Below are positions 1-64,000 of a stretch of DNA of 64,000 nt, one piece after another. Numbering within the stretch: position 1 is the stretch's first letter; each line of letters begins with the position of its first letter. The translations under genes and the position numbers were made by a program. Under the pieces are notes generated by a model, which did no database searches, had not been told where the DNA came from, and saw only the letters and a program-made list of their open reading frames with translations. The stretch comes from Thermoanaerobaculia bacterium (GTDB lineage Bacteria > Acidobacteriota > Thermoanaerobaculia > Multivoradales > J023): NCBI GenBank assembly GCA_030431255.1, contig JAUIJL010000003.1:310001-374000 (forward strand), written 5' to 3'.

Positions 1-275
<275 letters not shown>

Positions 276-2471
276 GTTGATTCCTCCATGGCGTTGAGCC
301 GGGCCACTTTCCAATACAGGCGTCGGCAAGCCTGTAGCAGCGCCAGGCGGTTCGAGCGTCGGCCCTCGTCTTCATCCATCACCAGCACGTCGGCAAAGAA
401 GCGATCCAGGGTTGGTGCCAGGTCCAGGAGATGGTGAAGCGCTTGCTCGTAGTCGCTTGCCGAGATGGATTCGGCCAAGCTCTCGGAGACCTGTGTCATT
501 TTTTCGTGTAGCTCGAGCTCAGCGGGCTCGGTGAGCGAATCCGGCACCAGCTGAGCTTCCGGGGAGCCGGCGGTCATTTTTGAAATGCGTTTGGCGGCCC
601 GAACCAGACCGTTGAAAGCCTCCCGCTGCCGGACGGTTTGCAGGGCTTCCAGCCGGGCGATGAGGTCCGGCAGATCCCGGGTGCCGACCGCCTTGGCGGC
701 TTCGATTTCGTCCCGTTTGAAGCCCTTGACGCCGAGCAGGTGGGTCAGGCGGTCGTCGAGGAATTGTTGGAGCTGCTTCAACAGATCCTCAGCGCTGTGA
801 TCGAGACGATCCTCGTAGAGCTTGAGCGCCCGGGCCGACAGCAAATCCAGATCCAGAGACATATCTGCTTCGATCAGGATCCTGAGCATTCCGAGGGCCA
901 GGGGACGCAGCTTGAAAGGATCGTGACGCTGGGTCGGTATGCCGTCGCCGATGCCGAAAAAGCCCACCAGACTACCGAGCCGATCGGCCACGGCGAGCAC
1001 CTGGCCGACCCGCGAGCGCGGAATCGGATCCGAGGTGGACCGCGGCTGGTATTGGTCGTGGACGGCTTGCCAGACCGCTTCCACATAACCTTCCTCTCGG
1101 GCGTAGAGGCCACCCATGGTGCCCCGGAGCTCCGGCAGCTCGAGCACCGCCGAGGTCGCCAGATCAGCTTTTAGCAGACCGGCGGCTTCGAGGGCGGAGT
1201 CGAGGATCTCCGGCTGCCCGAGCTCGCGGCAGGCGGGTTCGACCAAGGCCTTGAGCCGCCGGCTTTTCTCCGCCCAGGTGCCGAGGCGCTCGTGGAAGGT
1301 GAGCTGCTCGAGGCGGCGCACCCGTCGCGCCAGGGGGATCTTGCGATCCGTTTCGTAGAAGAATCGAGCGTCGGCCAGATGTCCCGCCACGGCGCACTCG
1401 TATCCCCGGCAGATCTTGCCTTCGGGATCGCCCGCACGGTCGATGACCGTGATGAAGAAGGGCAATAGACCCGTTTCGGAACGAACGGCAAAGGCCTGTT
1501 GGCGTTCGGCAAGGGTGTGGACCCAAAGCGGTTCCGGTAGGGTTAGCAGCTCGGGAGCGATGTCGCCGTGGATGACGGTGGGCACCGCACAGGAGGCGGC
1601 CACGCGGTTGAGCAAGCCGGGATGCTCTACCGGCTTGCCCCCCAGCTCCGCAGCCAGGTCCCGAATCTTCGATTTCAGCAGGGTCCGACGATCCTCGTAG
1701 GAGGGCACGATGCCTTGCTCCGCCAGGATTTCGCTCCAGGAGTCCCAACCGGTGATCGGTAAGGGCTCGTCGTCGAGGTGGCCGACGGTCCAGGCTTCGG
1801 CTTGCAGGCCCTCGAAGGCCTGGTCGAGGGGCGTGCCGTCCAGGAGTGCACAGAAACCGGTCACCGGACGGGGCCAGCGGTCGCTGCCGAACCCTCGATC
1901 CGAGGATTTGGTGAGCTCGCCGAGATGGCGGTGGATCATCTCGCTGATCAGAGGGTGGATCGGCCGGCCGTCCCGGGTTTTGACCACCGCCATGAAACGT
2001 CCACGCTCAGTGGGTGTTTCCCGAAGGTCGTCGAGCTCGACCTCGTGGGTTTTACACAGCTCCAACAAGGTCTCGCTGGGCCTCTCCCTCTCGTCGTCGA
2101 GGTAGGCTTCTTCCAGGGGAGGGCCGAGGAAGATGTCTTCGCCGTCGGGCTCTTGGTCCGGTAGGCCTCGAATGACCAACGCGATACGCCTCGGAGTGGC
2201 GCAGGTCAGGATCTCCTTCAGCTCGATGCCGCGGCTCATCAGCTCCTCAAACAGCCTGGTGGTGAGACGGCGGAGCAGGGGGACCAGGATTCGGTGGCTG
2301 AGCTCTTGGCTGCGTATTTCCAGGAAGAGCTCATGTCCTTCGGGCTCAACGGGATTTTCAGTCGCTGAACGTTCAGCCGCTTGATCTTCAGCCACGTCTT
2401 CAGTCACCGGTTCTTTGACCACGTCTTCCGTGACTGGATTTTTAGCTGCGGATCTTTTGCTCACTCGATTT

Positions 2472-3422
2472 TTAGGCATCGTGCTCGCCCTCACCAGGGT
2501 CGATGTCATCGCGGTCGATGTCGTCGCGGCCGATGTCGTCGGGGTCGATCTCGTTAAGGCCGTGGGTGCCCTGGTAGAGGTCCGCGGCTTCACACACCCG
2601 AGCGCGGATTTGCTCGAGCCAATGTCGGCGTTCGGCCGCAGGCAGGGCACCTCGGGCCTCCAGGTGATCGAGGGCGGGCAAGGCTCGCACCGCGAGCTCA
2701 TAGGCGGCCTGGGGCAGCCCCGCCTTGAGGCAGCGGCCCGATTCCCGATCGAGACCGTCGACCACCTGTTGCAGATAACCGACGTTGGCCACTTCAGTGC
2801 TGTAGCGATGCAGCTCGACCTCTACCTCCCGGCGTTTTTCACGGGTGCCTTCTTGGGTGTGTTGGTCGATAGCTCCTTGCCAGGGCACGGCATAGACGTC
2901 TTCAGCACCACCGAGAAAGAGCGCCAGCCGCTCGATGCCATAGGCGATTTCGACCACCGGAACTGCGGGAGCCCGCTCGGCCAATCGGTCCAGGAAGTTG
3001 ATCCGAGCAATGTCGAGACCGTCGAGCTCAACTTGCCAGCCGTGACCGCTCGCCCCCAGGGCGGCGACCTCGGTGTGGATCTCGGTCCAGCGCAGGTCAT
3101 GGTCGCGGCGGTGGGCGCCGAGCAGCTCCAGGCTCTCCATCAAGGCATTGTGCGGGTCGGTGGGCTCGGGAGCTTTCCAGATCACTTGGAATTGGAGGTG
3201 CCGTCCGGTGCGATAGGGGTGGGTGCCGGCTCTGCTGTCGGCCGGGCGGCTGATCGGTTGTAGGAACGCGGCCATCCAAGGATCGGGCTCCAGCAGTCGG
3301 AAGAAGGCTTGTGGGTGCAGCAGGCCCATGGGTACGCGAAAGGCGCACGGGGGCAGCACCGCGCATCCTTTGCCGTCCCAAAACATCGACAACTGTTGAA
3401 TCACCTGCTGCATGCTCGCCAT
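2472..3422 (-). CDS. glyQ: Glycyl-tRNA synthetase alpha subunit (divergent)
   Basis: Alpha (catalytic) subunit of GlyRS, 316 residues. Family landmarks are FWDGKGCAVLPP near the start, PDPWMAAFLQPISRPADSR, LQFQVIWK, HGWQVELDGLDI and VEIAYGIERLALF. The chosen ATG at 3422 has GGGAG five bases upstream; a TTG at 3434 is the alternative. The sequence is divergent: the near-invariant VGAGTxxP block is replaced by FRVPMGLLHP, and TQFTYFQQ by ARINFLDR. The C-terminus ends in a repeated acidic pentapeptide tail (DPDDIGRDDIDRDDIDP) that other GlyQ proteins lack. It sits between recO and glyS, overlapping glyS by 8 bases. Confidence 0.92.
   Translation of the reverse strand: MASMQQVIQQLSMFWDGKGCAVLPPCAFRVPMGLLHPQAFFRLLEPDPWMAAFLQPISRPADSRAGTHPYRTGRHLQFQVIWKAPEPTDPHNALMESLELLGAHRRDHDLRWTEIHTEVAALGASGHGWQVELDGLDIARINFLDRLAERAPAVPVVEIAYGIERLALFLGGAEDVYAVPWQGAIDQHTQEGTREKRREVEVELHRYSTEVANVGYLQQVVDGLDRESGRCLKAGLPQAAYELAVRALPALDHLEARGALPAAERRHWLEQIRARVCEAADLYQGTHGLNEIDPDDIGRDDIDRDDIDPGEGEHDA
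2502..2546. repeat. Three tandem copies of a 15-bp unit in the 3' end of glyQ
   Basis: Three imperfect copies of GATGTCRTCGSGGYC stand head to tail. On the minus strand they encode an acidic pentapeptide (D-[RP]-D-D-I) repeated in the GlyQ tail. The array keeps the reading frame, so copy-number change would lengthen or shorten the tail without disrupting the gene. Confidence 0.8.
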
Positions 3423-3474
3423 GGCGTCTCCCAAGGAAGAGGACTCTGGTCCATGCCTTCCGATGGCCTCTGAT

Positions 3475-4224
3475 TCATCCTGATAGCGTTTCTTTCATCA
3501 CCCTATAACTTCGCAGCTCGGCTTGGAGAAAATTTCGCCGGACTTTTTTGCACAGATCCTCGGTACGGCGCAGGGTGTCCGTGGACGGCGAATCTTGAGC
3601 CAAGTCCGGGAGGCTCAGCCGGCCCGAACGGCGGAGCAGCTCGAGCTGCCCTTCGGTGACGGGGGTCCAGGTCTGTCCTTCGGCGCATTCCATGCCGACG
3701 ATCGCTCCGTCGTTTTCGAGCAGCGCGGCTCGCCGGCCGAGGGGAGAGCCGCAGATGGGGCATTCCCGGGGCACGGGCAGGATGCCGGTGAGCCGGAGGA
3801 CCCAGATTTCGAGATATCGGGCGGCCAGATCCGGATCCACTCCCGCCTGCATGGCCTCCAGGGTGGAGTCGAGCAAGCGGTAGAGGTGGCTGGAAGGCTC
3901 ATCTTCTTGGGCGAATTGGGCCATGTGCTCAGCCAAGTAGGTGCCGAGAAGAATGCCTTCCAGGCTCTCCTGCATCAGTGCGGCCGGGCGGATCAGCTGA
4001 GCGTCGCGGATGCGGACCAGATCACGGCCTTCCTTCTCCGACCATTCCGCTCGAACTTTGGCCAAGGGTTGCAGCTGACCGGCGAACCGGCTGAATTTGG
4101 TTCGAGCGCTGCGAGCCACGCCGCGTTTTTGGCCGAATTCGGCGGTGAGGAACGCGACGATTCGATCCTTTTCGTGCAGATCGACGACATCGAGAATCAA
4201 GGCATCCGCCTGCCTTACCAGCAT
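3475..4224 (-). CDS. recO: DNA repair protein RecO
   Basis: RecO (249 residues) works with RecR to load RecA on SSB-coated DNA in RecF-pathway recombination. The N-terminal OB-fold reads DALILDVVDLHEKDRIVAFL and then TAEFGQKRGVARSARTKFSR, the typical RecO start. The middle is helical. A four-Cys-type zinc region is reduced here to CPICGSPLG with a later Cys in GMECAEG. The stop lies 52 bases before glyQ and the start 7 bases after the mgtE stop, so it is the second gene of the mgtE-recO-glyQ-glyS-mutL operon. Confidence 0.93.
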   Translation of the reverse strand: MLVRQADALILDVVDLHEKDRIVAFLTAEFGQKRGVARSARTKFSRFAGQLQPLAKVRAEWSEKEGRDLVRIRDAQLIRPAALMQESLEGILLGTYLAEHMAQFAQEDEPSSHLYRLLDSTLEAMQAGVDPDLAARYLEIWVLRLTGILPVPRECPICGSPLGRRAALLENDGAIVGMECAEGQTWTPVTEGQLELLRRSGRLSLPDLAQDSPSTDTLRRTEDLCKKVRRNFLQAELRSYRVMKETLSG

Positions 4225-4231
4225 GGGACCG

Positions 4232-5629
4232 TCAGCCTCCGACCCCCAACAGGCTGAAGAAGAGGGCGGTCATGCTGAAATAGATCAGGATACCCAGGAC
4301 GTCGTTGGAGGTGGTGACCAAGGGGCCCGACGCGATCGCGGGGTCGAATCCCAGGCGTTGGAAGAGCACCGGTACCAAAACGCCGTTGAGACTGGCCAGC
4401 TGCACGGTGAGGAAGAGGGAAACGCCTACCGCCACAGGGATGGCCGGGTGCATGGTTTGGAAAAAGGCGAAGATGGATACCAGCAGGGAGCAGGTGATGC
4501 CGAGAATCGCTCCCACTTTCATCTGCTGCCAGGTGAAACGCTTGAGCTGGCCTGGCACGATCTTCAGCCGTCCTGTGGCCAGGCCTCGCACGGCGATGGT
4601 CGAGGTTTGGCTGCCGATGTTGCCGGCCATGCCCATGATCACCGGGATAAATCCCACCAGCAGGGCGGTGTGGAAAGTGCTCTCGAATCGGTTGACCACC
4701 AGACCCGCCAGCAACAGGCCTACCAGGTTGAAGAGAATCCACGGCAAACGGATACCGGCGACTTTGAGGGACCGATCCTCGTAGACCAGCTCGTCGTCGG
4801 AGGTGCCGGCCATTTTGAAGAAATCCTCGGTGGCCTCGTCTTTGAAAATGTCGAGGATGTCGTCGATGGTGACGATTCCCACCAAGCGGTTCTCGTCATC
4901 GGTCACCGGGATCGCCAGAAGGTCGTAGCGGGCGGCGAGCTGTGCCACCTCTTCTTGATCCGTGTCGGTGTGGACGCGGATCACGGAGGGGTTCTTAACC
5001 TCACCGAGATTCTTGTCCGGATCGGCCAGGAGAAGGGTTCGCAGGGGCGAGACACCGGTCAATCGGCCATGGTCGTCGATCACGTAGATATACGAGATCA
5101 TGTCGACGTCACGGGCGAAGTTTCTCAGCTTTTCGGTGGCGTCCGCGATGCTCGTGGATTCCTCCAACGCCAGGAACTCGGTGTCCATGATCCGGCCGGC
5201 GGAGTCGTCGGCATAGGCGAGCTGAGCTTGGACGTCGGAGAATTTCTCTTCTTCCAAGTCGACGATGGCGATGACTTGTTTCTGTAGCTCTTCCGGCAGG
5301 GCATCGAGCACGAAGACGGCATCGTCCGAGCTGAGGGTCTCCAGAAGTCTTCCGATGGTTTCGGGTTTCATCTGGGTCAGCAGACCCAGCCGCGATTGGG
5401 GATCCAGCTCCAGCAGGATCTCGCCCGCGTGTCCGATTTCCTCGGTCACCAGCAGCTTGAAGACGTCGAATTGCTCCGCTGGGGTGAACGCGCGCATCAT
5501 CACGGCGACGTCACCCGGGCGCATATTCGCGACCGCGCGGGCAATGCGTCCTCGGCCGCCCCTCCGTAGGAGGCGGCGCACCATTTTTCCTTGTACCTCG
5601 GCGTGTCGGGATACTTGAAGTGCGTCCAT
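4232..5629 (-). CDS. mgtE: Magnesium transporter MgtE
   Basis: MgtE is a homodimeric inner-membrane Mg2+ channel (465 residues). The N-terminal MgtE_N superhelical domain is at about 10-130, two CBS domains at about 135-260 (YIYVIDDHGRLTGVSPLRTL and AIPVTDDENRLVGIVTIDDIL), then a connecting helix and five membrane segments. The pore signature PVIMGMAGNIGSQTST and the later GFDPAIASGPLVTTSNDVLG, with the Mg2+-binding Asp, are both intact. It is the first gene of the minus-strand operon. The start is only 54 bases from the divergent methyltransferase gene, and no magnesium riboswitch leader would fit in that space. Confidence 0.96.
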   Translation of the reverse strand: MDALQVSRHAEVQGKMVRRLLRRGGRGRIARAVANMRPGDVAVMMRAFTPAEQFDVFKLLVTEEIGHAGEILLELDPQSRLGLLTQMKPETIGRLLETLSSDDAVFVLDALPEELQKQVIAIVDLEEEKFSDVQAQLAYADDSAGRIMDTEFLALEESTSIADATEKLRNFARDVDMISYIYVIDDHGRLTGVSPLRTLLLADPDKNLGEVKNPSVIRVHTDTDQEEVAQLAARYDLLAIPVTDDENRLVGIVTIDDILDIFKDEATEDFFKMAGTSDDELVYEDRSLKVAGIRLPWILFNLVGLLLAGLVVNRFESTFHTALLVGFIPVIMGMAGNIGSQTSTIAVRGLATGRLKIVPGQLKRFTWQQMKVGAILGITCSLLVSIFAFFQTMHPAIPVAVGVSLFLTVQLASLNGVLVPVLFQRLGFDPAIASGPLVTTSNDVLGILIYFSMTALFFSLLGVGG

Positions 5630-5682
5630 ATCGCGGGATCGTAGCAGATGCTCAGCGGGGCGAGGTATACAATCTCGGACCC

Positions 5683-6612
5683 ATGGATTTCACCCGAGTT
5701 AAGCGTTATCAGGATCTGATCGAAGACTGGCCGGCTTTTCTGGACGCCTGCCAGGCCCCCTTGCCGACGACGTTTTGGTGCAACACCTCACGCCTGGGCT
5801 CCCACGAGCTGTTGGACCATCTTCGGCTGGACGGCATCCAACCCACGGAGCTGCCTTGGTACCCGGGGGGATTCAAGGCGCCCTTCGAAGCCCGGCCGGG
5901 CAAAACGATGGCCTTTGTTCTCGGCTATTTGCACATTCAAGAGGAGGTGTCGATGCTGCCGATCCAATGCCTCGATCCCCAACCCGGGGATCGGCTTTTG
6001 GACCTATGCGCGGCACCCGGCAATAAAACCGTGCAGGCGGCGGTGCGTCTGGTGAAATCGGGCTCAGTGGTGGCCAACGACATCAACGTCCAGCGGCTCG
6101 GCATGGTGATGCGCAACATCGATCGATTGGGGCTGACGAATACCTACGTGACCAGGCACAACGGCTCGAATTTGCCCGCGGATCTGGGCAAATTCGACCG
6201 TGTGTTGGCAGATGTACCCTGCGGCTGCGAGGGCACGACCCGGAAGAATCCGGATTTGCTGTGGAGCGAGCCCCCGGATCTCGAGCGGGTGGCCAGGGGG
6301 CAGCTGGCGATTCTGCGCAAGGGCGTTCAGCGCTGCCGGGCCGGCGGCCGGATCGTCTATTCCACTTGCACCTACGCTCCGGAGGAGAATGAGGCCGTGG
6401 TGCACGCCGCTTTGGAGGAATTCGAGGATCTGCGACTGATCCCTTGTCGGGTGCCCGGCTGGACCTGCTCACCGGGACTTACCGAGTGGCAAGGCAGGTC
6501 GTTCCGTCCTGAAATGACCCGCGCGATGCGGATCTACCCCCATCAAAACGATACCGGCGGATTCTTCATCGCGGTCCTGGAGCGAGCCCCCAAAGAGGAT
6601 GGCGAGCCTTGA
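5683..6612 (+). CDS. NOL1/NOP2/Sun (RsmF/RsmB-type) RNA m5C methyltransferase
   Basis: SAM-dependent RNA cytosine-5 methyltransferase, 309 residues. The SAM loop DLCAAPGNKT is near residue 106. The two catalytic cysteines of the family are present: motif IV ADVPCGCEG near 177 and motif VI YSTCTYAPEENE near 227. The start MDFTRVKRY at 5683 was chosen because it lies just downstream of the TATACAAT region and matches the family start; the ORF is open 21 codons further upstream. The PUA-like RNA-binding domain that RsmF carries at its C-terminus is absent here but is encoded by the next gene, whose TTG start overlaps this stop (TTGA). Which RNA position is modified cannot be told. Confidence 0.92.
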   Translation: MDFTRVKRYQDLIEDWPAFLDACQAPLPTTFWCNTSRLGSHELLDHLRLDGIQPTELPWYPGGFKAPFEARPGKTMAFVLGYLHIQEEVSMLPIQCLDPQPGDRLLDLCAAPGNKTVQAAVRLVKSGSVVANDINVQRLGMVMRNIDRLGLTNTYVTRHNGSNLPADLGKFDRVLADVPCGCEGTTRKNPDLLWSEPPDLERVARGQLAILRKGVQRCRAGGRIVYSTCTYAPEENEAVVHAALEEFEDLRLIPCRVPGWTCSPGLTEWQGRSFRPEMTRAMRIYPHQNDTGGFFIAVLERAPKEDGEP

Positions 6613-7199
6613 GCGCGCGTGTGGTGGGCACGGCCGAGGGATTGCGGCCGGTGGTGCAGGCCGTGACCGAGGTGGATGCCTCGCCGTACCTGGATCTGAT
6701 GGATCGGCGGTTCGGGATTCCCCTGAGCACCTTCGACCCCTACGTATTCTTCCAGCCCAACAAAGACGGGGTGTGGATCGTCAATCGGGATCTCGAAGCG
6801 CCCGCTCGGCCGGATCCCCATGTGCTCGGCATGCCCTTCTTCAGGATCGATATGCGATTTCCCCGACCGAGCACCAACGCGGTGCTCAAATTCGGACACC
6901 TCGCGACCCGCCATGTCTTGGAGCTGAAGGATCCTGAGATCGAGGCCGCGCTCTACCGGCGAAGCCTGTCGTTGGACGCGGATCGAGTCGGCGGTTTTGA
7001 GGGCAACGGATACGTGATCCTCTCTTATCGCGGGCGTCCTTTGGGTCTGGGTTACTACCGACCGGGGACGGGGGACGATCCTCGGGAGCCCGGCGGCGAG
7101 CTCAAGGGCATGTGCCCGAAAATGTGGACCTCGAAGCTCGGGCTGCTGCCGCCGGCTCAGCGGCCGCTGCCCTGGGAGACCGGCTCGGAGGAGGCCTGA
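6609..7199 (+). CDS. PUA-like RNA-binding domain protein (RsmF C-terminal domain as separate gene)
   Basis: A 196-residue protein with no signal peptide. The C-terminal half, FEGNGYVILSYRGRPLGLGY then ELKGMCPKMWTS, resembles the PUA-like domain that follows the catalytic domain in RsmF-type methyltransferases (pattern: hydrophobic-G-x-P-LG-x-G ... LK-x-x-PK). A TTG start at 6609, with AGAGGA about nine bases upstream, overlaps the stop of the methyltransferase gene by four bases. The two products are therefore probably made together and may act as a split enzyme. The N-terminal half is not recognised. The 3' end overlaps the convergent gene by 43 bases. Confidence 0.75.
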   Translation: MSARVVGTAEGLRPVVQAVTEVDASPYLDLMDRRFGIPLSTFDPYVFFQPNKDGVWIVNRDLEAPARPDPHVLGMPFFRIDMRFPRPSTNAVLKFGHLATRHVLELKDPEIEAALYRRSLSLDADRVGGFEGNGYVILSYRGRPLGLGYYRPGTGDDPREPGGELKGMCPKMWTSKLGLLPPAQRPLPWETGSEEA

Positions 7200-8893
7200 G
7201 GTGAAGCCCGGGGCTCAGCCTCTTCCTGCTCTTGAACGACCTGCTCTTCGGCCGCCGCCTCTTCTTCGGCCAACAGCTGTCGCCAACGCTTGAGAGCCGC
7301 TTCGCGGACCTTCGGATCGTCGTCCTTCGAGGCTCGGCTGAGCAGGTCTTCCCATTCCAGGCCCAGCTGAGAGGCTGCTAGGCGCCGAACCCGTGGGCTG
7401 GGGTCGGCGAGGGCCTGCTCGAAAAGAAACCTGCCGAGGCGGGGTTTGAGGCGGCTGGCAGCGTTCTCCCGCATCACCCGTGGAGTGTCGGGATTGAACA
7501 AACCGTCAAAGCAAGCTCGGCAACCGATCTCCGACAGGAAATCGAAGTAGTCCCGCTGGCGAAAGGTGGACAGGCGGGGCAGGATGTCGGCCGCCACGTG
7601 GGACCGCCAGGTGCTTCCGGCTTCACTTTCCATCCGTTGGCGAAGGCGGAGCCTGGCTTCCGGCGTGGCCTCCACGGCGCCGAGCATGTGAATCAGCTCG
7701 GATTCGATGCGAAAACGGACGTCTCCAGAAATCTGGCCGAAGTCGACCATCAGAAGATCGACGAACATTTCTAGGTAGGGCGCCCGATCCAAAGGCTCGG
7801 GAAAGACGGGCTGAGTATCCGGCGGTACGTCGGAACAGGACCAACTGGTGTTGGCGTAGAGGGAGCTGTCTTCGAGCTCGCGCTCGAGAGTGCGGGTTCG
7901 AGAGGTCGGCCGGGTGATGCCCTCCGTCCTGCGGGTCCGCTCCCGGCGAAGAAAAGAGACCAGTGCGTCCTTGGACGGACCGTAGTATTCCGGGTCCTTC
8001 TTGCACAGGTTGCAGGGCCAGCCCAGGGGTGAGCATTCTTTGTCCACCCGGCGCACGGTCTCCGCCATGAGCTGATTGGAAGCGCGGGCTTCGCGGAACG
8101 AGTACTTGGCTGGACGGGGCTCCGAGTCGGTCGGCTCCAGGCCCCGCAAGAATCCGTTGACCTGTCCGTAGATCTCGAGCAAGCCACCCGGCACCTGGGT
8201 GCCTTGGTAACCGAGGATGCAGGCGTTGGGAAAGAGCTCGCGATAGGCCTCCTCATTACCCGCAATCTGCTGCACGGCGGCCAGCAGTCGCTCGGACTCA
8301 CCGGCGCGTACGGTGGTGTCCTCGATGATGTGGCGAACATATTCGATGGGGTCGCCGTCAAAACCCGACTTCACGTCGGTCCAACAACCCTGCAGCATGA
8401 CCATGTTGGGAGCGGTGAAGAAAGCCTCACGGCCGTCGACGTATCGCAGCTGAGCCGCGAGCTTTTCTGTATCGAAAGCTCCACGGCCCAAGTCGCCGGA
8501 AAAGCCCGAGGCGTGGTGACCGGAAATCGACAGCAGGTCGATGCCCCGCTCTTTGTAGACATTGACCACAAAGCGGGCGCTAGTTCCGAGGTATTGGGGG
8601 CGATAGACGATGATGTCCTCACTCCAATAGTCGACGCCGTCGCGGACCAGCGCTTCGGGACAGCCTCCGGATCGGGTGCAAGGCTCCACACAGAGGTGAG
8701 ACAACAGGACGTCATGCTCGATGGGGGCGTGGTAGTCGAGTAAGAGAGCTTTGATGGGCTCGGAGCTGTCGTCTGCGCTCGCGATGTGGGGCATGACCGC
8801 AAGCATCAGCATGAAGAGCAGGGAGCTGATCCCCAAAGCCTGCATGCGGTGAATCTTGGAATGGGGGAGAATTCTAGGGATCGATCGGAACAT
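7157..8893 (-). CDS. Exported caspase/CHAT-like (clan CD) putative peptidase with C-terminal HEAT-like repeats
   Basis: A 578-residue exported protein. A signal peptide is seen at about 17-40 (SLLFMLMLAVMPHIASA, cut before DDSSE). Residues 45-240 show the clan CD pattern: a hydrophobic strand then His (IDLLSISGHHASG, His126/127), and a second hydrophobic strand then Cys (NMVMLQGCWT, Cys170). A later strand reads ACILGYQGTQVPG. The region around 270-310 is Cys-rich (CSPLGWPCNLCKKD). The C-terminal part has HEAT-like helical pairs (DPSPRVRRLAASQLG, DDPKVREAALKRW) and an acidic Gln/Glu tail. No close family is recognised; the peptidase assignment rests on the His/Cys spacing only. It stands alone on its strand. 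Confidence 0.7.
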   Translation of the reverse strand: MFRSIPRILPHSKIHRMQALGISSLLFMLMLAVMPHIASADDSSEPIKALLLDYHAPIEHDVLLSHLCVEPCTRSGGCPEALVRDGVDYWSEDIIVYRPQYLGTSARFVVNVYKERGIDLLSISGHHASGFSGDLGRGAFDTEKLAAQLRYVDGREAFFTAPNMVMLQGCWTDVKSGFDGDPIEYVRHIIEDTTVRAGESERLLAAVQQIAGNEEAYRELFPNACILGYQGTQVPGGLLEIYGQVNGFLRGLEPTDSEPRPAKYSFREARASNQLMAETVRRVDKECSPLGWPCNLCKKDPEYYGPSKDALVSFLRRERTRRTEGITRPTSRTRTLERELEDSSLYANTSWSCSDVPPDTQPVFPEPLDRAPYLEMFVDLLMVDFGQISGDVRFRIESELIHMLGAVEATPEARLRLRQRMESEAGSTWRSHVAADILPRLSTFRQRDYFDFLSEIGCRACFDGLFNPDTPRVMRENAASRLKPRLGRFLFEQALADPSPRVRRLAASQLGLEWEDLLSRASKDDDPKVREAALKRWRQLLAEEEAAAEEQVVQEQEEAEPRASPQASSEPVSQGSGR

Positions 8894-9096
8894 GCGCTTG
8901 ATCTTCTTGGCGGATGCCTTATGGGGTGCCTTGTTTAGAGGAGTGGTCGGATAGCAGAGTGGGCGCAGAAGCTTTTGCCGGAAGGAAAGCGGGGGCGGGG
9001 CCGAGCCGGCTGGGCCCGCCCTTCAGCGACACGCGCCGTGCCGCGACAATTTACCGCAAGTCGTCCCCGGCGCGGTAGAAAAGTGCGGCTTGGGGC
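8894..9096. other. Intergenic stretch upstream of the exported peptidase-like gene
   Basis: About 200 bases between divergent transcription units. It must hold the promoter of the minus-strand gene ending at 7157, but no convincing -35/-10 pair was found. Long minus-strand readings through it have no protein-like character. Confidence 0.5.
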
Positions 9097-9125
9097 TTGA
9101 CTCCGGACGGGTTTTTCCTGATCAT
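9097..9125 (+). promoter_or_regulatory. Sigma70-type promoter placing transcription start at an ATG
   Basis: TTGACT at 9097-9102, a 17-base spacer and GATCAT at 9120-9125 (5/6 and 4/6 to consensus). The expected transcription start is 9132-9133, which is the A of the ATG of the 40-codon ORF, so its mRNA would be leaderless. There is no Shine-Dalgarno sequence before that ATG (TATTGGGC). Confidence 0.55.
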
Positions 9126-9132
9126 ATTGGGC

Positions 9133-9255
9133 ATGAGACGGGACGTGTACCTTTCCACCCACACCACCAAGCAGGCTCTTGAGGCCTGTATGTGTTGTAT
9201 GTGTATGCAGCCGCCAAGCGGTAAAGGGACACATACGACCCGTCCACCGAGCTGA
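9133..9255 (+). CDS. 40-codon Cys/Met-rich small ORF, probable leader peptide (or RiPP precursor)
   Basis: An ATG-to-TGA ORF of 40 codons. Residues 17-30 read EACMCCMCMQPPSG, with four Cys and three Met in seven positions. The motif THTT occurs twice, at 9-12 and 33-36, with three of the four codons differing synonymously. It has no ribosome site and begins where the promoter at 9097-9125 would start the RNA. The stop codon lies in the 5' arm of a hairpin, GAGCTGA 9249-9255 with TCAGCTC 9282-9288. An intrinsic terminator follows at 9310-9349, then the ATP-grasp gene. Leaderless polycysteine ORFs act as cysteine-responsive attenuators in mycobacteria, and this layout is alike. A peptide modified by the ATP-grasp enzyme is the alternative. 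Translation is not proven. Confidence 0.5.
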   Translation: MRRDVYLSTHTTKQALEACMCCMCMQPPSGKGTHTTRPPS

Positions 9256-9309
9256 AATAAAGAACACCAAGAGAAACACTCTCAGCTCCACCACATAGGT
9301 CAAGTTTCC

Positions 9310-9349
9310 GGACCCGCTAGGCAATCGCCGAGCGGGTCCTTTTCGTTTT
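9310..9349 (+). terminator. Intrinsic terminator / attenuator between the Cys-rich ORF and the ATP-grasp gene
   Basis: GGACCCGCT (9310-9318) pairs perfectly with AGCGGGTCC (9331-9339) around a 12-base loop and is followed by TTTTCGTTTT. It lies 104 bases before the ATP-grasp start on the same strand. AGCGG at 9217-9221, inside the small ORF, is complementary to CCGCT of the terminator's 5' arm and could form an antiterminator. Confidence 0.85.
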
Positions 9350-9452
9350 GGGGCACATCGGCGATGTCGCGGGACCCACGCAGGATTCGAATAGGTCTTC
9401 GCCCGAGATTGAGAAACCGAGATACCCATCGCCGCCGCCAAGGAGCCCCAAA

Positions 9453-10484
9453 ATGACCCGCATATTTCCCAAAGCCGTCTCGCCGCAGGCCGTCCCGGCA
9501 CCAGCCCTTCCGTCTCGGCAAAAACCCATTGCCGTGTACTACGAGCATCCCGAGTGGTTTCGTCCGCTCTTCACCGAGCTCGAGAGCCGAGGCATCGCCT
9601 ACGAGGCTTTGCGCGCCGACCAGCTCGCGTTCGACGCTTCCGTTTCATGGTCTGGTCGTTACTCGGCGGTGCTCAATCGCATGAGCCCCTCGGCTTGGGA
9701 GCGGGGCAGGGGAGGCGCGGTCTTCTTCAGCCAGCATCTCTTGCGCCACTGGGAGGAGCAGGGGCTCGACGTCATCAACGGCAGCAGCGCCTTCGCTCTC
9801 GATTCGTCCAAGGGCTCACAGATCGCTCTGCTCGAGCGGCTGGGTATTCGAGCCCCCAAGACCTTGGTGGTCTACAGCGCGGATCAGCTGCCGGAGGCGA
9901 GCGATCCATTGGAATTTCCCTTGGTGGTGAAACCGAATATGGGCGGCAACGGCGCCGGCGTGGTTCGGGTGGACTCTCGGGAAGAGCTGGAGTTTCGGGT
10001 CGAGAACGGCTTGTTGAAGACCGGGCCCGACGGGGTCTATCTTCTGCAGGAGTACCATCCGCCCAAGGACGGCTCGATCGTTCGCGCCGAAACCCTGGAA
10101 GGTCGGCTGTTGTACGGCATTCGTCTCCACCTCGGTGAGACCCGTAGCTTCAGCATTTGCCCGGCGGACGTGGCCTGCACCTTGGACGGTCGGTCCTTGG
10201 CCGCCAACGCACGAAAAGAGAGCTCTGAGGGCAACGGGGCTCGGGTGGAAGCTTTTCAGCCCGAGGCGGAAGCGGTCGCCGAGATCGAGCGCATCGCCCA
10301 AGCCGCCGGCATGGATGTCGGCGGGGTTGAGTATTTGATCAGCGAGCGCGACGGCCGGCGGTACTACTACGACATCAACGTGCTGTCGAATTTCATCGCC
10401 GATCCGGTACGGGTCGTGGGCTTCGATCCCACCGCCCGCTTGGTCGACAGCCTCGAAGGCCGCTTGATGGCTGCCGCGGCTTAA
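9453..10484 (+). CDS. ATP-grasp family ligase (RimK/glutathione synthetase-like)
   Basis: A 343-residue cytosolic ATP-grasp enzyme, expected to activate a carboxylate with ATP and join it to an amine or thiol. The N-terminal pre-ATP-grasp domain is at about 25-120 (PIAVYYEHPEWFRPLF). The ATP-grasp fold follows: PLVVKPNMGGNGAGVV (flexible Gly loop), LLQEYHPPKDG, and the metal-binding YYYDINVLSNF (D-x-N) near 310. ATG 9453 has AGGAG eight bases upstream; longer readings to 9348 cross the terminator. The substrate is unknown. The Cys/Met-rich leader ORF suggests a link to sulfur amino acids or thiols, or that the peptide itself is the substrate. Confidence 0.85.
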   Translation: MTRIFPKAVSPQAVPAPALPSRQKPIAVYYEHPEWFRPLFTELESRGIAYEALRADQLAFDASVSWSGRYSAVLNRMSPSAWERGRGGAVFFSQHLLRHWEEQGLDVINGSSAFALDSSKGSQIALLERLGIRAPKTLVVYSADQLPEASDPLEFPLVVKPNMGGNGAGVVRVDSREELEFRVENGLLKTGPDGVYLLQEYHPPKDGSIVRAETLEGRLLYGIRLHLGETRSFSICPADVACTLDGRSLAANARKESSEGNGARVEAFQPEAEAVAEIERIAQAAGMDVGGVEYLISERDGRRYYYDINVLSNFIADPVRVVGFDPTARLVDSLEGRLMAAAA

Positions 10485-10562
10485 TCAATTAACTAGGCTC
10501 CATCCAGTTTTGGCGTTTTCGAGGATCTGGAAGGCGCGTCGCACTGCGGGCGTCGTCCTGCG

Positions 10563-12566
10563 TCATCCGAGTTTCTCGACCTCGACCCGGGCATCGTTGA
10601 AGCAGGCTCCAGCCGCGAGATCGGTGGCCGTGTCCGGACACAGCACATTCGAGGTCCAGCCGTTGTGGGTGTGGCGGGTCCAAATGCCTTTGGGCAGAAA
10701 GACCACCCCTGGCCTTAGGTCCTCGGTGATGCGTACGGGAGCCTTCACCTCACCAAACGCGTTGAAAACTCGGACCTCGTCGCCTGACGAGATGGAGCGC
10801 GCCGCGGCATCGGTCGGGTGCATCTCAAGGGGAACCGTGCCTTGCCAGAGCTGACCCAGAGTTGAGCTGACGGTCTTGCGGGTGGCGGGGGAAATCAGCG
10901 TCAGGGGTGCGTCTTCGGTCGCCGGGTCGGGTTGGTAGGTGTAGAGGCCCTGTGGAGACTCCGCATCCAAAGCTTCTGGGAAGAGATGGACCTTGCCGTC
11001 GGCGGTGCGCGGCATGACGTCCACGAATTGGACGGGTTGGTCTCCGAATTCCGGTGCCGTCGCTCCCTTTTGCTCGAGATCCATCTGTTGTCGCGTCGTT
11101 AGGCCGGCGTCGGAAATGGCGGCGCGGAAGAGTCGGCTCGACGGAAGATCGTCGGCCTTGTCCAGCTCCAAGAGCTGGATCAGCTGCTCAAAGACCTCAT
11201 TATTGCTGCGGGCCTCTCCCACGGGATCAATCACGGGCTTCACCGACTGCAGGGTAAACGCACCGTAGCCGTTTCGCAGATCTTGGTGCTCCAGGAACGT
11301 GGTTGCCGGCAGGACGAGGTCCGCGTATTGAGCGGTATCGGTCATGACTTGCTCGAAGACCACCGTGAAGAGATCCTCCCGCTCCAAGCCTCGGCGGACC
11401 AAGTCTTGGCGGGGAAGGGTCGCCAAGGGGTTGGCGTTGTACACGAAGAGCAGGCGAATGGGGTCTTGCTCGTCGAGCAGCTCCCGACCCAGGCGATTCA
11501 TGTTGACCTCGCGGGTCTTCTGCTCGGGCTCGGCGGCGAGGGAGTCGCCGAGACCGCTCCAAGCACTTGAATTCGACGCGGTATAGCCGCCGCCGCGCAC
11601 ACCAAACTTTCCCGCCACCGCCGGCAAGGCCAGGATCGCGGCGGTGGCCGAGCCACCGTTTCGATTCCGTTCTTGACCCCAGCCACAGCGCAGGAGCGCG
11701 GGAGAAGCGGAGGCGTAGAGGTCGATGAAGCTCCGGATGCCCTCGGCGGACAAACCACAACACTCAGCGGCGCGCTCGACGGTCCACGGCTCGGCTTTGG
11801 CTTTCAACGCATCCACCCCGGTGGCGTGCTCGCCGAGGAAGGTCAGATCCGCCTTGCCATGGTGAAAGAGGTCGCGGGTCACGGCGAGAGCCAGCGGTAG
11901 ATCCGTGCCGGGTTTCAGGGCGAGGTGGAGGTCGGCCTTTTTCGCCAAAGGCGTCTTTCGGGGATCGACGACCACCAATCGAGCACCTTTTTCTTGGGCC
12001 TTGCGCACCATGGGCACCAGATGAATGCCCGAAGCCGAGGGGTTGGCACCCCAAATGACGATCAGCTCAGCATGCTCGAAGTCTGGGTAGGCGACCCCGG
12101 GCATCTTGCCGTAAAGACCCTTGGCAGCGGCGCCGGCCGCTGCCGCGCAAACCGTGTGGGCCAGCCGAAGGCTGCCGAGCCGCCGAAAAAGGCGCTCGTC
12201 CATGGCGCCTTGGGTCAGGACTCCGTTCGAGCCGCCGTAGGAGAAAGGCAGGATGCTCGAGCCACCGTATTCCTTGACCAACACGCGCATCTGATGGGCG
12301 ATCTGGTCGAGGGCTTCCGACCACGGGATGCGGCTGAATTGCCCCGAGCCCTTCGGACCCTTGCGAATCGCGGGATAGAGCAGGCGATCCGGGCCGTAGA
12401 CATGGTTCGGATATTTGCGAACCTTGGAGCAGATATAACCGTCGGTGATCGGGTTGCGAAAATCGCCGTCGATCTTCGTCACTCGGCCTTGCTCGAGGGT
12501 GACCTCGAGCGTGCAAGTATCGGGGCAGTCGAGGGGGCAAGTGGTCTGAGCGGTGGTGGGGGCCAT
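10563..12566 (-). CDS. Molybdopterin-dependent oxidoreductase with N-terminal [4Fe-4S] site
   Basis: A 667-residue member of the DMSO reductase/formate dehydrogenase superfamily. The N-terminus gives CPLDCPDTC (C-x3-C-x3-C) followed by GYICSK, the [4Fe-4S] ligands. The Mo-bis-MGD domains follow: IPWSEALDQIAHQMR, LIVIWGANPSASGIH, RLVVVDPRKTPLAKKADLHL, RCGWGQERNRNGG and QYADLVLPATTFLEHQDL. The C-terminal beta-barrel has SSGDEVRVFNAFGEV and NGWTSNVLCPDT. The ATG at 12566 has GGAG seven bases upstream; the ORF opens 33 codons further up without family similarity. There is no twin-arginine signal and no partner subunit next to it, so it is probably cytoplasmic. The substrate is unknown. Confidence 0.9.
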   Translation of the reverse strand: MAPTTAQTTCPLDCPDTCTLEVTLEQGRVTKIDGDFRNPITDGYICSKVRKYPNHVYGPDRLLYPAIRKGPKGSGQFSRIPWSEALDQIAHQMRVLVKEYGGSSILPFSYGGSNGVLTQGAMDERLFRRLGSLRLAHTVCAAAAGAAAKGLYGKMPGVAYPDFEHAELIVIWGANPSASGIHLVPMVRKAQEKGARLVVVDPRKTPLAKKADLHLALKPGTDLPLALAVTRDLFHHGKADLTFLGEHATGVDALKAKAEPWTVERAAECCGLSAEGIRSFIDLYASASPALLRCGWGQERNRNGGSATAAILALPAVAGKFGVRGGGYTASNSSAWSGLGDSLAAEPEQKTREVNMNRLGRELLDEQDPIRLLFVYNANPLATLPRQDLVRRGLEREDLFTVVFEQVMTDTAQYADLVLPATTFLEHQDLRNGYGAFTLQSVKPVIDPVGEARSNNEVFEQLIQLLELDKADDLPSSRLFRAAISDAGLTTRQQMDLEQKGATAPEFGDQPVQFVDVMPRTADGKVHLFPEALDAESPQGLYTYQPDPATEDAPLTLISPATRKTVSSTLGQLWQGTVPLEMHPTDAAARSISSGDEVRVFNAFGEVKAPVRITEDLRPGVVFLPKGIWTRHTHNGWTSNVLCPDTATDLAAGACFNDARVEVEKLG

Positions 12567-12830
12567 GATCTGCTCCACTAATTCCGGCAATGAAACCGCC
12601 ACCTCGGGAGGGCGCGGGTGTTGTCGACGGTATGTGCTCGCTTCGGATCCCAACCGGGGCGGCAACCGGCTTGCGCTTTTGTGGGTGAGGGAGCCCGGTC
12701 AGGTCGAGGTCCGAAGCAGGATCTTTCCCTATTCTTTCATGGAAAGATGGGTCAATGCCACTTGACGTTATGTCTGTATTGCGATCCCGGATCCATGCCG
12801 AAAGCCGCCAGTAGGCGATAGGATATCTGC

Positions 12831-14891
12831 ATGATCTCCCGGCTATCTCCAAAGCCCCTTTCCGCCCAGGCTATGTGCCGATTGAGTCTCCGAGACGGAC
12901 TTGTGGGGCTCCTCTGGCTGGTGATCTTGATGGCCCTCGGATCGTGCCATGCAATCGATCCGCCGAAGATCGATCCGGGACCGGCCAAAGGTTATACCCC
13001 TCGCCCATGTGGCTTCGATTTGGATGACGATGGTCGTGTGGGAGAGCGGGAGGATTGCCGAATTTGCGACGGCAGGACTCGAGATGTGGACGGCGACGGC
13101 ATCGACGAGGATTTGATCTACATCGATTGCCGAGCAGGGCGAGATGAGCCGCTGTGCGGTCTACCGGGCCGTCCCTGCGGATCGATCGAATACGCCTGGA
13201 TCTCCCGCGCTGATGGTCCCGGGGACGGCGCCGAGGACATCTTGTGTTTCCGCGGGCGCTGCTCACCGGACGTCGTGACCCCCGCAGTCGGCGGTTTGGA
13301 CGGATTTCGTGTCCAACCCGCGGGAGGCTCTCAGGCCCGAGAATTTCGTTTCCCCACGAATCCCACTATGTTGGTGGGCTGGGATTCCGACGGAGACGGC
13401 GAGTTTCCCCCCTTTGATTCCGACGACGTGGCGGTGCTCGACGGCGGCGTCTCTGGGGACGGCTCCGGCGGGCAAGGGCTCAGCCGGGCCTTCCATTTGG
13501 GCGAAGGCAACAGCCAATTGGAGATGGCGCACTTTTCGGTGGTGGACTACGGGCGATACAGCCCCGTGGAGCGGAGCGGATTCGTGCATTTCGGCATCCG
13601 CGGCGGACTGCGGGCAGATCACCTCTATTTCCACGACCTGGAGCTGTCCGGCATCAACCAGGATCAGCCCGCCCAAGGGCACCGCATCGTTTTCAACTAC
13701 TTCACCGGCGGCACCAATTTTCACCACCTCGCCTTCGTCAATCTGAAGCTGTCGGATATCGGTGGCTTCATGGTCCGTGGCTCGGGACCGTACCGACCCG
13801 GAACCGCTGACGAAGGGGGCAACGACGGCCCCATGCGCTGGCAAAACCTGAGCGTCACCGCCCACGGCTGTGATCATTCCTCTGAGGCCTGCCGGGATGG
13901 GGGAGGGTCCGCGTTCATCGGCTGGAAGCTGTGGGGTTGGATCGACGGCATCGAAGTCCTGGACTCCATCTTCGACGCCAACGTCGCGGAGTGGGAGCCC
14001 AAACCCATGGGCAACGGCGGGGCTTTGCTGATCAACGCCACCCAATGCTCCCGCCAATGGACGGTGCGCGGCAACGAGATCTACGACTTCAAAGTCGGCT
14101 TCGAAGCCCAAGGCGGCGACGGCGCCTACTGCGGTTACGACACCGAGAACGACCCCCCGCGTCAGGTCCCGCGGCGGACCGGCGAGGTGGTCTTCGATCG
14201 GAACATCTTCGTCAACACCTACCAGCCCTGGCGACGGGGAGACTATGCGGTGGTGCTCAAGGGAGGTGATGACCTCAATCGCACCCTCGACGACGTGGTG
14301 ATTTCCAACAACATCCTGGCGTCCACCGATGGTTTCGACGCCTGTATTTGGGTCGAGGTGGGTAACGGCCCGGGTCCGAATCCGGGCCCCAACCCCGGGC
14401 GAATCGATATCTTTTCCAACACCTGCTTCGGAGCCAGGACCGAAGGTCGGTCCACCGGTTTGGAGATCTCCCAAAGCCGAATGATCACCTTTCCCGCCCA
14501 CGATATCTGGGTGCGCAACAACATCTTCGCCGGCCTTCAACCCGGCGACTACGGCATGCGTTTTCGCTACCGCCCCGAGGGATTGCGCCTCGTCGGCAAC
14601 GTGGTCTCACCGGCGGCTCGCTACGCCTTGGGCAAGGACAGGGCGGAGACCCTGGACGATCTATCGACCCTGCTGGGCATGCCTCACGAATCCCGAGCCT
14701 GCGAGCCGCCATTCGTCGCATCGGATCAGGGTGATTTTCACCTGTCGACGGTAGGTAATGATCACGGCGAATCGACTCCGACCTGCGCCCTGGAAGACGG
14801 CCACAACCTGAGCTTTTGGAGCGGCGTCGACGTCGACGGAGATTCCCGTCCCGAAGGCGGACCCTGGGCTGCTGGAGCCGACCAGCCGTAG
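12831..14891 (+). CDS. Lipoprotein with parallel beta-helix and Ca-binding-like acidic motifs
   Basis: A 686-residue secreted protein. The N-terminal hydrophobic segment at 20-38 ends in a lipobox (LMALGSC), so the mature protein is probably lipidated. Residues 60-110 hold EF-hand/dockerin-like acidic loops (DLDDDGRVG, DVDGDGIDE) among many Cys residues. From about 180 to 620 there are repeated short strands with N/D-rich turns (e.g. VVISNNILAS, IDIFSNTCF, DIWVRNNIFAG), typical of a right-handed parallel beta-helix of the polysaccharide-lyase or pectate-lyase type. Near 510 is a Gly-Pro-Asn repeat (GNGPGPNPGPNPG). The last part again has DVDGDSRPEG. No catalytic residues were identified; a carbohydrate-active or adhesive role is possible. 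Confidence 0.75.
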   Translation: MISRLSPKPLSAQAMCRLSLRDGLVGLLWLVILMALGSCHAIDPPKIDPGPAKGYTPRPCGFDLDDDGRVGEREDCRICDGRTRDVDGDGIDEDLIYIDCRAGRDEPLCGLPGRPCGSIEYAWISRADGPGDGAEDILCFRGRCSPDVVTPAVGGLDGFRVQPAGGSQAREFRFPTNPTMLVGWDSDGDGEFPPFDSDDVAVLDGGVSGDGSGGQGLSRAFHLGEGNSQLEMAHFSVVDYGRYSPVERSGFVHFGIRGGLRADHLYFHDLELSGINQDQPAQGHRIVFNYFTGGTNFHHLAFVNLKLSDIGGFMVRGSGPYRPGTADEGGNDGPMRWQNLSVTAHGCDHSSEACRDGGGSAFIGWKLWGWIDGIEVLDSIFDANVAEWEPKPMGNGGALLINATQCSRQWTVRGNEIYDFKVGFEAQGGDGAYCGYDTENDPPRQVPRRTGEVVFDRNIFVNTYQPWRRGDYAVVLKGGDDLNRTLDDVVISNNILASTDGFDACIWVEVGNGPGPNPGPNPGRIDIFSNTCFGARTEGRSTGLEISQSRMITFPAHDIWVRNNIFAGLQPGDYGMRFRYRPEGLRLVGNVVSPAARYALGKDRAETLDDLSTLLGMPHESRACEPPFVASDQGDFHLSTVGNDHGESTPTCALEDGHNLSFWSGVDVDGDSRPEGGPWAAGADQP

Positions 14892-15347
14892 GCCGTAGAG
14901 CGGTCGTGAGCTCTGTCTCTCGTCGGAATTGCACCTGGCAATACGGTTCCGGTCGATGGCAAAACCACCTCGCTCCGAGCGTGGCTCCTTGGAGCCCATG
15001 GAGCGACGTCCCAGGTCTGTGCATCAAAGCCCGCCGAGGCATCTTGGGCCGGCCGAATTGGAAGACGACGTATCGTCGAAAAGTATCCTGGTGTTGCTGT
15101 TGCGGATCCACAGTGGAGCTAAACCAAACGTGGCGTTGTTCTTGCTATCTGGACCCACACAGAGGTTGCCTTTGACGTAGATGTCGTCGGCCAGGAGCTC
15201 CTTGGAGTGTCCCAGGGGCTTCGATGGATACTGCGAGGAAACTCGGAGTCGTGTGTCGTGCGATTTCGACAAGGTCGAAAGCTTGAGCCGGCGGCCACCC
15301 GGACGCTCGGAGTGGGCGGCGTCAGGGGATCGGCGCGCCGGCTCTCT
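14892..15347. other. 456-bp stretch between convergent genes, mostly without an intact gene
   Basis: Apart from the protein-like minus-strand remnant at 15024-15272, no supported gene was found between the lipoprotein stop and the aspS stop. No clear terminator for either neighbour was seen. Confidence 0.6.
15024..15272 (-). pseudogene. Remnant of a surface/tail-fibre-like protein
   Basis: An 82-codon reading starting 75 bases after aspS on the same strand. It contains LLADDIYVKGNLCVGPDSKN, then FGLAPLWIRNSNTRILFDDT followed by SSS. This resembles a segment common in large secreted proteins of this kind of bacterium, of general form DDLxVDGSLCVGxDC...FGF...LRIxFDDTSSS. In intact homologues the sequence goes on (SFPxNDW...); here it breaks into an unrelated stretch and stops. 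It looks like a decayed fragment, not a functional gene. The family match is from memory of the motif. Confidence 0.45.
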
Positions 15348-17174
15348 TCAAGCGGCGGAAGAAGCTCGGCCGGCGGCGGCCGGCACGGGTTCCTTGACCA
15401 CTGTCGGCAGTGGACGGAGGTGCAGGTCCGTCAGCTGTTGGGGCTCGACCCGATCCGGTGATTTGCTCATGCGGCATTGTCCGGATTGGGTTTTGGGGAA
15501 GGCGATGACGTCGCGGATCGAATCCCGATCGAGCAAGAGGGCCACCAGACGGTCGACGCCGAGGGCGAGGCCGCCGTGGGGCGGGGCGCCCGCGTCTAGG
15601 GCGTCGAGCAGGAAGCCGAATTGTTCCTCGACCACGGCTTTGTCCATGCCCAGGAGCTCGAAGACCCGTTCCTGGGTTTGCCGCTCATGCAGCCTGAGGC
15701 TGCCGCCGCCGATTTCGGTACCGTTGAGCACGAGGTCGTAGGACCGGGACTTCAGCCCGAGCAGGGCTGCTCGGTCGCCGGACATCAGCGTGTCGAGGTC
15801 CGAGGGTTGGGTAAAGGGGTGGTGCACCGCTTGCAGATGGCCGGTGGCCGGATCCGTGGTGAACATCGGAAAGCTGTGGACCCACGCGAAGCGGCTCGGT
15901 CCTTGGCGCAGGCCGAAGCGGTCGCCGACGAAGAGACGGAGACGGCCGAGCACTCGGCTGACCTCTTCGGCGGAATTCGACGCCATGAAGAAGATCAGGT
16001 CGCCTTCCTGGCCGCCCATGGCTTCGGCAATGCCGCGGATCTCGTCGTCGGAGAAGAATTTGGCGATGGTGCTCTCGATGGAGCTCGGGCCTGTGATCCT
16101 CGCCCAGGCCGGCTCTTTGGCGCCGAGGCCGGCGGCATGGGCACGAACCGCTTCGATGTCCGTGCGGGTGGGCTTGCAGGCGGCCGGCACCGCGAATCCG
16201 CGGATGGCGCCGCCTTGATCCACGTGACGTCTGAAGACTTGGAATTCCGTGCTCGAGAAAATTGGGGTCAGGTCGCGGATTTCGACGCCGAAGCGCAGAT
16301 CCGGGGCGTCGGTCCCGAAGCGGTCCATGGACTCGGCGTAGGTCAAACGCTCGAAGACCGGGGTCTCCTGCCCGAAGACCGTGACCGCTCGGGTCATGGC
16401 GGCTTCCACGGTGTCCATCACATCCTGCTCATCGACGAAGGACATCTCGAGGTCGAGCTGGGTGAACTCCGGCTGGCGTTGGGCTCTCAGGTCCTCGTCA
16501 CGGAAACAACGGGCGAGCTGGAAGTAGCGGTCGACACCGCCGACCATCAGCAGCTGTTTGAAGATCTGCGGGGATTGGGGGAGGGCGTAGCAAGTCCCGG
16601 GTTGGAGACGGCTGGGCACCAGGAAATCCCGCGCACCTTCCGGGGTCGAACGAGCGAGAATCGGGGTCTCTACCTCGAGGAATTCTGCGTCCTCCAGGCT
16701 GCCTCGCAGGCCGCGGATCACGGCCGCGCGGGCCCGCAAGGCTTCCTGCATGGAATCCGACCGCAGGTCCACGGCACGGTGGCTCAAGCGATGATCCTCA
16801 CCGGCCTGATGTCCGTCCTGGGGACGGAAGGGCAGATGCTGAGCTTTGCCGAGCAGCTCCACGGAGTCTGCTTCGAGCTCGGTGGACTTGTGGTCGAGCT
16901 GGGTGCGGTCGTTGCCCTCCGGGCGTTGGACGTAGGTACCTCGGATCCGCACGCAATCCTCGCTGCGCAGGGCACGGGCCAGGTCGAATGCGTCTTCCGA
17001 CACGCGCTCGGGATCGAAGACCACTTGAATCCGTCCGCCGGCATCCCGCAGATGCACGAAGAGCAGGCCGCCGTGGTCTCGGTAGGTCTCCACCCATCCG
17101 CAAAGGCTGAGGGTTCGGCCGATCAGGTCGTCGGTGAGCTCGTGGGTCTTATGTGAACGTAGGGATGTGCGCAT
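15348..17174 (-). CDS. aspS: Aspartyl-tRNA synthetase (bacterial type)
   Basis: A 608-residue class II synthetase that charges tRNA-Asp. The N-terminal OB-fold anticodon-binding domain (SLCGWVETYRDHGGLLFVHLRD) is at 20-130. The catalytic core has motif 2 (YFQLARCFRDEDLRAQRQPEFTQ, near 215) and motif 3 (GGLALGVDRLVALLL, near 535). The bacteria-specific GAD insertion is at about 290-410. The tail from about 575 is Pro/Ala-rich. ATG 17174 has GGAG eight bases upstream and lies about 36 bases from the predicted transcription start. It is expressed alone from the strong promoter at 17217-17244, divergent from an Lrp-like regulator. Confidence 0.96.
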   Translation of the reverse strand: MRTSLRSHKTHELTDDLIGRTLSLCGWVETYRDHGGLLFVHLRDAGGRIQVVFDPERVSEDAFDLARALRSEDCVRIRGTYVQRPEGNDRTQLDHKSTELEADSVELLGKAQHLPFRPQDGHQAGEDHRLSHRAVDLRSDSMQEALRARAAVIRGLRGSLEDAEFLEVETPILARSTPEGARDFLVPSRLQPGTCYALPQSPQIFKQLLMVGGVDRYFQLARCFRDEDLRAQRQPEFTQLDLEMSFVDEQDVMDTVEAAMTRAVTVFGQETPVFERLTYAESMDRFGTDAPDLRFGVEIRDLTPIFSSTEFQVFRRHVDQGGAIRGFAVPAACKPTRTDIEAVRAHAAGLGAKEPAWARITGPSSIESTIAKFFSDDEIRGIAEAMGGQEGDLIFFMASNSAEEVSRVLGRLRLFVGDRFGLRQGPSRFAWVHSFPMFTTDPATGHLQAVHHPFTQPSDLDTLMSGDRAALLGLKSRSYDLVLNGTEIGGGSLRLHERQTQERVFELLGMDKAVVEEQFGFLLDALDAGAPPHGGLALGVDRLVALLLDRDSIRDVIAFPKTQSGQCRMSKSPDRVEPQQLTDLHLRPLPTVVKEPVPAAAGRASSAA

Positions 17175-17490
17175 GGGGTGGCTCCGGTATGGGTCGAATA
17201 ATGCTCTTATGTTTGGATTTTAAGGATTCATGAAATCCTGTCAAATCTAAATAAATAACGACATAGATACATAAAGGCCTGATTTGAGACATCTGAGGGC
17301 GAATTTGAGATCATCTTCTGATCGAAGTCGAGCCCGGCGAGGTGCTTCTGAGGATGCAGCTTTGAGGCAATTTGGGATGGTGTGCCTACAGATGGCTTGT
17401 AATTGGAGATTTTAGGATGCTCGGCGTTATGTTAAAGCGTTGAATGTGCGAAAATACCGCTGTAAAAATCCTCCGATTGGAGCTTCCTAA
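17175..17490. other. AT-rich divergent regulatory region between aspS and the Lrp-like gene
   Basis: About 316 bases, clearly richer in A+T than the surrounding genes, holding the aspS promoter and its palindrome. No gene was found. The regulator's own promoter could not be assigned with confidence. Confidence 0.65.
17217..17244 (-). promoter_or_regulatory. aspS sigma70 promoter with a palindromic operator in the spacer
   Basis: Read on the minus strand: TTGACA, a 16-base spacer and TAAAAT (6/6 and 5/6 to consensus). The spacer contains an inverted repeat, AGGATT-TCATG-AATCCT, which runs into the first base of the -10. A protein bound there would block RNA polymerase. The predicted start is near 17210, 36 bases before the aspS ATG. 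Confidence 0.75.
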
Positions 17491-17988
17491 GTGCCGAAAA
17501 AAACACACCTTCCTCAGCAAATCATCGCTTACCTCCGACGCCATCCCACGGCTGACCGGCGACGGCTCAGCGAGGCGTTGGGGGTCAGCTACCAGGCGGT
17601 GCAGAAGCATTTGCGGCGTATGGAGGAGCGGGGAGACGTGTCCTCCGCCTTTCTCGTATCTGAGCGTTGGGATGCGGACCGCCATGAGTTTTGGATCTTC
17701 ATCGAAACCCGATTCGATCGCGCATCGGCGGAGCCGGATTCCGACTATCAGAGGGATCTGTGCCGGTCGATCTCGGAGCAGCTGAGCAACGACCCGGAGT
17801 GGGCCGCGGATCTATCCTTTGTCGACATCCGCGTGCTGCTCGGTGGGCAGTGGGACATCGTCTTGAGGCTCAGCTCGTCGGATGCCGACGCGGTCGGTCG
17901 ATTCGTCACGCGGTACCTCCGATCCTTGCCCGGTGTGGTGCGTACCAGCACCGCATGGGCTCTCTCCGACGAAGGGCCCGACAGCTGA
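17491..17988 (+). CDS. Lrp/AsnC-like transcriptional regulator
   Basis: A 165-residue DNA-binding protein. The N-terminal winged helix-turn-helix (about 8-55: HPTADRRRLSEALGVSYQAV then QKHLRRMEERGDV) is of Lrp/AsnC type. The C-terminal part (about 60-160) looks like an alpha/beta ligand-sensing (RAM-like) domain, with WDIVLRLSSSDADAVGRFVT and SLPGVVRTSTAWAL. The start is GTG at 17491 with GGAG eight bases upstream. The gene faces away from aspS across an AT-rich region, so it may control itself or the aspS promoter; this is inferred from position only. Confidence 0.78.
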   Translation: MPKKTHLPQQIIAYLRRHPTADRRRLSEALGVSYQAVQKHLRRMEERGDVSSAFLVSERWDADRHEFWIFIETRFDRASAEPDSDYQRDLCRSISEQLSNDPEWAADLSFVDIRVLLGGQWDIVLRLSSSDADAVGRFVTRYLRSLPGVVRTSTAWALSDEGPDS

Positions 17989-18024
17989 CTTTCAACACTC
18001 CGTCCAGGATGTTAAGTTCCGTCC

Positions 18025-19254
18025 ATGCTGCGACGCGTCCTCATGTTCACCCTTCGTAAACCCCTCCGATTCTTCGCCTTTGGAGTCCTTGCCGCGGCCT
18101 CCTTGGCCTGGCTGCAGCTGGCCCTCGGTAGCTTTGTCGCGGAGCGCTCGGAGCCCGGAAGAGGAGCCTGTTGGATTTGGGCCGACGGGGCTGCCAATGC
18201 CGCGAAACCCTTGGCCTTTTGGATGGTTCGAGACCTTCGGATTACAGATCCTTCAGACCTGGAGAACGCCTCGGTGATCCTGGCCGCGGACGAGGCCTAT
18301 GTGCTTTGGCTCAACGGCGAGCGATTGGGGGCCGGCGAGTACACTCAGTCCATGGCAGCGGACCGATATGACGTATCCGGCCTGCTTCAGCTGGGCATGA
18401 ACCGGTTCGTCATCGAGCTTCGTAGCAGCCGGGGAGCGGGAGGCCTCTTGGCCAGCGTGCGGTCGGGTGACCGTATTCTGTTGTCCAGCGACGATTCTTG
18501 GCGGGTGATTCGCAGGGCCGATCCGCGAATTCTGCGGGGATCCCTTCCCTTGGAGGGCGCGGGGGAGCGGGTGAAGGTTTGGAGTGACTCGACCACCGGT
18601 CGTTTTCGAGTATCGGGGTTCGAGACGGCAAACCTGCAGCGTCGATCTTGGAGCGAGCCTGCGGCTCGAGAAATCGCTTTCCCCAAACGCATGCGGCATT
18701 TGTCCAAACAGGCTTCTTGGAAAGCGGTTGAGCAGCCCCCAGACCGGTTGCCTGCCCGCCAGACCGTGTTTGACTTCGGACGCCGAGTCAGTGGATTTCT
18801 CGACATGGAGCTGGCGGAAGAAGGACAGGCGGGCCTGGTGTTCTTCGGTGATGAGGAGCCCGGGGCCCAAAGCGATCGGCCGGATTTGGTGATCTCCCCG
18901 TTTCCGGGACGACACCACTGGCGAGATGTTCGAGCCAGGACCTTTCGCTACGTGGCTTTGGTAGGGCTGCCCGCTTTGCGTCGGTTGGAAGTGGCGATCG
19001 TGCCCGAGCAAGAGGCGGTGCCCGCCCATCGCGAGGCTCCCTTTCGCGGGGTCTTCGGCCTACCGCCGGCCCAACCGTATTTGCCGGTGGAAGAAGCGGT
19101 TTGGGACCGTCTCAAACATCTGGCGGCCCGGCAGTCCTCTAGCTCCGATCCCGAGACCGCAGACGGTCCGGCCGGCATTGAGCGGAAAGCTCAGCCCTCT
19201 GCTCCTTCGGTGTCGGGGACGGAGGGCGATTCCGAGTCTTCGACCGGCTCGTGA
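18025..19254 (+). CDS. Exported protein resembling alpha-L-rhamnosidase N-terminal beta-domains
   Basis: A 409-residue protein with a signal/anchor segment at about 15-38 (FFAFGVLAAASLAWLQLALG). The region GACWIWADGAANAAKPLAFW through VILAADEAYVLWLNGERLG is like the galactose-binding-like N-terminal domains of GH78 rhamnosidases, and RQTVFDFGRRVSGFLDMELA with FRYVALVGLPALRRLEVAIV continues that pattern. The catalytic alpha/alpha barrel of GH78 is missing; after residue 360 the protein ends in a Ser/Glu-rich tail. It may bind carbohydrate without cleaving it, or be a truncated enzyme. The 3' end is opposite the frameshifted permease gene; only the permease's out-of-frame extension overlaps it substantially. 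Confidence 0.65.
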   Translation: MLRRVLMFTLRKPLRFFAFGVLAAASLAWLQLALGSFVAERSEPGRGACWIWADGAANAAKPLAFWMVRDLRITDPSDLENASVILAADEAYVLWLNGERLGAGEYTQSMAADRYDVSGLLQLGMNRFVIELRSSRGAGGLLASVRSGDRILLSSDDSWRVIRRADPRILRGSLPLEGAGERVKVWSDSTTGRFRVSGFETANLQRRSWSEPAAREIAFPKRMRHLSKQASWKAVEQPPDRLPARQTVFDFGRRVSGFLDMELAEEGQAGLVFFGDEEPGAQSDRPDLVISPFPGRHHWRDVRARTFRYVALVGLPALRRLEVAIVPEQEAVPAHREAPFRGVFGLPPAQPYLPVEEAVWDRLKHLAARQSSSSDPETADGPAGIERKAQPSAPSVSGTEGDSESSTGS

Positions 19255-20927
19255 GCCGCCATTTCCAAGAAAAGGCGCCAAACGGACCGGCGGATTTCTT
19301 CGGCGCGTAAGCTTTCGATTCGTTTTAAGCGCTCGGCGATCGCCTCGCCTCGCCTCGCCTCGGCCGAGGCCGACCCACGAGTTGCCGTGGCTCGAAAGCC
19401 AACGGTCGGCCCGCCGGGCTTCTGCGGGTTGGCGCTCAAGGTGCGACAGCATCAAGCGGTCTTCTCTGTGGGGAAGCAAATCAGAGACCCGCGACGAGTC
19501 GCCTTCGACGAGATTTCTGGCCTTGGCGTAGGCCCGTGCCGTGTCGCTGGAAGGCAGTGAATCCACCCTTTTGCTCAAACGGGTCACCTCAACATCCAGC
19601 TTCTTTTGCATGGAATGTAGAGACTGCCATTGGATCGAGGCCGGCAGGGACAGCATCGCGGCCACGATGAGATAAAGCGCGGATTTTGACCACGGTAGCC
19701 GCCAGGATTGTCCGGAGGGAATCCACAAAGCTGCGGTCGCCACGAATACGGTGATCGGCAGCCAGACCATGCCTTCTATTGGCAGGAAGGAGTGAGTGAG
19801 CGACGCCGCTGAGCGCATCAACAGGTCCGCGGCGGAAAATGCTACGCCTAAAGCCACCGCGTGAGCAAAAGCTACGACAGGCTCTGTGCTCACCCTCGAG
19901 GCCACCATGGCCAGAGCATAAGCGAGCAGGCTCATTTTCCACCAGCTACTAAATTCGGTGATCTCCATCCAGACGGTCCATTCAGGTCCATTCAGGGTAT
20001 AAGCAACCGCGGCGGCAAGAGTGGAGAGGGCAATACCGACGCCCCATTTGCAGGCCCACTGGGCCCGTCGAGACGTGGGTTGGCTGAGCTGCATCGGCAA
20101 GGTGCCCCAGCGTCGTTCTTCGGCCATGGCCGAGCAACCGGCCAATGCAGGAGGTAACACGAGCACGAGTAGGACAGAAGCCTGTTGCACGAGGAGCCAA
20201 TCCAGTGCGGAAGCCGGTAGCCAGCTGATCAACGCAGCGAGGATCGGCCATAGGGCGGCTCTCTGCAGGCGAAGCTCCTTGCGTAACAGGTTCATCACCG
20301 GGCTCGAGAATCTGCGATTCGGGAGCGAGAAAAGGCTGACGCGTCCTTCTGATGATCCCTGTGGTGTGGTGACCTGGTAATGCTGTACCGCCCAGAATGC
20401 TGATCCCAGGAACAGCAATCCCATGGGAATGAGCATTGGAGCGACGAAGCGAGACGCGAAGTCGGCCGTTTCGGGTTGAGTCATCAGCAGGTCCAGGGCC
20501 AGCACCATGGAAAGGCCCGCTCCAAGAGCTAGGGACGCTTTGTGGTGAGCCAAGGCGAAGAGAAGGCTCAAGGCCGCTCCAATCACGGAGAGCTCCGCCA
20601 GGAGCAGCAAGTGCGGGGTTGGAGCCGGAGAAAGGAGCTGAAGAAGCCCCGCTCCTAAGCCTAGAGGGATCCAAACCATCATGCGCTCGGCGAGCAAGCG
20701 TGCTCGTGGGATCGGCTGAGCGAGGACCATTGGAAGCGACCGGTTTGTACATCTCGCCCGATGGAATAGGCCACCATCCAGCAGACACCAAAGAGAAAAA
20801 CGGCGCGGGCGAGAAAGCCCTGCAAGGGATCTACAAATGCCGGCAAGGCTGCAGCCAACCAGGAGATCGCGGGCACCCCGAGGGCTATCCTCAGCTCGTT
20901 TTTGATCCTGAGGCTCATGGCCCTCAT
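19191..20927 (-). pseudogene. ABC transporter permease with two frameshifts
   Basis: A multi-spanning membrane protein, partner of the ABC ATPase. The ATG at 20927 overlaps the ATPase stop (ATGA). The first frame reads SLRIKNELRIALGVPAISWL ... DVQTGRFQWS; at about 20735 the sequence must slip by -1 to continue as LAQPIPRARLLAERMMVW. The second frame then runs through about ten hydrophobic segments. At the (CGCCT)4 repeat (19341-19360) the natural reading changes again, to IAERLKRIESLRAEEIRRSV ending at 19191. Without that change the frame runs on to 19060 inside the opposite gene with no protein-like character. Both could be assembly errors or real disruptions; the second sits exactly at a slippage-prone repeat. 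Confidence 0.75.
19341..19360. repeat. (CGCCT)4 pentanucleotide repeat at a frame change
   Basis: Four perfect copies of CGCCT, read as GAGGC on the coding minus strand. Adding one copy (+5) or removing two (-10) would join the upstream permease frame to the protein-like tail ending at 19191. With four copies the frame runs instead to 19060. Confidence 0.9.
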
Positions 20928-21874
20928 GATGGAGCTCCTGCGAGGGTGGGGCTGGATTTTGACTCGAAGGTGTTTTCCAACTTTTGTGACCAGACGAAGA
21001 TCTCTTCCAAGGCAAGTCCTCGGCTTTCCATGGATTGCGGCCCGAAGGCCTCTAGCCGTTGCTCCATCTCGTCCGTGTATCGGGGGCTGACCATCTCGAG
21101 CGTTCGACCCATGCGATCTGTCTCGACCAGGTCGGGCATGTCGATCTCGGGCGGCTCGGAAGCGAATTCGAGTCGAATGGCTCGGTAGCGTTGTCTGGCG
21201 GATTGGGCATCCTCTTGCAACAGGGTTTTGCCGCTTTCGACCACCGTGAACGAGCTGATCAAACCTTCCACCTCGCGGATGAGATGAGTGGCGATCAAAA
21301 CCGTGCGTCCCGGATCGGCGGCCATGAAGTCGCCGATTACCGACTCCAAGAGCTCGCCCCGGACGAGCGGATCCAAACCGGAAATCGGTTCGTCGAGAAT
21401 CAGCAGCTCCGGGCTCGCGCACAACGCGCAGGCCAAAGCGAGCTGAGATTTTTCGCCCTTGGAAAGATGTTGCGCCTTGGCCCGAGGGTCGAGCCGGAAT
21501 CGCTCGTTCAGCAGATGGTCTTCCATGTCGCGATCCCACTGGTTTCTGAAGGAGGCAAAGTAGTCGAGCACTTGCCGCACGGTCATCCAGGGATAGAAGG
21601 ACGGGGAGTCGGGTAAGTAGGCGAGGCGACCCTTGATCGCGGTCTCGTGTCGGCCCAGCTCCAATCCGAAGATGTTGATGGATCCCGATTTGGGACGCAG
21701 CAGATTGAGCAGGCAGAGGACGGTGGTTGTCTTGCCGGCACCGTTGCGTCCGAAAAGGCCGTGACAGCTCCCGGCCGTGATTTGTAGATCTAGGCCGCTG
21801 AGGGCCTCGTGCCGGCCGAAGGATCGAAAGAGCTGGTGGACGTCGACGACGGTTGAAGTGCTTTGCGGTTCCAT
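20924..21874 (-). CDS. ABC transporter ATP-binding protein
   Basis: A 316-residue ATPase subunit. Walker A is GRNGAGKTTT near 43, the signature LSKGEKSQLALACAL near 137, Walker B LLILDEPISGLDP near 157, and the H-loop IATHLIREV near 195. The C-terminal 100 residues are an extension after the nucleotide-binding domain. Together with the upstream GntR gene and the downstream permease it makes a YtrA/YhcF-type operon, typical of transporters that answer cell-wall or antibiotic stress. The permease is frameshifted, so the system may be off in this genome. Confidence 0.92.
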   Translation of the reverse strand: MEPQSTSTVVDVHQLFRSFGRHEALSGLDLQITAGSCHGLFGRNGAGKTTTVLCLLNLLRPKSGSINIFGLELGRHETAIKGRLAYLPDSPSFYPWMTVRQVLDYFASFRNQWDRDMEDHLLNERFRLDPRAKAQHLSKGEKSQLALACALCASPELLILDEPISGLDPLVRGELLESVIGDFMAADPGRTVLIATHLIREVEGLISSFTVVESGKTLLQEDAQSARQRYRAIRLEFASEPPEIDMPDLVETDRMGRTLEMVSPRYTDEMEQRLEAFGPQSMESRGLALEEIFVWSQKLENTFESKSSPTLAGAPS

Positions 21875-21916
21875 ATGCTTGTCCTCGAGTTGCGGGAGAT
21901 GTTTCAGCCGATGCTC

Positions 21917-22366
21917 TTATTGGGCGACTTGCTTCGATGGGGGTGGATCTTGAGCATCTTGCTCGCCACGTCGGCTCTGGTCGCGTTCTTCTGCGAAATG
22001 TCGGAGACGCTCTTCCAGTAAACGCAGGACGTCCTGGGCGTCGATCCTTAGGTGATGGGCTTGGATCACGACTTGGTCGAGCACCCCGACGAGGCTGTCG
22101 AGACGACGCCGTTCGTCCAGTGGGGAGCCGCCGTCGAGCACGAAAGCTCCCTTGCCCCGTCGGATCTCGACCACGCCCCGTTGCTCTAGCTCGCGAAAAG
22201 CTTTGTCCACGGTGTTGCGATTGACCCTTAAACGCTCGGCCAAGCGGCGAATGGACGGCAAGGCGTCTCCGGTGGCCAGCTGGCCCGAGGCCACAGCCCG
22301 CGAGATCTGCTCGACGATCTGTAGGTAGGGCGGGGTGGGGTTGTCGAAGTGAATGTTGAGAATCAT
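21917..22366 (-). CDS. GntR-family regulator, YtrA subfamily
   Basis: A 149-residue repressor-like protein. The winged helix-turn-helix is at 10-75 (PPYLQIVEQISRAVASGQLA, ALPSIRRLAERLRVNRNTVD, GVVEIRRGKGAFVL). The short helical C-terminal part lacks a FadR/HutC ligand domain, as in the YtrA subfamily, whose members usually repress the ABC operon they belong to. The tail is rich in Arg, Asp and Gln. It is the first gene of the operon, with the ATPase 42 bases on. The palindrome at 22465-22478 upstream is the likely operator. Confidence 0.88.
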   Translation of the reverse strand: MILNIHFDNPTPPYLQIVEQISRAVASGQLATGDALPSIRRLAERLRVNRNTVDKAFRELEQRGVVEIRRGKGAFVLDGGSPLDERRRLDSLVGVLDQVVIQAHHLRIDAQDVLRLLEERLRHFAEERDQSRRGEQDAQDPPPSKQVAQ

Positions 22367-22464
22367 GGTCTATTCCAAGCGCTCCAATCTGAAATAGCTC
22401 AATCCGAGGTGATCGTCCGAGATGACGGTGACCGAGCCTTGAGGTCTCGCGACTAGCTGTCATA

Positions 22465-22478
22465 GTGTCATATGACAC
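22465..22478. promoter_or_regulatory. Perfect palindrome GTGTCATATGACAC between gntR and the ECF sigma gene
   Basis: A 14-base perfect inverted repeat. On the plus strand it overlaps the end of a possible promoter (TTGAGG 22439-22444, 16-base spacer, CATAGT 22461-22466). On the minus strand it lies within a second possible promoter (TTGACA 22493-22488, 15-base spacer, TATGAC 22472-22467). It is about 100 bases from the gntR start and about 85 from the sigma factor start, so one protein could control both directions. Confidence 0.65.
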
Positions 22479-22560
22479 ACGGGAAAATGTCAAGTGTGAG
22501 ATCCGCGTAAACCTCTCCACGGCAATTTCGTCCAATGGTGTGAAGGAGAGATCGTCGCCC

Positions 22561-23172
22561 ATGAATGCAGCTTCTAGTGTTGCCGTCGGCCTTCCAGAGG
22601 CCCAGGCTGAATTGGAGAACCGAGTCATTCCCTCGACCCATGAAGGGTTCGGTGAGCTCGTGGCCCAGCATCAGCAGCGGATCTTCCGGGTCTTGGTGGG
22701 CTGGACCGGCGACGAGGCGTTGGCGGACAACTTGACTCAGGAGACCTTCTTGCGGGCTTTTCGGGCCCGCGACAGCTTCCGTGGGGAGTCGGCAATTTCT
22801 ACTTGGCTGCACCGCATCGCGATTCGAGTGGCCCAAGATCACGACAAGAGTCGACGGGTCGGTTTTTGGCGTGGCCTGATCTCCTGGGCGACGACCCATG
22901 AAGCGGATCAATTGGCGAGCGGCAATCTCCAGCGTGATGCGACCGACCCCGAGCGGGAGCTGATCGCTCGTCGGCAGCTGGACGCCGTGTGGGGGGTTGT
23001 AGAACAGCTGCCGGAAGGCCAGCGGGCGGTCTTTCAGCTTCGATTCATTGAGGACATGTCTTTGGCGGAAATCGCGGAGGTCTTGGATATCCGCGAGGGC
23101 ACGGTGAAGGCACAGCTGCATCGGGCGGTGCACGCGGTCAGAAAACGATTGCCCGACGGCGGCCGCGCATGA
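22561..23172 (+). CDS. ECF (sigma-70 group 4) RNA polymerase sigma factor
   Basis: A 203-residue ECF sigma factor. Region 2 is at about 28-95 (ADNLTQETFLRAFRARDSFR, STWLHRIAIRVAQDH, for -10 recognition). Region 4 is at about 140-198 (LPEGQRAVFQLRFIEDMSLA, EIAEVLDIREGTVKAQLHRA, the helix-turn-helix for -35). The ATG at 22561 has AAGGAGAG eleven bases upstream; the ORF also opens at 22465, but that reading begins within the palindromic operator. It is followed by a membrane protein and a CpxP-like sensor, the order of metal- or envelope-stress ECF systems such as cnr. Confidence 0.9.
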   Translation: MNAASSVAVGLPEAQAELENRVIPSTHEGFGELVAQHQQRIFRVLVGWTGDEALADNLTQETFLRAFRARDSFRGESAISTWLHRIAIRVAQDHDKSRRVGFWRGLISWATTHEADQLASGNLQRDATDPERELIARRQLDAVWGVVEQLPEGQRAVFQLRFIEDMSLAEIAEVLDIREGTVKAQLHRAVHAVRKRLPDGGRA

Positions 23173-23203
23173 GACCTGGCCGGGCAATGAGAGGGAGAGC
23201 GAC

Positions 23204-23821
23204 ATGAATAAGGACCGAGTGGAGGGCCGAAAGGAGCGAGCTATGGGTCGAGAGGACCATGAAGCCCAATCAGGGCAGCCCTGGTCTGCTGAGCCCGGCT
23301 CGGCTGGAGACGGCTCCGTGACGATTTGGCAGATCACTCACCATCGACGACGAGAGGCGGATCGGCTCTCGCGGCGCGAGGAGGCTTTTTGGACCTTACA
23401 GCGCCTGGAGATTCAACGCCGATTGGCGGACATCCCGCCGTCTCCGATGCCTTCCGCCGGGGGTGAGAGCTTTGCTGGGCGCGATTTCGGACGGGCACAT
23501 TCAAGGCCGGCGTTTCGATTCATGGGACCGGCATTGATCAGCTCCGCGGTCGCCGCCGCCCTGATGGTCGTGACCTTCTCTTCCCTCGGTCCGTGGAGCG
23601 GGCCCAGTGATCCGGCACCCGCGCCGGAGCTGCGCAGCACCGCTGAGCTGCGGGGTCTCTTTGCCGACATCGGTCAGAGCCTGGCTCGCACCGAGCCGGT
23701 GGCCCTCGCTCCGGCTGTGCCGGTGCGACAAGCATTGGAAGCGGCCTGGTCGGCCGAGCATCGACGAGCGGACTCACCTTGGAATACAACCGTGAAACTA
23801 CACGCGCAGAAGGAGCTTTAG
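23204..23821 (+). CDS. Probable membrane-bound anti-sigma factor
   Basis: A 205-residue protein with one central membrane segment at about 106-128 (FMGPALISSAVAAALMVVTF). The first 105 residues are charged and Arg/Glu-rich (RRREADRLSRREEAFWTLQR), suited to binding a sigma factor in the cytoplasm. The last 75 residues would be periplasmic. No zinc-binding HxxxCxxC motif is present. The role is inferred from its place between an ECF sigma factor and a periplasmic LTXXQ-type protein. It ends immediately before the next ATG, and its own 3' end (AAGGAGC) supplies that gene's ribosome site. Confidence 0.65.
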   Translation: MNKDRVEGRKERAMGREDHEAQSGQPWSAEPGSAGDGSVTIWQITHHRRREADRLSRREEAFWTLQRLEIQRRLADIPPSPMPSAGGESFAGRDFGRAHSRPAFRFMGPALISSAVAAALMVVTFSSLGPWSGPSDPAPAPELRSTAELRGLFADIGQSLARTEPVALAPAVPVRQALEAAWSAEHRRADSPWNTTVKLHAQKEL

Positions 23822-24952
23822 ATGAGCACTAAGGAAATCGGACCCGGAAGGAGCCCGTCCGCCGTTTGCCGGTGGGCATTGTGTGGAGTCTTGGTCTGGG
23901 GGGGATTGATGCCCAGCTCGATGTTGATCGCCGGGCCGGCGACGGCCGATTCCGGGCCGACCGAGGTGTGGTGGCAACAATCGGAGGTGGTGGCTTCCCT
24001 CAATCTCAGCTCCGATCAAGTAGCGTCCTTGGAGACCGAGCTGATGACTCACCGCCAAGAGATCGACGAGCTCTCAGACCGATTCGGCCGGGAGCAGGAT
24101 CAATTGGAGCAGATGATGGAGGACCCCGAGGCCGGCTCCTCGGCTCTCCAGGACCAGATGCGCCGGGCCATCGAGAGCCGGGGTGCTCTGGAAGTCGCTC
24201 ACGGGGGTTTCCTGCTGGCGATTCGCGAGGTCCTGGACCCCTCGCAATGGCAAGCATTAAAAGCCTACGCGGCTCGGACGCCGCTGTCCTTGGATCCCAC
24301 CCGGCCCTTGCCGCCGAGACCCCCCGAGCCGCCCTCGCCGGTCATTGCTCCAACGCCGTCCGCCATGCCGAGCCCGTCGGCACCGGCGGTGGTGCCCGAC
24401 CCGCCGGAACCTATGACCCCACCGCGGGCGCCGTCCGCCCCGTCGGTTCCCGAGCCCGCGGCTCCTCGTGCGGCACCAGCCCCCGAGGCTCCGCCGGCGG
24501 CGGTCAGCCCACCAGAGCCTCGCAGCGAGCCGGCACCGCCGGCGATTCCCGAACCCGCGCCGGCGCCGGCGATCGAGCCGGTGGTAGCACCGAGCTTGCC
24601 TCCCGCGGCGCCCCTACCTCCCGCACCCCCCGCGCCGGAGGTTTGGTGGCACGATCGAAGCTCCCAGAAGCATCTGGGTTTGAGCCGTCGGCAAATCGAC
24701 CAGCTGGACGAGGTGGCGAATCGGCACGCGACTCGTCTCGAAGCGATCCAGGAGTCGATTCACCGAGTGGAGCGAGAGCTGGGGCCGATCATCGACGCGG
24801 ACGAGCTCGAGAGCGGGGTCGCCCGTGGCAAGTTGGCGGAGCTGGGGCGTGCGAGGATGGATCTGCGTCTGGCGTTGCGGGATATGGACTTAGAGCTCCG
24901 GCAGCTTCTGAGCTCGGATCAACGGTCCATCCTGAGCGGGAGTAGCCGGTAG
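23822..24952 (+). CDS. Exported protein with two CpxP/CnrX-like (LTXXQ-type) helical domains joined by a Pro/Ala linker
   Basis: A 376-residue exported protein with a signal peptide at about 15-43 (ending AGPATADS). Two similar domains begin alike: TEVWWQQSEVVASLNLSSDQ (about 47) and PEVWWHDRSSQKHLGLSRRQ (about 273). Each goes on with long helices of the Spy/CpxP/CnrX type (LxxxLxLSxxQ pattern). Between them lies a 120-residue linker made almost wholly of Pro, Ala, Glu and Ser. It is the third gene of the sigma/anti-sigma operon, so it probably senses a periplasmic signal (metal or misfolded protein) and signals through the anti-sigma factor. The internal duplication is unusual. Confidence 0.75.
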   Translation: MSTKEIGPGRSPSAVCRWALCGVLVWGGLMPSSMLIAGPATADSGPTEVWWQQSEVVASLNLSSDQVASLETELMTHRQEIDELSDRFGREQDQLEQMMEDPEAGSSALQDQMRRAIESRGALEVAHGGFLLAIREVLDPSQWQALKAYAARTPLSLDPTRPLPPRPPEPPSPVIAPTPSAMPSPSAPAVVPDPPEPMTPPRAPSAPSVPEPAAPRAAPAPEAPPAAVSPPEPRSEPAPPAIPEPAPAPAIEPVVAPSLPPAAPLPPAPPAPEVWWHDRSSQKHLGLSRRQIDQLDEVANRHATRLEAIQESIHRVERELGPIIDADELESGVARGKLAELGRARMDLRLALRDMDLELRQLLSSDQRSILSGSSR

Positions 24953-25055
24953 CGGCATAGGCCTCAAAGCTTCGGCAACTCGCCCGAATGAGTCGGAATG
25001 TGATAGGGATTCAGATCTCAGCTTTCGAAAGAGAATTCACCCGAAAGGAGCTCTG

Positions 25056-28000
25056 ATGACCGATATGGGACGTTCGGCCGAGAAGGGGTGGGCCTTGCCT
25101 GCCCGGGTGGCGGCGTTAGTAGGTATTTCGTTGTTGGTGGCGGCCTCTGCCCCCGCTGAGCTGCCGGACCCACCACCGTTTTACGCGGTAAAAAATATCC
25201 GTGTGGTGGTCGGCAACGGAGACGTATTAGACGGCGCCACGGTGCTGGTGGCCGACGGGTTGATCGAAGCGGTGGGCGTCGGCCTGAAGATTCCGGCCGA
25301 CGCCAAAGTGATCGACGGCGAGTCGCTCACGGTATATCCCGGGCTGATCGATCCCCTGACTTCCTTGGGACTGGCTGCCGCGCCCGAAGCGTCCGGAGAT
25401 TCCGATCGCGACAGCGGTGGGCCCGGAGGAGGAAGCTCGGCACCGGCACCGGTGCTCGGCCCGGAAACCCGACCTGCCACCGAGCCTTGGCGGGAAGCGG
25501 GTGATTTTCTGGATCCCGCCGCGGATTTCGAAAGCTGGAGACAGGCGGGATTCACCACCGCGTTGACGGTCAAGGACGGGGGATTCTTCAACGGTCGGGG
25601 CAGCGTCATCCACCTCGGCGCCGGCGATCCCAAGGATCGTGTGTTGGCGAGGTCCGTAGCCCAGCACATGGGCTTGGATCCCATCCGCAGCTTCCGGCTC
25701 TTCCCGAGCTCTCTGATGGGTGTGCTTTCTTATGTCGATCAGACCTTGATGGACACTCGTCACTACATGAAAGCTCGCGCGGCCTACCAAAAAAATCCCG
25801 CGGGTATGCATCGGCCTCGCTTCGAGGCGTCTCTCGAAGCCCTGGCCGAGGACTTGCAGCAAGGGCGTACCTTCCTGATTCCCGCGGACAACGATTTGGA
25901 AATCGACCGCGTTCTCGGCATGGCGGAAAAACATCAGCTCCGACCGGTGATCTACGGTGGTCAAGGCGCATATGCCAGGCGAGCCGAGCTTTCCAAGGCC
26001 GACGTGCCCGTGCTGATCAACTTGGATTGGCCGGAAGAGAATAAGGACCGAGATCCGGACGCGGATACCAGCTTCCGCGAGCTCTACCATCGCCGGATGT
26101 CGGTTCAATCGCCGGCCATCTTGGCGTCGGCGGGCGTCCCATTCGCCTTTTATTCGGCGGGATTGGGGAGCCCGTCACAGGTTTTTGAAAAAGTCCGGGC
26201 CTCGGTGGAAGCCGGCTTGGACGAGCAGGTGGCTTTGCGAGCCATGACCTCGGGAGCCGCCGAAATTCTGGGCCTTAGTGATCGTCTGGGCACGGTCGAG
26301 AAGGGCAAGATCGCGAATCTCGTAATCGCCACGGATTCGCCCTGGGCGGAGGACGTAGAGGTTCGAGGGGTCTTCGTCGACGGGCGATATTTCGTTGAGC
26401 GCAAGGAAGACGAAGGTGAAAAGGAGCCGCCGGCCTCGGACGTCAGCGGCACCTGGGCGCTCCAGCTGCAAACTCCGAGAGGGGTCCGCGAGATCACCGC
26501 GACCCTGGAGATGGACGAGGAAGGCAAGGTTTCCGGCGAGCTGGACAGCGAGCGGGGCACCAGCCAAATCGAAAAGGGTCGGATGAGCGCCGATCGTCTG
26601 ACCTTTGAGTCCACCCGCTCTGGAGGCGGCCGCACCGTGACCGCTTCCTATTCCTTGGTGGTGGAAGGGGAATCTCTCGATGGCACCCTGAGCGCCGGGC
26701 CGATGGTCTTCGACCTCAACGGCGAACGCACTGCTAAGGCGGAAGAAAAGGACGAGACCGCTGAAGCCGAGGAGGTGGACGAGGTGTCGGTCGAGGAGCT
26801 GGAATCGGCCATGGCCGTTTACCGAGGACCAGCCAAGCGCTTGGGCAGCTTCGCCATCACCGGCGCGAAGGTCTATCCGGTCAGCGGCGAGCCGATCGAC
26901 AACGGCACGGTGATCGTGCGCGACGGCAAGATCGCCGCCGTGGGCGAGGGCATCGAGGTACCCGCCGGTCTCGAGATCATCGATGCCGAGGGGGGCTCGC
27001 TGATTCCCGGCATCATCGACGCCCACTCCCACATCGCCATCGACGGTGCCGGCAATGAGGGAAGTCTGGCGGTGACCTCGATGGTCACCATTCAGGATGT
27101 GATCAATCCCCACGACATCAGTATTTATCGGGCGCTGGCGGGGGGTGTCACCAGCATCAACGTCCTGCACGGCAGTGCCAATCCGATCGGTGGCGGCAAC
27201 GCCGTGCTCAAGCTGCGTTGGGGAAGCAACGCCGACGGCATGCGATTTGCGGGTGCTCCGCCCGGCATCAAATTCGCTTTGGGCGAGAATCCGAAACGTT
27301 CCCGGAACAGCGGCCGATCCGGGCCGAGACGTTATCCGGCGACCCGCATGGGTGTGATGGACGTCATTCGCCAAGCCTTCTTGGACGCCAAGGCCTATCA
27401 AAAGGAGTGGGCGGACTATCGGGCGAGCGCCAAGAGCGCGTCGTCGGTGCCGCCGCGGGTCGACCGAAAGCTCGAGCCGTTGGTCGAGATTCTCGAAGGC
27501 GAGCGGTTGGTGCATTCCCATTGTTATCGAGCGGACGAGATCCTGCAGCTCCTGCGGCTCGCCGAGGAGATGGGCTTCAAAGTCGCCACGCTGCAACACG
27601 TTCTGGAGGGTTATAAGGTCGCGGACGAGATCGCCGCCCACGGCGCAGGGGCTTCCACCTTCTCCGATTGGTGGGGATATAAGGTCGAAGCCTACGACGC
27701 CATCCCCCACAACGCGGCGCTGATGACCGAACGGGGCGTTTCGGTGTCGATCAACTCCGACAGCGCCGAGGAAATGCGCCACCTCAACCAAGAAGCGGCC
27801 AAGACCATGCACTGGGGCGGATTGAGCCACGAGCAAGCGCTTCGCCTGGTCACCCTCAATCCCGCTGAGCAATTAGGCATCGCGGACCGAGTGGGTTCCA
27901 TTGAAGTCGGCAAGGACGCGGATTTGGTGCTCTACGACGGCGATCCCCTGTCGGTGCGTTCGGTGGTGCTGAAGACCTTCGTCGACGGCGATCTCTATTT

Positions 28001-28202
28001 CGACACCGAGCTCGACCGCGAGCGTCAAGCGGCGATCGACGGGATGAAGGCGCGCTTGAATCCTCCGAAGGACGAGAGCTCAGAGGAGGATGACGAAGCG
28101 GAAGCAAGCGGTGACGGGGCCGGCACCAAGGCCGAAGAGCCCGGCGTCGACGAAGAGCTACTGATGACCTACAGCTGCCGCCTACATGAGGGAGGCCACT
28201 GA
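25056..28202 (+). CDS. Exported tandem amidohydrolase (two amidohydrolase modules in one chain)
   Basis: A 1048-residue exported protein with a signal peptide at 12-34 (AALVGISLLVAASAPAE) and AAAGGAG-type ribosome site (GAAAGGAGCTCTG-ATG). Module 1 (about 40-455) has the amidohydrolase beta-sandwich (IRVVVGNGDVLDGATVLVAD) and C-terminal strand (GTVEKGKIANLVIATDSPW), but YPGLIDPLTSLG stands where the metal-binding HxH should be. A 100-residue beta domain follows (VSGTWALQLQTPRGVREITA). Module 2 (about 605-1000) has the HxH (PGIIDAHSHIAIDG), later His residues (LVHSHCYRADEI, LQHVLEGYKVADEIAAHGAG) and SINSDSAEEM, so it should be catalytic. The substrate is unknown; imidazolonepropionase- or prolidase-like cleavage is possible. 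Confidence 0.85.
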   Translation: MTDMGRSAEKGWALPARVAALVGISLLVAASAPAELPDPPPFYAVKNIRVVVGNGDVLDGATVLVADGLIEAVGVGLKIPADAKVIDGESLTVYPGLIDPLTSLGLAAAPEASGDSDRDSGGPGGGSSAPAPVLGPETRPATEPWREAGDFLDPAADFESWRQAGFTTALTVKDGGFFNGRGSVIHLGAGDPKDRVLARSVAQHMGLDPIRSFRLFPSSLMGVLSYVDQTLMDTRHYMKARAAYQKNPAGMHRPRFEASLEALAEDLQQGRTFLIPADNDLEIDRVLGMAEKHQLRPVIYGGQGAYARRAELSKADVPVLINLDWPEENKDRDPDADTSFRELYHRRMSVQSPAILASAGVPFAFYSAGLGSPSQVFEKVRASVEAGLDEQVALRAMTSGAAEILGLSDRLGTVEKGKIANLVIATDSPWAEDVEVRGVFVDGRYFVERKEDEGEKEPPASDVSGTWALQLQTPRGVREITATLEMDEEGKVSGELDSERGTSQIEKGRMSADRLTFESTRSGGGRTVTASYSLVVEGESLDGTLSAGPMVFDLNGERTAKAEEKDETAEAEEVDEVSVEELESAMAVYRGPAKRLGSFAITGAKVYPVSGEPIDNGTVIVRDGKIAAVGEGIEVPAGLEIIDAEGGSLIPGIIDAHSHIAIDGAGNEGSLAVTSMVTIQDVINPHDISIYRALAGGVTSINVLHGSANPIGGGNAVLKLRWGSNADGMRFAGAPPGIKFALGENPKRSRNSGRSGPRRYPATRMGVMDVIRQAFLDAKAYQKEWADYRASAKSASSVPPRVDRKLEPLVEILEGERLVHSHCYRADEILQLLRLAEEMGFKVATLQHVLEGYKVADEIAAHGAGASTFSDWWGYKVEAYDAIPHNAALMTERGVSVSINSDSAEEMRHLNQEAAKTMHWGGLSHEQALRLVTLNPAEQLGIADRVGSIEVGKDADLVLYDGDPLSVRSVVLKTFVDGDLYFDTELDRERQAAIDGMKARLNPPKDESSEEDDEAEASGDGAGTKAEEPGVDEELLMTYSCRLHEGGH

Positions 28203-28203
28203 A

Positions 28204-29550
28204 ATGGATAGCGAAATCTTTCAAACGTTGAAATCGAACGCCGTGAGCCGGCTGCTTTGCGCGGCCGCGACGGCCGCGCTGTGCCTTCTTTCGGTCGGGC
28301 CGAGCCATGCCGAGAGCTTGCTCTTGGAAGGCGGCGTGGTGCACAGCCTGGCCGGAGAGGTCGAGGAAGCGTCGGTGCTGGTGGTGGATGGGCTGATCCA
28401 AGAGGTGGGAGCCGTATCGGAGGTGCCCCCGGAGACCCGCCGGATCGACGTCTCGGGTTTGCACGTCTACCCGGGATTTTTCGATGCCTTCAGCCGCTTG
28501 GGTCTGGTGGAAATCGGTTCTGTGAGCGCGACCGTCGACACCTCTGAGCTGGGAAGCTATAACCCGCACCTGACCGCCGCCACGGCTGTGCATCCCGCCA
28601 GCGAGGTGATTCCGGTCACCCGGGCCAATGGCCTGACCCATGCGCTGACCGCTCCGGCGGGGGATCGGGCCGGCGGCATCGCCGGACGCGCGGCTCTCAT
28701 CCATCTCGATGGGTGGACCATCGAGGATATGGCCCTGGATCCGTCGGCGGCGATGGTCATCCAATGGCCCGCGATCCGTACCCGATCCTTCGATTTTTCG
28801 ACTTTCAGCTTCCGGGAAACACCGTTCGGAGACGCTAAAAAAGAAGCGGAGAAGGCCCAAGGAGTGTTGCGGGATTGGCTCGATGCCGCCAAGCATTATC
28901 AACAGGCCGAGGCCGCCGGCTCAACTCGACTGTCGACGGACCTGAAGCTGGCCCACCTCGCCAAGGTGTTGGATGGCGGGCAGACCGTGATCATCGCGGC
29001 CGACGCCAAACGGGACATCGAGGCGGCGGCGAAATTCGCCGAGGAATATGGACTGCGCTGGATTCTCGCCGGAGGACGGGACGCCTGGGAAGTGGCCGAA
29101 ATGCTGGCCGAGAAGCAGGTCCCGGTGATTCTCGGACTGACTCAGAGCCTGCCGAATCAAGAAGATGATCCCTATGATCGCCCCTTCAAGAACGCTTCGG
29201 TGCTGGCGGCAGCCGGGGTCAAGATCGCCTTCGGCTCGAGCGCCGGTGGAGGGTTCGGCCCGGGCGGTCCCCACGGCTCCAGGACCTTGCCTTGGGAAGC
29301 CGCCGCGGCGGTCGCCTTTGGCCTGCCCCATGAGGAGGCGCTAAGGGCCCTGACCCTAAATCCCGCAGATATGCTGGGCCTCGGTGATCGCCTCGGCACC
29401 ATCGAGCCCGGCAAGGTGGCGAATCTGATCGTCGTGGATGGGGATCCGTTGGAGATCGGCAGCGGTTTTCGGCACGTGATCATCGACGGCAAAGAGGTGT
29501 CCACCGACAATCGCCATCGGTCCCTCTTCGAGCGCTATCGGAGCCGTTGA
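28204..29550 (+). CDS. Exported amidohydrolase-like protein lacking the metal-binding HxH
   Basis: A 448-residue exported protein with a signal peptide at about 14-37 (ending VGPSHAES). It resembles module 1 of the preceding protein: LLLEGGVVHSLAGEVEEASV at the start, VYPGFFDAFSRLGL in place of the HxH strand, AIRTRSFDFSTF, and the C-terminal LGTIEPGKVANLIVVDGDPL. The usual metal ligands are absent, so it may be a non-catalytic partner. ATG 28204 has GGAGG eight bases upstream (a start at 28186 would overlap the previous gene). It follows the previous stop by one base and ends before a strong terminator. Confidence 0.82.
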   Translation: MDSEIFQTLKSNAVSRLLCAAATAALCLLSVGPSHAESLLLEGGVVHSLAGEVEEASVLVVDGLIQEVGAVSEVPPETRRIDVSGLHVYPGFFDAFSRLGLVEIGSVSATVDTSELGSYNPHLTAATAVHPASEVIPVTRANGLTHALTAPAGDRAGGIAGRAALIHLDGWTIEDMALDPSAAMVIQWPAIRTRSFDFSTFSFRETPFGDAKKEAEKAQGVLRDWLDAAKHYQQAEAAGSTRLSTDLKLAHLAKVLDGGQTVIIAADAKRDIEAAAKFAEEYGLRWILAGGRDAWEVAEMLAEKQVPVILGLTQSLPNQEDDPYDRPFKNASVLAAAGVKIAFGSSAGGGFGPGGPHGSRTLPWEAAAAVAFGLPHEEALRALTLNPADMLGLGDRLGTIEPGKVANLIVVDGDPLEIGSGFRHVIIDGKEVSTDNRHRSLFERYRSR

Positions 29551-29595
29551 GCCGGAATCGGCGCGACCCCTGCATCGCTCAGGGGATGATTCCAG

Positions 29596-29633
29596 GGCCC
29601 GTCCGACTGTTCGGACGGGCCTTTCGGCTTTCT
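29596..29633 (+). terminator. Intrinsic terminator after the amidohydrolase operon
   Basis: GGCCCGTCCGA (29596-29606) pairs with TCGGACGGGCC (29611-29621) around CTGT and is followed by TTTCGGCTTTCT. It ends the two-gene amidohydrolase operon. It also argues that the next gene starts at 29733, not at the 29547 opening of its frame. Confidence 0.92.
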
Positions 29634-29732
29634 AGGGGATCGCCGGCGGGACCCAGCTCTCAAGCTCGCTTTCGGTGTGGAATTCGCGGGTTGGTGCGGC
29701 GTGCCGGCTCGGCGGCGGGTTATGATTTGGGC

Positions 29733-32700
29733 ATGGGAAGCTCTGGTTTTCGGCACCTCAGAAATCCGGTCAAGCTGTTGCGCGACCGGCAGATCAGCGC
29801 AGCCGGCCCGATTTGGATGGTCGCTTCTACGTATTTGGTGCTTTCCCTTATCTGCCCGCCGATCCTTGCCGAAGGGACGGCATTGCGTCTGCCGCGGTTG
29901 GAGCATCTCAGCGTCGAGCAAGGGTTGGCCCACAACACCGTACGGGCGGTGCACCAGGATCGATTCGGTTTCATTTGGCTGGCCAGTGAGAGCTACGTTC
30001 AACGCTTTGACGGCATGGAGCTGCGCCCTTTCAAGCACAATCCGGAGGACGCGCACAGTCTGTCGGAAAGCCAGGTGATGGGCATTTTTGAAGATGCCCA
30101 GCAGCGCATGTGGATGAGCACCCGCAGCGAGGGCATCAACCTTTGGTTGCCGGAGCAAGAGAGGTTTCGCCGCTACCTTCCGGATGCTGAAGACAGCGAA
30201 TCGCTGATTCCCGGCATGGTGCTGGCCCTCGACGACGACCCGGACGGCCTTTTGTGGGTCGGCAGCAGCAACGGGCTCAGTCGGCTGGATCCCGACACGG
30301 GTCGGGTGCGACGTTTCGTGCACGATGCCGAGCGTCCACCCGGTTCCGAAAGACCCGGCAGCCTGGGCAACAACGCCGTGCTCAGCGTTCTGGTGGACGC
30401 TCGTGGAGACCTGTGGGTCGGTCATCTTGCGGGGCTTGATCGTCTCCCGAGAGCAAGCTTCGATCAGGGCGACAAGGGATTTTTGGCCTATCGCCATGAT
30501 CCGGAGGATGTCCACAGCCTCTCCTCCGACCAGCACGGAGCGCTTTTCGAGGATTCCCAAGGTATTTTGTGGGTCAGCACCTGGGACGGGATGCTACATC
30601 GCTACGACCCCGAGAAAGATCACTTCGATCGCTTCGACCCCCGATCCTCGGATCCTCGCCCGGGCTCCTCTGGCCGTCCTGGGATCCAGGTCATCGAAGA
30701 AGACGAGAACGGTGATCTCTGGCTCGGAACGGTAGGCCGAGGCGTCATCTTCTTCGATCGTCGGGCGGAAACCTTCTCATGGTGGCTGAGGGAACCCGGG
30801 GATCCACACGGGTTGTCGTCGGAGCGCATCAACGACATCGAAGTGGACCGCAGTGGCGTGCTGTGGCTGGCGACGGAAAACGGTTTGGATCGATTGGATC
30901 CGCGGCGGGGCCGATTCGAGGTTTGGCGTCAGGGTGACGGCGATCGGGCAGCACTGTTGGAGCCGACAGTGTCGGCGTTGGCCGAAGATGCCCAGGGGCG
31001 GCTTTGGGTGGGTACCCAAGAAGGCACTCTGTCTGTCTTTGACGGCGATCGGCGTCTCCAAACCTGGAGGGACGGAGGGCCCGGGCACCCAAGAGGCATG
31101 GTGCGGTCGATCCATCAGGATGCCGACGGCAGGGTTTGGGTCGGAACCAAACGCGGCGTCTGGTGGCTCGAGAGCGAGGGCGCCGGCGGCCTCTTCCGTT
31201 CACGGGCGATCCTGGAGGGCCGCGGCGCGCCCCAAGTCAATGCATTGGTGTCGGCCTTCGGCGCGATTTGGCTGGGCACCAATCAGGGGCTGCAGCGGCT
31301 GGATCCAGGGGATTTTTCGCTTCGAGAGGCCAGACCCCTCGAAACCGGGCCACGGGCTTCCCAGGCGAAAGTGATCTATGGATTGTCGGCCCATGTCCCG
31401 TTGGCCGATCGGCCGGCAGGATTGTGGCTGGTCACCGAGAGTGGATTTTTCCACTTCGATCCGGGGACCTTTCATTTCGAGGAAATCGGTGAGGCGCCGG
31501 CGGCCGAGGTGGTCGTCGGTAGTGCTCCGGAGGGCCCGAGCTCGTTGAATTTGGTGTCGATCCACACCGATTCCCAAGGCGTGATCTGGTTGGGAAGCTA
31601 CGGCGGGGGGCTCAGCCGGTGGGATCCACAAAGCGATTCCTGGCGCCACTTCGGGGAAAAAGACGGTTTGCCGAGTGACAAGGTGGTCGGCATTATGGGC
31701 GGGTCGGAGGGTGACCTCTGGTTGGCCACCAATGGCGGGCTGAGTCGTTTCGACCCCAAGGAAAAGCAATTCCGGAGCTTTGACGTCAGCGACGGCTTGC
31801 ACGGCAACGTGACCTTGATCGGCACCGTTTTGCATCGAGCCGACGGTCGGATGGTGATCGGTGGACCGGGCGGAATGACAACCTTCGATCCCAGCGCACT
31901 GACCGACGACCCCGTGCCGCCGGAAGTGGTGCTGACCGAGCTTTCCATTTCCGACGAAACCGTGGCGTTGGGCTCCGAGAGCCCCCTGGAGAAATCGATC
32001 CTGGTCACCGACCACGTGACGCTCACCCACAGGGACCGCACCTTCGCCGTGGAGCTCGCGGCTCTGCATTTCGCCGCCGCCGAAAGAAACCGCTACGCCT
32101 ATCAGCTCGAAGGGTACGACGAAGGCTGGATCTACACGGATGCTCGGCGACGTCGAGCTCGCTATACCAATTTGGATGCGGGCGACTACACGTTTCGGGT
32201 CAAAGCGAGCAATAAAGACGGCATCTGGAGCCCTGAAACCCGAGATTTGTCGATTCGAATTCTGCCGCCTCCGTGGAAGACCTGGTGGGCCTACCTGCTC
32301 TATGGAATCGCGGTGGTCGGCTCGGTGCTCGCCTATGTCGGACGGCAAAAGGCCAAGCTCGCCCGGGAAAGGAAAATCAACGATCAGCTTCGGCAAGTGG
32401 ATCGACTGAAGGACGAGCTCTTGTCCAACACCTCCCATGAGCTGAGAACACCGTTGCAAGGCATCACGGGATTGGCGGAGTCGTTGCTCGATGGGGCGAG
32501 CGGTCCCCTGACTCAACAAGCCAGAGAAGATCTGAGCTTGCTCCTGGCGAGCGGCCGTCGGCTGGGTGTTTTGGTGGATGATCTGCTCGATTTCGCCAAG
32601 CTCGATCACCGAGAGCTGAGCCTGAATCGGAAGTCGGTGGATGTCCATGCGGTGGCCCAGGTGGTGACGACTTTGAGCCTGCCTTTGGTGGACGACGCGC

Positions 32701-33890
32701 GGGTGGAGCTGATCAACGAGGTGCCCATGGATCTACCGGCGGTCGACGCCGACGAGCATCGCCTCGTTCAAATCTTGCACAATCTCGTGGGCAACGCGGT
32801 GAAATTTACCCGCGAAGGCACGGTCAGGATCACGGCCGCAGTGGATGAGAGCAACCCGGGCATGTTGCGGATCGAGGTGGCGGATACGGGGATCGGTATC
32901 TCGGAGGCTCAGCAAATGGCGATCTTCGAGCCGTTTCACCAAATCGACGGCGCGACCGATCGGTCCTATGGCGGAACGGGCTTGGGCCTGGCCGTGAGCC
33001 GACAATTAGTGGAGCTGCACGGAGGCAGCCTCCAGGTCAGCTCCGAGCTTCAGCTGGGCTCGACTTTCTACTTCACTTTGCCGCTGTCGGACCAGCCCGC
33101 GGAGCGGACCGCCTTGCTCTCACCGGAGCTCGAGGTGCCGAGTCTCCGGCCGATGGGCTCGGATCGAGCGGGGCGTAGGCTCAGCGCTAGGGAAGCGTTT
33201 GAAGGAAGCGGGGGAGGGGAATCGGCCCGATCTCTTTCCGTGAAAGCTCCTAAGGGTGCGGGGGCCTTTCTGGAGGTGCCGGCCATTGAAGGCCGGATCC
33301 TGGTGGTCGACGACGAGGCGGTGAATCGGCGGGTGCTGAGCAATTTCTTGACCGCGGAAGGTTATACCGTGGAAGCGGCCCCGGGCGGAGCGGAGGCCCT
33401 GGACGTCCTTGAGCAGAGAGAAACCGACCTGGTGTTGCTGGACATCATGATGCCGCGGGTTTCGGGGTACGACGTGTGCCGGGAGGCCCGTCGCTATTTC
33501 GCCTTCGAAGAGCTGCCGATTATCTTCTTGAGCGCCAAGATACAGCCCGCGGACGTGGTCATGGGCTTGGCCCAAGGAGCCAACGACTTCCTGCTCAAGC
33601 CCATCTCCAAGGCTGAGCTGCTGGCCCGAATTCGGCCGCACTTCGCCATGTTGGAGATCTACCGACACCTGGAGCATTTGGTGGAAGAGAAGGTATCCCA
33701 GGTGAAAGTGCTCGGCGGGCTGCTGCCCATTTGCTCGACTTGCAAACGCATCCGCGACGATGCCGGCTATTGGGCGGAGCTCGAGACGTTCATTGCCGAG
33801 CGCTCGGAAGCGCAATTCACCCATGGTGTGTGCCCGTCATGTGCTCGCCGCCATTTCTCAGAGCTGCAGGTCGAGACGCCATTGATCTGA
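29733..33890 (+). CDS. Hybrid histidine kinase with Reg_prop beta-propellers, REC and C-terminal Cys motif
   Basis: A 1385-residue one-protein two-component system. A signal/anchor is at about 28-48. Periplasmic residues 50-770 form about fourteen Reg_prop blades (pattern G-x-LW-[VIL]-G-T-x-x-G-[LV]-x-R-x-D), presumably two seven-bladed propellers. A Y_Y_Y domain is at about 775-845, and the membrane helix (WWAYLLYGIAVVGSVLAYVG) at about 852-872. HisKA follows (SNTSHELRTPLQ, His near 904), then HATPase (NLVGNAVKF, DTGIGI, GGTGLGLAVSRQL) and a receiver domain (ILVVDDE, LLDIMMPRVSGYD, LLKPIS) at about 1187-1310. The tail PICSTCKRIRDDAGYW ... HGVCPSCARRHF holds two CxxC pairs, perhaps a metal site. 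TATGAT lies seven bases before the ATG, hinting at a leaderless start. Confidence 0.93.
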   Translation: MGSSGFRHLRNPVKLLRDRQISAAGPIWMVASTYLVLSLICPPILAEGTALRLPRLEHLSVEQGLAHNTVRAVHQDRFGFIWLASESYVQRFDGMELRPFKHNPEDAHSLSESQVMGIFEDAQQRMWMSTRSEGINLWLPEQERFRRYLPDAEDSESLIPGMVLALDDDPDGLLWVGSSNGLSRLDPDTGRVRRFVHDAERPPGSERPGSLGNNAVLSVLVDARGDLWVGHLAGLDRLPRASFDQGDKGFLAYRHDPEDVHSLSSDQHGALFEDSQGILWVSTWDGMLHRYDPEKDHFDRFDPRSSDPRPGSSGRPGIQVIEEDENGDLWLGTVGRGVIFFDRRAETFSWWLREPGDPHGLSSERINDIEVDRSGVLWLATENGLDRLDPRRGRFEVWRQGDGDRAALLEPTVSALAEDAQGRLWVGTQEGTLSVFDGDRRLQTWRDGGPGHPRGMVRSIHQDADGRVWVGTKRGVWWLESEGAGGLFRSRAILEGRGAPQVNALVSAFGAIWLGTNQGLQRLDPGDFSLREARPLETGPRASQAKVIYGLSAHVPLADRPAGLWLVTESGFFHFDPGTFHFEEIGEAPAAEVVVGSAPEGPSSLNLVSIHTDSQGVIWLGSYGGGLSRWDPQSDSWRHFGEKDGLPSDKVVGIMGGSEGDLWLATNGGLSRFDPKEKQFRSFDVSDGLHGNVTLIGTVLHRADGRMVIGGPGGMTTFDPSALTDDPVPPEVVLTELSISDETVALGSESPLEKSILVTDHVTLTHRDRTFAVELAALHFAAAERNRYAYQLEGYDEGWIYTDARRRRARYTNLDAGDYTFRVKASNKDGIWSPETRDLSIRILPPPWKTWWAYLLYGIAVVGSVLAYVGRQKAKLARERKINDQLRQVDRLKDELLSNTSHELRTPLQGITGLAESLLDGASGPLTQQAREDLSLLLASGRRLGVLVDDLLDFAKLDHRELSLNRKSVDVHAVAQVVTTLSLPLVDDARVELINEVPMDLPAVDADEHRLVQILHNLVGNAVKFTREGTVRITAAVDESNPGMLRIEVADTGIGISEAQQMAIFEPFHQIDGATDRSYGGTGLGLAVSRQLVELHGGSLQVSSELQLGSTFYFTLPLSDQPAERTALLSPELEVPSLRPMGSDRAGRRLSAREAFEGSGGGESARSLSVKAPKGAGAFLEVPAIEGRILVVDDEAVNRRVLSNFLTAEGYTVEAAPGGAEALDVLEQRETDLVLLDIMMPRVSGYDVCREARRYFAFEELPIIFLSAKIQPADVVMGLAQGANDFLLKPISKAELLARIRPHFAMLEIYRHLEHLVEEKVSQVKVLGGLLPICSTCKRIRDDAGYWAELETFIAERSEAQFTHGVCPSCARRHFSELQVETPLI

Positions 33891-33913
33891 TCGGGGCCCA
33901 CTACGCAGGTCCA

Positions 33914-34501
33914 CTACCGCAATGGCATTCTGAGGATCGGCAGCCTTCGGTCCAGGCCACAGACCGTGGATCGGTGCTCTCCGTGGGGCTCGAAACCCAT
34001 GTGGCGGTAGAAACCTTCCGCGTTCGGGTCGGAATAGACCTCCAGCTGGCGGGCACCCGATCGTCGGGCTTGGTGATGAAGCACCTCGAAGAGGGCTCGG
34101 CCCAAGCCGCGGCCGTGATCCTGCGGATCGATCCAAAGATGCTCGACGCTGACGAGGCTCTCAACGCCTTTTCGTTCCGGGGTGATGGAGCAGTCGCTCG
34201 GGTGGTGGGAGTCCTCTGACGGTGCGGCGGGTTGTGCGCCGGCCCAAAGGCCGGTTCGGGGATTTAGGCCGCCCAGGACGATGAAGCCGGTGGGGCGTTC
34301 GTCATCGAAGGCGACCCAAGTCCAGTCCGCCTTCAGGGACCGAGCGTTAAAGGTCAGCTCTGGTGTCCATTCCCGGATCCAATCCTCAGGGTAACCCCAG
34401 GATCGTTTGGCCGCCAGGGCAATCGAGGTCAGCACCGGGGCTAGGTCCGCTTCTTCAGAGCTTTTGAGTCGGCGAATACAGGTAGGGTCGAAGATGGTCA
34501 T
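33914..34501 (-). CDS. GNAT-family N-acetyltransferase
   Basis: A 195-residue cytosolic acetyltransferase. The fold is recognised from the acetyl-CoA motif A region, VSVEHLWIDPQDHGRGLGRA (R/Q-x-x-G-x-G/A), followed by QLEVYSDPNAEGFYRHMGFE, the motif B pattern. The N-terminal half includes WTWVAFDDERPTGFIVLGGL. A Pro/Ser-rich insert lies at about 90-110. It stands alone between the hybrid kinase (convergent) and a divergent small gene. The substrate cannot be deduced. Confidence 0.88.
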   Translation of the reverse strand: MTIFDPTCIRRLKSSEEADLAPVLTSIALAAKRSWGYPEDWIREWTPELTFNARSLKADWTWVAFDDERPTGFIVLGGLNPRTGLWAGAQPAAPSEDSHHPSDCSITPERKGVESLVSVEHLWIDPQDHGRGLGRALFEVLHHQARRSGARQLEVYSDPNAEGFYRHMGFEPHGEHRSTVCGLDRRLPILRMPLR

Positions 34502-34584
34502 AGGGTGGGGATGTCGCGCTCGGGCTGGATCTGCGATAGAGACTTTACAATTGGCGAATCTGGGCGCAAAATGAAATCAGGTGG

Positions 34585-34613
34585 TCTACATTCCTTAAAT
34601 CCCGGGTTAGAGT
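34585..34613 (+). promoter_or_regulatory. Predicted sigma70 promoter for the small membrane protein gene
   Basis: TCTACA at 34585-34590, a 17-base spacer and TAGAGT at 34608-34613 (4/6 each), about 36 bases before the ATG at 34650. The same GTTAGAGT string occurs upstream of xthA (42495-42501) and of the Smr gene (54263-54269). Confidence 0.5.
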
Positions 34614-34649
34614 GAGCCCAACCATGCAACCTCGGCCGAGAGACTTTCA

Positions 34650-34976
34650 ATGATCAAGAATTTTGCCCTGGCATGTCTCGCGATTCTGATCTTGGTGTTA
34701 TTCAACAACTATATTAAGGAAATCGTCTTCGACGCCCGAGTCTCCCTAATCCTATCCCGCATAGAGATGGAAGAGGACTCTGAGGAGCGGCTGGCCGATG
34801 TGCTTTCGCGGGTTGGCGATGGTCATCGAAAGAGGTCCTTCAACCAAACGGAGCGCATTGCTCTCGAAGAGATGATCGCCGAGATCAAAGCATTCCAAGG
34901 CAAGGAAATGCCTGAAAAGACCGTGGAAACCCTCAGTAATCGTCTACAGATCATCACCGATCGTCACGATCTCTAA
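34650..34976 (+). CDS. Small single-span membrane protein, unknown function
   Basis: A 108-residue protein not recognised. An N-terminal hydrophobic helix (FALACLAILILVLFNNYI, about 5-23) is followed by a charged helical region likely to form a coiled coil (EMEEDSEERLADVLSRVGDG, IALEEMIAEIKAFQGKEMPE). The reading frame after its TAA continues open, in the same frame, into the SGNH hydrolase gene that follows. The two are probably cotranscribed from the promoter at 34585-34613. Confidence 0.7.
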   Translation: MIKNFALACLAILILVLFNNYIKEIVFDARVSLILSRIEMEEDSEERLADVLSRVGDGHRKRSFNQTERIALEEMIAEIKAFQGKEMPEKTVETLSNRLQIITDRHDL

Positions 34977-35087
34977 AGCACGACGGGTCAGGCGCAGGGT
35001 CGAAAGGCGGCGGCGATCAGCGACAGGAATCAGCGGAGCATTCTGAGACGGGCATGGGAAGGGCTGGCGATTCTACTGCTCTCGGTC

Positions 35088-36170
35088 TTGCTCTTGGCGA
35101 CCGTAGAGCTCGGAATTCGGCTCGTGCGCGGTATGAGCGAAGGGCCGGAAGTGACCCGGGTCGAGCGCTTCTACCGCCAAATTCAACAAGCCGTGGGGCT
35201 CTATCGCGCCCATCCCTACCTAAATACCGGGCCGAAATCCGGCGCCGTGGTCGAGGCTTTCGGCAAGACCGCTTCCTTCAACAGCATGGGGTATCGATCC
35301 CCCGAACGGACGCTCGAACGAGCACCCGGGGCGATTCGAATTCTGTGCGCGGGCGGCTCCACAACCTTTGACATCGCCGCTGTGGACGATTCGAGCACTT
35401 GGACCTGGCGATTGGAAGGGCTGCTCGGCTCGGCAATAGGTGGCGAGCCGGAGGTGTGGAACGCCGGCTTTCCCGGCTGGACCTCGTTGGAAAATCTCAT
35501 TTCATGGGTCCAGCGAGATCTGAGGTTGGAGCCGGACCTGCTGATCCTCTTTCAAGGCATCAACGACCTGCAACCCGCGTCCCACCAACCGTTCGACCCC
35601 GGCTACGAGCATGGGCACGCGGAGGTCGCCCGTCGAGCCCTCGGTCTTGAGCTGCCGCCCATGCATTGGAGCGATCGCAGCTTGCTTCTGGAGCAGCTGA
35701 GAGATTGGATCGACGGCCCGGAAGATCCTTGGAGCCGTTTGAAAGTGCCGACCCGACCCGATCAGCGCGCCGGTGTGTTGCCCGACGACGCGATCGAGAC
35801 CTTTCGTCGCAACGTTCGGTCGTTGATTTCCGTAGCCCACGGGCATGGAATTCCCGTGCTCCTGGTCACCCAACCCCTGCGGATTCGAGCCCGAAGTCGG
35901 CAAGCTGATCTGGATTACCTCGCCGGTTGGCTCTTAGGCCTCGAGCCGGAAGCGGCTGCCCAGGAGCTGGAGCGTTTGAATGACGTGCTGAGGGCCATGG
36001 GCCGCAATGATCCGGACGTCAGAGTTTGGGACGCGGCGACCGTGGTGGATTGGCAAGACCGCCATTTCGCCGACCCAATGCACTTCTCGGCCGCCGGCAG
36101 CGAGCTCTTCGCCTCCGCGCTGGCCGAGCAGATCTCGACCTGGATTGCACCGGCTAGAGACGATGGTTAG
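35088..36170 (+). CDS. Membrane-anchored SGNH/GDSL hydrolase
   Basis: At least 360 residues of an SGNH esterase/lipase-like enzyme. Blocks are ILCAGGSTTFD (Ser, block I), VWNAGFPGWTSLENL (Gly, block II), LLILFQGINDLQPAS (Asn, block III) and HFADPMHFSAAGSELFASAL (Asp and His, block V). The coordinate given is the first TTG. In-frame codons just upstream (RRAWEGLAILLLSVLLLATVE) clearly complete an N-terminal membrane helix, but no ATG, GTG or TTG lies between the preceding stop (34976) and 35088. Translation may begin at CTG 35043 or ATT 35040 (GGAG at 35035), or by readthrough of the upstream TAA, or the start codon may be mutated. The 3' end overlaps the convergent gene by four bases. Confidence 0.82.
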   Translation: MLLATVELGIRLVRGMSEGPEVTRVERFYRQIQQAVGLYRAHPYLNTGPKSGAVVEAFGKTASFNSMGYRSPERTLERAPGAIRILCAGGSTTFDIAAVDDSSTWTWRLEGLLGSAIGGEPEVWNAGFPGWTSLENLISWVQRDLRLEPDLLILFQGINDLQPASHQPFDPGYEHGHAEVARRALGLELPPMHWSDRSLLLEQLRDWIDGPEDPWSRLKVPTRPDQRAGVLPDDAIETFRRNVRSLISVAHGHGIPVLLVTQPLRIRARSRQADLDYLAGWLLGLEPEAAAQELERLNDVLRAMGRNDPDVRVWDAATVVDWQDRHFADPMHFSAAGSELFASALAEQISTWIAPARDDG

Positions 36171-39100
36171 AAGCTCTGTCCGAAGCCGAAGTAAATCTCG
36201 AAATCGTCGTCTTGGGGGCGCGGGTCGAGGGGCACCGCGACATCGAGCCGTAGGAGCCCCACGGGGCTTCGATAGCGCACACCGAGACCCGTAGCTTTGG
36301 CCAAGGCGTCGTCGACGTCGTCGAGCCGGCCCCACACCTGCCCGGCGTCTAAGAAGACCGCCATGGATAGATCGCCGATGAGCGGAATCCTGAGCTCTTG
36401 GTTCAGGATAAGCATGGCCTCACCGCCACTGGCACGCACGGAGCCGTCGTCCAGGGTCTCCTGGGGCCCGAGGCTACGGCTGTCGTATCCCCGGACCGAA
36501 TATTGGCCGCCGGCAAAGAATCGTGTCGACCGGCGAAGCTCCGTCTCGGTATCTCCGGCTCCGGCGCGGATGGACTGAGCCCAGATCCAGCGTCGACCGA
36601 GAAGATTGAAGCCACGGAAAAGACTGGCCTGGCCGTAGATCCTTCGATAGCCACGATCTTGGTTTTCCAAGTCCCAAGCACGGGTGAGGTCGAGGCTGAG
36701 GAAGTATCCACGGCGGGGGTCCGCCGGACGGTCTCTGCGATCATGGATCCACTGCATGCCGATTTGAGGGGCGCGCAGGAGCTCCGGCTCGGCGAGGGAG
36801 CGTCCGAGATCCAGGCTCTCGCTGCGCTCGAATCGGCCGTAGAGCTGTCCTCGGGTGTGGGAGCCCAAGGGAAAGCTGAGCTGCGAGGAGAAGATCATGC
36901 CTTCCGTGGAGACGGATTCGAGCTCGTCGGTCTCGAATCCCTCACCGTATAGCTCGAGATCCCAATCGGTGCCCAAAAGCCGAGGGATTTGGCTGTAGAG
37001 GCGGAGCGACTTTTGCTCGCTCAGCCACAGGGCCCGGGCACCGAGACCAATGCCACGGCCCCCGGCGTTCAGCCGACGGACATCCACCAAACCACCCCAT
37101 CCCGCAGAGCCGTCCCAGCGCAATCCGTAGGCCAAGGTATACGGAGGTTTCTCCTCCAAATCGAAGGTCAGCTCAGCGCGTCCTTGGTCGTCCACTTCTC
37201 GCAGAATGCGGACGTGATCGAAATTCCTCGTCTGCAGGAGCCGTCGGCGGGTTTCCGCCACCCGAGAAGCGTCAAAGGGTTGCCCCTCTTCGAAGGTCGC
37301 CATGCGCCGCACCCAGCTTTCTCGGGTCTTCGAATCGGGACCGACTTTCACGGAGCCGAAGCTGGTGAAGCTTCCAGGCTCGGCTTCGAGCCGCAGGTTC
37401 AATCGTGGCGGATCGGAGCCCGGTACCGGAGCCGTCACCGGACGGACCGTCGCTTCGGGATATCCCCGAGAGCGCAACTGCCATTGGGCGGTGAGCGCGG
37501 CTTCGGCGATGGCGTGTCCGGCCGCCGGCGCATGGCTTTTGAGCTCAATCGTCGACTCGACGGAATCGCGAAGGTCGGGGGGGAATCCACTGAGCTCAAT
37601 GTCGGCGATCCGCTGCTGGGGGCCGGGTGTGATCTCGACGATCAAGGTCTGCTCCGACACGCTGACCGAGTCGATGCGAGCCTCCGGCAAGCCCAGGGAA
37701 GCCAGGCCGGCCCTAAGGCTTGCCAGCGTCTGGGGTTGCTCCAAGGCCAGTCTGATGCGCGACAGATCTCCGGCTAGGGTGGGCTTGATCTGGGCGGAAG
37801 TGCTCGGGTCCAGACCTCGGAGCTCGACTTCCTTCAGCTTGAGCTGCTGCCCCGGAGCTGAATGCACCGTCACTCGGTGAAGCGCTCGCCCCGTGGGATC
37901 CTGCCCGGTGAGATCGGCGTCCACGGTCACTTCCGGGTGGGGATAGCCGAGGCTTCGCCACACCTCGACCGTCCGCTTCTGCATCGCCTCCAGGGAGGCC
38001 TTTTGAGAAAAATCCGTCTGGTAGAGGGCGCGGATCTCGGCTCTCCTGACCCGGGGCAGCTTGGGGCCCGTCAAGTCGATCTCTACCTTTGGACCGAGCT
38101 CCACCTCGACGAGGGCGTCGACCTTGTCGGCCGAGCCGTCCACGGGCACCAAACGGGCCTCGATCTCGGCGCCGGGATATCCCTTTTGCCGGAGCCTTTC
38201 CGCGAGATCGATTTCCAGGTCGAAGGCGCTGCCCGCGGGCATGGAATCCCCTTCGGAGACCCCAGCCCAAGCGGTCAGCCGGCGCTTGGAAATGGGCTCC
38301 GCCCCTTCGATCCGCAGCTGTCTCAACAAGGGCTCCTGCTCGGTTCCCTGGTTTCGATCCTCATCCCCGAGCTCCAGGGTCTGTTGCAGGGTGGCGCCGT
38401 AGCGTTCCCCTTCATCGGCGAAAATCGTCACCGACAGCGAGGGCAGGGTGCGCAGCCCGTGGAGGTCGAGCAAGTAGACCTGATCACGGCCCTGGGCCAC
38501 ATCGACCGCCACCGCCAAGGACACGAAGGCATTGAGATCTTGGCTGATCACCAACCGGGCGCCGGGGTCGGTCTCGCCGAAGATCCATAGGGGCTCGTAG
38601 CGGATTCGGGTGCTGCCCAAGCTTTGGCTGAGCCGTGACGCCAGCTGGTTGCCGTAAAAAGTCGTCAGGCCACTGGCGATCTGGCTGCTCGCATTGCGGT
38701 TGGTGCCGTCTGGGTCCTCCGGAGCGAAGGGATCCTCGCTGCCCGGATAGCTCGACGAAGCCAAAAAGCGTCGGTCCTGCGGAGTGGCAATGGACGGATC
38801 CTCGATCGACGAGGTGGTTTCCAGCTCCAATCGGCTGGGCAGGGACGGGTTGCCGGACAGCTGCAGGGATGCGCTGTCGATGCGCAGCACCTGACCATAG
38901 GCGTAGACCCGCCCATCGGGGGTGATGTCGATGCTGCCGTGGGTGCGCGGGGCGCTCAGAGGGCCCTCGATGCTGAGCAGATCCCAGCTGGCGTGCAGGT
39001 CGGCGAGGTTGTTCTTGATGCGAATACCGTCGATCGTGCCGATGTCGATATCGAGCTCGATGTCGGGGACTTGCCCTGGGCCCAAGTCGAGGGCCGGTGG

Positions 39101-42100
39101 GGCCAGCAGCTGGTTGAGCAGCTCCCGGGTGGCGTCGATCCGGCGACGGGCGGATCCGCGCTCCACCAGGATGTTGGCGCTCAAGCGATCGGGGGGCGAA
39201 GCTGCTCGCGTCCACGTGAAGTTTCCGCTGGAGAGAGTGGTCAGGCCGTAGTCCAGGCGATACCGAACCCGATCGAAGAAGCCCTTCATTTCGGCGACTA
39301 TTTGCGGCTCACCCCCGGGCTCTACGGCCGGTTCGATGTCCATCTGGCCGAATACCTCGAGCTCACCCTCGTTCAGGTCCGCCCGTAGAATTTCGAGCTC
39401 GAGCCGACCTCGAGCCCAGGAACCCTCGATCTCGAAATTCGAGAGCCGTGTGGCATAGGGAGAGCTGGAAGTGAGCGACGCCTGCTCACCGACTACCTTG
39501 AAATCGGCCCGGATCCAAGACGGGACGCCGAAGACATCGCCGGCCGTCGCGGCATCGGCGGCGGGTGCCTGCCCTTGGCCGCGAGCGCCCTGGATCCGAA
39601 TGTCCATGTCGAGCGGGCCTTCCGCATCGAAGGGGTCGGTGTAGGTTTTGAGCAGCGAGGCATCCAAGCGGGTATTGAGATCGGCGGTCAGTGAGAGCGG
39701 CAAATGCTGAATGGGATCTTGGAAGGTCCATCCGGGGGTCAGCTCACTCTCTGCCGAGAGGACGATGGGTAAATCGTCGAGCCTGCTTTCGGTCATCGGC
39801 AGCTGGAGACGGCCGCCCTCCAGGATGAGGGTGACCGGGCTGTCACTGATCCACCGACGCTCGGAGGTCGTGACCTCGAGATCCTCGAGCTGCCATCGAC
39901 CGTTTGCCGCCACGGGCTGGGCGGGATCCAAGATCAAGTTGCCCTTGATCTTGCCTTGGAGGCGGGCGTCGGCGGCAGGTTGATGAAATGCCTCGAGCCA
40001 TTGGGCGGAGTCGAAACGGGGAAGGTCCACCCAAGCTTCGATCGGACCCCGGGCGGGGACGTCGAAGGGCAGGCTTTCCGTGGAGATTCCGAAATCCACC
40101 AGGGTACCCAGGGGCATGGCGGCGGTGACCGATCCCGGCCGAGCCGCCGAGCTGGGCGCGGACTCTCGGATTTCCACGGAGAGCATGCCGTCGCGAATCC
40201 ACAAATGAGCCCGGGTCGGCTCCACTGCGGGTTTGAGCACGGAGAGCTCCAGGTAGGCGTCCGCTTGGTCGATCCTCGGCTGCTTTCCCGATTCGCTGTC
40301 GATCCACCGTCCAGAAGCCTCGACTTGGATGGGGATCGGCTCGACGTCCTCGGCGCCGGAATACTCGGCGCTGAGCTTCGAGAGCCGGAAGCCCTGGGCA
40401 TCGAGCGCGGCCTCCCAGCTCAAATCGTCGAGGGATAGCCCCGATCGAGAAGCATCGGCTTCAGATGGATCTGCTTCGGCTTGGGAAGGGTCAGCGGACA
40501 GCGTCAGAGAGTCGGTTCCGCCCGACACGGAAAAAGACCACCGCATGGGATCGAGCAGGGGATCGATCGAGCGCGAGGCGGCGCGACCGGTCCCTGGGCC
40601 GTCGGCGGCAAGGGAGAGGTGGACCGTGTCCAGCTTCACGAGCTGGGCCGGATCGAGCCGGAGCTCAATGGGGCCGCCGGCGGCCGATTGCAGATCGATA
40701 TCGGCAGCGAGCGTGCTCTGACGTGCAAGGATTTCGAGCCCAACGGATCCGGACACGACCGCCGAGCAGGGCTGGGCTTGGAGGGAGCCGTCGGGATCGA
40801 GGGATCGGCAGATCTCCAAGGCCTTGTCCTCGGGCAAGGCGGTCCCCAGACTCAGGCTGTCCAGCTCGGCCTTCAGCTCACCCGTAAGCTCCGCGGGCCG
40901 AGCCGCGATTTCGAATCGGATGGTGGACGGAGCCCGGGTGAGGATCCCCTCTCCCTCGATGACGGTCGCGTCCAAAGGTCCGGCCACCCGGAGCTGGAGA
41001 TCGAGCTCCAAATCGGGTGCCGTGTCGTCGGTGGCCGAGCCGGGCACTGCCGGCCAGAATTGCCGCAGGCCGTTCAAAGTCTGGGAGAGGGACGGAGTAG
41101 AGATCTCCACACTGCCGTCCTGCAACCGCCCTTGGCCCAGGTGCCGTAAGTCCTCGGCGACCAGGCGGCCGGAAATTCGTCGGATACCCATGGTCGACGG
41201 CGCGACCCGGGCATCGAAGGCAATTGCTCCCTCAGGGGTGAATGAAATGTCTGCGACCACCCGGTCCCCTTGGCTTGGTAGTGAAGCTTGAGGGTCCTGC
41301 CAGCGGAAGTGGACCGAGCCCTTGGCCGCCGCGGGGTCGGGGCCGTTGAGCTCGATGGCGGCATCGGCATTCAAAAAAGTCCCGGCCGCGGCGAGCTGGG
41401 CGAAGACATCCGGGGATAGGAACGGCTCGATCGTCGCCGCCGATAGATCGCTCAGCTCGAGCTCGAGGTCACCTTGCATCTGGCGTAGATCCATGTCCCC
41501 CCGGGCCTGTAAGCGGCCGGATGCCGCCAGCTGCGAGCTCCAAACCCCGGGATCGGCAGCCACCTCGAAGACGAATCGGGCCGCGGAGCTAGGATCCGAG
41601 CCGATCTCTCCCGATGCGGCCACTTGCAGCCCGTCGCCCGTGATCTCGAGGTCCCTCAATTGCCAAGGGCCCGAGATGCCGCCTTCGAGGCTTCCCCCGA
41701 GTCGCAATTGGGTTGGACCCTCAGGTAGCAAATCGGCCGGCGATGGACCCGCCTCCTCTTGGCTCTGCGGTCTCGGCGTCAAGGTGATCTGGCCCTGTTG
41801 AATGTCCAGAAGCAGCCTTTGCTCGACCAAGGAGCCGTTTAGGTCCAGGGAGCCGGCTGACCAATCGGCCAGCCATCCTTGGTCCGGCGCGTCGCCCAAG
41901 ACGGTGGCTCCTCGGACTCCCCACGATTGCAGGGTCAGCGGTAGCTCGGTGGTGGCCGGTGTTTCGGGCTGGGGCCGGATCTCGGGTAGCTCCGCGCCGA
42001 GATCCAAGGTCGGGGAGAGCACGGACAAGGTCTCAAGGGTCCAATGACCCTTGTCGTGGAGCCGGCTCCACACCCATCGGACCTCAACCGCGTCGGCGAC

Positions 42101-42430
42101 GACGACAGGGCGATCGAGCTCGGCGCCGGCGGCGAGGCCCCGCAAGCCCAAGCTCCCTGAGAAGAGGTCCAGCTCGCTCGCTTCGATCCGGATCTTCCAT
42201 CCCGTCCCTTGCTCAATGGCGGCAAAGACTCGTGACAAGACCAGGTCTCTCGCGGTGTCGGTATGCAGCATCGCGATGACCGACAGCACCAGCCCAATCG
42301 TGGAACCGGTGCCGAGAGCCGCCAGCCGCAGCCATCGCCTTTTTCTGGGTTTGGGGCCGGAGCCGCGGTGGGAGCTCGAGGAGGAGTCCAGACCTTTGGG
42401 CTGAGATGTTGGGTCACTGACGTCGGTCAT
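36167..42430 (-). CDS. TamB-POTRA-Omp85 fusion: single-chain inner-to-outer-membrane translocation/assembly protein
   Basis: A 2087-residue protein joining TamB and an Omp85 barrel in one chain. There is a Lys/Arg-rich cytoplasmic start and one uncleaved membrane helix at about 33-54 (LRLAALGTGSTIGLVLSVIA). A long AsmA/TamB-like beta-groove region (about 60-1130) follows, then the conserved TamB C-terminal domain (about 1140-1365: HGSIDITPDGRVYAYGQVLR, ASGLTTFYGNQLASRLSQSL). Next come about five POTRA-like repeats (about 1365-1760: RRLTAWAGVSEGDSM, KASLEAMQKRTVEVWRSLGY, DASRVAETRRRLLQTRNFDH). Last is an Omp85 beta-barrel with the loop-6 motif VRGY (1979-1982) and a terminal Phe, the usual outer-membrane signal. 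TamA and TamB are separate in proteobacteria. It is divergent from xthA. Confidence 0.88.
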   Translation of the reverse strand: MTDVSDPTSQPKGLDSSSSSHRGSGPKPRKRRWLRLAALGTGSTIGLVLSVIAMLHTDTARDLVLSRVFAAIEQGTGWKIRIEASELDLFSGSLGLRGLAAGAELDRPVVVADAVEVRWVWSRLHDKGHWTLETLSVLSPTLDLGAELPEIRPQPETPATTELPLTLQSWGVRGATVLGDAPDQGWLADWSAGSLDLNGSLVEQRLLLDIQQGQITLTPRPQSQEEAGPSPADLLPEGPTQLRLGGSLEGGISGPWQLRDLEITGDGLQVAASGEIGSDPSSAARFVFEVAADPGVWSSQLAASGRLQARGDMDLRQMQGDLELELSDLSAATIEPFLSPDVFAQLAAAGTFLNADAAIELNGPDPAAAKGSVHFRWQDPQASLPSQGDRVVADISFTPEGAIAFDARVAPSTMGIRRISGRLVAEDLRHLGQGRLQDGSVEISTPSLSQTLNGLRQFWPAVPGSATDDTAPDLELDLQLRVAGPLDATVIEGEGILTRAPSTIRFEIAARPAELTGELKAELDSLSLGTALPEDKALEICRSLDPDGSLQAQPCSAVVSGSVGLEILARQSTLAADIDLQSAAGGPIELRLDPAQLVKLDTVHLSLAADGPGTGRAASRSIDPLLDPMRWSFSVSGGTDSLTLSADPSQAEADPSEADASRSGLSLDDLSWEAALDAQGFRLSKLSAEYSGAEDVEPIPIQVEASGRWIDSESGKQPRIDQADAYLELSVLKPAVEPTRAHLWIRDGMLSVEIRESAPSSAARPGSVTAAMPLGTLVDFGISTESLPFDVPARGPIEAWVDLPRFDSAQWLEAFHQPAADARLQGKIKGNLILDPAQPVAANGRWQLEDLEVTTSERRWISDSPVTLILEGGRLQLPMTESRLDDLPIVLSAESELTPGWTFQDPIQHLPLSLTADLNTRLDASLLKTYTDPFDAEGPLDMDIRIQGARGQGQAPAADAATAGDVFGVPSWIRADFKVVGEQASLTSSSPYATRLSNFEIEGSWARGRLELEILRADLNEGELEVFGQMDIEPAVEPGGEPQIVAEMKGFFDRVRYRLDYGLTTLSSGNFTWTRAASPPDRLSANILVERGSARRRIDATRELLNQLLAPPALDLGPGQVPDIELDIDIGTIDGIRIKNNLADLHASWDLLSIEGPLSAPRTHGSIDITPDGRVYAYGQVLRIDSASLQLSGNPSLPSRLELETTSSIEDPSIATPQDRRFLASSSYPGSEDPFAPEDPDGTNRNASSQIASGLTTFYGNQLASRLSQSLGSTRIRYEPLWIFGETDPGARLVISQDLNAFVSLAVAVDVAQGRDQVYLLDLHGLRTLPSLSVTIFADEGERYGATLQQTLELGDEDRNQGTEQEPLLRQLRIEGAEPISKRRLTAWAGVSEGDSMPAGSAFDLEIDLAERLRQKGYPGAEIEARLVPVDGSADKVDALVEVELGPKVEIDLTGPKLPRVRRAEIRALYQTDFSQKASLEAMQKRTVEVWRSLGYPHPEVTVDADLTGQDPTGRALHRVTVHSAPGQQLKLKEVELRGLDPSTSAQIKPTLAGDLSRIRLALEQPQTLASLRAGLASLGLPEARIDSVSVSEQTLIVEITPGPQQRIADIELSGFPPDLRDSVESTIELKSHAPAAGHAIAEAALTAQWQLRSRGYPEATVRPVTAPVPGSDPPRLNLRLEAEPGSFTSFGSVKVGPDSKTRESWVRRMATFEEGQPFDASRVAETRRRLLQTRNFDHVRILREVDDQGRAELTFDLEEKPPYTLAYGLRWDGSAGWGGLVDVRRLNAGGRGIGLGARALWLSEQKSLRLYSQIPRLLGTDWDLELYGEGFETDELESVSTEGMIFSSQLSFPLGSHTRGQLYGRFERSESLDLGRSLAEPELLRAPQIGMQWIHDRRDRPADPRRGYFLSLDLTRAWDLENQDRGYRRIYGQASLFRGFNLLGRRWIWAQSIRAGAGDTETELRRSTRFFAGGQYSVRGYDSRSLGPQETLDDGSVRASGGEAMLILNQELRIPLIGDLSMAVFLDAGQVWGRLDDVDDALAKATGLGVRYRSPVGLLRLDVAVPLDPRPQDDDFEIYFGFGQSF

Positions 42431-42471
42431 ATGCTGTGATGTGCTGTGGATGTATTGGGACTGAAAAACGA

Positions 42472-42501
42472 CTTACCGGTAGGTAAGGGTTCTGTTAGAG
42501 T
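42472..42501 (+). promoter_or_regulatory. Operator-like palindrome within a possible xthA promoter
   Basis: CTTACC-GGTA-GGTAAG (42472-42487) is an inverted repeat with 6-base arms, of the size TetR-family repressors bind. It covers the -35 (TTACCG 42473-42478) and spacer of a 17-base-spaced promoter with -10 TAGAGT (42496-42501). It is 42 bases upstream of the divergent TamB-Omp85 gene, so it could act on both. Confidence 0.5.
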
Positions 42502-42639
42502 GCCGCACCTCGGCATGGGTGAGCCCGGCTCTTTTTCCGGGTCGATTCCCATTTCGGGGTGTTGGTGTCGGCGCAGTAGCTTTGGGACCCATACGGGCGG
42601 GTCTCTACCCGATCTTCGAGAATCCCTTAGGATCCTACG

Positions 42640-43425
42640 ATGCGAATCATCTCATGGAACGTGAACGGAATACGTGCGGCGGCGAGGAAAGGATTCGGCC
42701 ATTGGCTAGATGAGTGCGACGCCGAAGTCGTGGCTCTTCAAGAGGTTCGGGCGCGGGAAGAGCAGCTTCCCAAAGATCTGATGGAGCGGACGGATTGGCA
42801 GCTCTCCGTGCACGCCGCCGAGCGGCCGGGTTATTCCGGCGTCGGATTGCTCAGTCGTCGAGCGCCGGATTCCATCGAAACCTCGGTCGGTGAAGAAAGG
42901 TTCGACTCCGAAGGGCGTCTTCAGCTCGCGTCGTTCGGAGACTTGCTGGTGGTCAACGGGTATTTTCCGAACGGCAACGGCAAGAATCGGGATCTTTCGC
43001 GGATCCCCTATAAATTGGACTTCTACCGGCATCTCTTCGAGATGCTCGAAGCCGACCGTGCGAGCGGTCGACCCATTCTGGTGATGGGGGATTTGAATAC
43101 CGCCCATCAGGATATCGACCTGGCACGGCCCAAACAAAACCGCGAGACATCCGGGTTTCGCCCGGAAGAGCGCGAAGAGCTGGACCGCTGGTTGACCCAG
43201 GGCTGGACGGATACGTTCCGGCACTTCGAATCCGGCCCCGGACACTACTCTTGGTGGAGCCAGCGCAAAGGCGTCCGAGAGAAAAACATCGGCTGGCGCA
43301 TCGACTACGTGCTGGCTTCACCGGGCGCCATGCCCTTTCTAAAGAACGCATCGATCCACGCCGACGTACAGGGCTCGGACCACTGTCCGATCAGCGTGGA
43401 CTTGGACCCTTCGATTCTCGGTTGA
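42640..43425 (+). CDS. xthA: Exodeoxyribonuclease III (AP endonuclease)
   Basis: A 261-residue Mg2+-dependent AP endonuclease and 3'-5' exonuclease for base-excision repair. The exonuclease III motifs are in order: IISWNVNGIRAA (Asn7), VVALQEVRA (Glu metal ligand), YSGVGLLSRR, VNGYFPNGNGKNRDLSRIPY (catalytic Tyr), VMGDLNTAHQDIDLARPK (Asp/Asn), WRIDYVLASP and GSDHCPISVDL (catalytic His). The start at 42640 matches the family N-terminus. There is a 5' leader of about 130 bases from the predicted promoter; no structure was recognised in it. Confidence 0.95.
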   Translation: MRIISWNVNGIRAAARKGFGHWLDECDAEVVALQEVRAREEQLPKDLMERTDWQLSVHAAERPGYSGVGLLSRRAPDSIETSVGEERFDSEGRLQLASFGDLLVVNGYFPNGNGKNRDLSRIPYKLDFYRHLFEMLEADRASGRPILVMGDLNTAHQDIDLARPKQNRETSGFRPEEREELDRWLTQGWTDTFRHFESGPGHYSWWSQRKGVREKNIGWRIDYVLASPGAMPFLKNASIHADVQGSDHCPISVDLDPSILG

Positions 43426-43464
43426 CCCCTTTCGAGAACGAAAATGATCAGGAGACACTAGAAC

Positions 43465-45897
43465 ATGAGCCATCCGATCGAGAGAGTGGCGGTAATAGGC
43501 GCGGGCACTATGGGTGCGGCCATTGCGGCCCACGTGGCCAATGCGGGTTTGCCCGTGCTTCTTTTGGATATCGCGCCACGGGAGCTGACGGAAAAAGAGA
43601 AGGCCCAAGGACTGACCCTTGAAGACCGCGCGGTGCGACAGCGGGTGGTGCAAACGGGTTTCGATCGGATTCGTAAGCTCAAACCCGCCTCGTTCATGAG
43701 CCGTGAGGCGGAGAGCTTGGTGGCGTTGGGCAACCTCGAGGACGACCTGGATCAGCTGTCGGATGTCGATTGGATTATCGAGGCGGTGGTCGAACGGCTC
43801 GACGTCAAGCGCGATCTCATGAAACGGATCGATGGTGTGCGTCGCGAAGCCACAATCGTGACCACCAACACCTCAGGCTTGCCGATTTCCCAAATTTGCG
43901 AAGGGCTGAGCGACGACTTCCGGCGCCACTTCTTCGGCACCCACTTCTTCAATCCGCCACGTTATATGAAGCTGCTCGAGATCATCCGGGGAGACGAGGC
44001 GGATCCCTTGGCGGTGTCGTCGGTGGCGGATCTGGCGACCCAGAAGCTCGGCAAAGGCGTGGTCTTCTGCAAGGACACCCCGAACTTCATCGGCAACCGA
44101 CTAATGTCGATCAACGGCGGCGCGACCATGGGATTCGCCCTTGAGAACGGCTATCGCTTCGAAGAGGTGGACGCCCTGACCGGTCCCTTGATCGGTCGTC
44201 CCAAGACTGCCACATTCCGGCTTCAAGACTTGGTCGGCATCGACATCGCCGCCGGGGTAGCCGGTAATCTCTACGATCTCATCCCCGACGACTCCTATCG
44301 GGACCTGCTCAAACATCCGAAGGTCGAGAAGGTGGTCGGCGGATTGGTGGAGCGGGGTCGGCTCGGCAATAAGACCGGCTCCGGTTTTTACCGCAAGAGC
44401 AAAGGACCCGACGGCGGCAAGGTGTTCGAGGTGCTCAATGCGGTGACCTTCGACTACGAGACCCCCGAAAAGGTGAGATTCGAATCTGTCGGTGAGCTGC
44501 GCAAGGTCGAGGACCTCGGGCAGCGGATCAAGGGCTTCTACGACGCCAAATGGAAAGACGACCGGGCCGCTCGCTTTGTGCGCGCCACGATTGGCAACTT
44601 CCTGACCTACGCCGCAGCAAAGGGCCCCGAGATCGCTTTCGACTTGGCGAGCATCGATCAGGCGGTTCGCTGGGGATTCGCCTACGAGGCGGGGCCCTTC
44701 GAGCTGTGGGATGCCATGGGCGTCGCGGAGACTGCGGAGGCCCTCAAAGCGGACGGCTTCGAGGTCGCCCCTTGGGTGGACGCGATGCTCGAGGCCGGAG
44801 GAGAGTCCTTCTATCAATGGCAAGGCGGTCGGGCGGTGTCGGCTTGGGATTGGGAGAACGGTGAATACCGCGCCCTGCCGGAGCGCCGAGACGAGCTGCG
44901 AGTGGAAGAGCTCAAAGCCGCTGGAGGCGGCTTGGAGAGCAACGACTCCGCGACCCTGGTAGACATGGGAGAGGGAGTGCTTCTGCTGGAGTTCCACTCC
45001 AAGATGAACGCCATCGACGACGGTACCGTAGCCATGATGCAGCAGGCTATCCGGCTGCTCGACGAAGACGCCTGGTACGGCTTGGTGATCGGCAACGACG
45101 GTCCCAATTTCTGTGTCGGTGCCAATTTGATGGGTGTCGGTCAAGCGGCCATGAAGGGTGACTTCGACGGCATCCGCGAGGCCTCCAAAGCGCTTCAGCA
45201 TACCTTGCGAGACCTCCGCTATCACCGCAAGCCCGTGGTGGCCGCGGTGCACGGCATGGCCCTCGGTGGCGGAGCGGAAATCGCCCTCGGGGTGGACCGA
45301 ATCGTCGCCCACGGCGAAACCTACATGGGTTTGGTGGAAGTCGGTGTGGGTTTGGTGCCGGCGGGTGGCGGTCTCAAAGAGCTGGTGCGGCGGATTGTGA
45401 CCCCGACGATGGCGGAAAAAGAAGGCGATCCCTTGCCCGCGGCGGGTCGTGTGCTCGAAACCGTGGCCATGGCGAAGGTATCGACCAGCGCCGCCGAAGC
45501 CCGTGAGCGGGGATTCCTGGCCCAATCGGACCGGATCATCATGAATCGTGACTTGCTGTTGGCGGAAGCGCGACAAGAGGTGCTTTCCATGGTCACCGAC
45601 GGCTACTTGCCCGATCCTCCGGCACAGCTCTACGCCGGTGGTCGGGACCTCTACGCCGCGCTGAGCATGATGCCGTGGTCCATGAGCCAAGCCGCTTGGG
45701 CCTCGGAGCACGACGCCCTGATCGCCAAGCGGATCGCCTACATCATTTGTGGCGGCGATGCTTCATCGCCGGCCTGGGTGGACGAGGAGCATTTCTTGGT
45801 TCTGGAGCGAGAAGCGTTTGCCGACATGGTTCAAACCGAAAAGACCCAAGCGCGCATGAAACATATGTTGGAAACCGGTAAGCCCCTGCGCAACTGA
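43465..45897 (+). CDS. fadN: 3-hydroxyacyl-CoA dehydrogenase / enoyl-CoA hydratase (FadN type)
   Basis: An 810-residue bifunctional beta-oxidation enzyme with the dehydrogenase module first, as in Bacillus FadN. The Rossmann motif is [20 protein letters not shown] at 9-28. The dehydrogenase active-site region is [19 protein letters not shown], and the C-terminal dehydrogenase part is [13 protein letters not shown]. The crotonase module (about 505-700) has the oxyanion-hole segment [11 protein letters not shown] and [20 protein letters not shown], with Glu in [22 protein letters not shown] lies upstream of the ATG. It is followed 20 bases later by the thiolase gene, giving a complete hydratase-dehydrogenase-thiolase unit. 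Confidence 0.95.
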
Positions 45898-45917
45898 GCC
45901 GGCAAGGAGATTTAGAG

Positions 45918-47111
45918 ATGAAAGAAGCCGTCATTGTTTCAGCAGCCAGGACCGCCGTCGGCAAAGCAAATCGAGGCGCGTTGGCCCATTTCCGTCCCGA
46001 GGATATGGGAGCCGCCGTGGTGGCGGAAGCCGTGCGTCGAGCCGGAGGTTTGGACCCTGCCGACATCGACGACGTGATCATGGGATGCGCCATGCCCGAG
46101 GGACCCCAAGGGCTCAACATGGGTCGGATCATATCCCTGCGCGCCGGTCTGCCGGAGGAGGTCACGGCCCAAACCGTCAATCGATTCTGCTCTTCCGGTT
46201 TGCAGACCATCGCTCTCGCCGCCCAGCAGATCATGTCGGGAATGGGTGATGTGGTGGTGGCGGGAGGCACGGAGTCGATGTCCGCCGTGCCCATGAGCGG
46301 ATTTCACTTCCGACCCAATCCGTGGATGGTGGAAAACCGTCCCGAGGCCTACATCGGCATGGGGTTGACCGCGGAGAACGTCGCGCGCAGGTACAACATC
46401 AGCCGCGAGCAAGCGGACGTATTTGCCGCGGCGTCCCACGAGAAGGCGTTGGCCGCGGTGGAATCCGGCCGATTTGAGGAGGAGATCGTGCCCCTGGAGG
46501 TGGAGCGGGTGAGCTTCAGCTCCAACGGCAACGGATCGGGTCGCAAGTCGGAAACGTCGACTTTCAAGGTCGATGAAGGGCCCCGAGCCGGCTCCACCCC
46601 AGAGGTTCTCGCCAAGCTCAGGCCGGTCTTTCATGCCAAAGGTCAGGTGACCGCCGGCAACAGCTCCCAGATGTCGGACGGCGCGGGGGCGGTGGTGGTC
46701 ATGTCGCGGGAGAAGGCCGACGAGCTCGGTCTCGAGCCCCTGGCCAGATTCGTTTCCTTCGCCACCGGCGGAGTTGCACCGGAGCTGATGGGCATCGGGC
46801 CGGTGAAGGCGATCCCCAAGGCCTTGAAGTACGCCGGAATGGAGCTGTCCCAGATCGAGCTGGTGGAGCTCAATGAAGCGTTCGCCTGCCAGGCACTAGC
46901 GGTGATCCAAGAAACCGGACTAGACGCTGAAAGCACCAACGTCAACGGCGGGGCGGTGGCCCTCGGGCACCCCCTCGGGGCGACGGGCGCAAAGCTGACC
47001 ACCCAACTGCTCTACGAAATGCGGCGTCGAGGCAATCGATACGGCATGGTCACCATGTGTATCGGTGGCGGCATGGGCGCGGCCGGTATTTTCGAAAACT
47101 TGCAGGTTTGA
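45918..47111 (+). CDS. fadA: Acetyl-CoA acyltransferase (3-ketoacyl-CoA thiolase)
   Basis: A 397-residue thiolase that cleaves 3-ketoacyl-CoA to acetyl-CoA in beta-oxidation. The nucleophilic Cys91 is in [20 protein letters not shown]. The C-terminal residues are [30 protein letters not shown] (His) and [16 protein letters not shown] (second Cys). AAGGAGAT lies ten bases before the ATG. It forms an operon with fadN. Electrons from the upstream acyl-CoA dehydrogenase step would reach the quinone pool by the ETF-QO encoded at 61879. Confidence 0.96.
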
Positions 47112-47120
47112 GGCGGGCTG

Positions 47121-47159
47121 GGGATCCCCCTTCGGCCGAGGTGCCGATCAGGGGATCCC
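47121..47159. terminator. Hairpin between convergent fadA and the ankyrin gene
   Basis: GGGATCCCC (47121-47129) and GGGGATCCC (47151-47159) can pair, 9 bp with a 21-base loop. It overlaps the 3' end of the ankyrin gene. No U-run follows on either strand, so intrinsic termination is doubtful. Confidence 0.35.
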
Positions 47160-48533
47160 GGGTTTGGCGCCGGCGGCTTCCAACACCTTCAGCATGTCGA
47201 AGAGTCGACGCCTGAAGGGGGAGGATCGCAAGGCGCCCAAGGCATTGCGTTTAATCACCCGCCAGACCGTGTTGCCGTGAAGGTCCGTGCCTTCGAGATC
47301 GGCTCCCAGCTTGATCAAGTGGCGGGTGGTGCCACCGAAGATCTTCGAGTGGGGATCCGGTATGTAGACGTCGGCGGTCGCCGCGTACATGAGCGGCGTC
47401 ATGCCGGCATCGCCGTGGCGACGCTCGAGATCCGCTCCTGCCTTGACCAGACGGGCAATCACCTCCAGCCGATCGGCGGATGCGTGATTGATCGCTTTGA
47501 TCAGCGCGGTTTCCTGGGCCTCGCTAGAGTCCAGGGCGTCGACTTCCGCGCCGGCATCGATGAGAGCTTGGGCGGTTTCCGCGGCTCCGAATTGGGCGGC
47601 CCACATCAGGGGAGTTTGGCCCTCTTGATCTCGGTCCTGAGGATGGATTTCCTCCAGCAGCACCATGCGTCGGGCCCCTTCGGGAGTGGTTTCGAGGAAC
47701 GCCTTGAACCGCTCCATGCCGGTGAGATTGTCGGGATCCGGCCCGGTCAGCCCACGGTCGATGGCACCGAAGAGCGCGTCGAAGGCGGCCGCCGCATCGG
47801 CGGCATTTCGCGGGGCCTCCATCGCGTCCAAATCCGGTAGGGAATCGAGAGGGGCAGGGGCAGGTTCCGGCTCTTGTTGTTGAGCCGTCGGCGGCGAGGG
47901 CTCTGGAGCCGGCTCTTCGACGTCTTCCTTCATCGGCTCCGTCTCTTGGCGTTTGGCTCGGGCTTCGGCGACGCGCATCTGCCGATCCAACCGTCGCTGC
48001 TCCTTACGCCGTTCCTCCTCTTCCCGAAGCCGTTCCTCCTGGGCGGCCCTGTCTTCCTCGAATTTTTTTCGCGAGAACAGCCGAAGCTCTCGTCCGAGCT
48101 CCTCGTGGCCATTCATGAATGCCAGGTCGATCGCTGTTTGCTCGTCGTCGTTTTTGGCTCGCGGGGCCGCGCCGGCCTCCAACAGCAATCGGGAGATCTC
48201 GAAATCCCCCGCCACGGCGGCGGTCATCAGCGGGGTATAGCCTTCACCGACCCGCTGATTGACGTCCGCACCCGCTTGCAGCAGCATGTGGACGATTTCG
48301 GGATCCCCTTCGAGCACCGAGGACTCGAGCGGGCTGGTAGCACCCCCGTGATTCGGGTTGACGCCGGCTTCCAAGAGGGTTCGAACGATTTCCGTCAAAC
48401 CCAGCTCCGCAGCCAAGGCGAGGGGTGTCAAACCAGACTCTTCGTCGATAATTTCTAATCCGGCCTTATTTTGGACCAACTGCCAGACCTTGCCGAAATC
48501 GGCTTGGTCGATCGCGTCGAAAATCGTCGCCAT
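47148..48533 (-). CDS. Ankyrin-repeat protein with central charged coiled coil
   Basis: A 461-residue cytosolic-looking protein without a signal peptide. N-terminal ankyrin repeats at about 5-145 (SGLTPLALAAELGLTEIVRT, GDPEIVHMLLQAGADVNQRV, EGYTPLMTAAVAGDFEISRL) are followed by an Arg/Glu-rich coiled coil at about 155-200 and a Pro/Glu/Ala linker at 200-245. A second ankyrin group lies at about 295-440 (EGQTPLMWAAQFGAAETAQA, DAGMTPLMYAATAD, LIKLGADLEGTDLHGNTVWR). ATG 48533 has GGAG five bases upstream; a GTG two codons earlier is possible. Binding partner unknown. It is transcribed in the same direction as epmB, 198 bases downstream of it. Confidence 0.85.
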   Translation of the reverse strand: MATIFDAIDQADFGKVWQLVQNKAGLEIIDEESGLTPLALAAELGLTEIVRTLLEAGVNPNHGGATSPLESSVLEGDPEIVHMLLQAGADVNQRVGEGYTPLMTAAVAGDFEISRLLLEAGAAPRAKNDDEQTAIDLAFMNGHEELGRELRLFSRKKFEEDRAAQEERLREEEERRKEQRRLDRQMRVAEARAKRQETEPMKEDVEEPAPEPSPPTAQQQEPEPAPAPLDSLPDLDAMEAPRNAADAAAAFDALFGAIDRGLTGPDPDNLTGMERFKAFLETTPEGARRMVLLEEIHPQDRDQEGQTPLMWAAQFGAAETAQALIDAGAEVDALDSSEAQETALIKAINHASADRLEVIARLVKAGADLERRHGDAGMTPLMYAATADVYIPDPHSKIFGGTTRHLIKLGADLEGTDLHGNTVWRVIKRNALGALRSSPFRRRLFDMLKVLEAAGAKPGIP

Positions 48534-48731
48534 CCTCACTCCATCAAGTCGTCGGGCGCCGCGTGTGTTGCGCCCTCACGAATCGGCGTCTCGCGCCGTC
48601 GCCTAAGCTCAAGAAATCGAAATGAGCCCGGAATGGATTCCCGTAGGTTTCGCTTCGGGGTATGCCACACATCGGAAGGTGATGAGCGGAGCAGACCGAG
48701 GCTCGGTGGCGGTGCCGAGCGGCGGTCGGTT

Positions 48732-49772
48732 TCAAGCTCCAAACGGGCCGATAGGTGTCTTTGACGGCGCTCCAGCTTGCTCCTTGACCAACTTGGGAAC
48801 CAAATAGCCGGGAAGCTCCGCGAGAAGATCGCGGAGTAGGCGCCGAGCCTCGGTTTCCGGGGTCTCAAAATGAGAGGCCCCTTCCACACGATCCAGTACA
48901 TGAAGATAGTACGGCAAAACACCGGCTGCGAACAATGCCTCGGATAAGGAGCTCAAGGCATCCAAATCATCGTTAATATTTCTCAATAGAACAGTTTGAT
49001 TGAGCAATGTCGCCCCCGCGGACTTCAGCCGGGCGATGGACTCGCGGACGTGCGAATCGATCTCGTTCGCGTGATTCACATGTAGAACCACGACGATCTT
49101 CAAATGCGAGCGGCTGATCCATTCCAGCAGTTGGGAATCCACCCGTTCAGGCAGCACCACCGGCAGGCGAGTATGCAGTCTGAGGCGTTCGACGTGGCCC
49201 ACAGAGCCGATTGACGAGGCGAGGTCCCGAAGCTTGGAGTCGGATAAGGAAAGGGGATCACCTCCCGACAGAATCACTTCCTTAATCGACGGATCGCCGG
49301 CGATATAGCGGATGGCGTCTTGCTGGGCTCCGGCGTGCTCGGAATAGGGAAAATGCCTTCGAAAGCAATATCGACAATGGATGGCGCAGGCGCCGGTGGT
49401 AACCATCAAGACCCGGCCCTTGTATTTGTGGAGCAGCCCCGGCGCGGGTGAGGTCGCGCCCTCGCCCAACGGATCCAGCGAGTAGCCGGGGCTTACTTCC
49501 AGCTCACGGGCTTGGGGCAGCACTTGCAAAAGCAGTGGATCGGTAGGGTCGCCGACTCTCATCCTAGCCACGAAACCACGCGGGACCCTGAGCGGAAACC
49601 CTCGGCCGGCACGCTCGTCGGCAGCCACTTGCTCCGGCCGCAAGTGGAGAATTTCCAAGAGCTGATCCAGGTCGGTCACCGCATCTCTCAGAGCTTGGCG
49701 CCATGCTGGTGCCGCGGCGGTCGAGCCCGGTGCGGTGGGAGTTGCCTGAAGGGCGTCGGTTCGGGTTATCAT
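48732..49772 (-). CDS. epmB: EF-P beta-lysylation protein EpmB (lysine 2,3-aminomutase-like radical SAM)
   Basis: A 346-residue radical SAM/PLP enzyme that converts (S)-alpha-lysine to (R)-beta-lysine for EF-P modification. The radical SAM cluster motif is [18 protein letters not shown] (C-x3-C-x2-C) near 128-143. [14 protein letters not shown] (GGDP, SAM binding) follows, then [23 protein letters not shown] and [13 protein letters not shown] of the KamA/EpmB family. The PLP lysine region is at the C-terminus ([11 protein letters not shown]). Its length is that of EpmB; true KamA is over 400 residues. It is divergent from efp with only 96 bases between starts, which supports this role. Confidence 0.92.
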
Positions 49773-49868
49773 GCGCGGACGTTACCCCCTCGGGGGTTCG
49801 TGTTCAAGCCTGCCCGTAAGCGCGCTTCCCGCCCGCCCATTCGCACAAGAATCAGCCTCGAGGAAACC

Positions 49869-50438
49869 ATGGCAACTTTTTCAACCAATCAATTCAAATC
49901 CGGCCTCAAAGTGATGTTGGACAACGACCCTTGCTCGATCATTGAGAACGAGTTTGTGAAGCCGGGCAAGGGCCAGGCCTTCAATCGCGTCAAGCTGCGC
50001 AATCTGCTGACCGGTCGAGTGCTCGAAAAGACCTTCAAGTCCGGAGAATCCATCGAGGCCGCGGATGTCTTGGACACCTCGATGCAATACCTCTACAGCG
50101 ACGGTGAGAAGTGGCATTTCATGGTGCCCGACACCTACGAGCAATACGAGGCCGATGCGGACGCCATGGGCGAAGCGGTCAAGTGGCTCAAAGAGGAAGA
50201 CAAGGTCGACGTGACTCTGTGGAACAACCTTCCGATTTCTGTGACTCCGCCGAATTTCGTGCATTTGACCATCACGGAAACCGATCCTGGGCTCAAGGGC
50301 GATACCTCGTCCGGTGGCTCCAAACCCGCCACCTTGGAAACCGGTGCGGTGGTGCGGGTGCCCCTCTTCATCCAGGAGGGTGAGGTCATCAAAGTCGATA
50401 CGCGGACCGGTGATTACGTTTCGCGTTCGAAGGAGTAA
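49869..50438 (+). CDS. efp: Translation elongation factor P
   Basis: EF-P (189 residues) relieves ribosomes stalled at polyproline. The N-terminal KOW-like domain has VKPGKGQAF with Lys34, the site modified by EpmA/EpmB. The two OB domains follow ([40 protein letters not shown]), with the C-terminal signature [20 protein letters not shown] and [16 protein letters not shown]. The ATG at 49869 matches the family start; the frame is open far upstream into epmB but without similarity. The TAA overlaps the epmA ATG by one base (TAATG). A weak promoter (TTGCCT 49742, TATCAT 49767) may serve it. Confidence 0.97.
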
Positions 50439-51421
50439 TGGCCGAGGGTCGGCGGGCCGCTGATTGGCGGCCTACCGCGGACTTGGAAACCCTGAGACGA
50501 CGGGCGCAGCTTCTAGGCAAGATACGAGCCTTCTTCGAAGAGCGTGGGGTCTTGGAGGTGGAGACTCCCTCCCTGTCGTCGGCGACGGTCACCGACCTGC
50601 ATTTGGCCAGTCTGGATTGTCTTGCCCTCCTGCCTGCCGGCGAAACCCGCCTCTTCCTTCAGACCTCTCCCGAATTCGCCATGAAACGCCTGCTGGCCTC
50701 CGGCAGCGGACCTATCTTTCAGATTTGCAAGGCCTTTCGTGACGCGGAGCGAGGGCGTCGGCACAACCTCGAATTCTCCATGTTGGAATGGTACCGCCCC
50801 GGTTTCGACCATCATCAGCTGATGGACGAAATGGATGCCTTCCTGCGGAGCATGCTCGGCTGTGCCCCGGCCCAGCGCCGCTCCTATGGCGAGCTCTTCG
50901 AAACCACCTTGGGATGTTGCCCTCACACAGTCGGCTCGGATCGATTGCTGGCGGAGGTGCGGGATCGAGGGATTGATCTGTGGAATCGGGAGGCGGAGCT
51001 CGATCGAGACGACGCCCTGAATCTTCTCTTTACTCAGGTGATCGAGCCGGGGCTAGGGGCGGATGGCCCGACTTTCGTCCATGACTATCCCGTCTCCCAA
51101 GCGGCGTTGGCCCGCATCCGACCGGGATCGCCGCCGGTCGCCGAGCGCTTCGAGGTGTATTACCGGGGCATGGAGCTGGCCAACGGCTTCCACGAGCTGG
51201 CCGACGTCGGGGAGCAACGCCGCCGGTTTGAAGCGGACCTAGAAGCGCGTCGTAGCTCGGGTCTGCCGGTCCCGCCGATCGATGAGCGGCTCCTGGCGGC
51301 TTTGTCGGCGGGATTCCCCGATTGCGCAGGAGTCGCCTTGGGGATCGATCGCCTGGTGATGCTGGCTCTGGACAAGGAACGCATCGACGAGGTCATCGCC
51401 TTCCCTGTGGATCGCGCCTGA
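50438..51421 (+). CDS. epmA: EF-P--(R)-beta-lysine ligase EpmA (GenX/PoxA)
   Basis: A 327-residue class II LysRS paralogue that attaches beta-lysine to Lys34 of EF-P. It lacks the anticodon-binding domain, as EpmA does. Motif 1 is at about 25-50 (IRAFFEERGVLEVETPSLSS), motif 2 LFLQTSPEFAMKRLLASGSG with IFQICKAFRDAERGRRHNLE, and motif 3 GVALGIDRLVMLALDKERI. YYRGMELANGFHELAD is the usual EpmA block. Translation is probably coupled to efp (TAATG). With epmB this gives the complete lysylation route; EpmC (the hydroxylase) was not seen in the window. Confidence 0.95.
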   Translation: MAEGRRAADWRPTADLETLRRRAQLLGKIRAFFEERGVLEVETPSLSSATVTDLHLASLDCLALLPAGETRLFLQTSPEFAMKRLLASGSGPIFQICKAFRDAERGRRHNLEFSMLEWYRPGFDHHQLMDEMDAFLRSMLGCAPAQRRSYGELFETTLGCCPHTVGSDRLLAEVRDRGIDLWNREAELDRDDALNLLFTQVIEPGLGADGPTFVHDYPVSQAALARIRPGSPPVAERFEVYYRGMELANGFHELADVGEQRRRFEADLEARRSSGLPVPPIDERLLAALSAGFPDCAGVALGIDRLVMLALDKERIDEVIAFPVDRA

Positions 51422-51425
51422 TGGG

Positions 51426-52268
51426 CTACTGGGCCGCATCATGGGCGGCCCAGGCGGTGGCGGTGGTCCACCATCCGTTGGCCATCAGGCCGTGGTCCTG
51501 TTGGAACCGGCGCAGTCCCAGATCGTCCAATCGATACCAGCTTTCGTCATCGACCGGTGCCATGCCGTAGCCGAGGGCTCTCAGGGTCTTTCGTCGCCCG
51601 CCGGCAGTCCAGGTCGTGGACCACGGATCGGCGAGGCCGGGATCTCGGTAGATACCCCGCAAGACGCGAGCGAACGGAAAGCCCGCCGGGTCGATTTTGT
51701 ATCCCGGACAGAGATCGTGATGGCCGTGATGGTCGCGCGGGCCGAGATGGGGCCACCGATCTAAGATCAGGCGGCCCACAAGGATCATCATCCGCACCTG
51801 CTCTTCGGTCCAGGGCTGGACCTTCAAGGGACGCTCTCCCATCACATCGTGGGCGGAGATCCATTCCGTGTCGGCTTCGATCCCGGGTCGTGCTTGGCCG
51901 AGGTTGACCGTCTCGACGCCGATAGTAGTGCGCGCCCCCTTCTCATCCTGGCAGGTCATGGCAAGGCCGTCCGGGCGCAGCAGCTGAAGCTTGCCTGCGT
52001 GCCAGCTCCGGTCGTCTAGGGACACGTATTGGCTGACGCCTTCGTCGAAGCTCCGGCCGACGGCGAAGTGGGCTGAGGCGATACCCTTCTGTCCAGGATT
52101 CGGACCACCGAGCAGCTGATCACAGGTCGCCAAGTCGGGAGTGGCGGTCCAATGCCAGGTTACCCCGGTCGGCCTGAAATTGGTGTGGACCAGCCATCCG
52201 GGGCTGACGGCATGGCCGGGGCCGAGGGGAATCCATCGGTGGTGCATGGGAAAGCCGGCGCCGCTCAT
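51426..52268 (-). CDS. N-acetylmuramoyl-L-alanine amidase (Amidase_2/PGRP fold) with peptidoglycan-binding-like tail
   Basis: A 280-residue amidase-2 domain protein expected to cut the bond between MurNAc and the stem peptide. Zinc ligands and active site: VTWHWTATPD (first His), GHHDLCPGYKIDPAGFPF (second His, then P-G-x-K-x-D-P as in AmpD). SWHAGK and TIGVETVNLGQ fit the fold. The C-terminal 60 residues (RKTLRALGYGMAPVDDESWY, LRRFQQDHGLMANG) resemble a PG_binding_1 domain. No signal peptide, so it may act on recycled muropeptides or be exported otherwise. ATG 52268 overlaps the phosphatase stop (ATGA); a longer reading to 52373 lies inside that gene. Confidence 0.88.
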   Translation of the reverse strand: MSGAGFPMHHRWIPLGPGHAVSPGWLVHTNFRPTGVTWHWTATPDLATCDQLLGGPNPGQKGIASAHFAVGRSFDEGVSQYVSLDDRSWHAGKLQLLRPDGLAMTCQDEKGARTTIGVETVNLGQARPGIEADTEWISAHDVMGERPLKVQPWTEEQVRMMILVGRLILDRWPHLGPRDHHGHHDLCPGYKIDPAGFPFARVLRGIYRDPGLADPWSTTWTAGGRRKTLRALGYGMAPVDDESWYRLDDLGLRRFQQDHGLMANGWWTTATAWAAHDAAQ

Positions 52269-53497
52269 GTCGCTTCGGTCTTTCCTGAGGCGCCCGTCTC
52301 CGTCAGTCGCTCCAGCAATAGGGCGGTCCAGTCGTCGTTTTGCTCGGTGGTCAGGTCGCGCACTCGTGCGCACAGGGCTTCTATCCAGGGACCGGGGTTA
52401 TTCTGGGGCTGTCCCTCGATCAGCTGTTGGAGCTTCTCGTAACCCAACGGCTCGCCGTCTTGCACCGGGGCCTCGGGCAAGCCGTCGGTGAGCATCAGCA
52501 GCTTATCCCCGGGCTCCAAGGTCAGCTCGATGCTGCGATATTCGAGGCCCTTTCGAATGCCCAGGGGCAGTCGGGGAAATGGAACCTCGAGGCAGCGCAC
52601 CCCGCGGGATCCAAGCCAATAGGGATCGGGCAGGCCGGCGTTGACCAGCTCCAAGCGGCCGGTGCTCGGCTCGAAAGCGGCGAGGCTCAGAGCCACGAAC
52701 TCGCGGGCCGCTAAGTCTTGGGCCAAACGATCGTTGAGGTAGCTCAAGGTATCCACTGGGGACCGGTCTTGGGCGATCAGGGGCAACATAGCCTTGACTG
52801 TCGCCATGATCAGGCTCGCGGCCATGCCTTTGCCCGCCACATCCGCCACCGCCAGCCAGATGCGATTTCCGATGGGGAAGTGGTCGTAGAAATCGCCGGC
52901 CACGCCACGGGCGGCCAGGTTGTGGGCGGCCAGCCGGAATTCCTGGTCTTCGAGCTCCCGAGCCGGCAGGAGACGTCTTTGCAGGGCGCGGGCTAAATCC
53001 AGCTCTTGGTCGGAAAGGAGCTGGAGGCGCTGAGCTTCGAGGGTTTGCCGCTGGGCCGTCCAAGAGGCTTCGACCGCCAAGAAGACGTAACAAGCCGCGG
53101 CGGCCAGGGAATAGAGCAGCAAGCCGACCACGAAAAACAGCGCCGCTTGGCGCTGGTAGAGATCTAGGGCTCCGGCGAGGTCTCCAAAGCGATCGAGAAA
53201 TCCCGCCCAGCCCTGGCCCAATAATCGCCAGAGAATCACCGAAGCGAGGGCCGCGGTGAGGTGGTTGGGAACCGCCCGCCACCAGTGGGCGGGGCTCAAC
53301 GGATTCGACTTGCTCGGGAACCAGGCCGCTAGGCAGATGAAGGCGTAGACCAGGGCGAGGGGCAGACCCAACGCCCACGCCAGGAGCCAGCTCCCTTGTC
53401 CAACTCGCACCAACAACAAGGCCAGCAAGGCGCCGACCAAGAGCCAAGGCACTAAATAGGCCGCCAATCGTTGGCGGTGGGCGAGAATCGGATGCAA
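52265..53497 (-). CDS. Membrane-bound SpoIIE/RsbU-type protein phosphatase
   Basis: A 410-residue PPM phosphatase, likely to dephosphorylate an anti-anti-sigma factor. The N-terminal 150 residues contain about five membrane helices (YLVPWLLVGALLALLLVRVG, ALFFVVGLLLYSLAAAACYV). A linker helix (DLARALQRRLLPARELEDQE, typical before SpoIIE domains) precedes the catalytic domain: GVAGDFYDHF (metal Asp), LAVADVAGKGMAASLIMATV, ELVNAGLPDPYWL, LTDGLPEAP (Asp) and NDDWTALLLERL (Asp). It lies between a LiaF-like gene and an amidase; no STAS or anti-sigma partner is present in the window. Confidence 0.92.
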   Translation of the reverse strand: MHPILAHRQRLAAYLVPWLLVGALLALLLVRVGQGSWLLAWALGLPLALVYAFICLAAWFPSKSNPLSPAHWWRAVPNHLTAALASVILWRLLGQGWAGFLDRFGDLAGALDLYQRQAALFFVVGLLLYSLAAAACYVFLAVEASWTAQRQTLEAQRLQLLSDQELDLARALQRRLLPARELEDQEFRLAAHNLAARGVAGDFYDHFPIGNRIWLAVADVAGKGMAASLIMATVKAMLPLIAQDRSPVDTLSYLNDRLAQDLAAREFVALSLAAFEPSTGRLELVNAGLPDPYWLGSRGVRCLEVPFPRLPLGIRKGLEYRSIELTLEPGDKLLMLTDGLPEAPVQDGEPLGYEKLQQLIEGQPQNNPGPWIEALCARVRDLTTEQNDDWTALLLERLTETGASGKTEAT

Positions 53498-53523
53498 TGG
53501 AGGCGGCTCCTAGGGAGGGGATA

Positions 53524-54216
53524 TCAGTTGAGAACCTCGACTCCGGCCATCCATGCGAAACCGGTGATCACCAGCCGTGGCTCGAATCCCTCAATCGGTC
53601 CAGGGGCCTTGCTCTTGTCCTCGGCGCCGCCCATAAAAGGCACCACCCTGAGCTCCACACTCCAATGGGAAGGAACCCTCACCTCAAGGGCTCCCCAAAG
53701 GGCGAAGACCTCGATGGTCGCGCCTTCAGGGGCGAGCTCGGCGCGTGTCAAATCGAGCTTGACGTGGCCCATGATCGCCATGAAACCCGCGCCGCGATAG
53801 CCGTTGGAGTCGCTCTTCAGATCGACGGTGCGGAAGCAGGCCAGGCGATCTGCGCCGTCCGTGTCCGGTAGCCGACGTCTGCGTGGGCGGCTGTCCCCGA
53901 ACATACCGCGCAAGACGAGGATCACCCCGAGGCCGACGAGAAAAAGGGGCCAGTGCTCGAAGGCATCCTGAACCTGGAAATCCGGTAGGTATTGGGCAGC
54001 GATGAAGACACCGCCGAATCCGATTGTGATCAAAGCGCCGGCCCAATCCCGATCCTTCAAACGGTAGAGGCCAACGGCCACCAACAGCCAAGGCCAGAGT
54101 GACCAAAGGCTGAAATCGAAGGGCAGCCGGCCGATCTGGCTGAGCATCAAAATCACACCGATCGTGATCAGGACCGAGCCGGCGACGAGGCGTGGGGTGC
54201 GTGTGATGTGTGCCAT
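53524..54216 (-). CDS. LiaF/LiaI-like membrane protein (envelope stress)
   Basis: A 230-residue protein. Four membrane segments fill the first 105 residues (LVAGSVLITIGVILMLSQIG, LWSLWPWLLVAVGLYRL, GALITIGFGGVFIAAQYL, WPLFLVGLGVILVLRGMFG), the LiaI/LiaF transmembrane pattern. The C-terminal half (GFMAIMGHVKLDLTRAELAP, IEVFALWGALEVRVPSHWSV, FMGGAEDKS) is the soluble LiaF-type beta domain. In Firmicutes LiaF inhibits the LiaSR system answering cell-wall antibiotics. Here no LiaSR is adjacent; a SpoIIE phosphatase and a cell-wall amidase follow on the same strand. Confidence 0.82.
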   Translation of the reverse strand: MAHITRTPRLVAGSVLITIGVILMLSQIGRLPFDFSLWSLWPWLLVAVGLYRLKDRDWAGALITIGFGGVFIAAQYLPDFQVQDAFEHWPLFLVGLGVILVLRGMFGDSRPRRRRLPDTDGADRLACFRTVDLKSDSNGYRGAGFMAIMGHVKLDLTRAELAPEGATIEVFALWGALEVRVPSHWSVELRVVPFMGGAEDKSKAPGPIEGFEPRLVITGFAWMAGVEVLN

Positions 54217-54339
54217 GGGAGAAGCTTACCCTAGAGGTCGTCTCTGACGAGCCGAGAATCGGTTAGAGTCGGTTGGGGACCGGTAAACGGCGGCCGGCGT
54301 CGGTCGGACGCCCCGTTTCAATCTTGCTCGGAGGTGGGT

Positions 54340-54750
54340 TTGAGCTGGTTAAAGGAGCTTCTGGGGGTTTTCGGCCCGTCGCATGGTGCAGCTCGTGAAC
54401 CGTCCGAGGACCCGAATTCAGGCCGATCTTCTGACTCCAGAGAACGGGATCGCGAGACGGCCGACGACGATCTACCGGAAGAGGTCGTCATGGAAGTCGG
54501 CGATGTGCTCGACCTGCACAGCTTTCCGCCCAAAGAGGTCAAAGACCTGGTGCGAGACTATTTGGATCACGCGGTGGAGCAGGGGTGGGATCAGGTCCGG
54601 ATCATTCACGGCAAAGGGATCGGTGTGCAGCGCCGAACCGTGCGTGCGATTTTGGAGCAAGATCCAAGGGTGCAGGGCTTCGGCGATCCTCCCGGGGAAT
54701 CCGGGGGATGGGGAGCGACCTGGGTACGGCTCAAGCGAAGCTCGGGCTAA
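54340..54750 (+). CDS. Smr-domain protein
   Basis: A 136-residue protein. The C-terminal Smr domain has LDLHSFPPKEVKDLVRDYLD (DLH), VRIIHGKGIGVQRRTVRAIL (HGKG) and WGATWVRLK. It is the nuclease-like domain of MutS2, here without MutS. The first 50 residues are Ser/Glu/Asp-rich and probably disordered. TTG 54340 was chosen because GGAGG stands five bases upstream; GTG 54334 overlaps that site. Possible roles are DNA or RNA cleavage, including rescue of stalled ribosomes, as for other stand-alone Smr proteins. Confidence 0.88.
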   Translation: MSWLKELLGVFGPSHGAAREPSEDPNSGRSSDSRERDRETADDDLPEEVVMEVGDVLDLHSFPPKEVKDLVRDYLDHAVEQGWDQVRIIHGKGIGVQRRTVRAILEQDPRVQGFGDPPGESGGWGATWVRLKRSSG

Positions 54751-54805
54751 TGCGATCGAAGACCGCTGGATCGTCAGATCCTGAAGATTCCACTTCCTAA
54801 AGTCC

Positions 54806-54827
54806 GAGGCTCAAGAGCCCAAGCCTC
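54806..54827. terminator. Weak hairpin between convergent genes
   Basis: GAGGCT (54806-54811) pairs with AGCCTC (54822-54827) around ten bases. No long U-run follows. It could serve either strand weakly. Confidence 0.25.
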
Positions 54828-55734
54828 AGCGCTCAGACTCACCCTTTTCCGACGGCGATTCTGCCTCGTCCGCCCCCGCTGCGCCTTCTTTCCCGTCCTC
54901 TGTGGCTTCTTTCGCCTTGGGCACCACTCGAATCAACGCGTTTTGGTGGTAGGCGAACACGAAGTCTTTCGTGGTCAGGATGTTTTCCCATGCCGTGGAA
55001 CGGCTGTCTTTCTGGAATCCCAGCGTAGGCGTTTTCACGTTGCCTTTGGTGCCTTTGCTCGAGCAGACAAACGCCCGCCGGCCCTTGCCTGGGTCCCATC
55101 GGACGCCGATGTAGGAGGGGCCGTCGGGAAGCTTGACTCCATCGATAGCCACCGGAAACATTTTTCCCGCTTCTTTCGAGCTATTGGGCAGGTCACTGGC
55201 ATGACCGGCGACCCGGGCGTAGGGCTCGGCCGAGGGCACCCCGCCCACCTCTTGGTGGAAAACCACTTCGAAGTCGAGCTCGTCGACGCGGTCGGAGAGG
55301 AAGCAAACGCAGACCTTCTCGATCTCGCGACCGAAGAGCTCGGGGACGTCGAATCGCTGGACGAAGCTGCCCCATTCCAGGGAGGGAATGAAGCCGTAGC
55401 CCCCTTCGACACTGCCGTCGTCGAGCATGACCCCGTTGACGCAAGTCTCTTCCGGGTCTTGAACGAAGGTTTCGGGAGGCGGCGGTTTCGGCAGCGGGCT
55501 CTTTTCGGACACCGCTTCCAGCGGGCTGGGCACGGCCTTCTCTTCGGCGGCCGGCGTCGACTCGGCTTGGGGTTTCTGGCCCTTCGGGGTCTCCGCGACG
55601 GGTTGATCCGCAGCTTGACCTTGGGCCTCGGATTCAGGGGTTTGCGCCGAGGCCGGGGAGGTGGTGCCGGCCAGGGCTAACAGGAATCCGAGGAAGAACG
55701 GGAGCAGGCTGGTCGGGAGAAGCTTGAGAGGCAT
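54826..55734 (-). CDS. Exported protein of unknown function
   Basis: A 302-residue exported protein, not recognised. The signal peptide is at 1-30 (LLPFFLGFLLALAGTTSPASA). A low-complexity Glu/Ala/Pro/Gln linker runs from 31 to 95. A globular beta-rich region (about 96-260) follows: ETCVNGVMLDDGSVEGGYGF, VQRFDVPELFGREIEKVCVC, PSYIGVRWDPGKGRRAFVCS and a final FVFAYHQNALIRVVPKA. The spacing looks like a beta-sandwich with a few Cys residues. The tail is acidic (Glu/Gly/Ala). It is separated from the next minus-strand gene by 79 bases. Confidence 0.7.
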   Translation of the reverse strand: MPLKLLPTSLLPFFLGFLLALAGTTSPASAQTPESEAQGQAADQPVAETPKGQKPQAESTPAAEEKAVPSPLEAVSEKSPLPKPPPPETFVQDPEETCVNGVMLDDGSVEGGYGFIPSLEWGSFVQRFDVPELFGREIEKVCVCFLSDRVDELDFEVVFHQEVGGVPSAEPYARVAGHASDLPNSSKEAGKMFPVAIDGVKLPDGPSYIGVRWDPGKGRRAFVCSSKGTKGNVKTPTLGFQKDSRSTAWENILTTKDFVFAYHQNALIRVVPKAKEATEDGKEGAAGADEAESPSEKGESER

Positions 55735-55813
55735 GGGAGTCCTTTCCGGGCGATCACGAAACGCGCCGAGCGGGCCGGCGCGTCGAGCTACGCCGTTTTC
55801 TTCGTCGTCTTCT

Positions 55814-56467
55814 TTAGCTCGACCCTGAGCCAGGGGCGGGCGTCATCGGGTCGAAGTGAATCACTTGGTCGAGCCGCCCGTTTTCAAAGCGATAGACCTT
55901 GCCGAGCTCGAAATACCACCATGAGGATTCCCTCCCATGGGTCCGAATTCGGCCGGGACGACCGACCTCGCGGAAGATCTTTTCCTCGTCCGGGCTCGAT
56001 CGATCCGAGAGGAACCGCTTCAGCCAATCCGCATACCCGTGTTGGTCGAGGGTCAGGGTGACGTGAGCAGGCGCTTCCCGATTCAGTCGGTCGGAGATAT
56101 TTTGCTCGGAAGTCAGTCTCTCGAAGCCGGGGGTACCTCCCCGGGTAACCTCCAGACCGGCGAAGATCGTGAACTCGTTGTAGTAGCGATCCCAATGCCA
56201 TTCGAGCTCGAACCGCCCCCGCTCATCGACCATAACGGTTTGGCGCAAAGGGGGCTCAACGACCTTCTGGCGCTTGAGAAACGAGTAGCTGGATTTGGTG
56301 GCGGCAAGGACCACGATCACGCCGTCCACGGGTTGACCGTCAGGGTCCAGGACCTGACCGGTGATCCGAACGATTTCGCCGTTCTTTCGCTTGCCCTCGG
56401 CGGGTGCGGCCCACAGCAGAGCCGCCACCAAGGCCGAGGTCGCCAACGCGGTTATTCGTCGATCCAT
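55814..56467 (-). CDS. Exported protein with carboxypeptidase-regulatory-like domain
   Basis: A 217-residue exported protein with a signal peptide at about 1-25 (ALATSALVAALLWAAPAEG). Residues 30-130 look like a carboxypeptidase-regulatory/transthyretin-like fold (VRITGQVLDPDGQPVDGVIV, TVMVDERGRFELEWHWDRYY). Residues 145-210 (EEKIFREVGRPGRIRTHGRE, WWYFELGKVYRFENGRLDQV) show the strand pattern of small lipoproteins such as BamE/SmpA, but without a lipobox. Function unknown. Its start overlaps the lolA stop region by 16 bases, so the pair is probably coupled. Confidence 0.72.
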   Translation of the reverse strand: MDRRITALATSALVAALLWAAPAEGKRKNGEIVRITGQVLDPDGQPVDGVIVVLAATKSSYSFLKRQKVVEPPLRQTVMVDERGRFELEWHWDRYYNEFTIFAGLEVTRGGTPGFERLTSEQNISDRLNREAPAHVTLTLDQHGYADWLKRFLSDRSSPDEEKIFREVGRPGRIRTHGRESSWWYFELGKVYRFENGRLDQVIHFDPMTPAPGSGSS

Positions 56468-57138
56468 TCCACGTCCTGGGGAGGTTGGAAGAGACCGGTG
56501 TGGGCCAGGGATTGATAGTCGCCCAGCTTGAAACGGGTCAGATTTCCTTCGTCGTCGGTGTACTCCAAACCCACCACTCGGTCGGAAACGGGATCGATGT
56601 TGATCTTCGCCCTAAACGGGGAGTCGGACCCCTCGGGGGTGGCCAAGCGGATCTGAAACGTGCCGTCATCGAGCTTCGAGCTTTCGGCCACGTAGCGCTC
56701 TTTGAGCTTGGCCACCTCGACCAACAAGAGGTCGAGCCCCGGCTCTTCCTCGGGCTCGATGCTGTAGTGCCGTCCACCTTCTTCCAGATCGTTCCAGAAC
56801 CAGACCTGATCCTCACAGAGCAGGAAATGCTTAGCCTGGGGCTCTTCGTAATTCCAGCGTAAGCATTTGGGTAGCCAAAGAGAGAGATGTCCAGTCTCTA
56901 CATCTCCTTGGGAGAAGCCCGCGGGCACATAGGTTTGGTGGAAAGAACCGGTAATCGGGCCGGCATCCATCAGGCTGGCCCGAAGCTCTTCGAGCAGCTC
57001 CCACGGATTGGTGGCGTGAGCCGATCGAGCTCCGACCGAGCCCCAAAGCAAGAACACGACGGCTCCGGCCAGTGCTAGGTTGAAGGACGGGGTGAAAGAG
57101 CGTGACTTGGAGAATGACAAAGGCTTCATGACGCTCAT
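56452..57138 (-). CDS. lolA: Outer-membrane lipoprotein carrier protein LolA
   Basis: A 228-residue periplasmic carrier that ferries lipoproteins from LolCDE to the outer membrane. The signal peptide is at about 18-43 (NLALAGAVVFLLWGSVGARSA). The mature part has the LolA pattern: LEELRASLMDAGPITGSFHQ, GHLSLWLPKCLRWNYEEPQA, FLLCEDQVWFWNDLEE, and FRAKINIDPVSDRVVGLEYT near the C-terminus. It fits the several lipoproteins in the window. A second ATG three codons in is an alternative start. Confidence 0.85.
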   Translation of the reverse strand: MSVMKPLSFSKSRSFTPSFNLALAGAVVFLLWGSVGARSAHATNPWELLEELRASLMDAGPITGSFHQTYVPAGFSQGDVETGHLSLWLPKCLRWNYEEPQAKHFLLCEDQVWFWNDLEEGGRHYSIEPEEEPGLDLLLVEVAKLKERYVAESSKLDDGTFQIRLATPEGSDSPFRAKINIDPVSDRVVGLEYTDDEGNLTRFKLGDYQSLAHTGLFQPPQDVEWIDE

Positions 57139-57166
57139 CCTATACGATCGATTCGATGGCGGACAT

Positions 57167-58714
57167 TCAGTGGCGGAAATGACGTCGACCGGTGAGCAAC
57201 ATGGCGATTCCGTGCTCGTTGGCGGCGGCGATGACCTCCGAATCTCGCTTGGAGCCGCCGGGTTGAATCACCGCGGTAATGCCGGCCTTGGCCAGCACCT
57301 CCAGGCCGTCCCGGAAGGGGAAGAAAGCGTCGGACGCCGCCACGGTGCCTTCGGTTGAGCTCTGGGCCTTGGAGATGGCGAGGTGGCACGAGTCGACCCG
57401 GCTCATCTGGCCGGCACCGATGCCCACGGTTTGATCCCGTCCGGCCACCACGATGGCGTTGGACTTGACCCCGCGGCAGACCTTCCAAGCCAGCTCGAGA
57501 GCGGCCCGCTCGTCGTCGGTGGGTTGGCGCTCGGTGGGGCAGGTCCATTCCTCCGGCGAGTCGGGACCCGAGTCTGGAGCCTGCGCTAGGAATCCTCCGT
57601 CCACCGCCCTCAGCTCCACCTCACCGGCCGACGGCTTGTAGGTGGGGCAGCGGAGGACCCGCAACCGCTTCTTTGCCGCCAGCTTGGACAGGGCCGCTTC
57701 GGTGAAGCCCGGAGCGATCAGCACCTCGACGAAAAGCCCGGACATGGCTTCCACCAAGTCGACGTCCACCTGCCGATTGACGGCGATGATCGAGCCGAAC
57801 GCCGAAATCGGGTCGCATGCGAGGGCCCGTTCATAAGCAGTGGCCAAGTCCGGACCTCGACCCACGCCGCAAGGATTGTTGTGCTTGACGATGACCACCG
57901 CCGGCTCGTCGAAGACGGCCACCATCTTGCGTGTGCCGTCGGCATCGAGGAGGTTGTTGTACGAGAGCTCCTTGCCCTGTAGCTTCTCCATGCCGCCGAG
58001 CACGCCCGGGAGACCTACCGTTCGATAAATGGCCGCGTCCTGGTGGGGGTTCTCGCCGTAGCGGGGTTTGAAATCCAGGGCCAAGTCGAGGGAGAGGCGC
58101 CGGGGGAAGCGGTCCTCGGAGTCCGCGCCTTGGTCCCCCAGCCACTTGCTGATGGCTGCGTCATAAGCCTGGGTGTGCCGGAAAGCCTTGAGGGCCAGGC
58201 TGCGGCGCAGGGGAGCGGGAATCTGCCGATCTCCGGCTTCCAGGGCGGCTTGGATTTGAGCGTAGTCCTCGGGATCGACCACCGCGGCGACGCTATTGAA
58301 GTTTTTGGCCGCCGCCCGAATCATGGTCGGTCCGCCGATGTCTATCATCTCGACCGCTTCGTCGAAGGAAGCCCCGGACTCCACGGTCTTTTGGAAAGGA
58401 TAGAGATTGCAAACCACCATGTCGATGGGCTGGATGCGATGCTCCTGTAGCTCGGTCAGATGCCCGGCTCGCCGCCGATCCGCCAGAATGCCACCGTGGA
58501 TTCTCGGGTGCAGGGTCTTGACCCGCCCGCCGAGGATTTCGGGATGCTCAGTGACCTCCGAGACGGGGACCACGGGAATGCCGGCTTCTTGCAAGAAGCG
58601 TTGAGTGCCGCCAGTGGAGAGGATCTCAATGCCCATAGACGAGAGGGTGCGGGCGAAGTCTTCCAGACCGGTTTTATCAAAGACCGAGATCAAGGCTCTT
58701 TGGATGGGAAGCAT
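57167..58714 (-). CDS. purH: Bifunctional AICAR transformylase / IMP cyclohydrolase
   Basis: A 515-residue PurH that carries out the last two steps of IMP synthesis. The N-terminal cyclohydrolase (MGS-like) domain is at 1-190 (RALISVFDKTGLEDFARTLS, ILSTGGTQRFLQEAGI, GGRVKTLHPRIHGGILADR). The transformylase domain is at 200-515 (RYGENPHQDAAIY, VIVKHNNPCGVGRG with Lys-His, PISAFGSIIAVNRQVD, GAGQMSRVDS, SDAFFPFRDG, IQPGGSKRDSEVIAAANEHG). All landmark residues are present. It is a single gene with GGAAGAG before the ATG. Confidence 0.97.
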   Translation of the reverse strand: MLPIQRALISVFDKTGLEDFARTLSSMGIEILSTGGTQRFLQEAGIPVVPVSEVTEHPEILGGRVKTLHPRIHGGILADRRRAGHLTELQEHRIQPIDMVVCNLYPFQKTVESGASFDEAVEMIDIGGPTMIRAAAKNFNSVAAVVDPEDYAQIQAALEAGDRQIPAPLRRSLALKAFRHTQAYDAAISKWLGDQGADSEDRFPRRLSLDLALDFKPRYGENPHQDAAIYRTVGLPGVLGGMEKLQGKELSYNNLLDADGTRKMVAVFDEPAVVIVKHNNPCGVGRGPDLATAYERALACDPISAFGSIIAVNRQVDVDLVEAMSGLFVEVLIAPGFTEAALSKLAAKKRLRVLRCPTYKPSAGEVELRAVDGGFLAQAPDSGPDSPEEWTCPTERQPTDDERAALELAWKVCRGVKSNAIVVAGRDQTVGIGAGQMSRVDSCHLAISKAQSSTEGTVAASDAFFPFRDGLEVLAKAGITAVIQPGGSKRDSEVIAAANEHGIAMLLTGRRHFRH

Positions 58715-58807
58715 GGCTCTTCCTAGCTCCGTTATCGAGAATTTGGCAGTTCGAATGAGAGTCGTGTCGCTGAAGAGGCTGTGGGAGTCGGGCGTGGGGC
58801 GGCCGGC

Positions 58808-59605
58808 TCAGCGTCCTCGAGGATCGGTCGTTCGGCTGAGGCGAATGACCTGGCGACCTCGAAGGGGCAGGAGTGGACGCGAGTCGGCTCCGCCGGACTC
58901 GAGCCAAATATAACGTAGCACCTCGGCGATGTCACTGACCGCATGGCTGTAGCCTAGGGAGGCGATAGCATAGGCCGTGGAACGGTCGTCGAACGCCCGC
59001 GATCCGGGGGCGAACGAGACCCGACGATACTCCCGGCTCACCAGGGGATAAAGACGTCGGCTGCGGGCCAAGGATTCGCCGATGACCTGGTCCAGATGGT
59101 CGGCGCCGGAGGGTCTGCGGAAGCCGTAAAAGACCATCTCCACCCGTGGTTCCACACTTTCGAGATAATGCAGAAAATCCTGGGCCCAGCGACCCTGCTG
59201 TGGGTCTGAGGCGTCGGTGTAGAGGGGGTTGTTGGCCATGGCCATGTAATGGGCCACCACTCCGAGACGGAAGGCGATGTCGTTGAAGCGTTGGTGGGAG
59301 TTGATCGAGGCGATGGCGTGCTGGACCGAGATCCTGATCGCTTCGTCGAGACGGCCTCGACCGTCTGTGAGCTTGTAGCGATCGTCGGGATGGCCGTTGC
59401 GGTAAGGATCCTCGATGCCGAGCCGAAACGAGGCCCGGTTGCGCACCAGTTGTCGATAAAGGTCTGGCGGCACCAGACGCGCGGCTTGCTCACCGATCGT
59501 ATATTGGCTTTGGGCGGTCCAGGCGCGGGCAGAGGGCGCCAGGGCGAGCAATAGACCAGCGGCCACGAGGGCCGCCGCAGGCTGGAGGAGTCGCCGCAGC
59601 TTCAT
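58808..59605 (-). CDS. Exported zinc-dependent phospholipase C / S1-P1 nuclease-like protein
   Basis: A 265-residue exported protein with a signal peptide at about 1-28 (LLQPAAALVAAGLLLALAPS, ARAW). The mature N-terminus begins AWTAQSQYTIGEQAA, and the protein is mostly helical, with HAIASINSHQRFNDIAFRLG and VVAHYMAMANNPLY. Trp1 and spaced His/Asp residues are the pattern of zinc-dependent phospholipase C and S1/P1 nucleases, in which the mature N-terminal Trp binds zinc. Metal ligands cannot be fully assigned. The start at 59605 was taken over the longer reading because the signal peptide follows directly. Confidence 0.65.
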   Translation of the reverse strand: MKLRRLLQPAAALVAAGLLLALAPSARAWTAQSQYTIGEQAARLVPPDLYRQLVRNRASFRLGIEDPYRNGHPDDRYKLTDGRGRLDEAIRISVQHAIASINSHQRFNDIAFRLGVVAHYMAMANNPLYTDASDPQQGRWAQDFLHYLESVEPRVEMVFYGFRRPSGADHLDQVIGESLARSRRLYPLVSREYRRVSFAPGSRAFDDRSTAYAIASLGYSHAVSDIAEVLRYIWLESGGADSRPLLPLRGRQVIRLSRTTDPRGR

Positions 59606-59697
59606 CCCGCTATTGTAGAGCAAATGCCGATGGATAAACGCAAATCCCATACTCGATGCCGGCGTTTAACGACCGCTTTCTAGGAATCACAGCAGAC

Positions 59698-59742
59698 TCG
59701 GTCAAGGCGGTCTCGGTCACCGCAGTCTCGGTCACGGCAGGA
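59698..59742. repeat. Three imperfect 15-bp tandem repeats at the cyclase gene 3' end
   Basis: Three 15-base units starting TCGGTCA lie head to tail (59698, 59713, 59728). The third overlaps the stop codon of the cyclase gene, so expansion there may have moved its end. Confidence 0.6.
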
Positions 59743-60496
59743 TGGCGACCACCCTGGCCGGCGCGCCGCTGCCACGGCGGAGCTTGAGCGGAAAGCACGA
59801 AACCTTGAACCCGTGACTGGGCAGGGCCGCGAGATTCACCAGCCGCTCGATTTGGGAATAGGCCAGATCCGCTTGGTGGGCCTGCCAGAAGATGCCCGGC
59901 TCGCCGCGCTCGATCGCTTCTTGGGCCTGGAGGTGAAGGGGGCGATCCCAACCCCAAGCATCGATACCCATCACCCGGACCCCTTGGTCATAAAGCCAAT
60001 GGGTGGCTTCCGCGGTGACCCCACAGCCCCGCTGAAGATAGTCGGGTTGGTGGTAGTAGGCGTCGCAATCCGTGCGCACGAGAACGATATCCAGGGGTTT
60101 CAGCTGATAGCCGATCGTCGCAAGGGCGCCTTGGGCGTCTTCTGAGGTCATTGGATTGCCGTCACCCTTATGCCGCATGTCGAGCACGACTCCATCCTGA
60201 AAGAACCATTCCAACGGCAGCTCGTCGATGGTCGCGGCCGGCTCGTCGCCGATGGTGCTGTTGTAGTGCCACGGAGCGTCGAGGTGGGTGGTGTTGTGGG
60301 TGCCGAAGCGTCGAAATTCCTCGATCGTCCAACCCTCCCCGTCGCGCAGCAGCTCCCTCGGCACCTTCATCATCTGCTCGATTTGCTGAGCCCCCTGTTG
60401 GTGATCGAAGTAAACGATCTCAGTGCGCAGGAAGTCGGGGCCCGCAAAATCGTCGGGCGTCGGCTCGATAAAAGCGGAGAGGTCGACGATTTCCAT
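59732..60496 (-). CDS. Cyclase-family (kynurenine formamidase-like) metal-dependent hydrolase
   Basis: A 254-residue enzyme of the cyclase/KynB family. The metal-binding signature HxxTHxDxPxH is present as GTHNTTHLDAPWH near 66-77. VVLDMRHKGD, DIVLVRTDCDAYYH and VRVMGIDAWGWDRPL continue the fold, with FWQAHQADLAYSQIERLVNL near the end. ATG 60496 has AAGGAG seven bases upstream. Related enzymes cleave N-formylkynurenine or isatin; no kynurenine genes are nearby, so the substrate is open. Confidence 0.88.
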   Translation of the reverse strand: MEIVDLSAFIEPTPDDFAGPDFLRTEIVYFDHQQGAQQIEQMMKVPRELLRDGEGWTIEEFRRFGTHNTTHLDAPWHYNSTIGDEPAATIDELPLEWFFQDGVVLDMRHKGDGNPMTSEDAQGALATIGYQLKPLDIVLVRTDCDAYYHQPDYLQRGCGVTAEATHWLYDQGVRVMGIDAWGWDRPLHLQAQEAIERGEPGIFWQAHQADLAYSQIERLVNLAALPSHGFKVSCFPLKLRRGSGAPARVVAILP

Positions 60497-60550
60497 GGGC
60501 ATCTCCTTTTTCTGGCTGTGGACTTTGCCGGTTTTGGGTCGAGGCAATAC

Positions 60551-60587
60551 CAAAACACCCGGCGATCGTCGAAGATCTGCCGGGTGT
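60551..60587 (-). terminator. Intrinsic terminator of tRNA-Phe
   Basis: On the minus strand ACACCCGGC (60587-60579) pairs with GCCGGGTGT (60563-60555) around 15 bases, followed by TTTTGG. It lies 50 bases after the tRNA-Phe gene. Confidence 0.8.
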
Positions 60588-60635
60588 CGGAGCGCGCTTG
60601 TTTAAGCTACTTGGCCTTCTAAGCGCGAAAGTGAG

Positions 60636-60711
60636 TGGTGCCCAGACGCGGATTTGAACCACGGACGCCCTGATTTTCAGTCAGGTGCTCTACCAACTGA
60701 GCTATCTGGGC
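60636..60711 (-). tRNA. tRNA-Phe (GAA)
   Basis: 76 bases including an encoded CCA. Acceptor GCCCAGA/TCTGGGC, discriminator A, D arm AGCTCAGTTGGTAGAGC, anticodon stem CTGAC with loop TGAAAAT carrying GAA at 60678-60676, T arm with GGTTCAAATCC. All positions fit a standard tRNA-Phe. Confidence 0.97.
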
Positions 60712-60874
60712 ACGATTCTTGTGGAACCGTGTGGCGAAGGGGGGTGCCCCTCGCGGGACGCAATTTTTATCAATGACCGGTGAGGCGTGTCAACAAAGAA
60801 TTCAGGGGATCCTTAGATCCGCTCGCCGTCGAGCTCGGGGAAAAGAGCGACCCCCTGATCGACTCGCGGAACAC

Positions 60875-61348
60875 TCAGAAAGTGATTTTGACCGACAAGG
60901 TCTCAGCGACTTCTAGGCCGTAGACCAGAGTGGAACGTAGGGCGGTCATCTCTTCGCGCCGTTCCTCCTCATCCATATCTTCCTCGCCGTGATAACCATC
61001 GATACGACGGCCCTTGGAGTCCAACCAGAAGATCTCCAGCTCCGCCTCGTAGTCCCGCGACGCGTCATTGCTGTACTCAACCTGAATTTGGACGTCGCGG
61101 ACCATTTCGTCATTCTTGAGGCCGGGGCGGAAGACCCGGGATTTGAAATTACCCTCGACCGCCTCAACCCGAACTCGATGGACGGTGATGGGGCCGTCCT
61201 CGAAGTTGATGTCGTACCACTTGCCGAGCTCGAAAGGGAATTCCTTCTCGATGACCTCGGCGCCGGCGAGAGTGGGTATCAGCAGGAAAGCAACGAAAAT
61301 AACGGCCCATAGGGTCGGTCGAAGCAACGAAGCGGTGGCTGTGCGCAC
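60875..61348 (-). CDS. Small exported protein of unknown function
   Basis: A 157-residue exported protein, not recognised. GTG 61348 has AAGGAG six bases upstream and leads directly into a signal peptide (LLRPTLWAVIFVAFLLIPTL, AGAE). The mature part is beta-rich and acidic (FPFELGKWYDINFEDGPITV, VQIQVEYSNDASRDYEAELE, IFWLDSKGRRIDGYHGEEDM) and ends in TLVYGLEVAETLSVKITF. The ORF opens to 61453, but upstream codons lack protein character. It lies between the tRNA-Phe and tRNA-His genes, all on the minus strand. Confidence 0.75.
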   Translation of the reverse strand: MRTATASLLRPTLWAVIFVAFLLIPTLAGAEVIEKEFPFELGKWYDINFEDGPITVHRVRVEAVEGNFKSRVFRPGLKNDEMVRDVQIQVEYSNDASRDYEAELEIFWLDSKGRRIDGYHGEEDMDEEERREEMTALRSTLVYGLEVAETLSVKITF

Positions 61349-61462
61349 GGGCGTCTCCTTAAGCGGCTGAAGCGTTGTTTCCCGGAGTCTAGCACTGGAC
61401 GTGGGCACTGGACGGCGGGGGCGTGGGTCCACCGAGATGCGAATGACATCCACGGAAACGCG

Positions 61463-61488
61463 AAAGCCGCCCGGAGAAGGGCGGCTTT
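61463..61488 (-). terminator. Intrinsic terminator of tRNA-His
   Basis: AAAGCCGCCC (61488-61479 on the minus strand) pairs with GGGCGGCTTT (61472-61463) around six bases and is followed by CGCGTTT. It lies 38 bases after tRNA-His. Confidence 0.8.
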
Positions 61489-61526
61489 GCTATCGGAACC
61501 CTCGTAGGAAGGGAATCTGCTGAGAA

Positions 61527-61603
61527 TGGTACCGATGCCCCGACTTGAACGGGGGACCCCTTGATCCACAATCAAGTGCTCTAACCAACTGAGCTACATC
61601 GGC
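61527..61603 (-). tRNA. tRNA-His (GTG) with A73 and no encoded G-1
   Basis: 77 bases with encoded CCA. Acceptor GCCGATG/CATCGGT (G1-U72 wobble), D arm AGCTCAGTTGGTTAGAGC, anticodon stem CTTGA/TCAAG with loop TTGTGGA giving GTG at 34-36, T arm with GTTCAAGTC. The base before G1 is T and the discriminator is A. Nearly all bacterial tRNA-His genes have G-1 and C73, so this end is unusual. Confidence 0.93.
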
Positions 61604-61878
61604 ACTTTCCGCACCTCGGTGCGGGCGGCGAATGATACTGCGGGGTGATTCGAGTTGTCAAAGGGGCGGAGAGGAAAAAAATTCGATCCATGATCTCGCT
61701 TGAGCTCGAAGCTGAGATTGCGATGGAGGATTGGATCCTCAGCGGCCGCGGAGCGGCGATTTGGACTGGATGGCCTCCGCGGGCGTGGGTCCTGCTGATA
61801 GGATCCGACCACCGCGACGGGCGGGTTTCACCCGCAGAAATCGACTGGATTGACTCTCCCGCGAAGAAGGAGGCTCGA

Positions 61879-63582
61879 ATGAGCGAAGAGGAACGGGAAG
61901 TTCTTGATATTGACGTGCTTTTTGTCGGTGCCGGGCCGGCTAGCTTGGCCGGTGCGTATCACCTCGGCAAATTGATCGAGGCCCACAACGAGGCCGGCGA
62001 CGGAGAGGCGATCGAGGTGTCGATCGCGGTGCTGGAAAAGGGCCAGGAGGTGGGTAGCCACGCGCTTTCCGGAGCGGTGGTGGATCCCAGGGCCTTTAAG
62101 GAGCTGATGCCGGATACCTGGCAAGACGCCCCCTTCGAGGCGAAAGTGGAGGACGAGAAATTCCTCTACATGACGAAGAAGGGCGCGGTGTCGTTGCCGA
62201 TTCCGCCGCCTTTGGTGAACAAGGGTAAGTATGTAGCGTCCCTGGGCAAGCTGCTGAAGTGGATGGCGCCGCAGCTGGAAGATATGGAGATCGATGTTTT
62301 CTGCGAGTTCCCGGGTCAGAGGGTGCTGATCGAAGAAGGGGACGACGGCAAGAAGAAAGTCGTGGGTGTGCGCACCGGCGACCGCGGGCTAGATAAAGAC
62401 GGCAAGCCGAAGAGCAACTACGAGCCCGGGGTGGATATCCATAGTCAGGTGGTGGTGCTCGGCGAAGGGCCCCGCGGCACCCTGGCGAAGCAGCTGGAAG
62501 CCGAATTCAAGCTGGGCGAGGGCAAGAATCCTCAGGCCTACGCGATCGGCATCAAGGAGATTTGGGAGGTCCCCGAGGGGCGAATCAAACCCGGTGAGGT
62601 GATCCACACCATGGGCCAGCCCCTGGGCTGGGACGTATTCGGCGGTGGCTTCATCTACGGCATGCAAGACAATCAAGTCATCGTCGGCTTGGTGGTGGGT
62701 TTGGACTACAAGAATCCGCTCCTGGATCCCCACAATGAATTCAATCGATTCAAGACCAACCCGTGGGTCAAGCGCTTGTTGGAAGGCGGCAAGATGGCCT
62801 TCTACGGGGCCAAAGCCATCCCGGAAGGTGGTTGGTTCTCGATGCCCAAATCCTGGGGCAACGGTTTCCTGATCTGCGGCGATTCCGGGGGTTTCCTCAA
62901 CAACCAGAAGCTGAAGGGCGTTCACTTGGCGATGAAGAGTGGCATGCTGGCCGCTGAGACCATTTTCGAATCCCTGAAACGGGGTGAGGTCAACGAGGTC
63001 GGGCTGTCGCAATTCGAGCACAAAGTGGACCACTCGTGGATCCGGGACGAGATGTACCCGAGCCGTAACTTCCACCAGGCTTTCAACATCGCCGGCAACG
63101 CCGGGCTGATGGTGCAGACGGGTTTGGGAATGATCTCAGGCGGCCTGGGATTCGGTTTCTTGCCGCGTCTGGCAGGTCATCCGGATCACGAAGGGGCCAA
63201 AAAGCTCACTTGGCCCGAGGGTTGGAAGATGGAAGCTCCGGATCGCGTGCCGGTCGACAACGAGCTGACCTTCGACAGGCTCGGGGATGTCTACAACTCC
63301 GGCACGGGTCACGAGGAGGATCAACCCGTGCACCTCATCGTGCACGATCCGGAGCATTGCGTGACCGTCTGCGCCCACGAGTATCAGAATCCGTGTGAGC
63401 GCTTCTGCCCGGCGGCGGTCTACGAGATCGTCGACGACGACACTCATGCTACGGGCAAGCGATTGCAGATCAACGCTTCCAATTGCGTGCACTGCAAGAC
63501 CTGCGACATCGCCGATCCGTACCAGATCATCGATTGGGTGCCGCCCGAAGGCGGAGGCGGACCGAATTACAGCAAGATGTGA
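61879..63582 (+). CDS. Electron transfer flavoprotein-ubiquinone oxidoreductase
   Basis: A 567-residue ETF-QO, which moves electrons from reduced ETF to the quinone pool at the membrane. The FAD-binding start is DVLFVGAGPASLAGAYHL, followed by VLEKGQEVGSHALSGAVVDP, the ETF-QO second FAD motif. GWDVFGGGFIYGMQDNQVIV and the amphipathic membrane-insertion region follow. The C-terminal ferredoxin-like part has the [4Fe-4S] ligands NPCERFCPAAVYEI and NCVHCKTCDIADPYQIIDWV. ATG 61879 has AAGGAGG five bases upstream; the frame opens to 61645 without similarity. It completes the respiratory link for the fadN/fadA pathway. Confidence 0.96.
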   Translation: MSEEEREVLDIDVLFVGAGPASLAGAYHLGKLIEAHNEAGDGEAIEVSIAVLEKGQEVGSHALSGAVVDPRAFKELMPDTWQDAPFEAKVEDEKFLYMTKKGAVSLPIPPPLVNKGKYVASLGKLLKWMAPQLEDMEIDVFCEFPGQRVLIEEGDDGKKKVVGVRTGDRGLDKDGKPKSNYEPGVDIHSQVVVLGEGPRGTLAKQLEAEFKLGEGKNPQAYAIGIKEIWEVPEGRIKPGEVIHTMGQPLGWDVFGGGFIYGMQDNQVIVGLVVGLDYKNPLLDPHNEFNRFKTNPWVKRLLEGGKMAFYGAKAIPEGGWFSMPKSWGNGFLICGDSGGFLNNQKLKGVHLAMKSGMLAAETIFESLKRGEVNEVGLSQFEHKVDHSWIRDEMYPSRNFHQAFNIAGNAGLMVQTGLGMISGGLGFGFLPRLAGHPDHEGAKKLTWPEGWKMEAPDRVPVDNELTFDRLGDVYNSGTGHEEDQPVHLIVHDPEHCVTVCAHEYQNPCERFCPAAVYEIVDDDTHATGKRLQINASNCVHCKTCDIADPYQIIDWVPPEGGGGPNYSKM

Positions 63583-63888
63583 TTCTGCACACGCTGCAAA
63601 GCTAGTAGCAGACGAGAAGAAACCCAGGACGCCGCCGTTGGCGTGCCTGGGTTTCTTCTTTTCCGGCTGGTCGAGCGGGCTAGCCCGCATTTCTACCCAG
63701 CCTTCTGCTGCGGCACCGTATCCACTTGCATCTACGGCGTCAGAAGCGAATCTTGCTCCTCAACAACATACTAGTATGCCCGGGGCGCGCAGCCTGCATC
63801 GCAGAATTCGAATTATTCCTTGTATCTACAGGCGCGGCCGGCTGAGGCGTTTCCGGCGCCTCACGACGAAGTTGGTGAGAAATCCGGG
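63583..63888. other. 306-bp intergenic stretch with terminator and palindrome
   Basis: Holds the terminator at 63615-63664 and a 14-base perfect palindrome, GCGGGCTAGCCCGC (63675-63688). The rest shows no gene on either strand. Confidence 0.6.
63615..63664. terminator. Strong bidirectional terminator after ETF-QO
   Basis: AGAAGAAACCCAGG (63615-63628) pairs perfectly over 14 bp with CCTGGGTTTCTTCT. An inner ACGCC/GGCGT pairs too, with one bulged base. TTTC-rich sequence follows on the plus strand and the stem starts with A-rich sequence, so it can stop transcription from both sides. Confidence 0.9.
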
Positions 63889-64000
63889 CTAGAGCAGACG
63901 TCGTCGCCGCATATTGCTCTTGCGCTTGGGGCGGAGCTCCCGGTAGGCGTCGACCCCATCGACCTCGCAACGTTCGATTTCATGGCCGATCAAGCGCTCG
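63889..64000 (-). CDS. C-terminal end of a probable DEAD-box RNA helicase (cut by window edge)
   Basis: About 37 codons running in from the right edge. The end reads ERLIGHEIERCEVDGVDAYR, then ELRPKRKSNMRRRRLL. An ERLIG-x-x-IER segment followed by an Arg/Lys-rich basic tail is how RhlE-like DEAD-box helicases end. The identification rests on this short piece and is tentative. TAG is at 63891-63889. The strong bidirectional terminator lies 225 bases downstream. Confidence 0.55.
   Translation of the reverse strand, partial: ERLIGHEIERCEVDGVDAYRELRPKRKSNMRRRRLL

Follow-up and report, generated by a model that had tools for sequence, protein, structure and literature searches.

Is the short tandem repeat at which an ABC permease gene changes its reading frame a phase-variable switch, or does it lie in a gene that has been disrupted? 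An earlier note on this DNA had drawn attention to four copies of a pentanucleotide at the frame change and had proposed slipped-strand phase variation. The question was examined in the window, the whole stretch of 64,000 nucleotides that was analysed; the features concerned are listed in Table 1.

Table 1. Features of the permease locus, with positions counted from the first base of the window
Feature	Position	Strand	Remarks
Convergent gene	18025..19254	+	Conserved in all six family members searched
Frame-1 continuation beyond the tract	19060..19340	-	Arginine-rich; probably out of frame; 195-base overlap with the convergent gene
C-terminal tail, frame 2	19191..19358	-	Charged, helical-looking; about 55 residues to the stop; 64-base overlap with the end of the convergent gene
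Perfect period-5 run (TCGCC, 4.6 copies)	19340..19362	.	AGGCG on the coding strand; 23 nt
ABC-2-type permease body, frame 1	19363..20727	-	About ten hydrophobic helices and a cytosolic stretch before the tract
Permease N-terminal part, frame 2	20728..20927	-	Two hydrophobic helices; ATG start overlaps the ATPase stop at 20924
ABC transporter ATP-binding protein	20924..21874	-	Intact; upstream partner of the permease; PF00005, E 2.8e-25
GntR-type regulator	21917..22366	-	Head of the cassette; PF00392, E 1.4e-18

The permease and its cassette

The permease gene stands at the end of a cassette with the order GntR regulator, ABC ATPase, permease. Both the gene order and the families are the same as in cassettes made up of a GntR (YtrA/PmtR-like) regulator, an ABC-2 ATPase and a permease, and the overlap of the permease with the ATPase stop is also shared. 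When compared with PmtA/PmtR, the ATPase and the regulator matched best or near best, at scores far under the curated cut-offs (141 versus 350 bits, and 52 versus 200 bits, respectively), and because of these low scores neither protein was assigned to PmtA/PmtR. The permease itself gave a weak match to PF12679 (ABC2_membrane_2), with an E value of 1e-4 and 22 bits, below the gathering cut-off of 27; the ATPase alongside it is clear.

The GntR-ATPase-permease order recurs at several loci of related genomes in the clade, and the permeases of those cassettes are fast-diverging and open throughout. In contrast, the permease of the window is frame-broken and has no relative found by sequence. BLASTP produced no alignment at E < 1 between it and the permeases of the related GntR-ATPase cassettes; no homologue was found in 59 relatives (same genus, family), 149 class genomes, 396 phylum genomes or GTDB contigs; and a search of the permease region against a phage collection gave no match.

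The pentanucleotide tract

The four CGCCT units reported at 19341-19360 (plus strand) are present and are embedded in a longer, perfect period-5 run (Table 1). The 20-mer of the tract has one occurrence in the 10.19-Mb assembly, and even the 15-nt three-copy core of the CGCCT unit is confined to this tract across the genome. A census of repeats and frame breaks was carried out on 1.22 Mb of the 10.19-Mb genome, in which the tract was the only period-5 run exceeding 15 nt. Sequence simulated from the genome's own phase-specific coding model contained, over 20 Mb, no period-5 run above 17 nt. The tract, a tandem repeat longer than chance within a coding region, is real and lies beyond what composition or codon usage would give by chance.

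The frame break at the tract

On the minus strand, frame 1 of the permease stays open through the tract and ends at the 19060 stop; beyond the tract, frame 2 runs to a stop at 19191. To place the switch between them we trained a phase-specific fifth-order codon model on the host genome. The best switch position was 19351, inside the run, with 64% of the posterior within the 23 nt of the run and a 95% range of 19318-19383; switching at the tract was better than staying in frame 1 by 16 log units. An independent six-frame Viterbi scan of the 1.22 Mb set the break at 19350. The upstream permease frame and the frame ending at 19191 do therefore meet at the tract, as the earlier note had stated, and its arithmetic is correct: one copy added or two removed would join the two frames. 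A 66-base interval would include the sole tract of this kind in the 1.22 Mb by chance with a probability of about 5 in 100,000, and the tract and the frame break therefore belong together. A coincidence so far beyond chance makes copy-number change the natural origin of the break. Slippage is the likeliest cause of that change: repeat units of the (AGGCG)4 tract would most likely have been gained or lost through slipped-strand mispairing.

All the hydrophobic helices lie upstream of the tract, from which about 55 codons remain to the stop. The long unrelated tail that had been described as reading into the opposite gene is indeed found in frame 1, and it looks less like coding sequence than frame 2 does: from 19330 to 19180 its codon score is the lower of the two. 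Homology of the convergent gene stops at residue 364-383 of 409, short of the frame-2 overlap, and its last 25-45 residues are not conserved. The end of frame 2 overlaps this unconserved tail only, whereas frame 1 would enter the conserved part. Because its overlap is limited in this way, the frame-2 stop fits the neighbouring gene better.

The convergent gene (18025-19254, plus strand) has about 31-47% identity across the family, and its matches to rhamnosidase domains were only sub-threshold. No GntR-ATPase cassette was found beside the homologue of this gene in five of the six relatives. In a genome from another genus of the family (G002, locus L114, 16636-18785, minus strand), a GntR-ATPase-permease cassette is located about 7-8 kb from the homologue and includes a short six-helix-like permease.

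A second frame break

A further frame break, absent from the earlier note, was found in the same permease at 20687-20731 (minus strand), where the codon model favoured a switch over an unbroken frame 2 by 23 log units. The first ~66 residues of the permease are in frame 2 and the body is in frame 1, and the join was placed by eye at GRFQW / LAQPIPRARLL. This break is some 1.3 kb upstream of the tract and splits the first two membrane helices from the remainder of the protein. The copy number of the tract decides whether the frame of the C-terminal tail is joined; owing to the second break, the whole gene stays out of frame at any copy number. An intact protein is therefore beyond the reach of any change in the tract alone, and on the sequence as given a full-length permease is impossible at any tract length.

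Phase variation and other explanations

The case for phase variation held up in part: the frame break at the tract and its natural origin in copy number were borne out, and reversible switching was not. In such a system, frequent changes in copy number would swap the C-terminal tail between two forms, one of 55 residues (frame 2) and one of 93 residues (frame 1). As in the opa genes of Neisseria (CTCTT tracts) and in H. influenzae hsdM, (GACGA)n, a five-base unit is repeated in tandem in a coding region and the frame breaks at the tract, here with four copies. The four-copy pentanucleotide tract (GACGA)4 of Haemophilus influenzae hsdM switches at a high rate (PMC2651432), and the argument that four copies are too few to switch was dropped on this account. 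Meningococcal opa tracts with 5 or fewer copies nevertheless switch rarely, at 0.007 per month of carriage compared with 0.09 for 6 to 8 copies, a more than tenfold difference, and 0.16 for 9 or more (PMC7157529). Unlike opa and hsdM, the present gene has a second break, and the protein is incomplete whatever the tract does; the terminal tail alone is affected, and the target is an internal ABC permease, in a cassette that does not belong to the surface structures typical of phase variation. The tract is situated past the last membrane helix rather than early in the gene or in a promoter, where on/off expression would result, so switching would not turn the permease off. Nor does the sampled genome have a set of such loci: the 1.22 Mb contained no other non-triplet tracts of at least 18 nt. 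The second break lowers the probability of phase variation at the tract, which is unproven and which we consider unlikely. A narrower form, in which this large-genome environmental bacterium would use a reversible five-base tract as a contingency locus to swap the cytosolic tail of the permease between two sequences, the N-terminal break being an assembly error, appears very improbable.

The main rival, and a serious one, is an assembly or sequencing error at one or both breaks, with a single base missing from the consensus or the repeat count wrong by a unit, while the real gene is intact. The assembly consists of 54 contigs, both breaks are small indels, and all parts of the permease have coding-like codon usage and no in-frame stops, as an intact gene would. 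However, the estimated completeness is 98.8%, neither break is within a homopolymer longer than about 3, and the sampled 1.22 Mb contains so few frame breaks that two errors in one gene are unlikely; we regard such an error as possible. The frames could instead be natural, with the N-terminal piece and the frame-1 ORF (19060-20727) made as separate proteins of a split, or tail-extended, functional permease in which the frame-1 tail is tolerated. No stop interrupts frame 1 before 19060, and an ATG is present in it at 20727, but frame 2 is more coding-like than the arginine-rich frame-1 tail, which would also extend over conserved codons of the convergent gene, and the upstream piece stops 16 codons past the switch, in sequence that is not coding-like, all of which makes a natural split improbable. 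Programmed ribosomal frameshifting at one or both sites was also considered, as the tract in frame 1 contains AGG, a less-used codon (5% of arginine codons), together with CGA. It was rejected: no slippery heptamer was found at the N-terminal break, the RNA fold around the tract is no better than that of shuffles (z -0.2), and recoding would be needed at two unrelated sites of one gene. Its probability is the lowest of all the explanations weighed here.

Gene decay as the best explanation

With two independent frame breaks, we conclude, at a probability of about one half, that the permease of the GntR-ATPase-permease cassette is a young pseudogene, or at least that no working full-length permease is made from it. 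The break at 20687-20731 would part the first two membrane helices from the remaining permease, and no frame-restoring role would be required of the tract. In the living cell, permease function would presumably be lost. The 1.22-Mb scan returned 51 raw frame-break candidates, mostly ordinary gene overlaps, and roughly half a dozen true-looking breaks (a rough HMM count with inspection by eye). At this low background rate, two breaks in one gene of 1.7 kb favour decay over evenly scattered errors. Decay is also favoured by the finding that two of these other loci are remnants of ABC-transporter genes, and by the uninterrupted frames of the permeases read in related cassettes.

Against decay, the open, coding-like state of all the permease parts and the small size of both indels, which assembly error could equally produce, have to be considered. 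From the lack of in-frame stops and the coding-like codons it follows that decay, if real, is recent. The locus resembles bacterial pseudogenes arising from indels in short tandem repeats, in that small indels break a coding-like gene and one of them is at a tandem repeat; it differs from them in that no intact orthologue was found, so that decay is suggested rather than demonstrated.

A recently disrupted ABC permease is thus the most probable state of the gene, and on present evidence the tract amounts to one frame break at a repeat in a transporter gene with damage. If true phase variation did occur, an internal transporter from an uncultured environmental lineage would join the pentanucleotide contingency loci. 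Switching is not demonstrated simply because a repeat and a frame break coincide, and the rest of the gene needs checking for more breaks.

Other damaged genes in the genome

Visual inspection of the translations indicated damage in two further transporter genes. In a MacB-like ABC permease remnant (locus L059, 182-780; genome G000, contig C45, about 60.2-60.8 kb, plus strand), the two ends are joined with a frame switch and the middle is missing. An ABC ATPase (L053, 6995-8650; G000, contig C15, about 447-448.6 kb, minus strand) is truncated past its signature region, with a permease-like piece fused to it in frame and more frame switches after that. The deletions in these two genes are too large for base-calling errors; therefore, the genome carries decaying transporter genes. 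A possible frame break, seen by eye only, was also noted on contig C15 (L051, 4256-4931; G000, about 404.7 kb, plus strand), where it would separate an N-terminal region from a short C-terminal end resembling that of a VWA-type protein.
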